From: an archaeon
GTDB taxonomy: Archaea > Micrarchaeota > Micrarchaeia > Norongarragalinales > UBA97
Direction of reading: 5' to 3'
NCBI GenBank assembly: GCA_020057405.1
Contig: JAGVFW010000003.1
Location: 1 to 64,000, forward strand
Length of the DNA stretch: 64,000 nucleotides
Shown here one piece after another: positions 1-64,000 of the stretch. The translations under genes were made by a program, and so were the position numbers. A model generated the notes under the pieces. That model did not search any database. It was not told the DNA's origin and saw only the letters and a program-made list of their open reading frames with translations. Positions within the stretch are counted from its first letter, which is position 1. Each line of letters starts with the position of its first letter.

Positions 1-293
1 ATCACCTGCGCCGCCTCAGTTGGCGCGAATGCAGCCGCAACCTGCAACATCGCAGCCTTCACCGCCGCAGGCACAACCGGAACCTCGTTCTCGAGAACGT
101 CAATCCCCATCGCCTACACGGACTCCCGCTCGACAATTGCGCACACCGACACGGGCTTCGTCGCAGGCAAGCTCGAGTAAGTTCCCTTTGGGGGCCTTTT
201 GGCTCCAACCTCTCTTTTTCTAAAATTCTTTTTTCTTTAACTCCTTAGCCTGCTCGCTGCAAAACGCTTTTATGCTGGCACTGGCGAATCACA

Positions 294-740
294 ATGGTGA
301 AGCGGCTTTTCGCAATTTTCTTGCTCGTGCAAATCGGCCAGCTTGCCGCTATTAGCGAAACGCGGACTTTCTCGGCTGAGGCAAGCACGATAGAGAAGCT
401 CGTTGAAGTGCAGGCTGACTTTTCACTCGAGTCTTTGCTGCCTGGGGTCGAATACGCTGGCTCATTGCGCGTTGACTACGCCGTGCCGGCAGCCTCGTTG
501 CGCAACATCAACGTACCCGAGGTAGTGATTCATGTGCGGGCAAGCGGAGTAAAGGGAGACACCTGGTTCTATTTCCGTGGCCTTGACGGCAAGTCTCAAC
601 AGGCTGCTGGCACGGTTGACTTTGAACTAGAGTGCGTAGTAGCGCAAGGCGCTTGCGACCCGGAACGCTCTACTCTTTCGGCTACTGTGCCGGTCTACTA
701 CCTGGCGCCAAAGGCGCAAGCGGCGGCGACGACGGAGTGA
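294..740 (+). CDS. secreted/hypothetical protein, N-terminal part (signal peptide); possibly the 5' half of a frameshifted gene with 632..1228
   Basis: Signal-peptide-like N terminus (MVKRLFAIFLLVQIGQLAAIS) and beta-rich body; a -1 frame ORF continues directly after its stop. Confidence 0.55.
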   Translation: MVKRLFAIFLLVQIGQLAAISETRTFSAEASTIEKLVEVQADFSLESLLPGVEYAGSLRVDYAVPAASLRNINVPEVVIHVRASGVKGDTWFYFRGLDGKSQQAAGTVDFELECVVAQGACDPERSTLSATVPVYYLAPKAQAAATTE

Positions 741-1228
741 CGGTGGTGGCGCAGCTTGATGACTTCCAAACCGAGCCGCCGGCAATTGACTTTGGCTCTC
801 CACAGCCGTCCTGGCAAGAGTCGGGCCAGTCCGAAGCACCGATAGGGCAAGAAAGCCAATCAGCTAATGCCGTTGGACAAGCGGGAGGCGTGCAGGGTTT
901 TGCCAGCGAAATTGCCTCCCTTCCGGGAAAGGCATTCGAGGAAGTAAAGCAATTCATTGGCGAAAAAACCGGAGTTGGTAGTAATCAGAACGAGGAAAAT
1001 CCGGTTGGGCGCGGTAACGGTGAGAACTTATTGGTCGAGGAAACTCAGCCGAGCCTAGTTCAAACAACGAAAGAACGTGCCAGCGACCCCTTTTCTGGCT
1101 TTGTCATTGCCGTAACGCGCGATTGGCTAACTAGCTTGCTTATTTTGGCAGGACTTGTGGCAGTAGTGTTAATTGCTACAAAGAAGCGCGACAAAGAAAA
1201 TGACGCGGGCGCCGGACGCGGCTTTTAG
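632..1228 (+). CDS. hypothetical protein with C-terminal TM anchor (likely real from about 735 onward)
   Basis: C-terminal TM segment SLLILAGLVAVVLIATKKRDKEN; acidic linker; overlaps the preceding ORF in the -1 frame. Confidence 0.45.
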   Translation: MRSSARRLRPGTLYSFGYCAGLLPGAKGASGGDDGVTVVAQLDDFQTEPPAIDFGSPQPSWQESGQSEAPIGQESQSANAVGQAGGVQGFASEIASLPGKAFEEVKQFIGEKTGVGSNQNEENPVGRGNGENLLVEETQPSLVQTTKERASDPFSGFVIAVTRDWLTSLLILAGLVAVVLIATKKRDKENDAGAGRGF

Positions 1229-2676
1229 GCGGGCGACCACTTGGGCCCGCTTGGCGTATCCTGCAAGAGGACGCCGTGCTCCAAAAGTTCTTCGCGGATT
1301 TTGTCGGCTAGCTTGAAGTCCTTGGCTTTTCGCGCCGCCTCGCGCTGGGCCATCTTTTCTTCAACCCACTTGCGCAGGTCGGCGGGCAGCTTCTTTTCCT
1401 CCATGAGAGGGAAAATGCCCAGGACATGGTCGAAGTGTTCGAGTGCCAAGAGAACTAGCATTGCGCTCTTCTCAGACAAGGAACCAGTGGCAAGAAGCTT
1501 GTTGGTCTCGCTGACGAGTTCGAAGACCACGGCAATGGCTTGCGGAGTGTTAAGGTCGTCAAAAAGGACTGCGTCGAACGCTTTTTCGGCGGCACTGCAG
1601 GCGGTCTGCGCTGCCTTCTCGTCGGTGCCTACCTCGATTTTGGCACTAGTTAGCTTGTAGTCGGGCTTGAGTTTGGCTAGCTCGAGCATTTGGGTGCGGA
1701 AGAGGGCGAGGCGCTTGACTGAACCCTCGGCGGCCTCGAGAGACTCGAAAGTGAAGTTTAGCTGGGTGCGGTAGTGGCCGGCTAAGAGGAGCCACCTGAC
1801 TGCTGCTGGCGAGTGCCCGCGGGCGAGGACGTCGCGCAGGGTGAAGAAGTTGCCGAGGCTCTTGCTCATTTTCCTGCCGTCGACGAGTAAGTGCTCGCAG
1901 TGCGCCCAGTGGAGTGCAAGAGGCTTGCCGCTTGCTCCCTCTGACTGCGCGATTTCGTTTTCGTGGTGCGGGAAGATGAGGTCAACACCGCCAGCGTGCA
2001 GGTCGAAGGGTTGGCCCAGGTATTGCGTGCTCATTGCGCTGCACTCTAAGTGCCAGCCCGGCCGGCCTTTGCCAAAGGGCGAGTCCCAGCCGACTTCCCC
2101 GTCGCCGGCGTCGTGCGCCTTCCAGAGGGCAAAGTCGCTGGCATTGTCTTTATCGTAATTGTCGTTCTCCACGCGTGCCCCAGCCCTTAGCTCGTCCATT
2201 TTGAGGCCCGAGAGCCTGCCATAGTGCTTGAAGCTTTTGACCGAGTAGTAGACGCTGCCATCGGCGGTCTTGTAGGCAACGCCTTTAGCAATCAGGGCGC
2301 GGATTAGCTCAATCATTGCCCCCACGTGCTCGGTTGCCCGCGGAGTGTGGTGCGGCTTTTTGATGCCCAGGCGGGCGAGGTCCTCAAAAAACGCGTGCTC
2401 AAAGCCTTGGGTGAAGTCTTTTAGGGGCACGCCCGCCTTTTGCGCGCCCGCTATTGTCTTGTCGTCGACATCCGTGATGTTCATGACGTGGTTAACGGGG
2501 GTGCCTGAGAGTTCGATGGTGCGGCGCAGGACGTCCTCGAAGACGAAAGTGCGGAAGTTGCCTATGTGGGCGTAGTCGTAGACTGTCGGGCCGCAGGCGT
2601 AGAAGCGCACGGACTTGCCGTCGGCTGCCTTCAGGGGCTTTTTCTTGCGCGAGAGCGTGTCAAAGAGCTGCAGCAT
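1225..2676 (-). CDS. cysS: cysteinyl-tRNA synthetase
   Basis: FYACGPTVYDYAHIGNFRTFVFEDVLRR, GWHLECSAMS, KMSKSLGNF motifs. Confidence 0.97.
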   Translation of the reverse strand: MLQLFDTLSRKKKPLKAADGKSVRFYACGPTVYDYAHIGNFRTFVFEDVLRRTIELSGTPVNHVMNITDVDDKTIAGAQKAGVPLKDFTQGFEHAFFEDLARLGIKKPHHTPRATEHVGAMIELIRALIAKGVAYKTADGSVYYSVKSFKHYGRLSGLKMDELRAGARVENDNYDKDNASDFALWKAHDAGDGEVGWDSPFGKGRPGWHLECSAMSTQYLGQPFDLHAGGVDLIFPHHENEIAQSEGASGKPLALHWAHCEHLLVDGRKMSKSLGNFFTLRDVLARGHSPAAVRWLLLAGHYRTQLNFTFESLEAAEGSVKRLALFRTQMLELAKLKPDYKLTSAKIEVGTDEKAAQTACSAAEKAFDAVLFDDLNTPQAIAVVFELVSETNKLLATGSLSEKSAMLVLLALEHFDHVLGIFPLMEEKKLPADLRKWVEEKMAQREAARKAKDFKLADKIREELLEHGVLLQDTPSGPKWSPA

Positions 2677-2737
2677 CGTTAAGCTTCAATGAAAACGCTT
2701 ATTTATACGGAGGGGACAAAGAGGGTTTGGTGGAATT

Positions 2738-3415
2738 GTGGTGTTTGTACGGTGGCTTGGCCACTCAAGTTTTGAGCTAATCATGGAGGGCAAGACTATC
2801 TTGCTTGACCCGTGGTTTGACGGCACTCCTAAGCAAATGACGCGGCTCGTCCCGCCCGCGATTAGCGAGGACAAGATTCGCGCCTGCGACCTGATTTTCA
2901 TCAGCCACGAGCACTTTGACCACTGTTCCCCATTTGATGTCAACTCAATAGTGCAACGGACTTACGCGCACGTCGTGGCGCCTGAGGAGAGCATGGCGCT
3001 ATTAAACATTCCTACGCGGAGCAAGGTGAGTGCGAATGCGGGCGAGACGTTCACTTTTCATGGCATTGACGTTGAAGTCGTCGAGGCACGCCATCCCCAG
3101 AGCGTAAACCCGGTCGGGTACATCATCCGCGGCGAAGGCAAGAGCGTGTACTTTGCGGGCGACACTTACGAGTACTACGGCATGAGCGAGTACGACGTTG
3201 ACGTGGCGCTTTTGCCCATTGGGGGAACCATTTGCATGGACCCCATCGCTGCTCTCAAGGCGGTTAAGACGATGAAGGCCAAGTACGTCGTGCCAATGAG
3301 CTACGACACTTTCACTCAGCTAAAGCAAGAGCCCCGCGACTTTGCCGCCCGCGTAAAGGCCTCGACGAAAACGAGCCCGGTTGTGCTGAAGCTAGGCGAA
3401 GGCTTCGACATCTAA
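2738..3415 (+). CDS. metallo-beta-lactamase-fold hydrolase (UlaG/UPF0173-like)
   Basis: WLGHSSFELIMEGKTILLDPW, SHEHFDHCSPFD, YFAGDTYEY, LLPIGG motifs. Confidence 0.9.
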   Translation: MVFVRWLGHSSFELIMEGKTILLDPWFDGTPKQMTRLVPPAISEDKIRACDLIFISHEHFDHCSPFDVNSIVQRTYAHVVAPEESMALLNIPTRSKVSANAGETFTFHGIDVEVVEARHPQSVNPVGYIIRGEGKSVYFAGDTYEYYGMSEYDVDVALLPIGGTICMDPIAALKAVKTMKAKYVVPMSYDTFTQLKQEPRDFAARVKASTKTSPVVLKLGEGFDI

Positions 3416-3452
3416 ATCTATAAGCATACATTTAAATTGATGCTTTTTCTAA

Positions 3453-3725
3453 ATGTTTACGGTGAGTTCGCATATGTCCAATACTACGACAATGACGATA
3501 AACGTGAGGAAGGATGTCCTTGACGAGTTTAGGGACGCTGCGGGGAAAGTGTACGGGGGAGGCAAGGGCCACCTCGGCAAGGCGGTGGCGGAAGCGCTTT
3601 CTTCTTGGGCCTCATTACACAAGCGCGGGAGTGCGGAGGAGAGGGCGCTAAAATTGCTTGAAAAGGGATACCACTTGGGTTACGACGCAAAGAAGTTGAG
3701 GCGAGAGGACATCTATGACCGTTGA
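3453..3725 (+). CDS. ribbon-helix-helix-like antitoxin (VapB-type)
   Basis: Small basic protein, 'TMTINVRKDVLDEFRD' RHH-like start; overlaps the downstream PIN ORF. Confidence 0.7.
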   Translation: MFTVSSHMSNTTTMTINVRKDVLDEFRDAAGKVYGGGKGHLGKAVAEALSSWASLHKRGSAEERALKLLEKGYHLGYDAKKLRREDIYDR

Positions 3726-4149
3726 AAAGCCGGTTTTCATCGACACTAACGTGCTAGTGTACGCCTCCGACTTGGACAGTGCGGACAAGCGAGAGAAAGC
3801 CAAGGAAATCGTTGAGAACGTGTTCGCAGGCAGGCTAGTGGCCTCTGTTTCAAACCAAGTGCTGTCCGAATTTTTTTACGCCGTAACTCGAAAGACCGCA
3901 AGCAGGATACCGCCCCTAGAGGCAAGCGAAATCGTGCAAGCCATTGTCGGCTCGCCTAAATGGATGAAATTCAATTATACTGCTGAAACGGCGAGGAAGG
4001 CGGCTTTCGCAAGCGCCAAAACGGGCAGCAGTTACTGGGACGAGCTGATAGTCCAGACTATGCTAGAGAATGGCGTGGCCACCATCTATACCGAAAACAC
4101 CAAGGATTTTGAAGGCAAAGGCATCCAATTAGTCAACCCGTTCAAGTAG
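3715..4149 (+). CDS. vapC: PIN-domain toxin (VapC-like ribonuclease)
   Basis: FIDTNVLVYASD start, conserved acidic residues (SEFFY, YWDELIV, TENTKDF). Confidence 0.88.
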   Translation: MTVEKPVFIDTNVLVYASDLDSADKREKAKEIVENVFAGRLVASVSNQVLSEFFYAVTRKTASRIPPLEASEIVQAIVGSPKWMKFNYTAETARKAAFASAKTGSSYWDELIVQTMLENGVATIYTENTKDFEGKGIQLVNPFK

Positions 4150-4237
4150 AGTAGCCCCCAGCTTGTTCGGCTTCACCCAACTGTTTTTATAGCATTACGG
4201 AGCTAAGGAACTTACACACATCTAGAGGTGCGTTTTA

Positions 4238-4651
4238 ATGGGAGTTATTGGCGGAAGAGTTGACAGTTTTTCGGCAAAGCGCAAGAGCGACGAGGCAATC
4301 AAGTCACTAAACATCAACATCCTCATTGACGAGGTCCAGCGGGACGGCAGGCTGCTTAAGATAAACTACACTTGCCGCACGGGGTATTCGCCCGACGCTG
4401 CGGAGCTTGAAGTCAAGGGAACGATGATGTGGGAAGAGGAAAATGACGCCAAGGCAAAGGCAATCCAAACCGAGTACGACAAGGCAAAGCGCCTGCCCGA
4501 TCAGGTTGCTGAAGAAGTCATCACCGCAGTAAACTACACGAATTCGGCAGTCGGCACGCTCATGGCATTTGGCCTGGGCATCACCGCGCCAATCAACGTC
4601 GCCCGCGCTAAAGTCAACGCCAAGGCAGGCAGCCAAGGCAAGGCCAACTAA
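4238..4651 (+). CDS. conserved hypothetical protein
   Basis: Intact ORF with plausible archaeal start; no recognised domain. Confidence 0.6.
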   Translation: MGVIGGRVDSFSAKRKSDEAIKSLNINILIDEVQRDGRLLKINYTCRTGYSPDAAELEVKGTMMWEEENDAKAKAIQTEYDKAKRLPDQVAEEVITAVNYTNSAVGTLMAFGLGITAPINVARAKVNAKAGSQGKAN

Positions 4652-4866
4652 AACGCCCGCTTCCGGCCCCGCAAAGCCGGTTTTTCTTTACCCCTAGCGG
4701 ATGCCCTAGAGCCCCAAAATCAATACCGAAGCAGTATAATTGGCTCTGCTTTTGCCGGCCGGACCGTTTTTCGATATATTCGGGCCTCCAAGCCCTCCAA
4801 AGGCAGCTCAGAAAGAGGCGTTTTCAGCAGGGGCCATACCAAGCCGGTGTAACGGGAAAGCCGAAT

Positions 4867-4909
4867 ACGAAAAACGCGTGGCCGCCAAGGGCTGAAACCG
4901 CGTTTTCGT
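4867..4909. terminator. possible hairpin downstream of the RelE-like gene
   Basis: acgaaaaacgcg ... cgcgttttcgt inverted repeat with one bulged A. Confidence 0.4.
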
Positions 4910-4918
4910 GCTTTTGAG

Positions 4919-5182
4919 CTAGATAGGCGAATACCAGCGCTTGTACTGACCGTGATTGCCAATGAAATAGATCGTCTTGGTTCTGGAGGACAGGTCGGTT
5001 TGAAAGGCAATTCGGTAGCCGCCGACTTCCTCGATGAAGTAAGGCATGCCGTGCTCCAGGTGGCGGCTCTTTTCTTTGGTTTTGAGTTGCTCGAGTTTCT
5101 TTAAAATTCGTTGTTTGACTGCAGCGTCGAAATCCTTGAAGTGCTTGTCCCAACCGGAAGCGTACTTCAGTTCGTACGTCAT
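4919..5182 (-). CDS. RelE/ParE-superfamily toxin
   Basis: MTYELKYASGWDKHFKDFDAAVKQRILKKLEQL...GYRIAFQTD...IYFIGNHGQYKRW, typical RelE fold pattern; paired with upstream RHH ORF. Confidence 0.82.
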   Translation of the reverse strand: MTYELKYASGWDKHFKDFDAAVKQRILKKLEQLKTKEKSRHLEHGMPYFIEEVGGYRIAFQTDLSSRTKTIYFIGNHGQYKRWYSPI

Positions 5183-5238
5183 TGAAAGAAAATTAAGCCG
5201 GCGCTACAAGTAGTTGGTTTTGGCAGTGACTTGCCAGC

Positions 5239-5520
5239 CTAACTTTTTTTCAGGCCAAGCTCTTTTCGGTATTTTGCCAGCGCCTCGTCCTCGCCCATTA
5301 CCTTGCGCTTGCCGGACTTTATTTCCGCATCAACTTTCTTCATCTTTCGAGCGGCCATCAGGTCTTCGAGCTCCTGGGGGTTGCGAAGGACATTGAACTC
5401 TTTCCCCAATTCGAGAACGCCAACGCGAATGGCTTCCGAACGAGTGCGGAAGTAACCCAAGTCAACGAGGCGCTCTAGGACATCGGCAACGGCGCCGTCA
5501 AGGCGAACAACTGCTTCCAC
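5239..5520 (-). CDS. ribbon-helix-helix antitoxin/regulator
   Basis: VVRLDGAVADVLERLVDLGYFRTRSEAIRVGVLEL RHH motif; upstream of RelE-like toxin. Confidence 0.8.
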   Translation of the reverse strand: MEAVVRLDGAVADVLERLVDLGYFRTRSEAIRVGVLELGKEFNVLRNPQELEDLMAARKMKKVDAEIKSGKRKVMGEDEALAKYRKELGLKKS

Positions 5521-5672
5521 TCAAATCACCTACAAAAGACATACAAAAGTAGGTATTTATGCCTTTGTTTAGTGGGTTGCCGAATCGCTTGGCCAGCTTA
5601 CGCTGGGAAGTTTAAAACAAAGGTCGGCCGGTTTTACCCGGCCGGAATGGTAGAAAAAAAGAGATTTCCCGT

Positions 5673-5960
5673 TCAACCGAACAAGGCGGCGAGACCGGCT
5701 GAAGCCTGCTCTTCGGCTGCTGCCTCGTCCTTCTTCTCTTCCTTCTTGTCGACAGCCGCTGCGGCTACGGGGGCTGCGGCAACGACTGCGGCCTGCTTGA
5801 TGGCCTCGTCGATGTTGACACCCGTTAGCGCGCTTACTAGCTGCTTTAACTTGATTTCGTCAACGGCGACGCCGCTGGCTGAGAGGACCTTCTTGAGGTT
5901 GGCCTCGTTTACTTCCTGCTTGCTGTTGTGCAGCATCAAAGCCGCGTAGACATATTCCAT
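5673..5960 (-). CDS. rpl12: 50S ribosomal protein P1 (L12ae)
   Basis: [31 protein letters not shown]... Ala-rich hinge and acidic stalk C terminus. Confidence 0.95.
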
Positions 5961-6003
5961 CCTAACATCCCTCTTCCAAAGTTTATTGCAAAAACATGCT
6001 TAA

Positions 6004-6846
6004 TTATGCTTGCGTAGGTGCCTCTGCCGGTGCTTGTGCCGCGGGAGCTTCTCCTGCGGGAGCCGCCTCTGCGGACTTCTCCTCGGGCTTGGCGCCCGTT
6101 GCTGCTTCTACTGCCCGCGCCTCGCGCGCCGCCTTCGTGATGAGAAGCGGCATGCTGGTGGCGTTGTAGATTTCGGCCTGGACCGCCAGGTTGACTGCGT
6201 AAGTGTGGGCGAGCGTGAGTTTCTCGATGAATGCCGTTTCGTCGACGTCGAGTGCCTCGCCGGAGTAGATGATGCCCTTGTCGAAGGCAGCCATGAGCTT
6301 GAGGCCGACTTCGATTGGCTCGATTCCTAGCTTGGCGAGGACTTTAGCGGCGTTAGCTGAAATGGGTTCGCCCTTCTTGGCGACGGTTGCGTCCCTGTCG
6401 ATGACGACTTTTCCGCCTGCAATCTTGGCTACCAGGCCGGCTTGCTTGAGTTCGGTGAGGACGGGACCGGGGGGCAGGTTGGTCTCGCCAGCAGGCACTA
6501 CTAGGTCGGCGGGCGCGATTTGGCCGGGCTTTGCCGCAGTCTTTGAGCGGCTGCCCTTGAGGGTCTTAGCGAGTTGGAACGGGTCTTGGTTGGTGAAGAG
6601 CAGCGCGGTGCTGCCGGTAAAGTGCTTTTCGAGGTCAGCTACTTCCTTTCGGCCTTCGTCAATGGCGCGCTTGAAGAGCGTGCTTCGGGCGACGATAATC
6701 TCGGCCTTGCCGCGCAACTTCTTCTTGATTGCGTTGTACTGCCTTGAGGGCAGCGACTGGAGAGTTGCCACTGCCACTACGGGGTACTTGCCGAGCGCTT
6801 CTTTGATGCGCTTGACGAATTCCGCTTTCTGTAGCTTGGTCGGCAT
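6004..6846 (-). CDS. rpl10: 50S ribosomal protein L10 (P0)
   Basis: Position between L1 and P1; L10 N-domain (KLRGKAEIIVARSTLFKRAI) and stalk-binding C-terminal tail. Confidence 0.95.
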   Translation of the reverse strand: MPTKLQKAEFVKRIKEALGKYPVVAVATLQSLPSRQYNAIKKKLRGKAEIIVARSTLFKRAIDEGRKEVADLEKHFTGSTALLFTNQDPFQLAKTLKGSRSKTAAKPGQIAPADLVVPAGETNLPPGPVLTELKQAGLVAKIAGGKVVIDRDATVAKKGEPISANAAKVLAKLGIEPIEVGLKLMAAFDKGIIYSGEALDVDETAFIEKLTLAHTYAVNLAVQAEIYNATSMPLLITKAAREARAVEAATGAKPEEKSAEAAPAGEAPAAQAPAEAPTQA

Positions 6847-6848
6847 TT

Positions 6849-7499
6849 TTAGACACCTAGGGTGATGCGAACGGGCTTGCCCATCGTGGTTTTGATGAAC
6901 ATGCTCGCCATCTTCTGTTCCGGAATCTTCTTCTCAATTGCTTCAAGGACGGCGAGCACGTTGTCGGCAATGAGTGCCGAATCCATGTCCTCGCGGCCGA
7001 TGATGCAGTGGACGGTGGGCAGGTACTTTCCGCGCGAGCGGATTGAAATGGTTGTGCGGGCGCGCTTGACTGTGTCCTTGACGTCAGCGTTGGGCACGAT
7101 TGGCTTGGGCGACTTGCCCTTGCCGGCTAGTGCCTGGCCGAATGCTTTTCCGACTTGCGCGATGAGCTGCGGTGCGGAGAGGATGGCGCACTCCAGAATC
7201 TTGTTGATTTGGGCCTTGTCGCCTGCAATCTTGGGAATGTCGGCACCCGAGATGACCATGTCAGCGCCTGCGTTCTTTGCCTCAAGGGCGAGTTGGCCGT
7301 CGGCGAAGACCGCGACTTTCTGCTGCTTGGGCGGGTTGGGGAGGAGGACGTCGACGTTGAGGCGGTTTTCGGCCTTCTTGAAGTCGACATCGACGTTGAA
7401 GTTGAGGGCCATGTCCACGCTTTGGGTGAACTTGCGCTTGCCCTTGCTCTCGCTTAGGACTTGCGACACTGCCTTCTCGATGACTTTTTTGTCGACCAT
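6849..7499 (-). CDS. rpl1: 50S ribosomal protein L1
   Basis: KRKFTQSVDMALNFNVDVDFKK.. and MGKPVRITLGV; ribosomal cluster context. Confidence 0.95.
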   Translation of the reverse strand: MVDKKVIEKAVSQVLSESKGKRKFTQSVDMALNFNVDVDFKKAENRLNVDVLLPNPPKQQKVAVFADGQLALEAKNAGADMVISGADIPKIAGDKAQINKILECAILSAPQLIAQVGKAFGQALAGKGKSPKPIVPNADVKDTVKRARTTISIRSRGKYLPTVHCIIGREDMDSALIADNVLAVLEAIEKKIPEQKMASMFIKTTMGKPVRITLGV

Positions 7500-7584
7500 T
7501 AAATTCAACTCCCCTCCTGCAACGCTTGCAGTTTAACGGGAGAAACAGGTGTAACTATCTACTGAACGCAAGGGCTTAAATTAC

Positions 7585-8079
7585 TTACTCTTTGAGCACT
7601 GAATCGAACTTGCCCGCGTCGATTTCCTTTTGCACTTCGCGGGGGTCTTTTCCTTCGACAGACGCACCTAGGGTCAGGCACGTGCCGATGACTTCCTTGG
7701 CTGCTGACTTGAAGCTCTTTCCTAGTATGGCGTCGCGCTTCATGCGAACAATCTTGGCGACTTGGACCATGGTGAGGTTGCCGATGCTCTTCTTGCCCTT
7801 AACACCCGCTTCTTCCTTTACTGGTGCGGTGAGGCCGAGTTCCTTCTTGACTAGGGAGCTTACGGGGGGAGTGCCGACTTCGATTGAGAACTCCTTGGTG
7901 GTCTTGTCGATTGTGACCTTGATGGGGACCGACATTCCTGCGAAGTCTTTCGTCTTCTCGTTGATTGCGGCAATGATTTGGCCGATGTTGGCACCGCTTG
8001 GGCCGATAGCCGGGCCTAGGGGCGGTGCAGCGCTTGCCTTGCCGCCTTCAATAACAGCCGGAATAGTCATCGTAGCCAT
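7585..8079 (-). CDS. rpl11: 50S ribosomal protein L11
   Basis: GGKASAAPPLGPAIGPSGANIGQIIAAINEKTKDF signature. Confidence 0.96.
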   Translation of the reverse strand: MATMTIPAVIEGGKASAAPPLGPAIGPSGANIGQIIAAINEKTKDFAGMSVPIKVTIDKTTKEFSIEVGTPPVSSLVKKELGLTAPVKEEAGVKGKKSIGNLTMVQVAKIVRMKRDAILGKSFKSAAKEVIGTCLTLGASVEGKDPREVQKEIDAGKFDSVLKE

Positions 8080-8127
8080 AGTAAAAACCACCCTGAGAAT
8101 GAGTGACGAATTAGAGTAGGTCGGCCA

Positions 8128-10803
8128 ATGCTTAATAATTTATTGGGTAGGGCCGTTATCCACAGTATGGCCTTCCCGGCACCCGCATTTACCAAAAAAC
8201 GCGAGTTTCGGTGGTTTATGGCGCTCGTGCTCCTTGCGATACTCCTGCTTTTACTCCAGAGCGGACAAAAGCCTGCGGCAAAAGCAACGCCAACTCCTTC
8301 GCCCACACCGCAGGCGACCGGCTATGTGCAGCAAATGCAGGACGGAACGATGGTGAGCCGGTCGTACACTTTCCTTGACGGAGGGTACGTTGACTCTGCC
8401 GTTTTGCAAAATAACGGCAATTCCACGGTCGACATTACTTCGTTCTACGTCGTGCCCAAGGCGTTCGGAGCTGATGCGTCAAAATCCGACTTCGTGCAAA
8501 ACAATTCTTTCAACTCGCGGTTCATCTCGCAGTACCCGATTGTGCACGCAAGCGACACGCAACTCGCACCCGGGGGACAGTCAAGAACCGGCTTTTCCTA
8601 CAACGAGCCGCTAAGCAGAATCGCGATTCCGTTCTTCTTCACCGCACCCAAAAACGGCGATGAAGAAAAACTAAAGCCGCTTCTTGAAGCGCTTTCGGAA
8701 TACGGTCTCGGGGAGCAAACGCACGCGCTATTGAGCCGGACGCTCTCGCAAATTCTCTCGAGTAGCTTCTCGCCCGAACTCAAGTTCAACCGCGCGCTCT
8801 CGTTAGTAAGCGCGTTTGGCGAACTGCGGTTCCTTGGCCTTGACGCACCCATTGCGGAAAAGCAAATGGCTGCGCTTTTGGCTGCTGAGAAGCCCCTCGA
8901 CGAGAGGCTGCGGAATGCTTTCCTCTACCGCGATTTGCTAAAGCGGGAAATTGCCTACGCCGATGCAAGCGGCGGAACCTATGCGAGCGTGCTAAACGCA
9001 CTTGGCCCACTTATCAACGCAGGCGAACTGGAGAGTGCAAGCAACAAGCTCCTCGAGATGGAGAAAGAAAAGGGAGTCAAGCCCGAAGCCGCACTGCTTA
9101 ACGCCTCGGGTGGAAACAAGACATTTGATCCCTACCAATTTTTCCCAACGCATCCGCTCAGGGTGTCCGTCGACGTCAGCGAGATGGACCCCAAGGGCTT
9201 CAACTTTACGATACTCAACAGCAGCGTCGAGGTCGGACAACCGCTCGCGCGATTTGAGGGGCCTGCAGCTGATTACGCGGGCTTTGGCGTGGTGTCGCTT
9301 GGCAAGAACCTCAACATCAGTATTTCCGCCGACATTGGCAACGCGATTCTAAACGAGGACGGCACGGTTGACTTTAGCCATGCTAAGGCCAGCCTCATCA
9401 CGCGGTTCTTCGCACTGCCGGAAAAGTACGGCAACGTCACCGTCGAAGTCAACGTCAAGCACGAGAGCCTCAAGCCATTGCTTGACTACTACGGCCTCGA
9501 GTGGCCTGAAGAACCGCCAACTGTTGATGAAGCGCTTTCGGCAATTGGACAGGCACAACAGTGCAATCCATTTGGAGCTAGCCAAGGCATGACTCCGCAA
9601 ACATTTGCAGGTTCTGCCCCGGGAATAGTTTCTTGCCCGCTTGACGGCAGGCCGGCATTCGGCGGAAAGTGGGGTGACTCGCGAGCTTATCGCGGAGGCA
9701 CGCACAATGGCATTGACGTGGGCGTGCCAAAAGGCACGCCAATACGCGCTATGGCAAACGGAGTAGTTGCTAGCTTACCGGCGGGCTATTGCGGCCAGGG
9801 CATCACGATGGACTATGGCACAATTACCCTTCCGGCCGAAACAGTTGCAAGAATGAATGCAATCATGGCAAAAACGAATTACGGCAAGCAACTTTCAGCT
9901 GGAGAAACGGCGAACGCGCGCCTGACTGTGACATCGTGCCACTCAAGCAAGCGATTTGTTACAGTGGGACAGCAAGTCAAGGCCGGCGATGTCATCGGCT
10001 TAGTAGGCTCTACTGGCTGTCCCAACAACTGCGGACCGCACCTGCACATCCAAGCGAGGCTCAACGGCCGTTTCGTGCCCTTCGAAGCATTTTACGAGGG
10101 ATGTACACAAGGAAAAGTCACTCCATCGGAATCTGGCGGCAGTCAGGCGGATCCTGAAACTCCTCTTCCGCAAGAGCCAATATCATTAGCCTATAACGCG
10201 AACGGTTGCGTGCAGGATTATGGAACCGCTTTGAACGCAATTGCACCCCTTCCATTGGGCACACTCCCTGCAAACACGGGAGCGGCGCTTGCACCAAAGT
10301 CCTCCGCTTGCGCGAGCCTCGTGCCCCTAGTGCACGCCGAGCTTGCAAAGACGGGATTGCACGCGCGAGGCTTGACTACGGAGTACGTCATGGCCATGAT
10401 AACACAAGAAAGCTCCTGCCGCATTAATCCAAGTAACGGCCAGGGCCCAATGCAGGTAGTCGCCTGCGCTGCAGACCGCTGCTCGCTTACGGAAAACATA
10501 CGCCGCGGAGTGGGCCAGCACATCGTGCCAGGTTATGTAATGGGCCGCAAGAACGGGCTTTCGGGAAAGAAGCTCCTGCAGTTCATGGGCCTCTACTACA
10601 ACCGCGGCGTGGGAACTGCACAAAAGGCACTCAAGCTCTACGCTGCGGGAACTGAATTCACTGCCGCGCTAAACCAGGCCTGCCTGCAGAACTTCAGGGC
10701 AAGCTTGTGCGAAAAGAGCGGCTACGGCGCATACTATTATGAGGCCGTGCAAAAGCGCTGCGTAGAGCAATACGGAAAGGCTTGCAACACCGACGTTGCC
10801 TAA
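8128..10803 (+). CDS. membrane-anchored protein with M23 endopeptidase domain and C-terminal SLT lytic-transglycosylase-like domain
   Basis: N-terminal TM (FMALVLLAILLLLLQ); M23 motifs GTHNGIDVGVPKGTPIRAMANGVV and HLHIQARLNG; SLT motif MAMITQESSCRINPSNGQGPMQV. Confidence 0.9.
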   Translation: MLNNLLGRAVIHSMAFPAPAFTKKREFRWFMALVLLAILLLLLQSGQKPAAKATPTPSPTPQATGYVQQMQDGTMVSRSYTFLDGGYVDSAVLQNNGNSTVDITSFYVVPKAFGADASKSDFVQNNSFNSRFISQYPIVHASDTQLAPGGQSRTGFSYNEPLSRIAIPFFFTAPKNGDEEKLKPLLEALSEYGLGEQTHALLSRTLSQILSSSFSPELKFNRALSLVSAFGELRFLGLDAPIAEKQMAALLAAEKPLDERLRNAFLYRDLLKREIAYADASGGTYASVLNALGPLINAGELESASNKLLEMEKEKGVKPEAALLNASGGNKTFDPYQFFPTHPLRVSVDVSEMDPKGFNFTILNSSVEVGQPLARFEGPAADYAGFGVVSLGKNLNISISADIGNAILNEDGTVDFSHAKASLITRFFALPEKYGNVTVEVNVKHESLKPLLDYYGLEWPEEPPTVDEALSAIGQAQQCNPFGASQGMTPQTFAGSAPGIVSCPLDGRPAFGGKWGDSRAYRGGTHNGIDVGVPKGTPIRAMANGVVASLPAGYCGQGITMDYGTITLPAETVARMNAIMAKTNYGKQLSAGETANARLTVTSCHSSKRFVTVGQQVKAGDVIGLVGSTGCPNNCGPHLHIQARLNGRFVPFEAFYEGCTQGKVTPSESGGSQADPETPLPQEPISLAYNANGCVQDYGTALNAIAPLPLGTLPANTGAALAPKSSACASLVPLVHAELAKTGLHARGLTTEYVMAMITQESSCRINPSNGQGPMQVVACAADRCSLTENIRRGVGQHIVPGYVMGRKNGLSGKKLLQFMGLYYNRGVGTAQKALKLYAAGTEFTAALNQACLQNFRASLCEKSGYGAYYYEAVQKRCVEQYGKACNTDVA

Positions 10804-12443
10804 GGCAGCTCGATTTCAAAAACAGCGCAGGGGACTGAGACGCCAAAGGCAGTCAGGACGCCCGGGTTAACTTCGCCCATTTGCCCGACCGGCTTGGAAT
10901 CAATAAGCACTTTTGCCGCACGGCCTTCGATGAATTGCGGCGAGGAAAGCTTCTCGAAAACGACTTTCTTGCCCAACCGCTTGGCGAATTCGCAAAGCAC
11001 GCTTGCAACTTCGGATAAATTGGCACTCGCGTGGCAGCTTGCCGCGGCCAAGTGCAGTTTAGTCTGCATTCGCTCAGGAAGCTTGGCGTTGTGCACGACA
11101 ACTTCGCCAGCCTCAAAAATCTTTTGCGGATATTCGATGTGCGTGTTCTGGCAAAGGACCTCAAGCAGGTTAGGCAAGAGCGTCGCGCGCATCACGTGGT
11201 ACTCGCTGCTGACTGGGTTTGCGATTTCAACGAACTCCTCGGCGCTTTTTGCGCGCCGGATTTTCTCCTCATTTGAAAGCACGTGCGTTGAGACCTCAAG
11301 GAAGCCCGCGCCGGCTAGAAAGTCTCGCGCGAAGTTTTCTTTTTCAGTCTTGGGGCTGATGCCGCCGTTGGTGAAAACGCGGGTGGCAATTGGCTCAAAA
11401 ACATTGTAGCCGATGCCCATGGCAACTTCTTCGACGAGATCTATTGGATGCAGAAAGTCGCTTCGGTAGGCGGGAATGGAGGCGATGACGGAATTGCCTT
11501 GCACTCGCGCAGTTATGCGCTGGCGCAAGAGAGATTGGGCCAGGGCGGTTGGCGATAGTGTAGTGCCTAACGTATTGTTGGCGTAGTCTACAGAGAGCGT
11601 CATTTCACTTGGCGTCGGGTCAGGCGTCAATTGCGTCTTGCCGTTAGGGTAGTGCACCTTGATGCGCGAGACTTTTGCCCCAGCGTCGGCAAAGTCGTGA
11701 CACAAAATGTTCATCGCGGCATTAAGGGCGTGGCCGTCGGTGCCGGTCATGTCGATGAAAAGGCTCGTTGTTGCAGTAGTCACTGCGTTGTCGAGGTTGT
11801 TGACAACTGGAATCAGCGCTAGGACTTGCTCGCGCGAGTCGACGAGGACAGGATACTTGGGGCCCTTGCCGGCCAGGTGGCCGTACTTGACGCCAGTCTC
11901 GTGGCGCGTCAGGATTTCCGAAAGCGACATGGGCGAGGTTGATTTTAGCGGCGTGTACTTGAATGAGGCGTCGAAGGCCTTGAAGTAAAATGGCGGGGAA
12001 AGCTTGTCGAGGTCGTAGAGGCCGATGCTCACGCGCTTTCGCCGCCGGCCGATTGTGAAGTCGAGCTTCTCCTGCCGCTGGAAGAGTTCGGCAATCGAGT
12101 CGTCGTCAAAGAAGACGCCTTCGATGACGGCGCCGGCAACGAAGGGCCGAACAGCAAGTGCCTCGGCCTCGGCAAAGTACTCGACTTGCGATGTCGGGAA
12201 ATCGTGCTTGGGGACGCCGGTTTCGGTTCCAAGCGCGCCTTTTAGCGCGCGGGCAACGCCATAGACGCTAAGCAGGTCGGGCCTATCGGGCGTTGTTTCG
12301 AGAGTGAGCTCGTCGGTCGCCTTGTCGTATCCGCCGACTACGCACTTGACTGACTCGAGCCCGCGTTCGAACTCTTCGTCGGACTTAGGCATCCAGCCGG
12401 CGAGCTTTAGCAGCAATTGTTTCTTCGCGGTGATGTTTACCAT
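10800..12443 (-). CDS. pheT: phenylalanyl-tRNA synthetase beta subunit
   Basis: Archaeal-type B1/B3-4/B5 domains; adjacent to pheS. Confidence 0.95.
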   Translation of the reverse strand: MVNITAKKQLLLKLAGWMPKSDEEFERGLESVKCVVGGYDKATDELTLETTPDRPDLLSVYGVARALKGALGTETGVPKHDFPTSQVEYFAEAEALAVRPFVAGAVIEGVFFDDDSIAELFQRQEKLDFTIGRRRKRVSIGLYDLDKLSPPFYFKAFDASFKYTPLKSTSPMSLSEILTRHETGVKYGHLAGKGPKYPVLVDSREQVLALIPVVNNLDNAVTTATTSLFIDMTGTDGHALNAAMNILCHDFADAGAKVSRIKVHYPNGKTQLTPDPTPSEMTLSVDYANNTLGTTLSPTALAQSLLRQRITARVQGNSVIASIPAYRSDFLHPIDLVEEVAMGIGYNVFEPIATRVFTNGGISPKTEKENFARDFLAGAGFLEVSTHVLSNEEKIRRAKSAEEFVEIANPVSSEYHVMRATLLPNLLEVLCQNTHIEYPQKIFEAGEVVVHNAKLPERMQTKLHLAAASCHASANLSEVASVLCEFAKRLGKKVVFEKLSSPQFIEGRAAKVLIDSKPVGQMGEVNPGVLTAFGVSVPCAVFEIELP

Positions 12444-12444
12444 T

Positions 12445-13908
12445 TTAGCGGCTCCTCAAAAAGTCTAGCTTGTGCGAGTTTAGCTCGCGGATGTCAGTAA
12501 TGCCCAGGGAAAGCATGGCGAGCCGGTCGATGCCGAGGCCCCACGCGATTACGGGCTGCTCGACACCTAGTGCGCGCAGCATTTCGGGGCGGAACATTCC
12601 GGCACCGCCAACTTCGGCCCAGCCGCGGCCGGGAATCTCGACAGAAAGCTCGACGCTTGGCTCGGTGAAAGGGAAGTAAGTGGGATTGAACCTGACTTTT
12701 TGCGCGCCAAAGACTTCTTGGGCAAATGCCTTGAGGTAGCCAAGCAGCTCACGGAAGTTTATGCTCTCGTCAAGCACGATGCCGTCGCACTGGTTGAACT
12801 CGATGAAGTGCTTCCAGTCAATTTCGTCAGGCCTAAAGACGCGGCCGATGCAGAAGAGCTTTGAGGGCGAGGGGAGGCCTTTTGCCAAATGCCTTGCGCT
12901 TACGGCAGTTGTGTGCGAGCGGAGGACGAGTTGCGCGGCAGTCGCTGGATTCCAGGAGTACCGCCAGCCCATGCTGCCGTCGAGACCTCGCTCGTGCGCT
13001 TCCTGCACTTTCGCAAGCGTTTTTGCGTCGGTAACTTCTGCGGGCGCGTAGCCCCGCTTGACGCTGAAGATGTCGTGCACTTCGCGCGCGGGGTGGTCTT
13101 GGGGCATGAAGAGGGCGTCCATGTTCCAGAATTCTAGCTCGACTAACGGCCCGTGCATTTCCTTGAATCCGAGGCCGACGAGGTTGAGTTTGATGCGGTT
13201 GAGGAATTCCTTGTAAACGTGCTTGCGCGCGATAAGCATGGGCGCGGCAACTGTTGCCAGGTCGTACTCTCTGAAACGCTTGCCCTTCCACTCGCCGGTC
13301 TTCAGCATTTGGGGGGTTAGCTGCGAGACCTTGCCTGCCTCTTCGGCGGCGGCTTTTGCGCCCTTTGCGGTGATTTTTGCAAAAACGCTTTTCTCTTCAG
13401 ATTCCTTCACGAGTCCGCGCTGGACGAGCGTTGCGAGAAGCTTTTCCTCGGCGGCGCCGGCAATGCGCTTGCCGCGCACTAGAGCTTGGAGAAGTTCCTG
13501 CTCGCCGCTTTCAATCTCTTTGGCAACGGGTGCGAGCAGTGTCTTGTTGTCCTTCTTTTCGGTGACGAGAAGCTTGTTGCGCATTGCCCACTGGAGTGCA
13601 ATGCGCGATTCTTGTTCCGAGAGTCCGGCTGCTGCAATGGCGGCCGACATTTCAAGCGGCTTTCTCACGGCTTTGGCAAGGCGCACTTCGGGGAGTCCCG
13701 CGCTTGCGTAAGTGGTGCCTTCGGCAGTTAGCTCGAGGCGTTTTTTGACCTGCCGCTCGATAGTCACGAAGTTCTTTTGCGAGAGGCTCTCAAGGCCGCT
13801 CATTAAAGCGGAGTAGCTGACGCCCGACTTTTCGCAAAGCTCGGGTGCAGAGAGCTTGGCCTTGCTTGCGCTTAGGACCTTTAGCACTGCAAGCTCGGAG
13901 TCGTTCAA
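12445..13908 (-). CDS. pheS: phenylalanyl-tRNA synthetase alpha subunit
   Basis: FKEMHGPLVELEFWNMDALFMPQDHPAREVHD, FHRIGRVFRPDEID-type motif, GWGLGIDRLAML. Confidence 0.96.
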   Translation of the reverse strand: MNDSELAVLKVLSASKAKLSAPELCEKSGVSYSALMSGLESLSQKNFVTIERQVKKRLELTAEGTTYASAGLPEVRLAKAVRKPLEMSAAIAAAGLSEQESRIALQWAMRNKLLVTEKKDNKTLLAPVAKEIESGEQELLQALVRGKRIAGAAEEKLLATLVQRGLVKESEEKSVFAKITAKGAKAAAEEAGKVSQLTPQMLKTGEWKGKRFREYDLATVAAPMLIARKHVYKEFLNRIKLNLVGLGFKEMHGPLVELEFWNMDALFMPQDHPAREVHDIFSVKRGYAPAEVTDAKTLAKVQEAHERGLDGSMGWRYSWNPATAAQLVLRSHTTAVSARHLAKGLPSPSKLFCIGRVFRPDEIDWKHFIEFNQCDGIVLDESINFRELLGYLKAFAQEVFGAQKVRFNPTYFPFTEPSVELSVEIPGRGWAEVGGAGMFRPEMLRALGVEQPVIAWGLGIDRLAMLSLGITDIRELNSHKLDFLRSR

Positions 13909-13957
13909 TCAAATTCCACCGCAAATTAGTTCGCTCTGAAATAATTTAAAGCAGCCC

Positions 13958-14704
13958 TTAGTGCTTGAGCCGCCCGCCGTCGACGACTAGAGTCTGGCCG
14001 CTCACGTTTTGCAGCATTGCGAGGGCGTAGACTGCCTTTGCGATGTCCTCGACCGTCGAGAGGCGGCCGAGGGGCGTCTCAAGACGCATTTTCTCGTTCT
14101 TTTCGGCAGGAACTTTTGCAAGAAGGTCGGTTTTAACCGCTCCGGGAGCAATTGAGTTGACGCGGATGCCAAACTTGCCTGCCTCCATGCACAACGATTT
14201 CGTGAGGCTGACGACTGCGGCCTTGCTCGCCCCGTAATGCACGCCCGCGCGGGCGGCGTCGATGCCGGCGATTGAGGAAATGTTGACGATGCTGCCTTTG
14301 ATTCCGTCTTTGACCATTAGGGGCACGGCGTGCTTGCAGACGAGCCACGCGCCTTTTGCGTTGGTGTTCATCACTTCGTCCCACTCGCTTTCCTCAAGCT
14401 CGGTAAACGGCTTGCCGGGAGTAAAAGCGTAGATGCCGGAGTTGTTGACGATGACGGTGATGGGCCCAAGCTGCTTGCGAACTTCGCCAACCATTTGACG
14501 CACTTGCGCTTCTTTTGAAATGTCGGCCTGAACCGCAATTGCCTTGACGCCGAGTGCCTTGATTTCGGCAAGCGTTTTTAGCGCCTGCGGCTCGCTACGG
14601 AAGTAGTTGATGCACACGTCAAAGCCGTTTTGCGCAAACTCTAGTGCAATGGCCTTGCCGATGCCCTTGCCGCCGCCCGTTACTAGAACACAGCCCTTCG
14701 TCAT
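13958..14704 (-). CDS. SDR-family oxidoreductase (FabG-like)
   Basis: VTGGGKGIGKAIA, NNSGIY, YGASKAAV motifs; start chosen at MTKGCVLV. Confidence 0.92.
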   Translation of the reverse strand: MTKGCVLVTGGGKGIGKAIALEFAQNGFDVCINYFRSEPQALKTLAEIKALGVKAIAVQADISKEAQVRQMVGEVRKQLGPITVIVNNSGIYAFTPGKPFTELEESEWDEVMNTNAKGAWLVCKHAVPLMVKDGIKGSIVNISSIAGIDAARAGVHYGASKAAVVSLTKSLCMEAGKFGIRVNSIAPGAVKTDLLAKVPAEKNEKMRLETPLGRLSTVEDIAKAVYALAMLQNVSGQTLVVDGGRLKH

Positions 14705-14709
14705 TGCCG

Positions 14710-15273
14710 TCACTGCTTTCCAATCGCCCAGTTGATGATACCGCGGATTTTGGGGCCGTTCTCGAACATCCACGCGTCAGTGCCAAGCACTTTGACCGTG
14801 CCGTCCTCGACGCGAATGCAGTTGCACGTGCTGTAGTTGACTAGCACCTGCGGGTGCAGGCACGGGATGCGATCCTTGTTGGCGTTTACGCAGTATTGCC
14901 CCGCGATTATGCCCTGGACAGTGACGTTCTTGCGGTTTGTTGCCAAGGCTGAAGCGATTTCGGTTGCCGCCGCTGCCCTGCCGGGAAGGAACTCTTTTTC
15001 ACTTGCGGTGCCGATTTGCTCGACGACGTTTTGCGGCTCCAGCACGGCGGCGATGTCGGCCTGGGGGCTTGTCGCCTGGATGAGGATGCCGTTGACGATG
15101 TGCTCGGTTGGCTGTAAAGCCGAGCGCAGGAAGAAGAAGACTCCGCCGAAGACGAGGATGCCGATGCCAACCGCAATCAGCAGGCCCTTGTCACGCCTTG
15201 GCGCTTGGGGAGTTTCCTTTTTCGGTTCAGTTTTGTGTTCAGTTTTCATGAATAACGCCTCCCCCTCAATCAA
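14710..15273 (-). CDS. hypothetical single-TM protein
   Basis: N-terminal TM LLIAVGIGILVFGGVFFFL; extracytoplasmic domain with Cys motif YSTCNCIR. Confidence 0.7.
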   Translation of the reverse strand: MIEGEALFMKTEHKTEPKKETPQAPRRDKGLLIAVGIGILVFGGVFFFLRSALQPTEHIVNGILIQATSPQADIAAVLEPQNVVEQIGTASEKEFLPGRAAAATEIASALATNRKNVTVQGIIAGQYCVNANKDRIPCLHPQVLVNYSTCNCIRVEDGTVKVLGTDAWMFENGPKIRGIINWAIGKQ

Positions 15274-16178
15274 ATGCTTAGTTCAAGACCTTCTTGCGCA
15301 AGCTCGGTCTGCTCGAATGTTTTCTTCGCTTCCAAAAGCAGGCCGCCCCTGTTTTCGTAGCGGTTGGAAAAGTGGATTAGCAATAGCTTCTTGGCACCCG
15401 CCTTTTTCGCGATTGCCGCGGCCTGGCCGGCTGTCGAGTGCTTCTTTTCTTTTGCAATTGCTTTTGCGTCGTCGGCGAAAGTCGCCTCGTGGATGAGAAG
15501 CTCCGCGCCTTTTGCGGCCTTGGCAACGGCGGCGCAGGGCTCGGTGTCGCCCGAGTAAACGATTTTCTTGCCTTGTTGAACGTAAGTCACGTCGGCGAGC
15601 TTGACGCGCTTGCGCTTGCCTGACTTCTTGTCAATCACTTCGCACACGCCTTTTTCCTGCAGGAACGTGAATAGGTGGCCCTTGACGCCGGCCGCGTCGC
15701 ACTTTGCCTTGTCAAACCGGCGGTACGACGGGGTTTCAAGCGAGTAGCCGAGGGCGTGGCCCGCGTGCTTGACGGAGAACGCCTTGACGGTGAAGAGCTC
15801 GTTTTCAAAGACTTTGCCGGAACGGGCGACTTCCTTGATTTGCACGGGAAACTGGGGGGCGAGGATGCGGGTGGCAAAGAGGGCTTCTAGGAATTTTTTC
15901 GTGCCTGTGGGGCCGACGATGAGGAGAGGGTCGGTGCGCTTTTGGAGGTTAAGGGACTGGAGCAAGCCAAGGAGGCCGAGGAAGTGGTCGGCGTGGAGGT
16001 GGGAGAGGAAGACGGCGTTGACCTTCATCATGCTGACGCCAAAGCGCATCATCTGCTGCTGGACTCCCTCGCAGGCGTCAAAGAGGTAGGCGCCGCCGTA
16101 TTTGACTGCAAATGAAGTGCAATTGTGGGTAGGCGTCGGCAATGCCGCGCTAGTCCCAAGCACCACGAGCTTTATCAT
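15270..16178 (-). CDS. rnz: ribonuclease Z
   Basis: LGTSAALPTPTHNCTS, HLHADHFLGL, YSGDTEPC, HEATF motifs. Confidence 0.93.
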   Translation of the reverse strand: MIKLVVLGTSAALPTPTHNCTSFAVKYGGAYLFDACEGVQQQMMRFGVSMMKVNAVFLSHLHADHFLGLLGLLQSLNLQKRTDPLLIVGPTGTKKFLEALFATRILAPQFPVQIKEVARSGKVFENELFTVKAFSVKHAGHALGYSLETPSYRRFDKAKCDAAGVKGHLFTFLQEKGVCEVIDKKSGKRKRVKLADVTYVQQGKKIVYSGDTEPCAAVAKAAKGAELLIHEATFADDAKAIAKEKKHSTAGQAAAIAKKAGAKKLLLIHFSNRYENRGGLLLEAKKTFEQTELAQEGLELSI

Positions 16179-16246
16179 AGATAATTGTAACCCAAAAAAA
16201 GCATTTAATAGATTGCACGGCGTTATTGTTCTAGTGGGAATGGTAG

Positions 16247-18241
16247 ATGGCTAAGTCTAGAAGCCATAGTTTGAAGTCCTCTAGCGGCCGCCTTGGGCGG
16301 GTGCAGGCAATGCCGTTAAAGGCACTTGCAAAATCCGCAGATGAGACGGGCAAGTCAAAGAAGGGAATGACGCTAAACTTGCTTAAGGGAATCAAGAGCA
16401 CGGCCGAGGTCGAAGTGCCAAAACTCATGGTCGACCAGGTAATTGGCCAGGAAAAGGCGGTCGCGATAGTCAAGAAGGCGGCTAAACAGAAGCGGAACGT
16501 TTTGTTAATCGGCGAGCCCGGAACCGGCAAGTCGCTCATGGCGCAGGCCATGGCCGAACTCCTTGACACTGCAGAACTTGAGGACATCCTAGTTGTCGGG
16601 AACCCGAATGATGAGAACACGCCACGCATCAAGGTGGTGAAGGCAGGCGAGGGCCGCCGCATCATCCAAGGCGAGCGAAGCAAGGCGGTTGTCCCAGGCG
16701 GGGGCTACACCAACATCATGGCAATCCTGGTCATCTTCCTCTCGTCGTTCTTTCTCTTGACTTACGGCAGGCAAAGTCTTGGCGACATCATCACCGCCGC
16801 CATGCTCATCGGCCTCTTTGCAATGGGCGCAATGTTCATGCTCGCCAGCCAAGTCGGCAAGCGGGGTCTCTTCAGCACCGCTTTCGAGGGAGTCAAGCTG
16901 CTCATCGACAACGCCGATAGAAAGAAAGCGCCTTTTGTCGACGCTACCGGCGCACGCGCTGGAGCTCTATTGGGTGATGTCAAGCACGATCCCCTGCAGT
17001 CGGGCGGCCTGGGCACGCCAGCTCACTTGCGCGTCGAGCCTGGCGCAATCCACCGAAGCAACGGCGGCGTTCTATTCATTGACGAGATTGCGACGCTGCA
17101 CGCCCGAAGCCAGCAGGAACTCCTGACGGCACTACAGGAAAAGAAATACGCAATCAGCGGACAGAGCGAAATGAGCTCGGGCGCCCTCGTTCACACCGAG
17201 CCGGTGCCATGCGACTTCGTCCTCGTCGCCAGCGGCAACTACAATGACATGCGTAGGATGCACCCTGCCCTTCGAAGCCGCATACGCGGCTATGGTTATG
17301 AAGTGTACATGGACGACAACATCCCCGATTCGCAGGAGAATATCAACAAGTTCGTCCAATTCGTCGCACAAGAAGTCACTAAAGACGGCAAGATCCCTCA
17401 CTTCGCTCCAGAAGCAGTTGAGGAAATCATCGAGGAGGCAAGAAAGCGGGCCGGCAGGAGAAACCGCCTGACGCTCAAGCTCCGCGAACTCGGTGGCCTC
17501 GTGCGGGCGGCCGGGGACGTTGCCAAGGAGCGCGACCACAAGCTCGTCGACAGGCAAGACGTGCGGGACGCCAAGAAGATTGCGGTTACTGTCGAGCACC
17601 AGATGGCAAGGCAGATGATTGACTACCGCCGCGATTACAAGGTCTTTCTTACAACCGGCTACGAAGTCGGCAGGGTCAACGGCCTTGCTGTGATGGGTGA
17701 TTCCGGCATCATCATGCCCATTGTCGCCGAAGTGGCACCCGCCGCAAGCAAGCAGGAAGGCAGGATTATTGCAACAGGCAAGCTCGGCTCGATTGCAAAA
17801 GAGGCGGTCGAGAACGTGAGTGCCATCATCAAGAAGCACACTGGCAAAGACACGAGCAACTTTGACGTGCACGTGCAGTTCCTCCAAACTTACGAAGGCG
17901 TTGAAGGCGATTCCGCAAGCGTCTCGGTTGCAACTGCAGTCATCAGCGCCCTTGAGGACGTGCCAATCGACCAGTCACTCGCCCTTACCGGCTCGCTCTC
18001 AGTGAGGGGCGCAGTCTTACCCGTCGGTGGCGTGACGCAAAAGATTGAAGCCGCCATTGAGGCGGGCGCGAAAAAAGTGCTTGTCCCCGCAAGCAACTTC
18101 GGCGACCTCATCTTGTCTGCCGATGCGAGAAAGAAAATCGAAGTCATTCCAGTAAACAACATCCACGACGTGCTGCGCTACGCGCTAAAAGATGGCCCCA
18201 AGAAAGCCAAGCTTTTGCGCGAGATAAAGAGCGAGTTTTAG
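16247..18241 (+). CDS. lonB: archaeal membrane-bound Lon protease (LonB)
   Basis: Walker A GEPGTGKS, two TM segments in the AAA domain, Lon catalytic Ser region [12 protein letters not shown]. Confidence 0.96.
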
Positions 18242-18290
18242 ACTAATTATCTTTTTATACTGGAACGGCACTGCATTTCTTTCGATTACC

Positions 18291-18815
18291 GTGAGACGTC
18301 CGGGCATAAGTACGCGTACAAGCACACTGACAGTCAGCGGAGCGAAGAGGTTAATCGGGGCACACGAGCGGGCCATTGAAACCAATACCCGCCTACACGA
18401 ATACATCGAATCGCGTAGAGAAACGCTTGCGTATGGAACGCTGAGTGCGGAAGCCCAAAAAAGCAAAGACACGCGAAAAACGCGCCAGTTTATGTCTGCG
18501 CTTGCAGTCGCAGGAGTTCCAATGAGCTTGACAATGGGCGAATCAGGCAGGGCGATAGTCCCCGCAGTTATGGGCTTGGGAATAGCGGGATTGCTAAGAT
18601 CTTACGGTTCCAACCCCGTGCAGCGCGGGCACGAACACTTGCACGCCGAAGTGGCTTTGGATAGCGACTTGCGGGCAATGGCGCCAATGCAACGGAAAAA
18701 GGCGATAAACGCCTATCTTCGGATACTTCTTTCGGAAAACGATTTTCGGGAAACGCTCATTGAGGCGCTCCAAGCACACGTAAACAAACGAATGTCCAAA
18801 AGAGAGCGGGGCTGA
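18291..18815 (+). CDS. hypothetical protein
   Basis: Intact ORF; no recognised domain. Confidence 0.5.
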   Translation: MRRPGISTRTSTLTVSGAKRLIGAHERAIETNTRLHEYIESRRETLAYGTLSAEAQKSKDTRKTRQFMSALAVAGVPMSLTMGESGRAIVPAVMGLGIAGLLRSYGSNPVQRGHEHLHAEVALDSDLRAMAPMQRKKAINAYLRILLSENDFRETLIEALQAHVNKRMSKRERG

Positions 18816-18989
18816 TTACCGGAAGCCCGGTTTTTATAAGCCCCTTACGGGGACTTCCAGTGCGGGTTTTGCGCTCGCTGGAAGGGTATCGAGCGGGTTA
18901 GGAGAAGCCAATCATTTAAAAACCTGCGCGGCCATATTTTGCCGGCGCCAATCACGCTTGCAACACCATTTTTTGGAGGTAGGTTTTCG

Positions 18990-19325
18990 ATGAAGAAGTT
19001 AAGCGATTTGCCGGGTCTGGATGTCTATACGGACAACGCCAAGTTCCTGGGCAAGATTAATGACATGATTGTTGACCTGCAGAAAGGCGAGGTCGCCAGA
19101 ATCACGCTCCAGCCAATCGAATCCCTAATGGGAACGAGCCCGCAGTGGATTAAGGACAACACCGTCGCCTACAAGAACATCGTTAGCGTCGGCGACATTG
19201 TCGTTGTCTCATCCAAGCCGCGTGAGGACGAGCCAGTGCAAGAAGCCCCGGCAGCGCCCCAGCGGCCGCGATACGGTTACGTCCCCGGCAGGGCCCCTTC
19301 GGGCGGCTATGGAATGAAGAGGTGA
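18990..19325 (+). CDS. PRC-barrel domain protein (candidate CdpB-like division factor)
   Basis: MKKLSDLPGLDVYTDNAKFLGKINDMIVDLQKGEVARI...NIVSVGDIVVV PRC-barrel pattern; directly upstream of sepF-ftsZ. Confidence 0.85.
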   Translation: MKKLSDLPGLDVYTDNAKFLGKINDMIVDLQKGEVARITLQPIESLMGTSPQWIKDNTVAYKNIVSVGDIVVVSSKPREDEPVQEAPAAPQRPRYGYVPGRAPSGGYGMKR

Positions 19326-19331
19326 GTTTAG

Positions 19332-19700
19332 ATGGGACTTTTCAACAAACTATTTGGCGGCGCAACAGGTAAGGCTGTGAGCGTTGACGATGCCATGAAC
19401 GCGCTAGAAGACGAGAGCGTCGACGTGCTCCACGAGCCCGCAGACTACTACGTCAAGCCCCTCTCACTGGAGAACGACGGCGACGTTGCCATCGTCGAGG
19501 CCGAGCTCAAGGCGAAGAATGTCGTCCTCCTCAACATCGCACCACTCGTTCGCAATCCCGCGAGGCTAAAGGACAGCCTGTCCAAGCTGACAGCCTCGGC
19601 TTCAGCCCTAGACGGCGACATCGCGCGCATAAGCGAGGACAAGATTCTTTTGACGCCTTCAAGAATGAAGATAGTCAAGAGCACAAAGAAACACCGTTAA
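19332..19700 (+). CDS. sepF: cell division protein SepF
   Basis: N-terminal membrane-targeting-like MGLFNKLFGG, YVKPLSLENDGDVAIVEAELKAKNVVLLNI core; next to ftsZ. Confidence 0.88.
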   Translation: MGLFNKLFGGATGKAVSVDDAMNALEDESVDVLHEPADYYVKPLSLENDGDVAIVEAELKAKNVVLLNIAPLVRNPARLKDSLSKLTASASALDGDIARISEDKILLTPSRMKIVKSTKKHR

Positions 19701-19731
19701 GTTATATTTGTAGTTGGGAGGGAGATTTGCA

Positions 19732-20796
19732 ATGGAAGACATAGTGAGAAACGTTTTGTCCAAGCCCGCGTCAATGCCCGTGCAGCATGCCGGTGGCGAC
19801 GAGGAAATCAAGATTTCAGTAGTTGGAGTAGGCGGTGGCGGCAACAACACGCTTAACCGCATCAAGCGCTTGGGCGTTCGGGGCGCGCAGCTAATTGCGC
19901 TCAACGCAGACAAGCAGCACTTGGCCTCAATCGACGAAGGCATCACAAAACTCCTAATCGGCAAGAGCGTCACCCGCGGCCTCGGCTGCGGCGGCTTCCC
20001 CGATGTTGGCAAAAAGTGCGCTGAAGTAGACCGCAAGAGCATTGAAGACGTGCTCACGGGCAGCCACCTCGTATTCATCTGCGCCGGCATGGGCGGAGGC
20101 ACCGGCACCGGTGCGGCCCCGGTAGTTGCGCAGATTGCACGCGACATGGGCGCCATTACGGTTGCCATCGTCACCTACCCGTTCGCCCTCGAGCGCGCTA
20201 GGACGGTCAAGGCCGAGGAAGGCATCCACGCCCTCCGCGAGATTGCCGACAGCGTCATCATTCTTGACAACAACAGGCTTGTCGAGCTCGTGCCGAACCT
20301 GCCGATGAACCAGGCGTTCCTCGTCGCTGACGAGATTCTCGCCAAAGCCATCGACGGTCTCGTCTTTACCATCACGCAGCCCTCGCTGGTCAACATCGAC
20401 TTTGCTGATGTCAAGGCGATTATGACCCAAGGCGATGTCGGCATGATTGCGGTTGGCACGGGTAAGGGCACGAACAAGGTTGAAGACGCCGTTCGCGGAG
20501 TCAAGCAGAACCGATTGCTCGATGTGGACTTCAACGGCGCAAAGGGCGCCCTCATCCACATCGCAGGCGGCCACGACCTCACCCTCGGCGATGCCATTAG
20601 GGCAGGCGAGATGATTACGGAAGAGATGGACGCGCACGCTGCTGTGAAGTGGGGCGCGCGTTTGGTGCCAGAGTACGACGGCAAGCTCGAGATTACTGCC
20701 ATCGTCACGGGTGTCAACTCGCCTCAAATCATCGGCAAGTCGGCCAAGAAGGCGGCTCCCAAGGATGAGTTTGGCGGCATCGAAGTAATCGGCTAA
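19732..20796 (+). CDS. ftsZ: cell division protein FtsZ
   Basis: GVGGGGNNTLNR and GGGTGTGAAPVVA tubulin signature. Confidence 0.97.
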   Translation: MEDIVRNVLSKPASMPVQHAGGDEEIKISVVGVGGGGNNTLNRIKRLGVRGAQLIALNADKQHLASIDEGITKLLIGKSVTRGLGCGGFPDVGKKCAEVDRKSIEDVLTGSHLVFICAGMGGGTGTGAAPVVAQIARDMGAITVAIVTYPFALERARTVKAEEGIHALREIADSVIILDNNRLVELVPNLPMNQAFLVADEILAKAIDGLVFTITQPSLVNIDFADVKAIMTQGDVGMIAVGTGKGTNKVEDAVRGVKQNRLLDVDFNGAKGALIHIAGGHDLTLGDAIRAGEMITEEMDAHAAVKWGARLVPEYDGKLEITAIVTGVNSPQIIGKSAKKAAPKDEFGGIEVIG

Positions 20797-20894
20797 AATC
20801 GTTTTAACCCTCCCCCCGCCGTTTTGGCGGGCTCGTTTTTTACAAGAGTTAGCGCGAGCTTTGCTGTTGGAGGCCGGGGGGGGAGTACACGCGC

Positions 20895-21206
20895 CTAGGC
20901 AATTGAAGTGAGCACTACAACTGCAGCGGCAGCGAGAATGAAGTAGAATGCGCCGCTGCCTACCCACCGATAGACGGTTGCGATGTAGTAGACGAAGAGG
21001 ATGAAAAAAATCGGCAGGAGAAGGACGCCCCACCAGGTTCCCATCAGGGCACCGGCGATTGCGATTGGCACGGTAATCAGGCTGGCTGCTGCGACGAAGA
21101 GCGGCTGGGATGCAAAACCCACATCCGGGTTCTGCGCGAAAGTAAGCAGAGCGAGCACGAAGAGCGCAACCACCACCCAGGTGTCAACGCCATCCCAAGA
21201 GAACAT
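20895..21206 (-). CDS. small multi-TM membrane protein
   Basis: Several hydrophobic segments (VVVALFVLALLTF, LITVPIAIAGALMG). Confidence 0.6.
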   Translation of the reverse strand: MFSWDGVDTWVVVALFVLALLTFAQNPDVGFASQPLFVAAASLITVPIAIAGALMGTWWGVLLLPIFFILFVYYIATVYRWVGSGAFYFILAAAAVVVLTSIA

Positions 21207-21459
21207 AACTACTCATTAGTAGTGCTTCAGAATAAATTGCTTTGCTTTTTAGTTGCGATACTTTGTTTTTACAATTTTTGAACACTTCGAAATTCGAAGC
21301 CGGCCGCCAACGGGAATTACCGACAAAACGCTTCGGCGCCGTAAGCCTAGAGCGCCGGGAGACTGCGCTTTGGACGGCCCTAATATACACCCACCCCGTT
21401 TTGTCAGAAAATGGACAAACCTAGGGGTAAGAGTTAAATAGCTGGAATGCAATATATTG

Positions 21460-21790
21460 TTTCCTCGAATTTTTGGAATTCGAGTGGTTGCGAGAGACTT
21501 CAGGGCCGTTCGCTTTCTACGGATTGCCTCCTTGGGGTTGCCTTGGACTCTCCGACCACCCTATCTTAAAACCCTTAGCGGGGGCGCTGCTTTCCGGATT
21601 GCCTCAAAGGGGAAAGCACGATTACAAACGCAACTAAACAGCTGCGCCGGTTTTTTCCTCCACCCTACCGCACGGGACTCTTGGGGAAATCCCGGTGGAT
21701 GCATGAAGGACCGCCCACCGCCAAGTCGGGTTTTAGTTTCCGGCTACTCACTATGCTTTGGCCAGTGAAAGGGTCTACTTTTGAAAAGCA
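21460..21790. ncRNA. putative structured non-coding RNA region (identity and strand unresolved)
   Basis: Long gap without convincing ORF; 12-bp stem with one bulge 21484-21496/21548-21559; hairpin 21464-21471/21477-21484; TATA-like ttaaata at about 21434. Confidence 0.35.
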
Positions 21791-21988
21791 ATCAAAAAAA
21801 GCGTCATTCCCTTAATGCCTTCATGCGCTTGTAATTCGCAGAAGACATGAAAGGGGCAGGGCTAAAGCTGATGACGCCCGTAATAAGGAGCCACAAGTTT
21901 CGCAAGTCCTGCATTGTAAAAACTTAATCCCCGGCGTTGCTTAAAAAACTATTGTTACCGGGCAGAGTTGGTTGGCGAGGCAAACGGA

Positions 21989-22789
21989 TTAAATCAATTC
22001 CTTCAGCAAAGCAAGGTCGCAGTAGTTTGGGGATGCAAACGCGTCTATTCCTCTTTGTTCTGCGAGTTCTTGAATGAATTGCGCGTATGGTTCTTGGAGC
22101 CGGTAGGCTTTCCAGTTCAGGCATAAAACAGGCTTTCTGCCAGCCTTTGCCCCGCCGGTAACTGCGTCCGCTATTTTCTTCGTCCACTCGACGGTTTTTC
22201 CGGCAGAACCCAGAATGAATCCATCGCAGTCTTCTAAACCCATCAATTCCGCCGCCCGTTCTGGCGTCATGCTCCCGCCGTATATGACTCGCGTTTTCCC
22301 AGCCGTGTCTTCGTCAAACCGCTCGGCTATGGCTTTTCGCAGCAGGGAACAAAAAAACTGGACTTGGGCGGCTTGCGGAGGCGTCACTCCGGCTTTCCCA
22401 CTTCCCCTAGTGCCCCACGCGGGCTCATAACCGACGACTATTTTTTGGAAGTCTTGCCGCGATACGCCGGCTATTTCTTCAAGGAATTTCCGGCAAACAA
22501 GGCCTTGGATTTTTTGTTTTTCCTCGGCTGAAAGGTCTTGCCAGTCTTTCCCCAGTTCGGCCCAGCTCTCCCCGACCAGCAATATGTTGTCAAATAATTC
22601 GTTCGCTATTGCGCTTTTGAGTTTTTTATTTACCGTATCCGAATCATCACCAACTTCGGAATGGCCGATAATAATTCCAGTAGCCCCGGCTTTTTTTACC
22701 TCAAAACAACTCGTGCCGCCGGTTCTGGCAAAAGAATCTCTCCCGTCGCCATCAAAAATAGAAATGTTCTGCGCAATTAGCTTAACCAT
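21989..22789 (-). CDS. tpiA: triosephosphate isomerase, circularly permuted (begins at beta3; beta1-alpha2 at C terminus)
   Basis: Order of motifs: AQN - IGHSE - VGES - YEPAWGTRGSGK - VIYGGSMTPERAAEL - DGFILGSAG - then LNWKAY...FASPNYCDLALLKEL. Confidence 0.92.
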   Translation of the reverse strand: MVKLIAQNISIFDGDGRDSFARTGGTSCFEVKKAGATGIIIGHSEVGDDSDTVNKKLKSAIANELFDNILLVGESWAELGKDWQDLSAEEKQKIQGLVCRKFLEEIAGVSRQDFQKIVVGYEPAWGTRGSGKAGVTPPQAAQVQFFCSLLRKAIAERFDEDTAGKTRVIYGGSMTPERAAELMGLEDCDGFILGSAGKTVEWTKKIADAVTGGAKAGRKPVLCLNWKAYRLQEPYAQFIQELAEQRGIDAFASPNYCDLALLKELI

Positions 22790-22836
22790 GACAAAGTTTG
22801 CCCCGGGCAAACTAAAAAAACTTCCTATGGGTGCAG

Positions 22837-23313
22837 TCAGTTCTTTTTCTTGCGGCCTTGCTTTGCGGGCGTGGGCGCTGTTGCCGGCGCGTGGGCGTGA
22901 AGCGCAATCTTGCCGTCGAGGGCGGACTGGAGTGCGTCGCGCAGGCCCTTTAGCGAGGGCCGGTCCATGTGGGCGCGGAAGATGAGGTCGCCGGCCTTGT
23001 TGATGTCGAACTGGATGAATTCGGAATGGAAGTCCCGCGTCTCGTTGTCAAATGACTTGGGGTAGGCCACAGGCGAGAAGGTGAATGCGACTTCCTCGCG
23101 GCCGGGGCTTTTAACGACGCTGCCCATTTGGGGCGGGGTGATGGAAAGCAGATGCAGGCCGAAGGAGACCATGATGTTAAAAGCGATGATTGCGACTAGG
23201 AAGATTGCTAGGGTGTAGTCGCCCGAGTATAGGGTGAGGGCAACTGCAAGGATGCCGGTCCAGACTAGGGCGTTGGCGCCAATGTGCTTTAGGTATCCTG
23301 CATTAAGTTCCAT
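22837..23313 (-). CDS. hypothetical protein with two TM segments
   Basis: ALVWTGILAVALTLYSGDYTLAIFLVAIIAFNIMVSFG; abuts DUF373 gene. Confidence 0.65.
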   Translation of the reverse strand: MELNAGYLKHIGANALVWTGILAVALTLYSGDYTLAIFLVAIIAFNIMVSFGLHLLSITPPQMGSVVKSPGREEVAFTFSPVAYPKSFDNETRDFHSEFIQFDINKAGDLIFRAHMDRPSLKGLRDALQSALDGKIALHAHAPATAPTPAKQGRKKKN

Positions 23314-23314
23314 G

Positions 23315-24526
23315 TTAGTACCTCACGACGACTTTCTCGCCGATGTGCGCGATGTGGTTCAAGTCGAGGTCGATTTTTTGGCCCGACTCGGTTTCGATGA
23401 TGAACGTTTCCTTTCTCTTGTTGATGCCGACGATTTTGCCAAGCAGGCTGCCTAGCTCGGTGTAGACTTCCTTGCCTTCAAGCCTTAAGCCTGCGAGAAT
23501 GTCTTTTCTAAACTCGCGGGCAAGAAAGATGATGAGGAACATCACTGCAACGACTAGGAGGAGGAGGCCGAAGAACTCGCCAAAGCCAGTCGTGCCCAAA
23601 ATCCAGTCGGCTGCGCTTGTGAAGAGGACCCAGAAGAGGATGAGCGCGGACGCGTTTATCAAAAAGCTGGGGTAGAGGTAGTTGCGCCGCTCGTAGTAGG
23701 CCTCAAGCGCGTTGCCAATGATTGTGAGGAGGAGGGCGACGACTAGGAGCACGAGTTCCTTGATGAAGATTGCAGCTTGCTTGAGAAGCTCGGTCTCGCC
23801 GCTTGAGACGACCTTGTTTATGCCGACCCCAATGGCGACGATGGCGAGGGGTACTGCGGCGAAGTAGAACACGCTTGAAATGCGGTCAAAAGAAATCTTC
23901 GTTTCAGTGAAGATGCGGACAATCCAGTCCTCGATGCCGATTGCCTTTAGTATGAGGTAACCGCCCAGCATGCCGACAAAGGCGCGCAGGCCGGTGACGC
24001 CGAAGAGGTAGAAGAGCGCCAGTGCCAAGCCCGGGATGCCAAAGACGATTCTGGCGAAGGCCGGCTCCTTTAGCTTGTCGAGGAGCACGAAGTAAGTCTT
24101 CTCAAGCTCTTTAGTCTGCTTGACGACAACCGTGTGCACGCTGTTGATGCGGATGCGGCTCTGCACGAGGGGGAGAACCTGCTCGTCGCTTGCCCCGTCG
24201 GTAACGAAAACGCACGCCTCTGGCTTGAATTGCTTGAGGACGGCTTCAAGCTGCTTGACGATTTCGCTGTTTGCAGTGTAGCCCAGCCGGGGCGAGCCCG
24301 TCAGGGTCGCGATTTCAACGTCGTGGTCGGCTCCAAGCTCGTCGTATAGCTTGATGCCCTGGAACATGGCGTTGGCGTCAACCTCTGCTGGGTCGGCGAT
24401 GGCTAGCTTTGTCGCCGCCTCGCTAACGGCCTTTCGGCCGACTACGGGACCCTTGACTTTCGCCTTCTCCTGCAAGTCTGCGTCAATGTCGACGACGAGA
24501 ACCAGCAGGCGCTTATGATCTGACAA
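23315..24526 (-). CDS. DUF373 family membrane protein
   Basis: N-terminal LLVLVVDIDADLQEKAKVKGPVVGRKAVSEAATKLAIADPAEVDANAMFQGI plus multiple TMs. Confidence 0.88.
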   Translation of the reverse strand: MSDHKRLLVLVVDIDADLQEKAKVKGPVVGRKAVSEAATKLAIADPAEVDANAMFQGIKLYDELGADHDVEIATLTGSPRLGYTANSEIVKQLEAVLKQFKPEACVFVTDGASDEQVLPLVQSRIRINSVHTVVVKQTKELEKTYFVLLDKLKEPAFARIVFGIPGLALALFYLFGVTGLRAFVGMLGGYLILKAIGIEDWIVRIFTETKISFDRISSVFYFAAVPLAIVAIGVGINKVVSSGETELLKQAAIFIKELVLLVVALLLTIIGNALEAYYERRNYLYPSFLINASALILFWVLFTSAADWILGTTGFGEFFGLLLLVVAVMFLIIFLAREFRKDILAGLRLEGKEVYTELGSLLGKIVGINKRKETFIIETESGQKIDLDLNHIAHIGEKVVVRY

Positions 24527-24628
24527 CTTTTAATCCACCTAAAGCATTTAGGACGGCGGGGCTTTTAACGGCTACTGGCCGGGTCCCGCGCAACACTTAA
24601 ATACACCCTCGGGCTTTATTACTACTGG

Positions 24629-25549
24629 TTGGTGTTTACAATGTCTGAAGGTGGTGGGCGTGGTTCTGGGCACTCTAGCTCAAGCCACGGCGGGGATTCC
24701 GATGTCAACCGTAGGGCGGCGCTCTTTGTCGCAATAATCGCCTCCGCAATCATCCTGGTCATTCTTGGCGTGCAGGTGCTTCGCGCCAACCCCCTGCTTT
24801 TGGCAGTCTTTCTCATCATCGGCGCAGGGCTTTTGATGCTTGCGCCCCAGCGCGTAGAAATACGGCAGTACGAACGCGGCGTGCGCTTTCGGCTCGGCAA
24901 GCTCTACAGTCTGATGGAACCCGGCTGGCACATCGTCTTCCCCACCTTTGAGAAAATCGAACGCGTGGACATGCGCACGCAGACCCTAGACATTCCACCC
25001 CAGTCAGTAATCAGCCGCGACAACGTGAAGCTGACCATTGACGCCATTTGCTTTATACGCGTGACCGACCCGAAGAAGGCGATAATCGAAATAAAGGACT
25101 ATAAGAAGGCCATCGAGGGTTTTTTGATTGCCGAACTTAGAAACGTTTCAAGCAAGATGGAAATGGAGGGCATCATCGAGAAGGCAGATGACCTCAACAC
25201 GCTTCTTCACCAGCGTTTGCTGGAAATTTCAGACAAGTGGGGCGTCACTGCAACTAGAGTTGAAATTGAGCACATCACGCTGCCCCCCGAACTCGTCGAG
25301 GCAATGACAAAGAGACAGGCGGCCCAGGAAGCCAAGAAGCGCATGCAAATCGAGTACGAAGCGAGGGCAATCGCAATCGAGGCCATCAACGCGGCCGCAA
25401 GCAAAGTCAGTGACACGACGATGACTTACCTTTACCTGGAGACGCTAAAGAGCATGGGCCACGGCAAGTCGACTAAGTTTATCCTGCCGATGGAACTCTC
25501 GTCCCTTGCGAGCCTGCTTGCGAGCAAGATTGGCGGCAAGGGCAACTAA
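24629..25549 (+). CDS. SPFH/stomatin family membrane protein
   Basis: EIRQYERGVRFRLGKLYSLMEPGWHIVFP, SRDNVKLTIDAICFIRVTDP, ALE-type stomatin pattern. Confidence 0.92.
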   Translation: MVFTMSEGGGRGSGHSSSSHGGDSDVNRRAALFVAIIASAIILVILGVQVLRANPLLLAVFLIIGAGLLMLAPQRVEIRQYERGVRFRLGKLYSLMEPGWHIVFPTFEKIERVDMRTQTLDIPPQSVISRDNVKLTIDAICFIRVTDPKKAIIEIKDYKKAIEGFLIAELRNVSSKMEMEGIIEKADDLNTLLHQRLLEISDKWGVTATRVEIEHITLPPELVEAMTKRQAAQEAKKRMQIEYEARAIAIEAINAAASKVSDTTMTYLYLETLKSMGHGKSTKFILPMELSSLASLLASKIGGKGN

Positions 25550-25575
25550 TTAAATCCGCCGCGCCAAATTTTTCC

Positions 25576-26001
25576 ATGGCGGAACTAATGTACGCAAGCG
25601 TCAAGGCTGCAATCCGGCGGGACGACGGGAAAATACTTTTTTTCAAGGACGTTTCCCCAAACGCGCCGTTCAATTACCTTGACCTGCCGGGCGGCAGGCT
25701 CAACAAGGGCGAGGACCCTTACGATGCCCTCTCGCGCGAAGTGTTTGAGGAAACTAAGCTGCGGGTTAAAGTTGGCAAGCCTGTCGGCAGGTATTACTTC
25801 ATCAGAAGCGACGGCGACCAAATCACCCTCACGGTATTTGAGTGCACTTGCGACGATTTTTCAACTCTCGACTTGAGCGACAATAATGACACTACTGAAA
25901 ACCTTAGCGAACCCCGGTGGCTTTTTGCCCAAGAGGCGCTTGCCCGCAGGGGCGAAATCATTCACGAGAGCTTCTCGCGGCTGCTTGAAAAACTGGTTTA
26001 G
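25576..26001 (+). CDS. NUDIX hydrolase
   Basis: Nudix box GGRLNKGEDPYDALSREVFEETKLRV. Confidence 0.9.
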   Translation: MAELMYASVKAAIRRDDGKILFFKDVSPNAPFNYLDLPGGRLNKGEDPYDALSREVFEETKLRVKVGKPVGRYYFIRSDGDQITLTVFECTCDDFSTLDLSDNNDTTENLSEPRWLFAQEALARRGEIIHESFSRLLEKLV

Positions 26002-26837
26002 GCGAAGGCCTGGCTCTCTATACCGGCACCGATGGCGAGGAAGAGCGTTGCAACTGCCAAGAGTTTTGCCACGTCGTAGACTACGATGACGAAGCCCGAG
26101 CGCAGGTGCGCAGAGCGGATGAAGGCGCTTGAGAGGATGCCGCCGGCCAGGGCTGCAGTAACGTAGGAAAGAAGCTCGAAAGTGCCGTGCGGGAGGATGC
26201 CAAGCACGCCAACGCTTAAGCCAGTAAAGATGGACGGGTCGCCGCCCCCGGTTCCGGCCAAGTTGATTGCAAGCGTGCCAAGAAAAACGCCGATTACTGC
26301 AGCGTTCCAGGCCAGGATGAGCACGGCCCCGCTGCCGTAGAGGAGCGAGAGCACGATAATCAAAAAGAGCACCTGCAGGTTGTGCAGGAAAATCGTTTCA
26401 AACGCCCGCTGGGCCGCGTCGTTAAAGGCAATTGCCTTGCCTTGGAATGACTGCTGGACTGCCTTGATTTCGTTTACCTGCACGTCGAAGACTCTTGCCG
26501 CGTCAGCAGGCGGCAAGTAGAGGTACCATGCAGTAAAGCCGGCTACCATGCCGACGAATAACGCCATGAGAACGACGATTACGGGCAGGTGTCTTGCCAG
26601 GGTGGAACTGCCGAAGAACGTATCCTCCTCATAGGCGCTGGCGTCGCTGTTAAACAGGTTGTAGACAAACGGGATGGCGGCGAGGCTTGCCAGGGCGACT
26701 ACGATGAGGCCGGAGTTCGGCTGGTTCCACATTGTGGCTGCCCAGACGGCAATGCTAGCGAAAGCGAATGCAAGCAGCACTATCTTCCATGGACTACGCT
26801 GCGCCTCGAGGGGCCCCACCAGAGACTCCAACACCAC
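25998..26837 (-). CDS. SpoIIM-like (DUF95) membrane protein
   Basis: FLHNLQVLFLIIVLSLLYGSGAVLILAWNAAVIGVFLG ... GILPHGTFELLSYVTAALAGG. Confidence 0.85.
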   Translation of the reverse strand: MVLESLVGPLEAQRSPWKIVLLAFAFASIAVWAATMWNQPNSGLIVVALASLAAIPFVYNLFNSDASAYEEDTFFGSSTLARHLPVIVVLMALFVGMVAGFTAWYLYLPPADAARVFDVQVNEIKAVQQSFQGKAIAFNDAAQRAFETIFLHNLQVLFLIIVLSLLYGSGAVLILAWNAAVIGVFLGTLAINLAGTGGGDPSIFTGLSVGVLGILPHGTFELLSYVTAALAGGILSSAFIRSAHLRSGFVIVVYDVAKLLAVATLFLAIGAGIESQAFA

Positions 26838-26912
26838 GCTTGTCTAGTGTTGGGCAGGCAATAAAAGGGTTTTTAATGCCTTGACGGCATAGTTATTGCG
26901 TAAGCTACTTTT

Positions 26913-27467
26913 GTGGTGAATTATAGTTTGGCACTAGCGTTTCCGGGCGATTTTCTCGGCTATAGTGAAGAGTTCGTTGCGGGCGAAGGCACCGTAGAGC
27001 AAGACGGCAGCATATTCGCAGTTGCCTTGGGCGAAAAGCAAGTCGATGACTCGGGCAGGCGCGTCTCAATCAAGGCCGCCAAGTTCGTGCGGCCGCTTGC
27101 GAAGGGCGACATCGTCTACGGCAAGATTCAGGACCTCTACGACACGGTCGCGCTAATCGAGTTTCAGCCGCTTAACGCGCCCAGCACTTTTCCGGCAGCA
27201 GAGAGCCGCAACGCGTTTCTTCGAATTAGCGAAATCACTTCGGGATACGTCGAGAAGCTCGAGGATTACATGCGCATCGGCGATTACGTGCGCGCGCAAG
27301 TGCTAGAAGTCAAGTCCCTTGGCATTTACCTTACCATGAAGGCTCCTGACCTGGGCGTAGTCAAGGCGATTTGCAGCTACTGCCGAGGCGGAATGGACCT
27401 TAAAGGAAAGGATTTCGTGTGCAGCCGGTGCGGCTCGATTGAGCAGCGCAAGCTGCCGCACGCGTAA
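26913..27467 (+). CDS. csl4: exosome complex RNA-binding protein Csl4
   Basis: S1-like core, C-terminal zinc ribbon CSYCRGGM...CSRCGSIEQRKLP. Confidence 0.9.
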   Translation: MVNYSLALAFPGDFLGYSEEFVAGEGTVEQDGSIFAVALGEKQVDDSGRRVSIKAAKFVRPLAKGDIVYGKIQDLYDTVALIEFQPLNAPSTFPAAESRNAFLRISEITSGYVEKLEDYMRIGDYVRAQVLEVKSLGIYLTMKAPDLGVVKAICSYCRGGMDLKGKDFVCSRCGSIEQRKLPHA

Positions 27468-27482
27468 AAGGAGGTAATTTCC

Positions 27483-27746
27483 ATGAACGTTGAATTCATC
27501 TCAAAGGAAAAGGATTTCATCGAAGCGAAGCTCGAGGGCGCCGACGAGGGCCTCGCGAACATGGTTGTTGAGAAGCTCTTGGGCCGAAAGACTGTGAAGT
27601 ACGCGGCCTGCTCGCTTGTCCACCCGCTCATCCCTGTTCCAGTCATCCGCGTGCGCGCGGCTGACGCGAAAAAAGAGCTCATCGCCGCGATTGAGGAAGT
27701 CGAGGACGGCTTGAAGGCCACCTCAAAGTCGGCTGAAAAAATCTAG
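27483..27746 (+). CDS. rpoL: DNA-directed RNA polymerase subunit L
   Basis: Small protein with RpoL pattern (EFISKEKDFIEAKLEGADEGLANMVVEKLL...AACSLVHPLIPVPVIRV). Confidence 0.85.
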   Translation: MNVEFISKEKDFIEAKLEGADEGLANMVVEKLLGRKTVKYAACSLVHPLIPVPVIRVRAADAKKELIAAIEEVEDGLKATSKSAEKI

Positions 27747-27804
27747 GCCGGTGGCCCAGCCTTTTAATCATTGACAGCCTAGTGACTAGCAGGGGAACTT
27801 TACT

Positions 27805-28593
27805 TTGATGCAAGCTGACTTTCTTACCACGAACAAGGCCTATGTCTTGGCCGCGCTCCTCGCACTCGCCGTCGCCGGCTTTAGCCTGACGCGCAACCCC
27901 GCTTTTGCGGTTGCGGGATTCGTGATTCTACTCGCACTAGTGCTGCACGACATTACGCCCTCTAAATGGAACGCCAAGGAATTGAAGAGGACGGCAGTCG
28001 AGCTCGTAATCGCCTTGGCCCTCGCCATTGGCGTGTGGATGGGCCTGCAGTTAGTGCTTAACAACAGCACGCCGGTTGACGTCGTGACTAGCTGCAGCAT
28101 GCTTCCCAACCTAGAGCGCGGCGACATGATTATCGTGCAGGGAAAGGAGCCGAAGACCACGCAAATTAATTTTACCGGCACGCTAGCCGACCTTGAAACC
28201 CAGCTGCGCGTGGTTAAAGAGCCGTGCATACTTCGCGAGAGCGGCGTGCCGGTCCAGGCGGCGTGCACGCAAGCGGTTGTCTACAAGGGCAGGCAATACC
28301 CGATGAATCCATCTAACGACGTCATAGTCTTTGACGCCGAGCCCCGCTTTTATGGCCTGATTGTGCACCGGGCTTTCGCGCGTTTGTCAAACGGCACTGA
28401 CTCGTTTTACCTGACTAAGGGTGACAACAACCTCGGCATCGACCAGGAGGCGGGCTTTTCCCCGGTGTCGGCGCGCGCGGTTAAGGGAACTGTCGTAAGC
28501 AGAGTGCCGTACGTCGGCTTCCTCAAGCTCTTCCTCTTCATGCAGTTTGACGAACCACAAGGATGCAAGCAACTGCTTGCGGGTGGCGAGTAA
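27805..28593 (+). CDS. signal peptidase I-like protein
   Basis: Two N-terminal TMs; SCSMLPNLERGDMIIVQG catalytic Ser region; LTKGDNN. Confidence 0.85.
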   Translation: MMQADFLTTNKAYVLAALLALAVAGFSLTRNPAFAVAGFVILLALVLHDITPSKWNAKELKRTAVELVIALALAIGVWMGLQLVLNNSTPVDVVTSCSMLPNLERGDMIIVQGKEPKTTQINFTGTLADLETQLRVVKEPCILRESGVPVQAACTQAVVYKGRQYPMNPSNDVIVFDAEPRFYGLIVHRAFARLSNGTDSFYLTKGDNNLGIDQEAGFSPVSARAVKGTVVSRVPYVGFLKLFLFMQFDEPQGCKQLLAGGE

Positions 28594-28825
28594 CTTGCGC
28601 GTGATTGGCAAAGTCGTCGGGGAAGGCGACGGCAAGACCATAGAATCGCACGGCAAGACGTATTCTCTAGAAAACGCAGGCGCCCTTGAGTCGGGCCTTG
28701 TTTATCGCATCATTGGAACGCTTTCAGGAAGCGAGCTAAGAGTCGAGATGGCGCGCAAGCTTGAAGCGTTTGACTTGCCGCTTTACGAGCGCGCCCTTGG
28801 CGCGGCGCTAAAGAAGAGCGGCTAG
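28547..28825 (+). CDS. hypothetical protein
   Basis: Overlaps the 3' end of the signal peptidase ORF; compact intact ORF. Confidence 0.55.
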   Translation: MTNHKDASNCLRVASNLRVIGKVVGEGDGKTIESHGKTYSLENAGALESGLVYRIIGTLSGSELRVEMARKLEAFDLPLYERALGAALKKSG

Positions 28826-28891
28826 CACCACCCCCGTGCATTTTGGCGGGTACCGCAATCTTATTAGCCGTCCAATTCAATTCTTGGTAAT

Positions 28892-29302
28892 ATGGCGATT
28901 ACCCACTCTTGGAGCAGGAAAATTCCATACCGGCAGCTTGACGCGCTTTTCAAAGCGGTGGGCTGGCGGGGAAGGGGCCAATCCAAGTGGCGGACGGTCT
29001 TACGCCGCACCAACCACGCCTACTCGCTTTGGGACGGGAGCAAGCTCGTAGGATTCGGCAGGCTGTTTTACGACGGGGCGATGTGCGGCTACTTCGACAT
29101 CTCCGTACGCCCGAAATACCAGGGGCGGGGCTTGGGCTCGCAAATAATGAAGGCGCTTGAGAAAAAAGTGGAGGGAAAGGGATTCGCCGAAGTCTTCCTG
29201 TTCCCTTGGGAGAAAAACCCTGGCGCAGTCAAGTTCTACCAGGAACACGGCTTTGTCAAGCACTCCGGGATGATACTAAAACGCCATTCGAACCCAGAAT
29301 GA
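28892..29302 (+). CDS. GNAT family N-acetyltransferase
   Basis: FDISVRPKYQGRGLGSQIMKALEKK ... NPGAVKFYQEHGF. Confidence 0.93.
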   Translation: MAITHSWSRKIPYRQLDALFKAVGWRGRGQSKWRTVLRRTNHAYSLWDGSKLVGFGRLFYDGAMCGYFDISVRPKYQGRGLGSQIMKALEKKVEGKGFAEVFLFPWEKNPGAVKFYQEHGFVKHSGMILKRHSNPE

Positions 29303-29380
29303 TTTTTCTTGCGCTTGAACTCAGCCGAGGCTGGAATACCCTTTAATAATCTTGTCCCGCCAACTCTATGCGGTGGAAGT

Positions 29381-30133
29381 ATGGCTATGCAACTGGTCGT
29401 AAGCGACGCTAAGTTTTTCAAATCCTGCATCGACGCGGTTGGCAACCTCGTTGACGAGGGCACTTTCGAAGTAAATGCCAACGGCATGCACCTTCGAAAC
29501 ATGGACCCCTCGCAGATTGCGATGGTTGACTTCAACCTGCCGAAGGAGGCTTTTGAGAAGTTCTCGGCAGAAGATGGGGCTGGCCTCGGGATTAACTTGC
29601 TTGACTTGGGCAAGGTTTTGGCGCGGGCGCGCTCGGATGAGAAGCTCACTATTTCGATGGACGAGAAAGACAACAAGCTGCTCCTTGAGTTTGTCGGCGA
29701 CAGCAAGCGCAACTTCAAGATGCCTCTCCTTGACCTTGGCGGCGTGCCGCCCAAGGAGCCGAAAATTACTTTCGACGCTCACGTCAAGATGAGGGCTGGG
29801 GCGTTTAAGGAAATGCTCAAAGACGCGGGCTTACTTTCGAGCCACGTCGTGCTTCAGGCCGACGGCGACTCGCTTTTGATTGAGGCGCACGGCGATTCAG
29901 GTGACCTCGTCATTGACACGAAGAAGGGCGCCGGGAGCGTTTCCGAATTCAAGACGTCGGCAAAGGCGCGCGCGATGTATCCCTTCGAGTACCTCGATGA
30001 CATCACGCGGGCCGCGCAAGAGGACTCCACGATAACGATTGAGCTAAAAAGCGACGCCCCTGTGCGCGTCAGCTACGAGATTGGCAAGGCTAAGCTGGCC
30101 TACTACCTGGCCCCAAGGGTCGAAACGATTTGA
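29381..30133 (+). CDS. pcn: DNA polymerase sliding clamp (PCNA)
   Basis: AKFFKSCIDAVGNLVDEGTFEVNANGMHLRNMDPSQIAMVDFNLP and C-terminal KLAYYLAPRVE. Confidence 0.94.
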   Translation: MAMQLVVSDAKFFKSCIDAVGNLVDEGTFEVNANGMHLRNMDPSQIAMVDFNLPKEAFEKFSAEDGAGLGINLLDLGKVLARARSDEKLTISMDEKDNKLLLEFVGDSKRNFKMPLLDLGGVPPKEPKITFDAHVKMRAGAFKEMLKDAGLLSSHVVLQADGDSLLIEAHGDSGDLVIDTKKGAGSVSEFKTSAKARAMYPFEYLDDITRAAQEDSTITIELKSDAPVRVSYEIGKAKLAYYLAPRVETI

Positions 30134-30828
30134 AGGCCCTAGTTTTAATCGCACTCTTTTCGCTCTTGCTAGCGGGCTGCACGCAAGCCCCTAAAGACAC
30201 TAGCAACCTCGAATCGACAATCAGCCCTGGCGGGCTAAACATTGAAGGCGGCGCAAAGGCCGGCAGCTTAGTCAAAGTCGATTACGTGGGCTCGCTTGCC
30301 AACGGCACTGTCTTTGACACGAGTGTCGAGTCGGAAGCCAAGAAAGCGGGCTTGGTTTTGAGGCCGGCTTACGCCCCATTGCCGTTTACTGTTGGCGCGG
30401 GGCAGATGATTGCAGGTTTTGACAAGGCAGTTGTCGGCATGAAGGTCGGCGAGGAAAAGACGATTACGATACCTCCAGAAGACGCTTACGGGCCGGTGCA
30501 GCAAAACCTCATGACCACAGTCACACAGCCACCGCAGCCAATTGTTACCGTCGAACTCTCGCAGTTCGGCGCTGACGCACCCACGCTCAATCCGGGTGCT
30601 GACGTCTCAACCGCAACTGGGGCGCCGGGTAAAGTCGTTTCAGTCAACGCCACCCACGTCGTAATCGACTTTAGCCTGAAAGTCGGCATGTCGGAGAGGC
30701 TCCCGGACGGAAGTATTGGCAAAATCGTTTCGGCAAACGCCACTAGCGCGGTTGTCGACTTCAACCACGAGCTTGCAGGAAAAACGCTTATTTTCAAGAT
30801 TACAATGCGCGAAATCAAGCCAGCGTAA
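30130..30828 (+). CDS. FKBP-type peptidyl-prolyl isomerase, lipoprotein (SlyD-like)
   Basis: Lipobox LLLAGCTQ; VKVDYVGSLANGTVFDTS; GEEKTITIPPEDAYG. Confidence 0.9.
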   Translation: MKALVLIALFSLLLAGCTQAPKDTSNLESTISPGGLNIEGGAKAGSLVKVDYVGSLANGTVFDTSVESEAKKAGLVLRPAYAPLPFTVGAGQMIAGFDKAVVGMKVGEEKTITIPPEDAYGPVQQNLMTTVTQPPQPIVTVELSQFGADAPTLNPGADVSTATGAPGKVVSVNATHVVIDFSLKVGMSERLPDGSIGKIVSANATSAVVDFNHELAGKTLIFKITMREIKPA

Positions 30829-30879
30829 ATCTAGCGAACGGATTATTAACCTGACTTAGCTTTAGCTTGATTGATTTAG

Positions 30880-31908
30880 ATGCCAAACCGACCCGCTTTT
30901 CACCGTCACTCCACTAGCTTGGGAGAGATTGCACGGCACATTGGTGCAGATGCTGAACTGTTGGGTTTCGTTATTGAAAAGGCAAACAAAAAAGCCAAAA
31001 AAGTCGTTCGAAACACAGTAGAGAAAATACCGGTTATCCCACTCTACAAGCACGATGAAAATGGAAGGATGATTCGGGATATTGAAGACATCAGGGTTCC
31101 CAATGTGCTCGTCCGGAGCATCTTGCTTGCAACAGCTAGTGGCATTGCACCCGGCTCAAGTGAATACATCGCCTCTAGTGCAGCCGAAATAATGGCAAAA
31201 CACAACTGGAATATGAAGGAAATTGAGGAAGCCGGCCAAAAAATGCACGTCGGGACAATACTCAGCCATACAGAAAAATACGAAATTCCAAGGGCAATTG
31301 TGCTTGCCCGAGTCACGCCGGTTAAGCAAACAAAGCCCATACCGGACCTTACTCATGATAGCGGAAAATCACCAGACAAGCCAGCGGAAATTGGGGCTAA
31401 GCCAGCTAAAGTTGCAAAGCCGGCCCCACCAAATGCTGATACAGAAAAAACTGAGCAAAAAACGACCACTACGAAAAAGGCTCTGACTCCCGAGCAAGAA
31501 GCAGCAGTAATTAGAGCCAGTCTTCCCGAAAGCCTTCACGCACTCAAGTTCATCGAGTACATACGCACCATAGGATCCGGAAATAATCCGTGGATTGCAA
31601 GAAAGACTTTTGTCGATCAGGTAGCAGCCATATTGAATCACGCACCGGATGTTGAGCAAGGAAAGGAGGCTATCAACCTGTACACTCAAGTCGTTCGTGA
31701 AGCTTATTTTGACCATCCGGGCGGAACTGCTGCAAAATTGCACGACGTAATTCTCAAATCAAAGCCCAGGGACTGGGAAAAAGTGATTAGTCTCCTTAAG
31801 TTGCACCACGCGTATCCAGAAATCGTTAAAGATTATGTGCACCAACACAAAGTAAGTAATGGTTTGACTGAACTGCTTGCAATGTGCAAGAAACTCAGAC
31901 CAGTCTGA
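30880..31908 (+). CDS. hypothetical protein
   Basis: Intact ORF; Lys/Pro/Thr-rich central linker between two folded-looking halves. Confidence 0.6.
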   Translation: MPNRPAFHRHSTSLGEIARHIGADAELLGFVIEKANKKAKKVVRNTVEKIPVIPLYKHDENGRMIRDIEDIRVPNVLVRSILLATASGIAPGSSEYIASSAAEIMAKHNWNMKEIEEAGQKMHVGTILSHTEKYEIPRAIVLARVTPVKQTKPIPDLTHDSGKSPDKPAEIGAKPAKVAKPAPPNADTEKTEQKTTTTKKALTPEQEAAVIRASLPESLHALKFIEYIRTIGSGNNPWIARKTFVDQVAAILNHAPDVEQGKEAINLYTQVVREAYFDHPGGTAAKLHDVILKSKPRDWEKVISLLKLHHAYPEIVKDYVHQHKVSNGLTELLAMCKKLRPV

Positions 31909-31910
31909 TT

Positions 31911-32276
31911 TCAGCAATATCTGCCGCGGCAAAAAGAGTTGCCGTAGCCCTCGTAGACGTCGCGAACGTACCTGCCGTTTTCATAACGCCAGCCAACTAG
32001 CCCTAGGCCGGGCGGCAGGGACTGTTGGTAGGAGTTTCTGAAGAAGCGATTGTTGTTGCCGTAAGTGCTAAAGGGCGCGGTTTCATAGTAGACGCAATTG
32101 TCGCGGTGAAAGCCGCCGCTGCAGTGGCCGTAGTCTAAGGCCGCGATTGAGGGAAGCGCTTTTGGCATCGCGGGATAGACCGGCGAGTCTCCTGAAACGG
32201 TCCAGAGGTAGGCGGATGCCTGCGGGGCAAGTGTTGCGAAGAGAACGAAAGCAAACGCGATTTTTCCTAGTTTCAT
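31911..32276 (-). CDS. small secreted protein
   Basis: Signal peptide MKLGKIAFAFVLFATLAPQASA; Tyr/Gly/Asn-rich; C-terminal SFCRGRYC. Confidence 0.65.
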   Translation of the reverse strand: MKLGKIAFAFVLFATLAPQASAYLWTVSGDSPVYPAMPKALPSIAALDYGHCSGGFHRDNCVYYETAPFSTYGNNNRFFRNSYQQSLPPGLGLVGWRYENGRYVRDVYEGYGNSFCRGRYC

Positions 32277-32291
32277 TTTTCTCCCCTCCCT

Positions 32292-32702
32292 TTAGCACCA
32301 GTAGCCATAGCACACGCCGGTTGAGTAGCGCGGGCCGTAAGAGTAGTAGCCGCCGTAGCCCCCGCGGCCGTAGTAGTAGTCATCGTAGGCTGCGACGGGC
32401 TGGTAGTTGCCGTTGTAGGACGGGTTGTAGTAAGAGGCGTAGTAGGAGTTGGCGCCGTAGTTGGAACCACCGTAATAGCCGTAGCCATAGTTTGAGCCGT
32501 AAGCGTAACCTGAACCGTAGACGCTTGGAGTGTAGCCGACGGGATAGCCGCCGTAGCAGTTGTAGCAACCCGAATAGTAGTTGCCGTTATTGCCCGAGGA
32601 ATAGTAGGCGTAACCGTTTGAGTCGTAGTAACCGAAGGAATAGCCGTATGCCGACGCGAAAGCGGCGATTGACAGCGCAAAGACAAGGAAAGCGAACTTC
32701 AT
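32292..32702 (-). CDS. Tyr/Gly/Asn-rich low-complexity secreted protein
   Basis: Signal peptide MKFAFLVFALSIAAFASA then YGY/YYG/SNYG repeats; CYNCYGG; C-terminal GVCYGYWC. Confidence 0.65.
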   Translation of the reverse strand: MKFAFLVFALSIAAFASAYGYSFGYYDSNGYAYYSSGNNGNYYSGCYNCYGGYPVGYTPSVYGSGYAYGSNYGYGYYGGSNYGANSYYASYYNPSYNGNYQPVAAYDDYYYGRGGYGGYYSYGPRYSTGVCYGYWC

Positions 32703-32842
32703 TTCAACCCACCCTGACTATAATTCGGCCTAGTCCCGACTTAAAAGCCTTTTCCGCGTGACGCGAACAAGAAAAGCAAGCCGGAAAGGCCGGCAACCTA
32801 CTGCCTGACCGCATTATGAATAACCAAAGACTTTTTTGACTC

Positions 32843-33820
32843 GTGACCATCTTTCCTCAACAACCGGCCGTGCCCATAGCTAACTTCATACCCATTATCT
32901 GCAAGAAAATTCGGATAGCTACTGCTCGGAACCGCTTGCTGGAAATTCACGCAAAGAAATTCACAACATACGCGCGCGGAGCTAGGAAGATGGGATATCC
33001 GGAAAGCGTATACCGACGGTACGTTGTTGGAGAAGTGCCATACTCGGTTAAGTTCTTGATAGACTTTTGCGAACAATCCGACGCCGCGCACTTATTGGAC
33101 GAAATCTATCACGAAAACGGCCTCGCCTTTACTGCCAAAAAGGAAAGGGTAATACTTCCGAAAAGCGTGACGCCGTCCCTTGCCTATTTCGTCGGATACT
33201 TGCTCGGAGACGGTTATCTGTGCACCGACGGCAAGCGAATAGAATTCATAGATGAAGATCAGTGCCAACTCGAACAAATAAGCAGTTTGGCCGAGAACTT
33301 GTTTGGCTTTCCGGGAATTCTGCGTGCGCGCCCCAACCCGCCTTCAACTAACAACATATTCCTGCTCACGCTTAGCCGGATAGCTATTCACTCGTTCCTA
33401 AACCTAGTCCTGGGAATACAGCCTGGAACAAAAATCAATTTAGGCATACCCCCACTCGTCAAGGGCAACCGGGAGCTGCTGCGGTGGTTCCCGAGGGGCG
33501 TTTTTGATGCTGACGGGACCTTGCCAAAAAATCCGGAAAAAGCGAAACAGCTTTTCATTGACATTGCTTTAAAAGACTTGAATTTCATAATAGAAATAAG
33601 GGAGGCTTTGGAGACATTTGGCGTGAAAACGCTTGAGCCTTACCCTAGAAAATCGCTATCACCTGCAACCGGAAAAAGCTGCGTAACTTGGGAATTACGA
33701 ATACGCCGGAAGGGAGAAATTTCAGAATTTCTCCACGAGATTGGATTCATTCACCCGAAGAAAATGGAAAGACAAGCAAGAACGATTGCTTTTATTGGGC
33801 CCGTAGCTCAGCCCGGATAG
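32843..33820 (+). CDS. LAGLIDADG-family homing endonuclease-like protein (start uncertain)
   Basis: Two motifs: LAYFVGYLLGDGYL and LLRWFPRGVFDADGTLP; stop codon lies in the tRNA 5' exon. Confidence 0.85.
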   Translation: MTIFPQQPAVPIANFIPIICKKIRIATARNRLLEIHAKKFTTYARGARKMGYPESVYRRYVVGEVPYSVKFLIDFCEQSDAAHLLDEIYHENGLAFTAKKERVILPKSVTPSLAYFVGYLLGDGYLCTDGKRIEFIDEDQCQLEQISSLAENLFGFPGILRARPNPPSTNNIFLLTLSRIAIHSFLNLVLGIQPGTKINLGIPPLVKGNRELLRWFPRGVFDADGTLPKNPEKAKQLFIDIALKDLNFIIEIREALETFGVKTLEPYPRKSLSPATGKSCVTWELRIRRKGEISEFLHEIGFIHPKKMERQARTIAFIGPVAQPG

Positions 33821-33920
33821 AGCGACTGGAGACAAAAGCCAAGCTTCTGCCTCTCGCAAACCTCCTATCTCCGAGCTGGGAGAAAGTAGTAGGTCCCGCG
33901 TTCAAATCGCGGCGGGCCCG
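33797..33920 (+). tRNA. tRNA-Arg (anticodon CCU) with two introns (33828-33859 and 33868-33884)
   Basis: Acceptor GGGCCCG/CGGGCCC, D arm GCTC..GAGC, T arm CCGCG-TTCAAAT-CGCGG, discriminator G; after removing introns the anticodon arm is ACTAC-CTCCTAA-GTAGT; both junctions sit in 3-4-3 BHB motifs. Confidence 0.9.
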
Positions 33921-34007
33921 CTAAACCTTTTTTCCTCCCCTTGAGTCCGAAACTCACGGTTTTTATTGCTCGCTCCGTAATGAATACCGCTTTGGAAGGG
34001 GCGGTTT

Positions 34008-36020
34008 ATGGCGGAGCAAATTGTCCTAGTTGACCTAGGAATCATCGTTCTTGTTGCGCTAGTGTGTGGCATCGTCTTTAGCAGGCTACGCCAGAACAGC
34101 GCCCTTGGCTACATCCTGGCTGGCGTCATCCTCGGGCCCCTTGCGCTAAAGTACTTAGTGCCGGGCACTGGGCTCGCACCGCTTTTCGGCGAGCTTGGCG
34201 TAATAATGATTCTGTTCTACCTGGGCCTTGAGCTTAACATGCACAAGCTTAAGCAAACGGGCGCCATTTCAGCCGTGCTTGCCGTTGCCCAGATGACGGT
34301 AACTTTCGCACTTGGATTCATGGTCGGAAAACTCTTTGGCTTTGGCAACATCGAGAGCATGGTCCTTGGGGCGATGATTGTCGCAACGAGCACGGTCATC
34401 ATATCCAGGTTCCTGATCGAACGCGGGGTTATCGAACGCGTGGACTCGCACATTGCGCTCGGCATTCTCATGTTCCAGGACTTTTTTGCAATCTTCATCC
34501 TCGTTTTGCTAACCAGCCTGGGGGCCGAAAAGTCGCTCAACACGGTTGTGCTAAACGCGCTTCTCTTCATGATTGGCATGTTCTTCATCGTGAGTAAGGC
34601 AAGCCGCCATATCCTGAATTTCTTGCACTCACTTGGCCACGGCGACAAGATGGTGTTCTACGCAATCGGCGTGGGGGTTGTCGCAAGCTATGCCGGAGTG
34701 CTCCTCGGCCTAAGCTCGGCATTGGGAGCGTTCTTCGCGGGCTTTGCCCTTGCAGAGAGCCAGTATGGCGAGCGCATCAAGCGCGAGCTTGGCTTCATCA
34801 GGGAGTTCTTCGTGCTGTTTTTCTTCGTGAGCTTCGGCTCGACTCTGTTCTACGATTTTGAATTAGGCGCGGCCGTGGTGCCAGCCCTCCCGGCGCTCCT
34901 GCCGCTCGTTGCAATCGCCATCACACTCGTAGTCGTTTACCTAATCGGCTCGTCACTGGCACTCTACCTAACCGGCACGCTGATGGGTCTTGACAAGTAT
35001 TCTACGGGCACCATCGCCATGCTGATGACGACGCTCGGGGAATTCGTCATCATCATCGCAAACGCTTCCAGGCCGCTCGTCGATAAGGCGGGGTTTGACG
35101 CTCTTGTGACAATAGGGTTCATGCTCATCATCTTCACTTCACCCCTGACCCCCGTACTCTATGACAACAACAAGAAAATCACCGACTGGTTCTTCTCGCT
35201 CTTGCCAAAGCCCATAAGGAAGGTATTAGACCGCGCCCACGGCGGCGTAGCGCGGCTTGAATCTGCTTCGCACAACCCGATTCTTCACGACCATTACGTC
35301 GTTTCGATGGAGCAGATTGGCAAGCACCTGCTCGTCGCCTTCAGCATCGTGTACTTGAGCATTGCAATCAATGAACAGTTGCCGCAGCTTGGCACCGAGA
35401 TTCTCCCGCGCGAGTTGTCAGTAGGCTTCCTCGTGCTATTGCTCGTCACATGGCCGCTGTACCGCCTCGTCGTCGAGCTGCGCGCCCTTGTCGAGGGGGT
35501 TACGCGCCACTTCATCCACTCGGCGTTTCCGGCAGTGAAAAGAAGCGAGCTTTACATCGAGGACGAGATTGCCGATGTCTTCACCGGCATTTTACTCACG
35601 CTCATCGGCATCGTCGGGGCGGCAATTATCTACTCGACGTTCCCCAAACAGCCGTACTTCCTAATCGCGCCGGTTGCCTACACCATGCTCGCGCTCATGC
35701 AGCTTTCCCGCTCGTTCTATTCCCTCGTTGAGCACTATGAAACGCTCAACTTTCTTTCGGGTGGTGACGCGCCGGCTGACGCCCGCGTCAAGGCGATGGG
35801 CCGCGAGTTCGAGGAGCACTCAAGGCGCTTTAGGATGATTCACGCCGAGCGCGAGCGCGTAACTGAACTCGTGCGCGAGGCCCTTAGACAAAACGACATG
35901 GCGCGCGTGCGAAACCTGCTTATCCACCTCAAGCGCAGCGAGGGCCGCATCCTGGCCGGCATTTCGGAGAAGAAGGGCGAGCACATGCGCCGCTATCTTC
36001 TTAAACAGGCCAAGCCCTAG
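34008..36020 (+). CDS. CPA2-type Kef-like cation/proton antiporter
   Basis: Multiple TMs; GYILAGVILGPLALKYL, SSALGAFFAGFALAES, TLGEFVIII. Confidence 0.9.
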   Translation: MAEQIVLVDLGIIVLVALVCGIVFSRLRQNSALGYILAGVILGPLALKYLVPGTGLAPLFGELGVIMILFYLGLELNMHKLKQTGAISAVLAVAQMTVTFALGFMVGKLFGFGNIESMVLGAMIVATSTVIISRFLIERGVIERVDSHIALGILMFQDFFAIFILVLLTSLGAEKSLNTVVLNALLFMIGMFFIVSKASRHILNFLHSLGHGDKMVFYAIGVGVVASYAGVLLGLSSALGAFFAGFALAESQYGERIKRELGFIREFFVLFFFVSFGSTLFYDFELGAAVVPALPALLPLVAIAITLVVVYLIGSSLALYLTGTLMGLDKYSTGTIAMLMTTLGEFVIIIANASRPLVDKAGFDALVTIGFMLIIFTSPLTPVLYDNNKKITDWFFSLLPKPIRKVLDRAHGGVARLESASHNPILHDHYVVSMEQIGKHLLVAFSIVYLSIAINEQLPQLGTEILPRELSVGFLVLLLVTWPLYRLVVELRALVEGVTRHFIHSAFPAVKRSELYIEDEIADVFTGILLTLIGIVGAAIIYSTFPKQPYFLIAPVAYTMLALMQLSRSFYSLVEHYETLNFLSGGDAPADARVKAMGREFEEHSRRFRMIHAERERVTELVREALRQNDMARVRNLLIHLKRSEGRILAGISEKKGEHMRRYLLKQAKP

Positions 36021-36022
36021 TA

Positions 36023-36709
36023 GTGATGCAAATGGATGACTCGCAATTAAAAGCAGGCCTCGATGACGTGCGGGCGGCGGTCCTCGCCCTTACCGACAGG
36101 CTGGCGATTAGCATGCGCGGGCTTGAGACCGCAAGCAGTGAACTGCAGGAACTCTCAAGCGAGATGCGCAAGATGCAGCGGGAAATGGCGTCGCACAAGG
36201 CAACCGAGCTGCCGGACTCGCTCCTCTCACTGCCGCTAAAAGTAGACGCGACGATGGCCTCGCAGGCGAGGCTCGTCAACACACTTGATGAAATGCGGCA
36301 CGGCCTCGAGCAGTTGTCGCTCCAGGTCGAGGCAAGCGCAACGAAGAGCGAAAAAGGCGGGGCGGTAAAGGAGCTTGTCGGGGCGGCCCTTGACGAGAAG
36401 CTCGTGATGCTTGCCAAAATCGACGCGGAAACTCTTGAGCAGGCGCGGCGGAACGGAGCCGAACTCGAAGAAAAACTTATTCCGCTTGCCACGCTTGGCG
36501 CCGAGACGCTTGAGCAGACGCGGCGCAACAACGAGGCGCTAGTCAAGCTCGTCGAGAGCCAGAACATCCAGAACGAAGTGCTTGGCGAGACCCTCGGAGC
36601 GCTGCTTGAACTAACTGAACACGTAAAAGCCCGCGTCGAGAAGCTTCCCGAAAAGAAGGAACTCGAGGAAGAAGTCGAGCGGGACATTGCAAAGAAGCTC
36701 TCCGAATAA
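36023..36709 (+). CDS. coiled-coil hypothetical protein
   Basis: Heptad-like helical sequence; 2 nt after the antiporter stop. Confidence 0.65.
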   Translation: MMQMDDSQLKAGLDDVRAAVLALTDRLAISMRGLETASSELQELSSEMRKMQREMASHKATELPDSLLSLPLKVDATMASQARLVNTLDEMRHGLEQLSLQVEASATKSEKGGAVKELVGAALDEKLVMLAKIDAETLEQARRNGAELEEKLIPLATLGAETLEQTRRNNEALVKLVESQNIQNEVLGETLGALLELTEHVKARVEKLPEKKELEEEVERDIAKKLSE

Positions 36710-36894
36710 TATAAGATGGCTTGCAAGGACGTCGGGCTCAACTACTTCCAATTCAACACTACCGACGAGTTCAACTGGACCGCGCAAACACCCGACCGAA
36801 ACTTCACGGTGTTCAAGTCGGGAACTTGCTAGCTGCTTCAAACAGTCTTTTCGACAAGGCAAAATAGCAGCCGGGTATTGGGACGGCTAGCAAC

Positions 36895-37992
36895 CTAATT
36901 CCTGGCGCCAATTTTCCCTAGTTTTACGCCGGTCTCAAGAATCACCGGAACTTGTTCTAGGGGCGTCGTCCTAAGCAGGGCGGTGATTATGCTCGTGGGG
37001 ATCGAATGCTTTCTCTCAAGCGATTGGACCCGCTTGAACTGCCGGACTTTTTCCTTGATAAGCTGTTTTCCGGAGAACGCCGAAATGCGTTCGTACCACG
37101 CTGCCACGGGTTCGTCCTTGCGTCGCACAAACCCGGGGTTGAGTGCAAACACGTGCTCGTGTTCTGAATAAAGCTCTGAAAGCTGGCCGTCAATCTCTTT
37201 TGCAAGCGATTCGATCGGGGGTTCCTGTCCGTTGGCGGTACCGTCCTTAAGCGTTTTTAGCGCTGCGATGCCGACGGCGAATTTTTCAGAGACATCTTTC
37301 GGCAATACGGCGACGGTGCCGCGATACGCCGGTCTTCTAGCCGGAAATGAAAGGAGGTTGAGGAAAACGTTGTAAGCTGACCAGCGGTTTACGTAATGCG
37401 CTGCAAGCTCCTCGCCAGGCGGTTGTTTCTCGCTTATCGCGTTTGACCACGCGTGCTCGAACTCGTGCCTGCGCGAGATTTTCGCGACCCCGCTGAAAAG
37501 GAATACGCGGGAAAAGTCCTCCAGGTTGAGGCCGTGGTCGGCAATCAGGCGCTTGAAGGCCGGGTGGAAAACCCGTTCCAGCGTCTCGCGGGCATAGTTT
37601 AACTCTCCGCCCCTCAAATCATCGCCAAACTCACGGTCTATGACTCGCTGGTCTATGACCATATTCTGGCCGTAAGGCGTAAACTCGGTTTCCCTGACTT
37701 TAAAGGATTTTACGCCGGGTACGTCTGCAAAAACCGGGATTCCCTGCTCATCGGCCCTCACAAGCGCCTTTACCGCCCGGATTATTCGGCCCACCCGGAG
37801 CGATTTCTTTATGGCCTGGCGCAGTTGGGGCCTTGATGGCTTGAGTCCGCTGGCGTTCAAGTCTTCAACCAGCGCCTTCATTACACGAAGAGTGGAAAAA
37901 TTGTCGTCAAAGCCGTGGGCCTCCACCTCGGCCCGCAGGACCGCTTCGGAAAATGCCTTCCTGAAAGCCTTGGCTGGACGCTCGATCGCCAT
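36895..37992 (-). CDS. hypothetical protein with HExxH-type motif (candidate metalloprotease)
   Basis: ISRRHEFEHAWSNAISE; no family recognised. Confidence 0.6.
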   Translation of the reverse strand: MAIERPAKAFRKAFSEAVLRAEVEAHGFDDNFSTLRVMKALVEDLNASGLKPSRPQLRQAIKKSLRVGRIIRAVKALVRADEQGIPVFADVPGVKSFKVRETEFTPYGQNMVIDQRVIDREFGDDLRGGELNYARETLERVFHPAFKRLIADHGLNLEDFSRVFLFSGVAKISRRHEFEHAWSNAISEKQPPGEELAAHYVNRWSAYNVFLNLLSFPARRPAYRGTVAVLPKDVSEKFAVGIAALKTLKDGTANGQEPPIESLAKEIDGQLSELYSEHEHVFALNPGFVRRKDEPVAAWYERISAFSGKQLIKEKVRQFKRVQSLERKHSIPTSIITALLRTTPLEQVPVILETGVKLGKIGARN

Positions 37993-38025
37993 GCAGATTA
38001 GTTGCCGCCCCCTGAAATAAAAAGC

Positions 38026-38814
38026 CTACCACTCTTTCTTGTGTCCCATCGTGTCGCGGTGGCACTTCCCGAATTCGGCTAGCTTTAGCGACTCGACGCC
38101 CGTAAATACCGGACCCTGCTTGCACACGAGGCCGCCCCCTGCGTCGCACTTGCCGCAAACGCCGATGCCGCACCCCATGTAGCGCTCGAGGGCGAGCTGC
38201 GATGGCAGGTCGTGCGCAAGGGCGACTTTTGCAACTGCTTCCATCATTTTCTCCGGCCCGCAGGCGTAGATGCAGTCAAACTTACTGCCGTCTGAAATTA
38301 GTTTTTCAGCCAACTCGTGCGGCCGGCCCTTGAACCCTGCGCTTCCGTCGTCGGTTGAGACGAACGCCTCGATGCCCATGCGCGTAAACTCGTTTTCGAA
38401 AATCGCGTCGTCTTTAGTGCGCGCGCCAATTACCATGACGGGCGTGATGCCGGCCGCAAGGCATTGTTCTGCAAGGAAGTTTAGTGCCGCAACTCCGTAG
38501 CCCCCGCCGACTAGCAGAACAGATTTGTATGATGGCTCGAGCCAGAACCCCTTGCCGAACGGCCCGCGAATGCTTAGCTTGTCGCCCGCCTTGAATGCAG
38601 CGAGCTTTTTCGAGAATGACCCGACTGCTGCAATGCTAAGACGCAGCGGAACGGCATTAACAATGCAAAACGGCTTTTCGTCCATTCCGGGAAGCCACAC
38701 CATCACAAACTGCCCTGGCTTTGCACCCGGCATGGAGCAGTCAAGCTCAAGAGTGTTGACGCGGTAATTTTCCTTGCGCACTGAAGTAATCGGGGCGGTA
38801 GTGTAGTAGGACAT
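38026..38814 (-). CDS. pyrK: dihydroorotate dehydrogenase electron transfer subunit
   Basis: FAD-binding fold, GGGYGVAALNFLA, C-terminal 2Fe-2S cysteines CGIGVCGKC. Confidence 0.93.
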   Translation of the reverse strand: MSYYTTAPITSVRKENYRVNTLELDCSMPGAKPGQFVMVWLPGMDEKPFCIVNAVPLRLSIAAVGSFSKKLAAFKAGDKLSIRGPFGKGFWLEPSYKSVLLVGGGYGVAALNFLAEQCLAAGITPVMVIGARTKDDAIFENEFTRMGIEAFVSTDDGSAGFKGRPHELAEKLISDGSKFDCIYACGPEKMMEAVAKVALAHDLPSQLALERYMGCGIGVCGKCDAGGGLVCKQGPVFTGVESLKLAEFGKCHRDTMGHKKEW

Positions 38815-38820
38815 AGCGGC

Positions 38821-39768
38821 TCACTCGTGCGCCTTTGAAATCAGCTGCTTGGCCGAATTGTAGCCGTTTGCGTCCATCCAGGCGGTCATTTCGCTGCACA
38901 CTTGATTGAATACAGTCAGCTCACGGTAGAAGGCCGCAGTGCCGATGCCAACTGCACTGGCGCCAGCCATCATCATTTCAATGGCATCCTCGCCGGAGAA
39001 AACGCCGCCGGTGCCGATGATTGCGGTGTCAGGAAGTGCCGCGCGGATGCGGTAGACGCACTTGATTGCAAGCGGCTTTAGGGCAGGGCCCGAGAGGCCG
39101 CCGTACTTGTTGGCAAGAATTGGCTTGGCGCGGTTAATGTCAATCGCCATTCCTGGACCGGCGGTGTTCACTGCAGTGATGCCACCAGCGCCCGACTCGA
39201 CGCACGCCCTTGCGATGAGCTCGATTGCGGGCACGTCGGGAGAGAGTTTTGCAAAAATGGGAATCGATTTGGGCACGCGGCTTGCAGCTTCCTCAACTGC
39301 CTTCGCGGAGGCCTTCTCGCTTAGGCAAAAGAGTCCGCCGAACTCGTCCTCTACGTTCGGGCAGCTCATGTCAAGCTCGATTGCGTCGGGTGCGGCTTTT
39401 GAAATAAGCTCGGCGGCGAGGCCGAACTCCTCGGCTGTTGAGGCAAACACGCTTGCGATAATCGGGGTTTTGGTGAGGCGCTTGTACTCTGCAATCTCGG
39501 CGGCCTTTTCCTCGACTCCGGGGTTGCTTAGCCCAACCGCGTTGAGAAACCAGCCTTTTGAGAGAGCGTCGACGACAATGGGATTCGCGTGGCCCTTTCT
39601 TTCCTTGACGCTTGCGCTCTTGCTCGTGATTGCGCCAGCCCCGCCCTCGTTAGCGACTTTCGCCATAAGTTGTGCGGTCGTGCCAAGGATGCCGCTTGCC
39701 AGGACAGTAGGGTTGGAAAGTTGCATGCCAGCAAGCTGCACTTTTAGGTCAACGGTCATCAATGCCAC
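38821..39768 (-). CDS. pyrD: dihydroorotate dehydrogenase catalytic subunit
   Basis: ELDMSCPNVE, KLSPDV, GTGGVFSGEDAIEMMMAGASAVGIGTA. Confidence 0.95.
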   Translation of the reverse strand: MALMTVDLKVQLAGMQLSNPTVLASGILGTTAQLMAKVANEGGAGAITSKSASVKERKGHANPIVVDALSKGWFLNAVGLSNPGVEEKAAEIAEYKRLTKTPIIASVFASTAEEFGLAAELISKAAPDAIELDMSCPNVEDEFGGLFCLSEKASAKAVEEAASRVPKSIPIFAKLSPDVPAIELIARACVESGAGGITAVNTAGPGMAIDINRAKPILANKYGGLSGPALKPLAIKCVYRIRAALPDTAIIGTGGVFSGEDAIEMMMAGASAVGIGTAAFYRELTVFNQVCSEMTAWMDANGYNSAKQLISKAHE

Positions 39769-39837
39769 CGGACTACCCTAGGTTGCCCAAAGCTTTTATT
39801 TGCTAGTAAGCTGTGCTATACTTAGACCAGATAACCC

Positions 39838-41328
39838 ATGGCGCTTCTCTTTGACTACTCAAAAAAACCTGCAAGCGCGCTTTTCATCGCGCACTCGGCA
39901 AGCCCTGACTTTGCCGGGGCAAAGGCCCGCTTTGATGCACTGCACGCCCTTTCCGCAAGCGGCGGCACGCAAGTCAACGCAAGGTTCCTGACTGGATTTA
40001 GCGGCCTCGTGCCGCAGTGGGCCGGCGGGACTTCCCAAAACAAGCTGCTAAGCGCGCTAGCCGGCCTGCCAGTCTACGCCAACCACAATGGCGTGCTCCT
40101 TGCGTCAATCGGCGCAGCCGATGCCGGGGAAGTGGCGCAATACCTGGCGCAAGGGACGACAACAGGTGAGCCTCAATCAACTGGCGAACGGGCTGAACTG
40201 TCCGGCCGGGAAAGCCACGCGCTTTACTCTGCCGCAAGGGCGCTAGTCAAGTCTGCAGGCTTTCAAACAGTAGTGTGCGAGGGGTGGCCGTCTTTTGAGG
40301 CGGGCCTGCGGCTGAAAAAAGAACTTGGGATAAAAGCAATCTTCTCTTTCCACGGCGCCTCAGCCGACAGGTCAGTGCAGGGGCAGGAGCGCGCTGCAGT
40401 CGAGGCAGGCGACGCGCTGCTTTTCTCGCAAACAGGAGCCCTTGAGTCGGTGTTAGAGAGGCACCGGAGTTCGGGCAAAACGACTTCAATTTCAAGGCAC
40501 GCCGGGGCGCTTGCGCAAATGACCCTCGCGCTCAATCTTTCAAGCGAGAAGGCTGTCCTCGAGCGGGTCGTCTCAAGCCTCGGCGCCTCCGTTGAGGAAA
40601 AACGCAGTGCGATAGCGCTTGTCAAGCAGGCCGGCCACGCGCTCGAACTATTGGGGGCCAACCGCGGCGTGTTCCACTTGCGCACGCCGACCATAGCGCT
40701 TTTGCCCCACGGCCTCACGCACAACTACATACCCTCGGCGGGACCTGGCGACTTTGCTTTTGCGCGAAAGAAAATGGAGTCGCTTAGTGCAGCAAGCGGC
40801 AGGAAACTCTCAGGCAAGCGGCTGATTTACGCGCACGCGCGTGACGCTGTTGACGGCATAAAAATGCTTGAGACGCTTGCGGCTTTACCGTCAGACGTCG
40901 CGATGGCAATCCACTCGGACTCGGCGTGGGATTTTGCAGGCAATGCCAAACGCTTGGGGGTTGAGGAGCGGGCGGCGCGCATTGAGCAGGCAGGCGAACT
41001 TGAAATGCTGGCTTGCGAGGCCCTCGCGCTTCCAAGCCCTACGCCATCCGTGCTCTCAAGCGCGCTTCGCGCCTGTCGCATGGCGCAAATGGCGGGGTTG
41101 GCAGGACCAGTGCTTCTGTTGGGTGACAATCCCGTCCACTCGCTTTCGGAAAATGTCCTGCTAAGCCGCTCCCAGACTAGTGCGCAACGCGCCTACCTCA
41201 TTGCAAGTGCAATGGAAGACCGTGCGCTAAATGAGAAGCTGAAGATGTCTGCCCTCGCGGTTGCTGGAAGGGAATGGACCGGCAGGGCAAGCAGCCAAGA
41301 GCTCGCGGCGTTCATTGCGGGCGTTTAG
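39838..41328 (+). CDS. hypothetical protein, possibly GT-B glycosyltransferase-like
   Basis: Overall pattern resembles a two-domain GT-B protein (IFSFHGASADRSV... LIYAHARDAVDGIKMLETLAAL... EMLACEALALPSPTPSVLSSALRACRMAQMAG); no definitive motif. Confidence 0.4.
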   Translation: MALLFDYSKKPASALFIAHSASPDFAGAKARFDALHALSASGGTQVNARFLTGFSGLVPQWAGGTSQNKLLSALAGLPVYANHNGVLLASIGAADAGEVAQYLAQGTTTGEPQSTGERAELSGRESHALYSAARALVKSAGFQTVVCEGWPSFEAGLRLKKELGIKAIFSFHGASADRSVQGQERAAVEAGDALLFSQTGALESVLERHRSSGKTTSISRHAGALAQMTLALNLSSEKAVLERVVSSLGASVEEKRSAIALVKQAGHALELLGANRGVFHLRTPTIALLPHGLTHNYIPSAGPGDFAFARKKMESLSAASGRKLSGKRLIYAHARDAVDGIKMLETLAALPSDVAMAIHSDSAWDFAGNAKRLGVEERAARIEQAGELEMLACEALALPSPTPSVLSSALRACRMAQMAGLAGPVLLLGDNPVHSLSENVLLSRSQTSAQRAYLIASAMEDRALNEKLKMSALAVAGREWTGRASSQELAAFIAGV

Positions 41329-41377
41329 CGGCCCTCGGGAGAGCTAGGTAATTGTAGTGCCTAACTTTAGCAATTGC

Positions 41378-41932
41378 TTAGCCCTGAGCGTGGGCAGGCG
41401 AGGCGAGTTCGGCCGCGTGGTAGAGGCGCTCGCAGTAGGCGCACCTTAGTTTGAGCGGGTTTCTTTCTTCGACTCTAAAGATGCTCTTGCCTTCGGCGTT
41501 GGTGACGCACTTGTTGTTCGGGCAGCGGACGACGTCTTTTACCTCGTCGGCCACGCTGACGCGGTATTTCTCAACTACCTTGAAGCCCTTGATGACGTTG
41601 ACAGTCGAGTGTGGTGCCAGAAGAGCAGCGCGATCGAGTTCGGTCTTGCCAAGAGCTTTCCCTTCAATCTTGACTAGGTCTTTAAGACCGTGCCTCGAGC
41701 TTGGTGACTTCATCAAAATGCTTACGGTGCCGGGAAATTCGGCAGTGACTCCAAGAGCGTCAAGCACTTTTAGTGCGCTGCCGGGGGGCAGGTGGTCAAG
41801 CACAATGCCATTCTCGATTTTGTTGACGCGCAACTGCTCGTCGTCCGCACCGTGGACGGCCTTGCCTTCAGTTTGGGGCTTGGTCTTGCCTTCGGCTTGC
41901 GGTTGGTGCTTGTCATCGTGCTTTTCAGTCAC
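41378..41932 (-). CDS. pyrI: aspartate carbamoyltransferase regulatory subunit
   Basis: LRVNKIENGIVLDHLPPGSALKVLDALG; zinc Cys CPNNKCVTN...LRCAYCER. Confidence 0.95.
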   Translation of the reverse strand: MTEKHDDKHQPQAEGKTKPQTEGKAVHGADDEQLRVNKIENGIVLDHLPPGSALKVLDALGVTAEFPGTVSILMKSPSSRHGLKDLVKIEGKALGKTELDRAALLAPHSTVNVIKGFKVVEKYRVSVADEVKDVVRCPNNKCVTNAEGKSIFRVEERNPLKLRCAYCERLYHAAELASPAHAQG

Positions 41933-41937
41933 TTAAT

Positions 41938-42855
41938 TCACCCTTTTCTTGAAAGAATCTTGTTGAGAACTGCCATGCGAACGCAAATGCCGTTTGCCTC
42001 CTGCCTGAAGTAGGCGGCGCGCGGGTCGGCGTCGACTTCCTCAGCGATTTCGCCAACGCGGGGGAACGGGTGCATGAGAATTGCGTCGGTCTTCATTGTC
42101 GCCAGTTCATCAGTGCCAATGTGGTAAGAATACTTGCGGTATTCTTCCGGATCGGCAAAGCGCTCTTTTTGGATGCGCGTGGCGTAAACCACGTCGGCCT
42201 GTGAGAGGTCGAATGACGAGAGTTCGCGCATCTTGATTTGCCCGCGCAATTCATTCGTAATCTGTTCGGGCATTCGAAGCGCGGGGGGGCTGTGGAAGAG
42301 GAGTTCGACGTCATCGAATTGGGAAAGCGCATAAGCAAGGCTGTGTACCGTCCGGCCGTACTTGAGGTCACCCAACATCAGGATTTTCAGGCCATCGATA
42401 GTGCCTTTCTCTTTTCGGATTGTGTAGAGGTCAAGGAGCGCTTGAGTCGGATGCTGGTTGGCACCGTCGCCCGCGTTGATTACCGGCGCTTCGGAGACAT
42501 TTGCCGCAGCCTGGGCAGCGCCCTCCAAGGGATGGCGGATGACGATGCAATCCGCGCAAGCGTCAATCACTTTTATTGTGTCGCTTAGTGTCTCGCCCTT
42601 TACCGTACTCGTTACAGAATCATCGCCAAAGCCGATGCGGCGCGCGCCTAAGCGCATGGCCGCAGTCTGGAAAGAAAACCGCGTGCGCGTGCTTGGCTCG
42701 AAAAAGAGCGTTGCAACGACTTTCCCCTTCAAAGTATCGGTCGAGCGCTTTTCGCGCGCAATTGAGGAAAAGGAGTCTGCCTCTCGCAGGATTTCCTCGA
42801 TGTCGTCGCGGCCTAGGCCCCTTGCAGTCACCAAGTCGCGTCCGAACCAAGTCAA
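41938..42855 (-). CDS. pyrB: aspartate carbamoyltransferase catalytic subunit
   Basis: FFEPSTRTRFSFQTAAMRLG, NAGDGANQHPTQALLDLYT, HPFPRVGEI. Confidence 0.97.
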   Translation of the reverse strand: MTWFGRDLVTARGLGRDDIEEILREADSFSSIAREKRSTDTLKGKVVATLFFEPSTRTRFSFQTAAMRLGARRIGFGDDSVTSTVKGETLSDTIKVIDACADCIVIRHPLEGAAQAAANVSEAPVINAGDGANQHPTQALLDLYTIRKEKGTIDGLKILMLGDLKYGRTVHSLAYALSQFDDVELLFHSPPALRMPEQITNELRGQIKMRELSSFDLSQADVVYATRIQKERFADPEEYRKYSYHIGTDELATMKTDAILMHPFPRVGEIAEEVDADPRAAYFRQEANGICVRMAVLNKILSRKG

Positions 42856-45800
42856 GCCTTACCCACCCCCGCAATATCATTAAGTGAATGGAGAGGAAGT
42901 TCTTCAGCCTTTCGGCCCGAGAGAACGGAGACGCTCTCTGCCATGGCAATTGCGGCAAAGGCGCTAGTGACGCAGTGCACGCCCTTGGCAACAGCTGCCA
43001 GGCGGGCAGAAGCGCCACTCCGCGAGTCAACCCCGCTGACAAGCAGGGAGGCGGGGTTGCCTGCCGCGAGGAATTCGGCTGCCTCTTTGGTTGTTGCAAA
43101 CGACTTGACCGCAACTCCGGCGGACTTGAACTTTTCTGCAATGACTTTAGTCCACTTGCCGCAGTCGCAAAGCACGACCGTTCCCCCAAGGGAAACGCCA
43201 GAGGCAAGAAGCGCCTTTAGGTACGCTTCCTCGAAAGTGGCGGCAACGCCCATGGTCTCGCCAGTGCTCTTCATTTCGGCACCTAGTTTGGGGTCAAGGG
43301 CGGAAAAGCGGCTGAATGGGAAGACGGGAACCTTGACTGCAGGCATACCCGTCTTGAGTTCAGCAGGCAGGCCAAGCGCGTCAAGCGTCATTCCTTGCGC
43401 CTGGATGCGCGCTGCGAGCTTGGCCACCTGCACGCCGGTTGCCTTGCTTACGAAGGGAACCGTGCGCGAGGCACGGGGATTGAGCTCAAGGACAGTAACT
43501 TCATCGCCCTTGACTACCATCTGAATGTTTGCGAGGCCGACAATGTTCAGAGTCGATGCAAGCTTCTGGGAATAATCGCGCACTGTCGCGAGCGCCTTTT
43601 GCGTCAGGCGGCGCGTTGGCAGGCAACAGGCTGAATCGCCGCTGTGGATGCCGGCCTCCTCGATTTGTTCCATGATGCCGACGATGCACGCGCGCTTGCC
43701 ATCAGCGATAAAGTCAATGTCAAGCTCGATGCCATCCTGCACAAAGTGGTCAATTGCAACGGGCTTGCCTCGGGAAACTTCGATTGCCTCGTCAATTCTT
43801 GCGAGGAGCTCTTTTTCGTTGGCAACCACTTCCATTGCACGGCCGCCCAAAACGTAGGAGGGGCGCAGGAGAAGCGGGTAGCCAACGTAGCCTGCAACCT
43901 CGACTGCTTCCTCGCGAGTGTAGGCAACGCCGCTCTGCACTAGGGGAATGCCTAACTTGCGCATGATGGAGTTGAACTTCTTTCTGTCCTGTGACAAGTC
44001 AATTGAATTGACGGTGGTGCCCAGTATCTTCACACCTGCTGCCTCAAGTGGACCAGCGAGGTTGACTGCAGTCTGACCGCCGAACTGCACAATAACTCCC
44101 GCAAACTCTTTTCCTTGCCGCTTGCAAGCCTCCTCTTCGACGCGAACTACTGCGAGCACGTCGTCGGGCGTGAGGGGCTCGAAGTAAAGCTTGTCGCTAA
44201 CGTCAAAGTCAGTGCTCACTGTCTCGGGGTTGTTGTTGATGACGACAGTCTCAAAGCCCGCCTCGCGCAGCGCCTGGACGGCGTGCACCGTGCAGTAGTC
44301 GAACTCGATTCCCTGGCCCATGCGGATGGGGCCGCCGCCGAGAATGATGACCTTCTTGCCGCCCTTGGAGACTGGGGCGGAGGGCGACTCGTCCTCTGGC
44401 TCGTAAGTGCTGTAAAAGTAGGGCGTGACTGCCTCGTATTCGCCCGCGCAGGTGTCAACCATCTTGAAGACGGGCCTTAGGCCTGCCTTTTCCCGCGCTG
44501 CACGCACTTGTTCGGGGTGCCGGCCTCCGCTGTAGGCTCCGATTTTCTTGTCGCTGAAGCCCAGGCGCTTGAGGTGCAGCAAATCCGCGGGGTTGTTGAA
44601 GTCAAGGCTGCCTGAAATCATTGCCTTTTCCGCCATTGCGATGTTGCGGATTTTTTCTAAAAACCACGCGTTGATTGAAGTGGCTGAGGCGAGCTCTGCG
44701 ACAGTCGCGCCATCGCGCAAGAGCTGCTTGAGCTTGAAGAGGCGCAGTTCAGTTGGCTCAAGGGATTCCAGTCGCTTGGCCTGTTCCTCGTAGCCCGGGC
44801 GCAACTCGAGGGAACGGATGGCTTTCATGAGGGACTCTTCGAAAGTGCGGCCAATTGCCATAGTCTCGCCAGTGCTCTTCATGCCAGTGCCCAGGTTTTC
44901 CTTGAGCCGCAGCTTATCGAACGGCCAGCGCGGGATTTTGAGCACAACGTAATCGATTGCTGGCTCAAAGCACGCGGTCTTGCCGGTTACTCGGTTCTCG
45001 ATTTCTGGAAGCGTGTAGCCTGCGGCGATTTTTGCGGCAACGCGGGCGATTGGGTAGCCAGTTGCCTTGCTTGCCAGGGCGCTTGAGCGGGAAGCGCGGG
45101 GGTTGACTTCGATGATGTAGTAGTTGCCGTTTGACTGGTCGAGTGCGAACTGGATGTTGCAGGCGCCCTCGACCTTGAGTGCGCGGATAATCTTGATTGC
45201 CGAAGTTCGGAGCTTCTGGTGGTCGTCGTCGGAGAGAGTTTGCGCAGGTGCCACGACAATGCTTTCGCCAGTGTGCACGCCAATTGGGTCAATGTTTTCC
45301 ATGTTGCAGATGGTGATGCAGTTGTCTGCCGAATCGCGGATGACTTCGTACTCGATTTCAGCCATTCCCTTGACGCTGCGCTCGACTAGCGCGCTATTGG
45401 TGGCGCTTGCGGTGAGGCTGACTTGGATGAGGCCGATCATTTCCGCTTCATTGGCGACAATGCCGCTTCCTGTGCCGCCAAGGCAGTAGTCTGCGCGCAC
45501 GATGACGGGGTAGCCAATGCCTTTTGCGGCCCCTAGTGCTTCCTCGACTGTGCGAACGCGCTTGGATGCCGGGATTGGCTCGTCGATTTTCTGGATGAGT
45601 TCCTTGAACTGTTCGCGGTCCTCTGCAAGCTCGATTGATTCGATGCTGGTGCCGAGCACTGCAACGCCGTGCTTCTTGAAGACTTCACGCAACTGCACTG
45701 CCAGGTTTAGGCCCGTCTGGCCCGCCATTGTCGCAAGCACGCCATCGGGCTTCTCGCGCTCGATGATGCGCTCAAGGACTTTAGCGTGAAGTGGCTCGAC

Positions 45801-46022
45801 GTAAACGATGTCTGCAGTGTCAAGGTCAGTCTGGATTGTGGCAGGGTTGCTGTTCACTAGCACTACCTTGATGCCTTCCTCCCTCAGGGCGAGGCAAGCT
45901 TGCGTGCCGCTATAATCAAACTCGGCCGCTTGTCCAATAACTATAGGACCGCTGCCGATTAGCAGCACTTTCGATAGACCTTGTTTCTTTGGCAATTTCT
46001 TCAAACCCACCAGAGTAATCAA
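42852..46022 (-). CDS. carB: carbamoyl-phosphate synthase large subunit
   Basis: Two duplicated ATP-grasp halves; GSGPIVIGQAAEFDYSGTQACLALREEG; ILGGGPIRMGQGIEFDY. Confidence 0.97.
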   Translation of the reverse strand: MITLVGLKKLPKKQGLSKVLLIGSGPIVIGQAAEFDYSGTQACLALREEGIKVVLVNSNPATIQTDLDTADIVYVEPLHAKVLERIIEREKPDGVLATMAGQTGLNLAVQLREVFKKHGVAVLGTSIESIELAEDREQFKELIQKIDEPIPASKRVRTVEEALGAAKGIGYPVIVRADYCLGGTGSGIVANEAEMIGLIQVSLTASATNSALVERSVKGMAEIEYEVIRDSADNCITICNMENIDPIGVHTGESIVVAPAQTLSDDDHQKLRTSAIKIIRALKVEGACNIQFALDQSNGNYYIIEVNPRASRSSALASKATGYPIARVAAKIAAGYTLPEIENRVTGKTACFEPAIDYVVLKIPRWPFDKLRLKENLGTGMKSTGETMAIGRTFEESLMKAIRSLELRPGYEEQAKRLESLEPTELRLFKLKQLLRDGATVAELASATSINAWFLEKIRNIAMAEKAMISGSLDFNNPADLLHLKRLGFSDKKIGAYSGGRHPEQVRAAREKAGLRPVFKMVDTCAGEYEAVTPYFYSTYEPEDESPSAPVSKGGKKVIILGGGPIRMGQGIEFDYCTVHAVQALREAGFETVVINNNPETVSTDFDVSDKLYFEPLTPDDVLAVVRVEEEACKRQGKEFAGVIVQFGGQTAVNLAGPLEAAGVKILGTTVNSIDLSQDRKKFNSIMRKLGIPLVQSGVAYTREEAVEVAGYVGYPLLLRPSYVLGGRAMEVVANEKELLARIDEAIEVSRGKPVAIDHFVQDGIELDIDFIADGKRACIVGIMEQIEEAGIHSGDSACCLPTRRLTQKALATVRDYSQKLASTLNIVGLANIQMVVKGDEVTVLELNPRASRTVPFVSKATGVQVAKLAARIQAQGMTLDALGLPAELKTGMPAVKVPVFPFSRFSALDPKLGAEMKSTGETMGVAATFEEAYLKALLASGVSLGGTVVLCDCGKWTKVIAEKFKSAGVAVKSFATTKEAAEFLAAGNPASLLVSGVDSRSGASARLAAVAKGVHCVTSAFAAIAMAESVSVLSGRKAEELPLHSLNDIAGVGKA

Positions 46023-46027
46023 ATAAC

Positions 46028-47128
46028 TTAATCTAGCATTTTTGCAAATTCATCGAACAGGTAACGGTTATCGTACGGCCCGGGGTTCGCCTCGGGGTGG
46101 TACTGGACGCTGAAAATGGGGAGTTCCTTGTGGCGCAAGCCCTCGTTAGTGCCATCATTGGCATTGACGAACAATTCTGAGACTGTTTTTGGCAAGTCCT
46201 TGACTGCGTAACCGTGGTTTTGCGAAGTGATGAACGCTTTTCCAGACTCAACGTTGAGAACTGGCTGGTTTGAGCCCCTGTGGCCGAACTTTAGCTTGAA
46301 CGTTTTTGCACCAAGGGTGTGTGCGAGAAGCTGGTGACCCAAGCAAATGCCGAAAATGGGCAGCTTGCCTGCAAGATTCTTGAGCGTATCGATTGTGTAA
46401 GTAGCCGTTGCGGGATCGCCTGGTCCGTTGCTTACCATCAGACCAGCGGGCTCAAGGGCCATAATCTCCTTTGCAGTAGTCTTTGGCGGAACGACAACCA
46501 CGCGGAAGCCGCGCTTGACTAGCTCGCGGGCGATGCTGCCCTTGGCGCCGACGTCGATGAGGACGACGGTCTTGGCACCCGCTTCGTTAAACACTTGGTT
46601 AGTCTTGGTGGCAACTGCCAGGACATAGTCGTTTGCGCCATAGTCAAACGCCTTGGCTTTCTTTAGGGCGGAAGCGATGACGGCCTCGCGCTCGGATTCG
46701 TCGTTTAGCTGGACTAGCGCGCTTGGCATGACGCCAGCTGAGCGGACTTTGCGTACAATGGCACGCGTGTCAACGCCTGAAATGCCGGGAACGCCGGATT
46801 GCTCTAGGAATTCGTCTAGCGAACGCCTGCTTTGGTAGTGAGTTGGCAGGTTGCAGGCTTCCCGCACGATTGCTGCTGAGGGCTGGACTTTGGAGCTCTC
46901 GAAGGCTTCCTCGCTTATGCCGTAATTGCCGATTAGGGGGTAGCAGAAGGTCAAAAGCTGGCCCGCGTAGCTCGGGTCAGTGAGCGCTTCCTGGTAGCCG
47001 GTCATCGAAGTGTTGAATACAAGCTCGCCAACAGCGTCGACTTTGGCGCCAATGGAGTGTCCTTCAAAAATAGAGCCGTCCGAAAGAACAAGGAGGGCCG
47101 TTTTCCCCCTACCGGCATGGACCAACAT
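46028..47128 (-). CDS. carA: carbamoyl-phosphate synthase small subunit
   Basis: GVDTRAIVRKVR; glutamine amidotransferase motif PIFGICLGHQLLA; YHPEANPGP. Confidence 0.97.
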   Translation of the reverse strand: MLVHAGRGKTALLVLSDGSIFEGHSIGAKVDAVGELVFNTSMTGYQEALTDPSYAGQLLTFCYPLIGNYGISEEAFESSKVQPSAAIVREACNLPTHYQSRRSLDEFLEQSGVPGISGVDTRAIVRKVRSAGVMPSALVQLNDESEREAVIASALKKAKAFDYGANDYVLAVATKTNQVFNEAGAKTVVLIDVGAKGSIARELVKRGFRVVVVPPKTTAKEIMALEPAGLMVSNGPGDPATATYTIDTLKNLAGKLPIFGICLGHQLLAHTLGAKTFKLKFGHRGSNQPVLNVESGKAFITSQNHGYAVKDLPKTVSELFVNANDGTNEGLRHKELPIFSVQYHPEANPGPYDNRYLFDEFAKMLD

Positions 47129-47281
47129 AAGCTATCGAAAAATATACTTCCCAAGTTCAAGTTAAAAAGGGTTTGTAATGGGCCTCACCTGATTGCGGGC
47201 TTAGGCCAAGTCATATGAAGCCGTCAAGCGTGAACCGCCTATACCTTAATTAAGTAATAGCGTGTAAGAAACTACATAGGG

Positions 47282-47361
47282 AGTGAACTTGACTGCCAAA
47301 AGCTGTCAATTACACCGGGGAAGTGAACACAAATGCCAAAAGCTGTCAATTATACCGATGA
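47282..47361 (+). repeat. two tandem 40-nt imperfect repeats spanning the start of the following ORF
   Basis: agtgaac(ttgac/acaaa)tgccaaaagctgtcaatta(c/t)accg(ggg/atg)a at 47282 and 47322. Confidence 0.85.
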
Positions 47362-48019
47362 GGAAATTTTACTTGCGTTAATCTGGACCATGCCTAAAAA
47401 ACTGACTAAGGGCCAGATTGGCCGCCTTTTGAGAATCAAGTCGGCGGGCCAGAAGCACTGGCGCGAACGGTTTGAGAAGCTGGGTGAAAAGGGCCTGCTT
47501 TCAATCGAGAAGCTGGATGCAGGAGACCTGTTCCACGGGTCGCCTATCCTCAAGTATTACCTCTCTGAAGCGAACCTAGAAACGATTTGGGACAAATATT
47601 TCATCAATTACGACGAGCGCCACGGCCTGGTCAATGACCCGTTCCTCACGCCGTTTTCAGCCGGAATCTGGAACATAACCAGCTCGGCAGATTTCTCCAA
47701 GCTCGTAGGTTCGAAGTTCAACTACCAATTCCTTTGTGCCAAGAACGAAGCGAACCCTACCAAGTCTTCGGAGAGCATCGAGTCGTTAAGCAACGGAAAC
47801 AAGGCAAAAACTTGGAAAGTCATGGATGCCGTACTCTCGATTGGCTGGAAGACCGAAGCCTACCGGAGAAAGCCCGTCCTTATGGAGACGTTAACATCAC
47901 AACAAAGAAAGACGTACAAAGTCATAACTTCGATTTATGAAGCGGAGATCAAAACGCACCCTGCTGACTACAAGCGGTTCACAACGCTATTCGAGAAGAA
48001 CTTCAAGTACTACCTCTAG
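47333..48019 (+). CDS. hypothetical protein with HTH-like N terminus
   Basis: KKLTKGQIGRLLRIKSAGQKHWRERFEKLGEKGLLSIEKLD resembles a winged-helix segment. Confidence 0.55.
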   Translation: MPKAVNYTDEEILLALIWTMPKKLTKGQIGRLLRIKSAGQKHWRERFEKLGEKGLLSIEKLDAGDLFHGSPILKYYLSEANLETIWDKYFINYDERHGLVNDPFLTPFSAGIWNITSSADFSKLVGSKFNYQFLCAKNEANPTKSSESIESLSNGNKAKTWKVMDAVLSIGWKTEAYRRKPVLMETLTSQQRKTYKVITSIYEAEIKTHPADYKRFTTLFEKNFKYYL

Positions 48020-48141
48020 AAACCAGTTTCCTTCCGCCTTTTTTTAGCCCGTTTTAGCGCAAGCCCTACGCCCCCCAAAGCACTATTCCTAGCCCGATTA
48101 TTCAATACATAACTCTATATACAACTACATAGATGTTATAT

Positions 48142-48209
48142 TTGTAATAAGACAGAACAGTTGTAATAACAAAGAACAATTGTAATAAGGCAGAACATTC
48201 GTAATAGAG
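48142..48209 (+). repeat. tandem 19-bp repeats (three full units and a partial fourth)
   Basis: ttgtaataagacagaacag / ttgtaataacaaagaacaa / ttgtaataaggcagaacat / tcgtaatagag. Confidence 0.9.
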
Positions 48210-48220
48210 TGATTTGAGTT

Positions 48221-48919
48221 TTGGTGGGTGGGTTTCAAATGAATAAGTTATTTTTAGTTCTGGGCGTTCTTCTTGCGGCATTCTTGGCAGGCTGCATCTC
48301 ACAGCAAACAGGCAGCGGTCGCGTAGTTTTTGCTATCACAGACGCGGCTTCTGACATGAGCGGGGTAACCAGCGTTAATGTCACAGTCAACCAGATCAAG
48401 CTTCACAGTGAAGAAAAGGGCTGGATAACCGTATCGTCAACGCCCAAAACCTACGATCTGTTGGTGCTTAAGTCTCAGGGAAGCGCGTCTTTGCTTGCTG
48501 ACGTTCAAGTGCCAAATGGAACCTATAACTTAGTAACGCTTGAAATCTCCCGCGTCGTAGTCACAGACGCAAGCGGCGCTCACGACGCCAAGCTGCCTTC
48601 AAACGAGCTAAAGCTAAAGGGCGAAGTGATTGTTCGCAACGGTACGACCACGACTGCGACATTTGACTTCATTGCCGACAAATCCTTGCACAAGACTGGC
48701 AATGGCCTCTACATATTGACGCCAGTAGTCAAGATGGAATCCCGCGAGGAAGCCGAAGTCGAAATTGACGACAACGAGCGCGTTCAGATCAACGGCGGCC
48801 GCATGCACACGAACAAGATGTTCGGAATGGATGTTGAAGGAAACTTCGAGGAAGGCATCCGAGTAGATGAGAATGCACGGCTGTTTGTTGAAGACAACGG
48901 TAAGATTCGCATGAGCTAA
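48221..48919 (+). CDS. DUF4382-like lipoprotein
   Basis: Lipobox FLAGCISQQ; GRVVFAITDAASDMSGVTSVNVTVNQIKLHSEEKGWITVSS; start probably at ATG 48239 (MNKLFL). Confidence 0.85.
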   Translation: MVGGFQMNKLFLVLGVLLAAFLAGCISQQTGSGRVVFAITDAASDMSGVTSVNVTVNQIKLHSEEKGWITVSSTPKTYDLLVLKSQGSASLLADVQVPNGTYNLVTLEISRVVVTDASGAHDAKLPSNELKLKGEVIVRNGTTTTATFDFIADKSLHKTGNGLYILTPVVKMESREEAEVEIDDNERVQINGGRMHTNKMFGMDVEGNFEEGIRVDENARLFVEDNGKIRMS

Positions 48920-48945
48920 ATTTTTGGTTAATGGAGTTGGTATAA

Positions 48946-50049
48946 ATGAACAATATTTTTGGTAAAACTCTGTTTGGTTTGATGCTAGTAGTTCTTTTCC
49001 TTTCGCAAGCGGTTTACGCCGCTGGCCCCGCGGCCGTGAACCTTGGTTCGGCAGGCAGTTTTGCGGTTTTGTCCAAAGCGGGCATCTCGACCACGGGCAC
49101 TACGGCTATTGTCGGAGATATCGGCGTCAGCCCGATTGACAGCACGGCCATCACCGGATTTGGCCTGATACTCGATTCTTCAACTCAATTTGCTACGTCG
49201 TCCCTTGTCACTGGAAAAGCGTATGCTGCTGATTATTCGCCTCCTACGCCAGCTAAGATGACTACTGCCGTAAGCGACATGGAAACGGCGTACACTGACG
49301 CAGCTGGACGGACAAATCCGACAGCTACCGAATTGGGCGCAGGAAACATTGACGGAATGACGATTGCACCTGGCCTCTACAAGTGGGGAACGGGAGTTAC
49401 AATCCCAATCGCCGTCACCCTCTCGGGTGGTCCGAATGACGTTTGGATCTTCCAAATCGCGCAAAATCTCGACGTGGGCAACGGCGCCATTATCACCCTC
49501 GCAGGCGGCGCACAGGCCAAAAACATCTTCTGGCAGGTTGCCGGGCAAACGACTTTTGGAACCACTTCCGACGTCAAGGGAATCATCCTGTCCAAAACCG
49601 CCATTGTCTTGAATACTGGGTCACGCCTAAACGGCAGGGCACTGGCACAGACCGCGGTAACGTTGGACGCCAGCGCAGTGGTAGCGCCAACGGCATCTGG
49701 TTCAGCAACGCCCACGCCAATAGCGTCGCCGACTCCGAAGCCATCCGACACTCCAACGCCAACAGTATCGAGTACGACTGCCACTCCGCGACCGGCAGTG
49801 ACTCCGGCCATAACGCCAAGGCCGACTGCAACTATTTTCCCTACGACCAAGCCGACTGCAACACCGGCACCTTATATGACTCCGGCCCCGACGCCAAGGC
49901 CGTCTGCAACGCTTGCTCCCACGCCCAAGCCGGCCTCATCGCCGAAGCCCGTTGCCACCCCAATTGCGCAAAAAAGCTTTTTTGGAGGCGTCACGGATTT
50001 CTTTTCAAATTTCTTTAGTTCAATAACCAAGTTTTTTGGCGGCAAGTAA
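48946..50049 (+). CDS. DUF3494/ice-binding-like secreted protein with Pro/Thr linker and Phe-rich C terminus
   Basis: AAVNLGSAGSFAVLSKAGISTTGTTAIVGDIGVSPIDSTAITGFG ... GLYKWGTGVTIPIAVTLSGGPNDVWIFQIAQNL; TPTP-type linker. Confidence 0.92.
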   Translation: MNNIFGKTLFGLMLVVLFLSQAVYAAGPAAVNLGSAGSFAVLSKAGISTTGTTAIVGDIGVSPIDSTAITGFGLILDSSTQFATSSLVTGKAYAADYSPPTPAKMTTAVSDMETAYTDAAGRTNPTATELGAGNIDGMTIAPGLYKWGTGVTIPIAVTLSGGPNDVWIFQIAQNLDVGNGAIITLAGGAQAKNIFWQVAGQTTFGTTSDVKGIILSKTAIVLNTGSRLNGRALAQTAVTLDASAVVAPTASGSATPTPIASPTPKPSDTPTPTVSSTTATPRPAVTPAITPRPTATIFPTTKPTATPAPYMTPAPTPRPSATLAPTPKPASSPKPVATPIAQKSFFGGVTDFFSNFFSSITKFFGGK

Positions 50050-50073
50050 CGGCCGACTTAAAAGCAGGCAGTA

Positions 50074-50298
50074 GTGTTTGAAGAAAGTCCGCAAGAGTAC
50101 GGATCGAGTTTTGTGGTGGGCGTGGTTGACGTGGATTTGGTGGTTATCGTAAGCTTGATTACGGGTGCTCTGGCGGTTGGAAGCATCCTTTACATGGTCA
50201 AGTTTCAGGTTATTCCGAGTGAGCGCGTAATTCAGGGCAGTTCCGGCAGCGTAAGACAGGTCAAGGAACGGTCGATGTATTCGCAGCGCGGCAAGTAG
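50074..50298 (+). CDS. small single-TM protein (GTG or ATG start uncertain)
   Basis: VDLVVIVSLITGALAVGSILYMVKF; colinear in cluster. Confidence 0.5.
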   Translation: MFEESPQEYGSSFVVGVVDVDLVVIVSLITGALAVGSILYMVKFQVIPSERVIQGSSGSVRQVKERSMYSQRGK

Positions 50299-50322
50299 AT
50301 TTTGTTTGGAGGATTGGTGAAA

Positions 50323-50475
50323 ATGGATTTGTTGACGACTTTAGTGGTAATTTTACTGGTTCTCTGGGTGCTGGGCATTTCGTTTGCTTCGTCAGTCGGA
50401 AGCATCCTTCACCTGCTTTTGGTGATTGCAGTCATTGTCATTGTAGTCAGGCTCATCAGGGGCCAGTCGATATAA
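50323..50475 (+). CDS. 50-aa membrane protein, lmo0937/DUF5670-like (below the ORF-track cutoff)
   Basis: Own translation: MDLLTTLVVILLVLWVLGISFASSVGSILHLLLVIAVIVIVVRLIRGQSI; preceded by ggaggattgg. Confidence 0.85.
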   Translation: MDLLTTLVVILLVLWVLGISFASSVGSILHLLLVIAVIVIVVRLIRGQSI

Positions 50476-50504
50476 AAAGTTTGAAAAATGGAGACGTGGT
50501 TTGA

Positions 50505-50942
50505 ATGGGTAAACACAACATATTGTCAGGCAGCCTTGTTTTGGTCGTCATTTTGATGATCGCACTATCAACATTCATGGTGGTAACTTACACCACGGGA
50601 GTCCTTACCGCAGCGGTGGCGTTTGCGTCAACTGACCAGATTGCAAAGCTTGAGGCTTGCGGAGTAGCCATTCCGGACGAGCTCTTCAAGCTCAAGGCAG
50701 ACGTCCCTGGCCTCTTGCTTCCGGCAATCTACGTAGGCTTTCCGGGCCTGATGATAGTCCTAGCGATACTGATGTTCATCGCCGGATTCTACTTTGGAAG
50801 CGACAAGGCAGGACACAGCAGCAGTGAGACGACAACCACGACGAGTACGCCGAACAGGAGCCGCAATAGCGGAAGGTACGCGCCCGGCAGGCGCGTCGAG
50901 AAGATTCGGACGCAGAGGTCAACCAGGAGTGAGGGAAGCTAA
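50505..50942 (+). CDS. two-TM hypothetical protein with basic Ser/Arg tail
   Basis: LVLVVILMIALSTFMVVTYTTG and YVGFPGLMIVLAILMFIAGFYFG. Confidence 0.7.
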   Translation: MGKHNILSGSLVLVVILMIALSTFMVVTYTTGVLTAAVAFASTDQIAKLEACGVAIPDELFKLKADVPGLLLPAIYVGFPGLMIVLAILMFIAGFYFGSDKAGHSSSETTTTTSTPNRSRNSGRYAPGRRVEKIRTQRSTRSEGS

Positions 50943-51007
50943 TTCCCTTCTTTTTCACTCAAAGCGCGCGCGATGGAAATCAAGTTAGAAAAAAAGAGTT
51001 GGTAAAA

Positions 51008-51442
51008 ATGGAAGTAAAAAAGACAGTTAATGGCATTGGCGGCGCAGGCGCCCAGGCAGTTAGGGTAACTGCTGAAGTTGTAGGCGACGTTGCAAAAGTA
51101 TCCGGAAAGGCTGTTGAAGCCATTGGCGAGAAGGGCGGCGCTGTTGTCGGCACCGTAGTCCACGCGTCAACCAAGGCAGTCGGCGACACTAGCGACTACA
51201 TTGCCGAAAAGGCTGGAGACGCTGGAAGCGCAGGCGGTCACGCAGTAGGCACTGCAAGCCACGCCATCTCGCACGGAGCGGGCGCAGTCGGTGAGAAGGC
51301 AGGCGCCGTCGTTGGTACCGTTGTCAACGGGACGGCCAAGGCAGTCGGCAACACTAGCGACTACATTGCCGAAGGAGCAGGAACAGTAGGCAGTGACGTC
51401 GGAAAGGCTGTCGGCGGCTTCATTGGGAAGCCCAAGAAGTAA
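51008..51442 (+). CDS. Gly/Ala/Val-rich internally repeated protein
   Basis: Repeat EK(G/A)GAVVGTVV(HAS/NGT)(T/A)KAVG(D/N)TSDYIAE(K/G)AG present twice. Confidence 0.7.
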   Translation: MEVKKTVNGIGGAGAQAVRVTAEVVGDVAKVSGKAVEAIGEKGGAVVGTVVHASTKAVGDTSDYIAEKAGDAGSAGGHAVGTASHAISHGAGAVGEKAGAVVGTVVNGTAKAVGNTSDYIAEGAGTVGSDVGKAVGGFIGKPKK

Positions 51443-51485
51443 ATGCCTGACTGAAGCACGACCAAAAATTTGAGGTGAAGTGAAT

Positions 51486-51563
51486 ATGATAATGGAACTA
51501 TTAGGCATGACTTTCAGTTCGGTAATCGATACCGCGAAGATGGCCCTGGACGAAATCATCTAA
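51486..51563 (+). CDS. possible 25-aa microprotein
   Basis: ATG..TAA: MIMELLGMTFSSVIDTAKMALDEII, preceded by gaggtgaag; below ORF-track cutoff. Confidence 0.35.
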   Translation: MIMELLGMTFSSVIDTAKMALDEII

Positions 51564-51630
51564 GCAGGTGAAGTGGCGGAGAAAAACTCCGCACTTTTGC
51601 CACTTTAGCATCATTTCGAGGATTGGTAAT

Positions 51631-51927
51631 ATGGAAGCAAACTGCATCACAGTCGATCAAAAAACACTTCGGTCCCTTGGCGCTGACACGCGCGTAAGCA
51701 TACTCAAGCAGCTTTCGGGCAAGCCCATGACGCAGACCGAGCTTGCAGCCGAGCTTAAGATTTCGCCGCCCGCAGTTAACGCGCACCTGCACAACTTGGC
51801 CGAAGTTTCACTCGTTAGACAAGTCGATTCGCAGGGCCGCAAGTGGAAGTATTACGAGCTTTCGGAAAAGGGCGAGGCGATAATCCGGCCAGAGGGCGCC
51901 CGTACGCTGATGTTTACGTTTATTTGA
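51631..51927 (+). CDS. ArsR-like winged-helix transcriptional regulator
   Basis: LGADTRVSILKQLSGKPMTQTELAAELKISPPAVNAHLHNLAEVSLVRQVDSQGRKWKYYELSEKG. Confidence 0.92.
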   Translation: MEANCITVDQKTLRSLGADTRVSILKQLSGKPMTQTELAAELKISPPAVNAHLHNLAEVSLVRQVDSQGRKWKYYELSEKGEAIIRPEGARTLMFTFI

Positions 51928-51957
51928 CAGGTTGATTTTTGAGGAGGAGATGTGTTC

Positions 51958-52209
51958 ATGGCAATTTATTTTGAAGTTGGAGCAGTCCTAGTTACGTTGT
52001 TCTTCCTTTACTTGCTTGTAAGATTCCTGTTCAACCCGCTGCACATCATCGCCAACTCGATTTTCGGCATAGTGGTGTTCTTCCTGATGAACTCGTTTTT
52101 CGGCGTAGGAATACCGATAACGTTCCTCTCGGTTGGAGTCGTAGCCATAGGCGGAATTTTGGGAGTTATCTTAGTATTTTTGCTCCACGCAACGGGCTTG
52201 GGCTTCTGA
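51958..52209 (+). CDS. BofA-like small membrane protein
   Basis: FNPLHIIANSIFGIVVFFLMNSFFGVGIPITFLSVGVVAIGGILGVILVFLLH. Confidence 0.75.
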   Translation: MAIYFEVGAVLVTLFFLYLLVRFLFNPLHIIANSIFGIVVFFLMNSFFGVGIPITFLSVGVVAIGGILGVILVFLLHATGLGF

Positions 52210-52258
52210 GTCCGGCGGGAGCAAATCGGGAAAAAATCGTACGGGGGTGCATGAAACA

Positions 52259-52375
52259 ATGAAGAAAACAAGGGGAACGAGAATGGCCGCAGCAGTCAAG
52301 CGCGCAGCCAAGACCAAGGGCGGAAAAGGCAAGGTTAAGCACCGGGCAGTCGGCCGCAACATCATGAAAACGTAA
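52259..52375 (+). CDS. 38-aa highly basic small protein (below ORF-track cutoff)
   Basis: MKKTRGTRMAAAVKRAAKTKGGKGKVKHRAVGRNIMKT. Confidence 0.5.
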   Translation: MKKTRGTRMAAAVKRAAKTKGGKGKVKHRAVGRNIMKT

Positions 52376-52434
52376 TTTCCGTGGGCCCCTTTAGGCCCTA
52401 CGGTTTTCAATTTATCGAATGGAGTGTGAAGAAG

Positions 52435-52869
52435 ATGGAAAATAATGTGAAAGTTGTTTTGGCAGTTGTCTTAGTCGCTATTGTCGCTTTTGGAGTCTAC
52501 TACATGGGCCAGCCTGGCCTGCTGTCGCAAAATGGCGCTACGCCGACGCCAAAGATAGGTGAGGCACCGCCAATCTTCACAAGCCCGCTTCCCAACCCCA
52601 CTGACGCGATTTCAACGACCGACGTGAAGATATTGTACGGCTCGTTCAACCCGCAGGCCATCAGGGTTACCGTGGGTTCTACAGTCACTTGGGAGAACCA
52701 GGACGGCGTCATCCACAGCATTACCTCAATGCCAGGATCGACATATAACTTCACCTCGGGCATAATCGGAGGCAGGCAGACCTGGAGCTACACCTTTAGC
52801 GGCCCCGGAACCTACCCCTACTACGACGACACCACCCGACAGGCCCAGGGCGTAGTCTACGTAGGCTAG
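52435..52869 (+). CDS. cupredoxin (plastocyanin/azurin-like), membrane-anchored
   Basis: N-terminal TM; VTVGSTVTWENQDGVIHSITS ... SYTFSGPGTYPYYDD. Confidence 0.88.
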   Translation: MENNVKVVLAVVLVAIVAFGVYYMGQPGLLSQNGATPTPKIGEAPPIFTSPLPNPTDAISTTDVKILYGSFNPQAIRVTVGSTVTWENQDGVIHSITSMPGSTYNFTSGIIGGRQTWSYTFSGPGTYPYYDDTTRQAQGVVYVG

Positions 52870-52948
52870 AAAACCTAACGCGACCTAAGTGGAGGGGAAC
52901 TTGCTCTCACCCCCTTCATTTATTACTCTTTTTCGAGTAAGGTTATTC

Positions 52949-53590
52949 ATGAAACCTACCCAGCTTGATCTGCTTTTGCTCGTTGCTGAAGAAGGCGGCA
53001 CTGGCGGAGGCGCTGCATTGACTACGGTTGCAGCTGCAGCGCGGCTTGGCGTCAGCCAGCAAACTGCCTCAAGGTGGGTGCGCGAACTGGCAACTGAGGG
53101 CATGCTTGAGAAGACGCACGCGGGCCTGCGGTTGACTGCAGGTGCGATAAAGCGCCTCGAGCGTCTAAAGGCAGTCTTTGACCGGAAACCAGCAGTCACT
53201 TTTGAGGGCGTTGTTGTCGAGGGAATGAAGGACGGCGCCTACTACATGGCACTTGAGGGCTACAAGAAGCAATTCAAGCACCACCTAGGGTACGAGCCGT
53301 TTGCCGGAACGCTCAACTTGCGCCTTGACGACGCCAAGGACATTGCCGCAAGGACGGCACTTGACTCGAGGTCAGGAATTCCAATTGAGAGCTTCAAGAT
53401 GGGCGAACGGTTCTTCGGAGGCGCCAAGTGCTTCCCCTGCAAGGTAAACGGGAAAGTTGACGGCGCGATAATCATTCCCCTTCGTACCCACCACGACATC
53501 AAGATTGTCGAAGTAATTGCGCCAATGAAACTGCGCGACAAGCTAAGGCTCAAGACCGGCGAGGCCGTGGTGCTTGAAGTAAAGGCTTAG
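52949..53590 (+). CDS. ribK: CTP-dependent riboflavin kinase with N-terminal HTH
   Basis: HTH AAAARLGVSQQTASRWVRELATEGML; GYEPFAGTLNLRL; CFPCKVNG. Confidence 0.92.
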   Translation: MKPTQLDLLLLVAEEGGTGGGAALTTVAAAARLGVSQQTASRWVRELATEGMLEKTHAGLRLTAGAIKRLERLKAVFDRKPAVTFEGVVVEGMKDGAYYMALEGYKKQFKHHLGYEPFAGTLNLRLDDAKDIAARTALDSRSGIPIESFKMGERFFGGAKCFPCKVNGKVDGAIIIPLRTHHDIKIVEVIAPMKLRDKLRLKTGEAVVLEVKA

Positions 53591-54620
53591 CCCTCACAAC
53601 CAGGTCGCCGCCGCTCTTCTTTGCCGACATCACTTCAAGGGGACCAAATCGGGGTGCCTTGACTCCCTCGTGGAGCCTCTTTTTCGAAAAGATTAGCGTA
53701 AAGGCGTCAACCAACCCCGCGTCAATGAATGACTGCGCCAATTCCCTTCCGCCTTCAAGCAGGATGCTTGAAACTTTGAGGCCGGCCAGCTGCTTGAGTA
53801 GTTGTTTTAGGTTCACGCGTTTGCCGGCAGTGCTGAAAACAGGTATGCCTTTTTTCTCAAGTGCAGCTTTCTTTCGCTTGTCGCAGCCGCTTGCGGTGAA
53901 GACCACGCAATTGGCGTCATTGAAGACTTTTGCGCTCAAGGGCGAGCGCAGGCGCGAGTCGACAATCACGCGAAGCGGGTCGCGGCCGCCTTGCAGCCTG
54001 CAGGTAAGGCGCGGGTTGTCGGCGAGAACAGTGCCAACTCCCACCATTATCGCGTCGCGAGTGTTGCGCAAGTGCTGGACGCGCAGGCTCGATTGAGCGT
54101 TTGAGATTTGACTAGTTTGAGGCGACCAAATGAAGCCGTCTGCAGCTACGGCCATCTTCAAGTGCACGAACGGCAGGCCTGTTGAGACGAGCTTGATGAA
54201 GGGCGCGTTGATGGCGGCTGCCTCAAGCTCAAGGAGGCCCGACTCAACTTTGATGCCGGCCTTTCGCAGTAGCGTAATTCCCTTTCCCGCCACTTTGGGA
54301 TTCACGTCCCGCATTGCGATGACAACTCGCTTTACTCCGGCGGCAACTATTGCCTCGGCGCACGATGGTGTTTTCTTGCCTGCAAAGCGCACGCATGGCT
54401 CAAGGGTTACAAAGAGAGTGGAGCCGCGGGCCTTCGGGCCGGCCTTTGCAAGGGCGACTGTTTCCGCGTGAGGGCCGCCGAACTGAGAGTGAAAGCCTTC
54501 GCCAACCACGCGACCGGCGTTGACGATTACGCTGCCGACTAGGGGGTTTGTCTTCGTCCGTCCGGCGCCCTTGGAGGCAAGGCTTATCGCGCGGCGCATA
54601 GCGTGTTCTTCGGTGGTCAT
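53550..54620 (-). CDS. ribD: bifunctional diaminohydroxyphosphoribosylaminopyrimidine deaminase/reductase
   Basis: GPHAETVAL..; VTLEPCVRFAGKKTPSCAEAIVAAGVKRVV; ILLEGGRELAQSF. Confidence 0.95.
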   Translation of the reverse strand: MTTEEHAMRRAISLASKGAGRTKTNPLVGSVIVNAGRVVGEGFHSQFGGPHAETVALAKAGPKARGSTLFVTLEPCVRFAGKKTPSCAEAIVAAGVKRVVIAMRDVNPKVAGKGITLLRKAGIKVESGLLELEAAAINAPFIKLVSTGLPFVHLKMAVAADGFIWSPQTSQISNAQSSLRVQHLRNTRDAIMVGVGTVLADNPRLTCRLQGGRDPLRVIVDSRLRSPLSAKVFNDANCVVFTASGCDKRKKAALEKKGIPVFSTAGKRVNLKQLLKQLAGLKVSSILLEGGRELAQSFIDAGLVDAFTLIFSKKRLHEGVKAPRFGPLEVMSAKKSGGDLVVRAKPLLQAPRPRRS

Positions 54621-55198
54621 ATGTAGCCGTGGCCCAACTTCGTCTTCTTGGTCCTAAGATAACGCGCGTTGTGGACGCCGGGCTTTATTGCGGTAGGAAG
54701 CGCGACGTCAACTTTGATTCCGTTTTTCTCAAGTCCGGAAACCTTGGCGGGATTATTCGTGAGCAGGCGGACGCTTTTGACGCCGAGGCGTTTTAGAATG
54801 CGGGCGCCAACGGCAAAATCCCGCGTGTCCACTTCCTCGCCGATTGCGGTGTTGGCATCGACAGTGTCGAGGCCGCACTCGTCCTGGACACGGTAGGCCT
54901 CAATTTTCTTTCGCAAGCCGATTCCGCGGCCTTCCTGCCTCAAGTAAACGAGAACTCCGCGGCCTTCTTTTCCTATGCGCAATAGCGCTGACTGCAATTG
55001 TTCGCGGCAGTCGCACTTGAGGCTGCCGAACACCTCGCCGGTCACGCACTCGGAATGCACGCGGCAAAGCACGTCCTTGCCGCTAACGTCGCCTATGACG
55101 AGGGCAGCGTGGTCCTTGCCGTCCTCGGAGAAGACAAAGATGCGGAAGTCGCCGTAAAGGGTGGGCAGCTTGGCGAAAACGGGTTCGACGGACTTCAC
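54617..55198 (-). CDS. ribA: GTP cyclohydrolase II
   Basis: CRVHSECVTGEVFGSLKCDCREQLQ; YLRQEGRGIGL. Confidence 0.95.
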   Translation of the reverse strand: MKSVEPVFAKLPTLYGDFRIFVFSEDGKDHAALVIGDVSGKDVLCRVHSECVTGEVFGSLKCDCREQLQSALLRIGKEGRGVLVYLRQEGRGIGLRKKIEAYRVQDECGLDTVDANTAIGEEVDTRDFAVGARILKRLGVKSVRLLTNNPAKVSGLEKNGIKVDVALPTAIKPGVHNARYLRTKKTKLGHGYI

Positions 55199-55599
55199 TT
55201 TAGCACCCCGACCAAATCAATTGCAGCGTCAACTGCCCGCCCGGCGTACTCGACGGCGCGGGCTTTTGCCTGCGACTCGCTCACGCCTGGGCCGATTACG
55301 CCGAGGGCGACGGGCTTTTCAAACTCCATGGACAAAAGAGAAAGCGAGTTCGCGATTGCAAACCCGATTACTTCGTCGTGCTTTGTCCCGCCGGTTACTA
55401 TGGCGCCGAGGACTGCGACAGCGGAGACGTCTTTTCGCTTGAGAAGCTTCTTGACTGCCAGGGGAGAGTCAAAAGCTCCGGGCACGAAAAGAACCGAGAC
55501 GACGCCCACTCCCCGCGTCTTGGCCCGCAAAAGCGCGGCCTTAAGCATTTTGGAAGTGATTTCTCCATTGAACTTGCTGCAGACTATTGCTATTTTCAT
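55195..55599 (-). CDS. ribH: 6,7-dimethyl-8-ribityllumazine synthase
   Basis: KIAIVCSKFNGEIT; VPGAFDSPLAVKKLL; VLGAIVTGGTKHDE. Confidence 0.95.
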   Translation of the reverse strand: MKIAIVCSKFNGEITSKMLKAALLRAKTRGVGVVSVLFVPGAFDSPLAVKKLLKRKDVSAVAVLGAIVTGGTKHDEVIGFAIANSLSLLSMEFEKPVALGVIGPGVSESQAKARAVEYAGRAVDAAIDLVGVLK

Positions 55600-56066
55600 T
55601 TTCGCTTCACCTTGATGGAACCGACGTGGTCCTTGCCCTGGCGCAAGCCCTGGCCGGCATGTTTTGACAAATCATCGCCGTCCTTTGCGAGAATATATGC
55701 GTTCTTTGCGTGCTTGGCCGCACGGTCGACTGCCATTTCGGCAAGTTCCTTTGGGTCGTCGGACTCGATTTCGTGGATTGTGGCCTCAACAATGTGTTTG
55801 TTGGTCAAAAGCTTGGCCCATTGTATGCCCATTGACGCCTGGTTGGCGCACACTTCGTCGATTGGCGCCCCGCCAACCCAGCCTAGGGCGAGTGCTGCGT
55901 CGCATCCGCCGTCAAGCAGGCGCTTGCACTCAACTGCCAAGTCCTTGATGCCTGGCACGGTCTTGTGCTCAACGCGCGCGCCAAGTTTGCGAAGGACAGC
56001 AATTGCGGGCGAAGCCATGTCAACGCGTGAAAACGTCGTGTCCACTACGCCAATCCTAACGCTCAT
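55596..56066 (-). CDS. ribC: riboflavin synthase, archaeal type
   Basis: VRIGVVDTTFSRVDMASPAIAVLRKLG; VPGIKDLAVECKRLLDGGCDAALALGWVG. Confidence 0.93.
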   Translation of the reverse strand: MSVRIGVVDTTFSRVDMASPAIAVLRKLGARVEHKTVPGIKDLAVECKRLLDGGCDAALALGWVGGAPIDEVCANQASMGIQWAKLLTNKHIVEATIHEIESDDPKELAEMAVDRAAKHAKNAYILAKDGDDLSKHAGQGLRQGKDHVGSIKVKRK

Positions 56067-56123
56067 GGGTAAGTGAAGCCCTGCAAAGAATATAAGCGGT
56101 TACGCGAAAACGCGTAATTACTC

Positions 56124-57449
56124 TTAAGCGAGTAAGGCGAACTGGTTCTTTCCTGTGCCCGGCTTGGCGACTAAGTGCTCGCCTTCCTTCACAAGCTTGC
56201 CGCGGAGGAACACGGCGTTGATTTTGCCGTTTAAACGGGCACCGTCAAACGGGCTCCAGCCGCACTTGGTGTAGAGGCCGGAGTTTTCGATTAGCGTAGT
56301 GCCAGCCATGTCAACGAGGACGAAGTCGGCGTCAAATCCCGTCTCGACTGCGCCCTTGTGGCGCAGGCCAAACTTTCTGGCGGGGTTGTAGCAGCATAGC
56401 TCAACTACTTTCTCTAGCGTCAGCCGACCCGATAAAACTGCGTCAAGCAAAAGCGGCAGCGTTGTTTCCAAGCCGGGCACGCCGCTTGGCGCCTCCCAGT
56501 ACCCGCGCTCTTTTTCGGCGGGCAGGTGCGGGGCGTGGTCGCTTGCGATGAGGTCTATAGTGCCATCGGCAATGCCTTCCCATAGTGAACGCGAGTCTGC
56601 GGCGGAGCGCAGGGGCGGATTGACTTTTGCGAAGCTGCCCATTCGCTTGCAGGCCGACTCGTCAAGAAATAGGTGGTGCGGGGTCGCCTCGCAGCTGACG
56701 TTTACCCCTCGGGCTTTTGCCGCGCGGATGAGCTCAAGTTCAGAAGCCGTGCTGACATGGCAGACGTGCAGGTGGCAGCGTGCCTTTTCTGCAAGCGAGA
56801 GGCCAAGCTCAACCGCCTTTACCGCAGCTTCGGGCGGACGCACGCTGTTGTGCTCAGCTGCCGTTGCCGACGAGCCAAGCGACTCGCGGTACTTCTTCTC
56901 GGCTTCGCCTATGACGATTGCGTCTTCGGCGTGAATCATCACTGGCTTGGGGTAGGAAAAGTGCGCGGGCACGTCGCTTGAGGCAAGCGCTTCGGCCGAG
57001 GTCGTGCCGCCGATGAAAATCTTTTTTGCCGCCACTTGCGGGACGGCCTTAAGCGACTCTTCCTCGTTGCCGATGGCGGCGCCAAAGACGAGGCCGTAGT
57101 CGCACACTGCTTTTTCAGCTGCAATTGCCGCCTTCTGGTTGAGTGCCTCTAGTGAGGTGGTAGGCGGTGAAGTGTTCGGCATGTCAAAAACGGTTGTCAC
57201 GCCGCCCGCAAGCGCGGCTGTTGTGCCGGTGAGAAAGTCTTCCTTGGCAGTAAAGCCTGGGTCGCGAAGATGGCAGTGCACGTCAATGAGGCCGGGCAAG
57301 AGAAATGCGCCGCCGGCGTCGTATTCCTCCTCGCCGTTTGCCGGCATGGACGGGCCGATTTCCTCGATGATGCCGGACTCTTCTCCAAAGCGCACGCTTG
57401 AATCAAAAATTCCTTGTGGCGAGACGATGCGGCAGTTTCGCACTATCAT
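56124..57449 (-). CDS. pyrC: dihydroorotase
   Basis: LPGLIDVHCHLRDPGFTAKEDFLTGT; CEATPHHLFLDE; LIASDHAPH. Confidence 0.95.
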   Translation of the reverse strand: MIVRNCRIVSPQGIFDSSVRFGEESGIIEEIGPSMPANGEEEYDAGGAFLLPGLIDVHCHLRDPGFTAKEDFLTGTTAALAGGVTTVFDMPNTSPPTTSLEALNQKAAIAAEKAVCDYGLVFGAAIGNEEESLKAVPQVAAKKIFIGGTTSAEALASSDVPAHFSYPKPVMIHAEDAIVIGEAEKKYRESLGSSATAAEHNSVRPPEAAVKAVELGLSLAEKARCHLHVCHVSTASELELIRAAKARGVNVSCEATPHHLFLDESACKRMGSFAKVNPPLRSAADSRSLWEGIADGTIDLIASDHAPHLPAEKERGYWEAPSGVPGLETTLPLLLDAVLSGRLTLEKVVELCCYNPARKFGLRHKGAVETGFDADFVLVDMAGTTLIENSGLYTKCGWSPFDGARLNGKINAVFLRGKLVKEGEHLVAKPGTGKNQFALLA

Positions 57450-58117
57450 CGCGACGCCGCCTTCCGAAGTTCCTTGATTGCCGCTGCGGCATTTGGTGCG
57501 CAGAAGACTGCGGCGCCTGCGACAAAAGCCGTGACGCCTGCTTTTGCAAGTATCGGTGCGGTCTTGTCGTTAACTCCGCCGTCGGCCATGAAAAGGGCTT
57601 TGAGTTTTAGGGCGGTTGCGGCTTTTGCGATTTGGCGGAACTTGGGCATGACTTTTGGCATGAACGCTTGTCCGCTGTAGCCGGGCGCTACCGTCATCGG
57701 CAGGATGTAGTCGCACTCGGCCAAGAGGGCAGGTGTGATTTTTGAGGCGGGAGTGGCGGGAACGAGGGCGAGGCCGGCTCCGCAACCGTGCTTTTTGATG
57801 AGCTTGAGGGTCTGCACGATTTGCTTTTCGGTGCCGGCTTCGACGTGGATGCAAATGCTTGCGGCACCGGCTTTTGCGTAGTCTTTGATGACGAGCCACG
57901 GAGTGCGGATCATGAGGTGAACGTCAAGGGGCAACTGGACTGCTTTTGCAAGTAGTTTGACGGTTGGGACGCCGTAGTTTACTCGGGGGACAAACTTTCC
58001 GTCCATGACGTCAACGTGGAGAATGTCGGCGCCGGCTTTTTGGGCGCGCTTGGCTTCTGCGGCGAGCCGAGTTTGGTCGGCTGCCAGGATGCTTGGTGCA
58101 ATGATGACGCGCGTCAT
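57446..58117 (-). CDS. rpe: ribulose-phosphate 3-epimerase
   Basis: IAPSILAAD; ADILHVDVMDGKFVPRVNYG; DVHLMI; MTVAPGYSGQAF; DGGVND. Confidence 0.95.
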   Translation of the reverse strand: MTRVIIAPSILAADQTRLAAEAKRAQKAGADILHVDVMDGKFVPRVNYGVPTVKLLAKAVQLPLDVHLMIRTPWLVIKDYAKAGAASICIHVEAGTEKQIVQTLKLIKKHGCGAGLALVPATPASKITPALLAECDYILPMTVAPGYSGQAFMPKVMPKFRQIAKAATALKLKALFMADGGVNDKTAPILAKAGVTAFVAGAAVFCAPNAAAAIKELRKAASR

Positions 58118-58129
58118 GCCGGGTTCACC

Positions 58130-58699
58130 TTAGTGGGGCTCGCGGCGAGAGTCCTCGCCTGCCTCGTGGCGTTTTTTGACTGCCTTGAAAACTTTCTCGA
58201 CAAGCACCTCGGGTGACGAGTCGTGAAGCACGAGTGCTTTAGTCGGCCGGTCTGCCCGTCTGGAAACTGCGGGAAAGAGCTCGGTGACGCCTCCAAGGCC
58301 GGCGAGGAGGCCGATGACCTTGTTTTCGTCAAAGGCGATTGTCAGCTCGTTTAGCGTGCCCATGCCACCGTGGAGGGAAATGACCGCGTCGCTTGCGCGC
58401 ACGAGGAGAAGGTTTCTGCCCTTGAAGCCAAAGCCGGTCGTTGAGATGAAGTCGTGGTTCTTGTATGGATACTTTTTGCGCCTGTGTTCGGTGATGCTGC
58501 TAACGGGAGAGAATCCCACTACGGTGCCGCCCGCCTGCTTGGCGGCCTTTGCGGCTTCTTCAGGCAATCCGGGGCACGCGCCGTTGACGAGCACGCAACC
58601 GGTCTTGGCAATCTCACGGCCAACGGCCCTTGCCTTTCTGACCTCGTCGGCTGAAAAGCGGCTTGCGGCCGAGCCGATGACGCCAATGCAGTGTTTCAT
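58130..58699 (-). CDS. TIGR00725/LOG-like Rossmann-fold protein
   Basis: IGVIGSAA; VLVNGACPGLPEEAAKAAKQAGG; SLHGGMGTLNE; start chosen at MKHCIG. Confidence 0.85.
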   Translation of the reverse strand: MKHCIGVIGSAASRFSADEVRKARAVGREIAKTGCVLVNGACPGLPEEAAKAAKQAGGTVVGFSPVSSITEHRRKKYPYKNHDFISTTGFGFKGRNLLLVRASDAVISLHGGMGTLNELTIAFDENKVIGLLAGLGGVTELFPAVSRRADRPTKALVLHDSSPEVLVEKVFKAVKKRHEAGEDSRREPH

Positions 58700-58730
58700 A
58701 AGTAAATGCATGTAGGGGAGTGCAAGCTTT

Positions 58731-59462
58731 TTATGGTGTTGCCGCAAGCAGTTTTTCGCACAACGATTTTGCGGCTTCGCGCATCAGCTCTTCCCCGCCG
58801 GCGTTGTAGATGGCTCGGCCGACAATCGGGTGGAAGCGTTTGCCTGCCGCCTTGGCACCCTCGCTTATGTCGCCGCCTTGTGCGACAAAGCCGGGTGAGT
58901 AGAATGCGAAGTCGGCGCCAAGGGATTTCTCAAGCTCCTGCCGGTATTGGGTAATCTTTTCCGGCTTGGTACCCGGGACGACGAAGTCGCGAACGCCCAT
59001 GCGCGCTGCAAGCGACAGGATGCGTGAGGGAGAATCGTTTGAGAGGTAGCCGCCGTCAGACTGGAGGAATCGCTCGTGAGTCATTTCGCCGGCGACGATG
59101 ACTGAAAGGCCGGCGTCCTGCACTGCCTGCGTCCAGGCGACTTGCGTTGCCGGTCCGGACATTGGGACGAGGATGATTGAGTCGACGCCGGCCTCAGCGC
59201 AGGCGGCAACAAAAGGCGCGCCCGTGTCGGGAATGTCGGTGCCGGCTTTTTGGTGGTCGTAGATGATTGGCTTGTCGCAAAGTGCGCGGATTTCCTTGAC
59301 GACCGAAGGCAGGCCATAGCGGAGCGCGAGTGTGAAGCCCAGCTTGTAGGCGCCGATTCCTTCCAGGTCGGCAGTCGCCTTTACTAGGGCGCGCAGGTGG
59401 TCGAGGGTCGCCACGTCACAGGCGGGCACGATGCTTTTGTCTGCGGCGATGATGCGTTTCAT
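58731..59462 (-). CDS. pyrF: orotidine 5'-phosphate decarboxylase
   Basis: IVPACDVATLDHL; PIIYDHQKAGTDIPDTG; VGRAIYNA. Confidence 0.93.
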   Translation of the reverse strand: MKRIIAADKSIVPACDVATLDHLRALVKATADLEGIGAYKLGFTLALRYGLPSVVKEIRALCDKPIIYDHQKAGTDIPDTGAPFVAACAEAGVDSIILVPMSGPATQVAWTQAVQDAGLSVIVAGEMTHERFLQSDGGYLSNDSPSRILSLAARMGVRDFVVPGTKPEKITQYRQELEKSLGADFAFYSPGFVAQGGDISEGAKAAGKRFHPIVGRAIYNAGGEELMREAAKSLCEKLLAATP

Positions 59463-60196
59463 TCCGATAGCCTCACTGCGCCGTACTTAACATAGTATTC
59501 AATCCACGCGCGCTTGATTTGCGGCTCTAGGTCGTCCTTGACGGCTGAGAAGATGTCCTGCATGGTAAGGACTGAAACGGATTTGATGCCGAGCTCGGAT
59601 TCAAACGCCTGCACTGCGCTCTTGTCGCCCACAATGGTTGCGTCGCCCATGAGCTCTTGCCGGTCAACCGCTAAGACAAGGCCGGCGAGCTTGAAGTCGG
59701 GCAGGGCTTTAAGCCGTTCGAGCGCGTCGTACTTGGCCTTGCCGGTGGTGATTACGTCGTCGACTAGGAGGATGCTTGAGCCCGCAGTCCACGAACCTGC
59801 ACCAGTGATTACCTGGTCGGCGGCTAGGTCGCCGTAGTTTTTCGCCTCCTTGCGGTCGTAGAGGAGCGAGGTGTTCTTGCCGTAAAGCTCGAATAGTCCT
59901 TCGCAGGAGAGTGCCGCAAGCGTTATGCCCTTGTAGGCCGGGCCGAAGATGAATGTGAAGTCCTTGAGTACTCCGGCGCGCACGCCCTGGGCGATTGCGG
60001 TTGCGTAGGCGCGCTTGAGGGCCGACTGCGACTCGCCGTCACAGAGGGCGCCGATGTTGATGAAGTTGGGGCTCTTGCGACCGCTTTTGAATGTGAAGAA
60101 GCTTTTTTCATCGGACGCGATTTTGAGGGCTTTTTTTGTAAGGAGGAGTTCTAGAAACTCTTTTTTGGCCGCTGCGAAGTCGGGCGATAGTTCCAT
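59459..60196 (-). CDS. pyrE: orotate phosphoribosyltransferase
   Basis: FGPAYKGITLA; ILLVDDVITTGKAKYDALE. Confidence 0.95.
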   Translation of the reverse strand: MELSPDFAAAKKEFLELLLTKKALKIASDEKSFFTFKSGRKSPNFINIGALCDGESQSALKRAYATAIAQGVRAGVLKDFTFIFGPAYKGITLAALSCEGLFELYGKNTSLLYDRKEAKNYGDLAADQVITGAGSWTAGSSILLVDDVITTGKAKYDALERLKALPDFKLAGLVLAVDRQELMGDATIVGDKSAVQAFESELGIKSVSVLTMQDIFSAVKDDLEPQIKRAWIEYYVKYGAVRLSE

Positions 60197-60201
60197 TTCA
60201 A

Positions 60202-61185
60202 TCAGAGGGTCTTTTGGCCTTGGCTGTTGCGTTTGAAGAAGAGCTCGCTCACGCTGCGGTTCTCGTGGATGCGGATAATCGCCTCGCTTAGAAGCGGGGC
60301 GAGTGATACTTGCGTGACGTTTTTGGGCGCACCGGGCCGTAGGAGGATGCTGTTGGTGACGATGAGCTCCTTTACGCCGCTTGCGGCGATGTTCTCAAAT
60401 GCCTTGCCGCTAAAGACCGCGTGGCTTGCGCAGGCGAACACTTGCTTTGCGCCCTTTGCGTGAAGCGACTTGACTGCGGGCAGAAGCGTGCTTGCGGTGT
60501 CGACCATGTCGTCGGCGATGATGCAGGTCTTGCCGCTCACTTCGCCGATGACGTGGATGATTTCGCTCGCGTTGGGCTCCGGCCGCCGCTTGTCAAGGAC
60601 GGTTAGGGGAACGTCGAGGAGGCGGGCGAGGTTTCGCGCGCGCTTGACGCCGCCCACGTCAGGGCTGACGATGACGGCGTTTTTCAGTTCCTTGCCGAGT
60701 TTCTTCTTGAAGTGCTCCGCGAACATCCAAATCGCGCTTAAGTCGTCGATTGGCACGCGGAAGAAGCCCTCGATGCCGCTTGAGTGCAAATCAACGCACA
60801 CTACAGCATCGGCGCCCGCGTTCTCGATGATGCTGGCGACGAGCGCCGCACTGATTGGGCTGCGGCCAATGAGCCTATCTTGCCTTGCGTATCCGTAATA
60901 GGGGATGACTGCGATGACGCGGTGGGCGCTTGCCCGCCTTGCCGCGTCGATGAGAAGCGCCAGTTCCATGAAGTTGTCGTTGACTGGAGCTGACGTGGGT
61001 TGGATGACGAAAACGTCCTTGCCGCGCACGCTCTCGCCGATGAGGACATTGTACTCGCCGTCGGAAAACTTCTTGACTTCAACGGTAGTGAGTTTGGCGC
61101 CAAGCTGTGCTGCAATCTCGTTGGCTAATGGAAGATTCGCCGTTCCAGCAAGTAGTTTTAGTTCTGAAGCTGCCGTTAAGCCCAC
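60202..61185 (-). CDS. prs: ribose-phosphate pyrophosphokinase
   Basis: KFSDGEYNVLIGESVRGKDVFVIQPTSAPVNDN; IPYYGYARQDR; CIIADDMVDTASTLLPAV. Confidence 0.96.
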   Translation of the reverse strand: MGLTAASELKLLAGTANLPLANEIAAQLGAKLTTVEVKKFSDGEYNVLIGESVRGKDVFVIQPTSAPVNDNFMELALLIDAARRASAHRVIAVIPYYGYARQDRLIGRSPISAALVASIIENAGADAVVCVDLHSSGIEGFFRVPIDDLSAIWMFAEHFKKKLGKELKNAVIVSPDVGGVKRARNLARLLDVPLTVLDKRRPEPNASEIIHVIGEVSGKTCIIADDMVDTASTLLPAVKSLHAKGAKQVFACASHAVFSGKAFENIAASGVKELIVTNSILLRPGAPKNVTQVSLAPLLSEAIIRIHENRSVSELFFKRNSQGQKTL

Positions 61186-61244
61186 CTAAGAGCATTAGCC
61201 GGAAACTGGTTTAAATATCCGCGTTGCCTGCTTGGCACGCTACC

Positions 61245-63026
61245 TTAAAGCACGGTGACGCTTTTGGCGAGGTTCCGCGGCTTGTCGGGGGAGATGCCAC
61301 GCTCTTTTGCGGTGTAGTAGGCAAGAAGCTGCAGCGGCACGACGCTTAGGAGGGGGTAGAAGAGTTCGCTTGCCTTTGGCACGCGCAGGAAGGCGTCGTA
61401 GGCGGGGTCCGGCTCGTCGCTGACGCCGATGACAAAAGCCCCGCGCGCCTTTGTCTCAACCGCGTTTGCTAGCGTCTCTGAGCGCGTGATGTCGCTCGGG
61501 TTGATGACGATTACTGGCGTCTCCTTTTCGATTAGTGCGATTGTGCCGTGCTTGAGCTCGCCTGCAGGCATGCCCTCGGCGTGAAGGTAGGAAACTTCCT
61601 TGATTTTGAGGGCGCCTTCTAGTGCGGTTGCAAAGTTGATGCCGCGGGCGATGTAGTAGGCGTCGTGCTTTTTCGCGAGCCACTTCGAGAGTTCCCGCGC
61701 TTTCTCGTCGTTCTCGTCAATGCACTTCTTTACGAGGAGAGGCATTTGGGAAAGCAGTTGCTTGCCTTCTGCAAGCCTGCCGGCCGCTGCAAACGAGAGG
61801 AGCATGCCCACGACGACCTGGTTGACAAATGCCTTTGTCGAGGCGACCGCGATTTCTGGCCCCGCGTTGATGTAGAGGCGTTTGTCGCTCATGCGGTCAA
61901 GTGTGCTGCCCACGACATTCACGAGGGAATAGATTTTCGCGCCCTTCGCTTTCGCCTTCTTCGCTGGCACGACGACATCAGCCGTCTCGCCGCTTTGGCT
62001 GATTGCGAAAATTATGGTGTCCTTCCCCGCCCGGTCGGCAAAGTAAGTGTACTCACTTGCCATCATCACTTCGGCGTGCTTGCCTGCAACCGAGTCAAGG
62101 GCGTAGCGGGTAATCAGGCCGGCGTGGCGGGCGGTGCCCATTGCTATGATGATGACGTTTCGCGCAAGCATCAGGTCGTCTGCGAAATCCTGGACTGCAG
62201 CGTCGTCCTGGCGTAGCGCGTCGGCGACTGCTAGGGGCTGTTCCATGATTTCCTTTAGCATAAAGTCCGCGTAGCCGCCCTTTTGCGCCTGCTCGGCGCT
62301 CCAGTCAACGGTAGTGGGCTTCTTGTCAACGGCAGTGCCGTCGGAAACCTTGAGCACCTGCACCGCGCCTGCAGTCAGGACGGCGATTTCCCCGTCGTCA
62401 AGAAATATGAGGTCGCGGGTGTGTGAGAGGACCGGGGTGGCGTCGCTTGCGGCAATTGCAAATCCTTCGCCAATTGCTGCAATAAGGGGGCTTTCGTTGC
62501 GGACTGCGATGAGTTTTTTCTCGCTTGAGCGGCCTACGAGGAGGGCATAGCTGCCGTGCATCCTTTTTACTGCAAGGCGAACTGCCTCCTCAAGCGTCAC
62601 CCCTTTTGCAAGCTCGTCCTCAATTAAGTGCGCGGCCACTTCGCTGTCGGTATCCGAGCGAAACTCGTGGGTCACGGCTAGGCCGCGCTTTAGTTCCAAG
62701 TAGTTTTCGATGATGCCGTTGTGAACAACTACGAGGTCATTGTCGCAATCAGAATGCGGATGCGCGTTCTCCTGCGTCACTGCGCCGGTTGTTGCCCAGC
62801 GGCAGTGCGCCATGCCGAACTCGCCGTCAAGCTCGCCCCAGTCCTGCGCGGCGCTGACGTCACCGACCATGCCGACTTCCTTTCGGAGTTCAAGTTTTCC
62901 GTCGTTGGCGACGGCTATGCCGCACGAGTCGTAGCCGCGGTATTCGAGTTTTGCGAGGCCCTCGCGCAGGTGGCTTCCCATCGTTCCCTTGGGAAAGTCG
63001 CCGACGATGCCGATGATTCCGCACAT
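61245..63026 (-). CDS. glmS: glutamine--fructose-6-phosphate aminotransferase
   Basis: MCGIIGIVGD N-terminal nucleophile Cys; two SIS domains; C-terminal KPRNLAKSVTV. Confidence 0.96.
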   Translation of the reverse strand: MCGIIGIVGDFPKGTMGSHLREGLAKLEYRGYDSCGIAVANDGKLELRKEVGMVGDVSAAQDWGELDGEFGMAHCRWATTGAVTQENAHPHSDCDNDLVVVHNGIIENYLELKRGLAVTHEFRSDTDSEVAAHLIEDELAKGVTLEEAVRLAVKRMHGSYALLVGRSSEKKLIAVRNESPLIAAIGEGFAIAASDATPVLSHTRDLIFLDDGEIAVLTAGAVQVLKVSDGTAVDKKPTTVDWSAEQAQKGGYADFMLKEIMEQPLAVADALRQDDAAVQDFADDLMLARNVIIIAMGTARHAGLITRYALDSVAGKHAEVMMASEYTYFADRAGKDTIIFAISQSGETADVVVPAKKAKAKGAKIYSLVNVVGSTLDRMSDKRLYINAGPEIAVASTKAFVNQVVVGMLLSFAAAGRLAEGKQLLSQMPLLVKKCIDENDEKARELSKWLAKKHDAYYIARGINFATALEGALKIKEVSYLHAEGMPAGELKHGTIALIEKETPVIVINPSDITRSETLANAVETKARGAFVIGVSDEPDPAYDAFLRVPKASELFYPLLSVVPLQLLAYYTAKERGISPDKPRNLAKSVTVL

Positions 63027-63247
63027 AACAAAACACCTAGTTTGATGCCAAAGGGGCGGGAGCCTTACGAGCCAGCAAGGCCTTCCCACACCCACCTGTG
63101 CGCACGGGGTGATCCGTTTGCACTATTCTTTTTGCCTCCGGGCGGTATTAAAGCCCGCTAAAGCTTTTTTCCCACAACCGCAACCTTTTTTAACAAAATT
63201 GATAGTATAGTTATCAAATTATTCATTGCATTATCAAGTTGGTCAAC

Positions 63248-64000
63248 ATGGCTGGTTCGCAGGGACTCCTCCTCCGTGACGGGAAAGCGCTCTCTGCATC
63301 AATAGTCGGCGAAAAGGCGCTCGCCGTTCTAAGCGAGGACCGCCTGCGCATCCTGCGGGCACTCGCCGAGGAGCCCAAGTATCCCACCCAGGTGGCGCGC
63401 GAGTTGCGGATGCAGGTGCAGACGGTCTACTACCACATGCGCCTGCTTGAGGAAAATGAACTGGTTCAGTTTGTCGAGCACGAGGAAAAGGGGGGCGCTA
63501 CTGCAAAGAAGTTCGCCGCAGCTGGTGACGCGCTTGCCGTCGTCGTAAACGAACGCAACTGGAAGCCGTACTCGGCGGGAAAGCTCGCAAAGCCGCCCGC
63601 GTTCCTTGAACACTTCGTCTCGGGTGGTCACCTAGACGCCAAGATGGTGCTCGGTTCGCCCGACGCTCACGGAAAATACCGCGCACGCGGGAGCGAACTG
63701 TGCGCTGCCGAGTTGGCAATGTTTTTGGGCAACTACGCGACATTCTCTTATCCACTCTACTACCTCGACACCGAGATTACGGAAAAAGCCAAACGCGGCA
63801 ACTTAATCGTCATCGGCGGGCCCAAAGTCAACACGCTTGCCGCAGAACTTAACCCGCACCTGCGAGTGCAGTTTGACGAGCGCTCCTTCGCCATCCGCTC
63901 GCAAGTTAGCGGCAAGACCTACGAGGAGAACGTCGGGGTCATCGAAATCACGGAAAATCCGTTCCACCGCGGGAAGAAAATCATTATTTTGGCCGGCATG
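63248..64000 (+). CDS. winged-HTH regulator with C-terminal S-layer/Rossmann-like segment, truncated by window end
   Basis: Own translation: LSEDRLRILRALAEEPKYPTQVARELRMQVQTVYYHMRLLEENELV ... KRGNLIVIGGPKVNTLAAEL; open to the window edge. Confidence 0.8.
   Translation, partial: MAGSQGLLLRDGKALSASIVGEKALAVLSEDRLRILRALAEEPKYPTQVARELRMQVQTVYYHMRLLEENELVQFVEHEEKGGATAKKFAAAGDALAVVVNERNWKPYSAGKLAKPPAFLEHFVSGGHLDAKMVLGSPDAHGKYRARGSELCAAELAMFLGNYATFSYPLYYLDTEITEKAKRGNLIVIGGPKVNTLAAELNPHLRVQFDERSFAIRSQVSGKTYEENVGVIEITENPFHRGKKIIILAGM

Follow-up and report, generated by a model that had tools for sequence, protein, structure and literature searches.

By its sequence, the gene at positions 21989-22789 (minus strand) of the window, the 64,000-nucleotide stretch of DNA analysed here, is a permuted member of the triosephosphate isomerase (TIM) family, PF00121. 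Comparison with relatives confirmed it as a natural circular permutant that belongs to an inherited family and is not a singleton. It is probable that the gene encodes a working TIM, that its permutation arose by duplication, fusion and trimming, and that it has spread horizontally. What is new here is an inherited natural TIM, in archaea and one bacterium, with its termini at a place unlike that in described natural TIMs.

TIM, the archetype of the barrel fold, ranks with the best-conserved and most intensively studied of enzymes. Its catalysis is considered close to perfect, and the enzyme depends on its dimer in most organisms. A family of natural permutants is an evolutionary experiment on which features of TIM hang on chain order. 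It lets one ask how the fold nucleates with beta1-beta2 last and whether the loop contacts of the dimer survive, and it bears on the passage of a protein through a tandem-fusion stage.

Gene layout and order of the barrel elements

Translation bore out the coordinates, strand and motif order of the original prediction. The minus-strand open reading frame runs from an ATG at 22789 to a stop codon at 21989-21991, and the features discussed below are as follows.

21989..22789, minus strand: permuted TIM gene, 266 aa, ATG start, TAA stop
22154..22789, minus strand: block 1, beta3 to alpha8, now N-terminal (residues 1-212; PF00121 profile 55-243)
22136..22153, minus strand: linker GAKAGR (residues 213-218), bridging the former C terminus (alpha8) and the former N terminus (beta1)
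21992..22135, minus strand: block 2, beta1-alpha1-beta2-alpha2, now C-terminal (residues 219-266; matched by Pfam in restored order)
22109..22117, minus strand: N225-W-K227 of beta1, with the substrate-binding Asn and the catalytic Lys (all four stand-alone members keep N and K)
22661..22663, minus strand: H43, catalytic His (His95 of yeast TIM) in GHSE, invariant in relatives
22424..22426, minus strand: E122, catalytic base (Glu165 of yeast TIM) in YEPAW, invariant in relatives
22796..22812, no strand: perfect palindrome GTTTGCCC-C-GGGCAAAC (whole: GTTTGCCCCGGGCAAAC), 6 nt upstream of the ATG

The first half of the protein carries the motifs LIAQN (residues 4-8), GHSE (42-45), GES (73-75) and YEPAW (121-125), and the second half YGGS (170-173), DGFILGSAG (189-197), the linker, LNWKAY (224-229) and, at the end, ASPNYCDLALLKELI. 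Read as strands, beta3 to beta6 are KLIAQN, IIGHSE, ILLVGES and VVGYEPAW; from beta7 to beta2 follow VIYGGS, GFILGSA, the short linker, VLCLNWKAY (beta1), alpha1, DAFASPNY (beta2) and alpha2, where the frame stops. Block 1 corresponds to the C-terminal four fifths of a conventional TIM and block 2 to its N-terminal fifth, while the linker between them differs in length and sequence among the permuted relatives.

A TTG 21 nt upstream of the ATG is an alternative start that would add seven residues; the ATG at 22789 is the likely true start, because all four relatives start with M a few residues before the A-Q motif of beta3. The stop of the upstream gene ends at 22837, which leaves 47 nt before the ATG, so that no conventional N-terminal block precedes the gene; that this gap is too short for a beta1-alpha2 block had been correctly anticipated. 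Within it lies the palindrome, which has 0 mismatches (0.51 matches expected by chance on average, allowing up to 3 mismatches), is single-copy within the window and is possibly an operator or processing site. The permuted gene is nearly bracketed by a 16-nt inverted repeat (94%), whose arms fall within the end of the permuted gene itself (22006-22021) and within that of the upstream gene (22851-22866); the repeat may have arisen by chance. An archaeal DUF373 protein is encoded among the neighbouring genes.

Profile and structural evidence for the permutation

The PF00121 profile (length 245; curated cut-off 20.1 bits) matched the window protein in its native order with 101.9 bits, residues 2-208 falling on profile positions 55-243. 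The native chain therefore gives no collinear full-length match, and a full match appears only after rotation. With residues 217-266 moved to the front of the chain (restored order), a single match of 115.3 bits covered profile positions 2-243. Six control chains, five with a shuffled and one with a reversed C-terminal block, scored 95.6-97.2 bits with matches starting at about profile position 50, so restoring the order gains about 19 bits over the controls. The three stand-alone relatives described below behaved alike: restored versus shuffled chains scored 122.0 versus 95.8, 99.0 versus 80.6 and 89.1 versus 71.8 bits, a gain of 17-26 bits, and in restored order they cover the whole profile. 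The last 57 residues of the window protein alone had no match in Pfam or NCBIfam. Order-dependent profile searches report permuted TIMs as truncated and can therefore hide such proteins.

Comparison with proteins of known structure gave the same picture. Searched against the PDB with phmmer, the restored chain aligned end to end with 7rmn and 1b9b, and the E-value for 7rmn was 2.3e-24 in restored versus 4.5e-22 in native order. MAFFT placed the N of N-W-K from 45 conventional beta1-alpha2 fragments on N225 when the permuted rows were accompanied by few conventional beta3-beta8 rows; with many such rows the fragments were misplaced, in one alignment onto the beta4 block. Bacterial TpiA (PF00121; PDB 7rmn, 1b9b, 7rpn) shares the catalytic residues, the barrel and the motifs of every strand with the window protein, mostly at about 25-37% identity over the beta3-beta8 block; the window protein differs in an order rotated by two beta-alpha units and in altered loops 3, 4, 6 and 8.

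AlphaFold2 was given an alignment that combined the window protein with one stand-alone relative, two permuted domains from Omnitrophota and conventional TIM fragments, the last entered as separate beta3-alpha8 and beta1-alpha2 pieces. On the strength of this alignment, in which conventional fragments are laid on the C-terminal block, the protein is predicted to close into a (beta/alpha)8 barrel (pLDDT 92.7, pTM 0.91) with its eight strands at residues 2-6, 38-41, 69-72, 118-121, 168-170, 190-193, 221-225 and 249-253; a single-sequence run gave a poor model (pLDDT 45). The original prediction had named closure of a modelled barrel as a check, and the model agrees with it. A fold search of the model against the PDB returned TIMs as all 50 of the matches listed, over 198-224 alignment columns and with TM-scores of 0.59-0.66 normalised by query, and none of these 50 was a full-length match to the permuted chain. 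Some 200-220 aligned columns are as expected, because a sequential aligner cannot place the last 50 or so residues of a permuted chain. The restored-order profile match, the modelled barrel and the three relatives with the same cut together uphold the central claim of a circular permutation between alpha2 and beta3.

Permuted barrels are known from other settings. Engineered permuted PRAI and scrambled yeast TIM exist. The designed barrel sTIM11 is likewise a permuted one, made de novo (PMC13105402). In these engineered permutants (sTIM11, PRAI, yeast TIM) new termini are tolerated, but they are man-made, whereas the window protein is natural. A known natural permutation of an alpha/beta barrel separates transaldolase from the class I aldolases, according to the part of PMC7092467 that cites Jia 1996. 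Transaldolase is, however, of another enzyme family, and its permutation divides two enzyme classes, whereas that of the window protein lies inside one enzyme family. No natural TIM permutant was found in the literature searched, and subscription journals or preprints may hold one.

Relatives, distribution and origin

Four stand-alone permuted TIM genes, including that of the window, share the alpha2/beta3 cut. The original prediction had proposed a search for homologues in the permuted order, and three such relatives were found: L059, from a Candidatus Aenigmatarchaeota genome (274 aa from its ATG, 45% identity), and, through whole-genome searches, one gene each from G740 (phylum Aenigmatarchaeota; 267 aa, 36% identity) and G1229 (Patescibacteria; 264 aa, 36% identity). 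The four make up a single clade (100/100, long stem) in a tree of 67 TIMs.

The window genome (G000) is a draft of a small, DPANN-like genome (1.22 Mb, 17 contigs, 90.6% complete, 0.27% contamination), and draft assemblies of this kind could in principle join pieces of a normal tpiA by faulty assembly or binning, or hold a decaying gene fragment. The four genes, however, come from unrelated genomes, have diverged to 35-48% identity, have varied linkers, are in frame and start and stop at equivalent places, and no other bacterial-type tpiA pieces were found in the window genome. Because the same junction recurs in four unrelated genomes at this divergence, misassembly, which had been foreseen as a possible refutation, is excluded in practice, and an artefact or a decaying fragment is extremely improbable.

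A DNA pattern of the permuted order (YGG...DG...GxA...linker...NWK) occurred in 91 stretches of the genome contig collection. Filtering for a common open frame left one stand-alone gene (L059) and domains from Omnitrophota (L041, L049, L060, L087, L101); most of the 91 were rejected as ordinary tpiA genes with a chance TTCCARTT downstream, outside the same open frame. The 302 other genomes of the window's phylum yielded no permuted relative, and the bacterial-type TIMs that could be read in them are of conventional order. Searches of 160 other Aenigmatarchaeota genomes, 347 other relatives of G740, 384 other sampled Patescibacteria and 94 other genomes of the order of G1229 brought up no further member. 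Six-peptide scans with the window protein as sole query gave no match in the genome or viral collections, nor did viral scans with the permuted alignments; as to carriage by phages or plasmids, only partial, ordinary TIM matches and no PHROG match were obtained.

Since the distribution is this patchy, the stand-alone permuted TIM has likely moved between lineages horizontally. The original prediction had proposed a TIM of bacterial type acquired by transfer, and this is supported by the 302 genomes of the phylum without the gene and by the host's own TIM, a short gene of archaeal type that lies apart on a different contig (L001, G000:C4:46038-46682). That gene has the conventional order, is of the same superfamily and presumably catalyses the same reaction; it differs in being shorter and is no close relative of the permuted TIM. 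The bacterial-type TIMs of the window's phylum (L004-L019) were rejected as parents, being of conventional order and forming their own group in the tree. In most of them the flexible loop is altered, reading YEPVWAISS in place of YEPVWAIGTG.

Permuted TIM domains also occur within large proteins of Omnitrophota (L041, L049, L060, L087, L101, L133, L134), encoded by open reading frames of 1035 to 13008 aa; their partners include enolase (L087), phosphoglycerate kinase (PGK; L049) and a tandem TIM (L134). An ordinary tpiA was also present in all four Omnitrophota genomes examined for it. These are natural TIM domains cut before beta3 like the window protein, but they are embedded in fusions (enolase, PGK-like) or tandems, whereas the window protein is a 266-aa stand-alone gene, and they are not a supported sister of the stand-alone family. 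The tandem protein of G522 (L134) has two matches in permuted order, and across these runs one conventional match to the full profile. It is a state from which trimming one way or the other yields a normal or a permuted gene, and the proposed tandem intermediate therefore exists in nature.

We infer the route and the direction of spread to be as follows: a bacterial-type tpiA would have undergone tandem duplication and in-frame fusion, both outer parts would then have been trimmed, and the product would have passed horizontally among DPANN archaea and Patescibacteria. An alternative, concerning the origin only, is that the stand-alone genes are domains excised from fusions of the Omnitrophota type, with a single permutation event. 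The two groups are cut alike, before beta3, and in AU tests a single permuted clade could not be rejected, at p 0.56 for restored full chains and p 0.42 for the beta3-beta8 part. Against this, three Omnitrophota permuted domains form a clade of their own (100/100) among the ordinary bacterial TIMs, away from the stand-alone clade in free trees, and the marks of the stand-alone group (short loop 4, ARTG, GSG...PP, GSA) are missing from the Omnitrophota domains. We regard excision as unlikely, though by no means negligible, and it is compatible with the functional account of an active TIM. A bolder proposal, to which we give somewhat less than even chances, is that a stand-alone, horizontally spread permuted TIM serves as the sole TIM of some DPANN archaea and that the alpha2/beta3 permutation arose at least two independent times, once in this family and once in the Omnitrophota fusions that still include the tandem intermediate.

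Side features were seen around two of the relatives. In G702, the 5' end of the permuted TIM gene recurs upstream of the gene as a 109-nt copy of 94% identity (L177:2812-2920 and 3690-3798); between the copy and the gene sits a MazE-like/PIN-domain gene pair, which looks like the outcome of an insertion of the pair accompanied by a duplication. In G740, the permuted gene has an IMP dehydrogenase gene on one side and, 22 nt downstream, a HisA-family gene on the other (L173:261-3055).

Catalytic residues and probable function

All catalytic residues are kept in the window protein, and the positions given for H43, E122, N225 and K227 in the original prediction were correct; together with W125, the protein thus has the catalytic Asn, Lys, His and Glu and the loop-6 Trp. 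All four stand-alone members have Asn225, Lys227, His43, Ser44, Glu45, Glu122 and Trp125 unchanged. In TIM the old N and C termini adjoin on the non-catalytic face of the barrel, as is established for the fold. The permuted chain begins at beta3 and ends at alpha2, with the short linker joining the old termini, and the new termini, in the alpha2-beta3 loop, would lie on that same non-catalytic face, beside the junction of the old ones. Because these new ends would be on the opposite face, the active site (Asn225, Lys227, His43, Glu122, loops 6-8) would build as in an ordinary TIM and would convert dihydroxyacetone phosphate to glyceraldehyde 3-phosphate and back via an enediol, as is usual. 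The best-supported reading is that the permuted gene encodes an active triosephosphate isomerase, an activity suggested by these conserved residues.

The barrel could instead have been kept while its function changed, towards another small phosphorylated sugar or aldehyde as substrate or towards a regulatory or scaffolding pseudo-enzyme. Loops 3, 4, 6 and 8 depart from those of ordinary TIMs in all four stand-alone proteins, the window genome and G1229 also carry a short archaeal-type TIM, and the gene of G740 adjoins HisA-like and IMP dehydrogenase genes in a genome where no PGK match was found. Yet all four members, whose identity falls to about 35%, retain the Asn, Lys, His, Glu and loop-6 Trp, and G702 has PGK with no other TIM found there. 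A change of function is therefore improbable, and an active isomerase remains our preferred reading.

The original prediction had stated that a second complete tpiA beside an inactive permutant would tell against it. Half of this was found, in that a second, conventional archaeal TIM is present in the window genome, and because of this ordinary enzyme the permuted gene is not needed to explain glycolysis there. As for the other half, the permuted gene is the only PF00121 match in each of two other genomes, G702 and G740, both Aenigmatarchaeota drafts. PGK is present in G000, G702 and G1229, and since none was found in G740 the permuted TIM may have a different role there. The short archaeal-type TIM of G1229 (L202:1204-1848, minus strand) has Ser in place of the conserved beta1 Asn (LSLKTY).

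The altered loops are common to the stand-alone group. Loop 4 is shortened and lacks the usual Arg-Arg; the window protein reads GHSEV versus the usual GHSERR, with both Arg and about four loop 4 residues lost. Its loop 3 has TGG where TGE is usual, so the bacterial-type GHSERR/TGE interface motifs are absent from it. Other marks of the group are ARTG in loop 3, a longer loop 6 ending in GSG and followed by a PP insertion, and GSA in place of GGA in loop 8 (GSAG versus GGAS in the window protein). In the window protein E122 opens the flexible loop 6, PAWGTRGSGK, which is one residue longer than usual. In two relatives, R replaces the Ser of YGGS.
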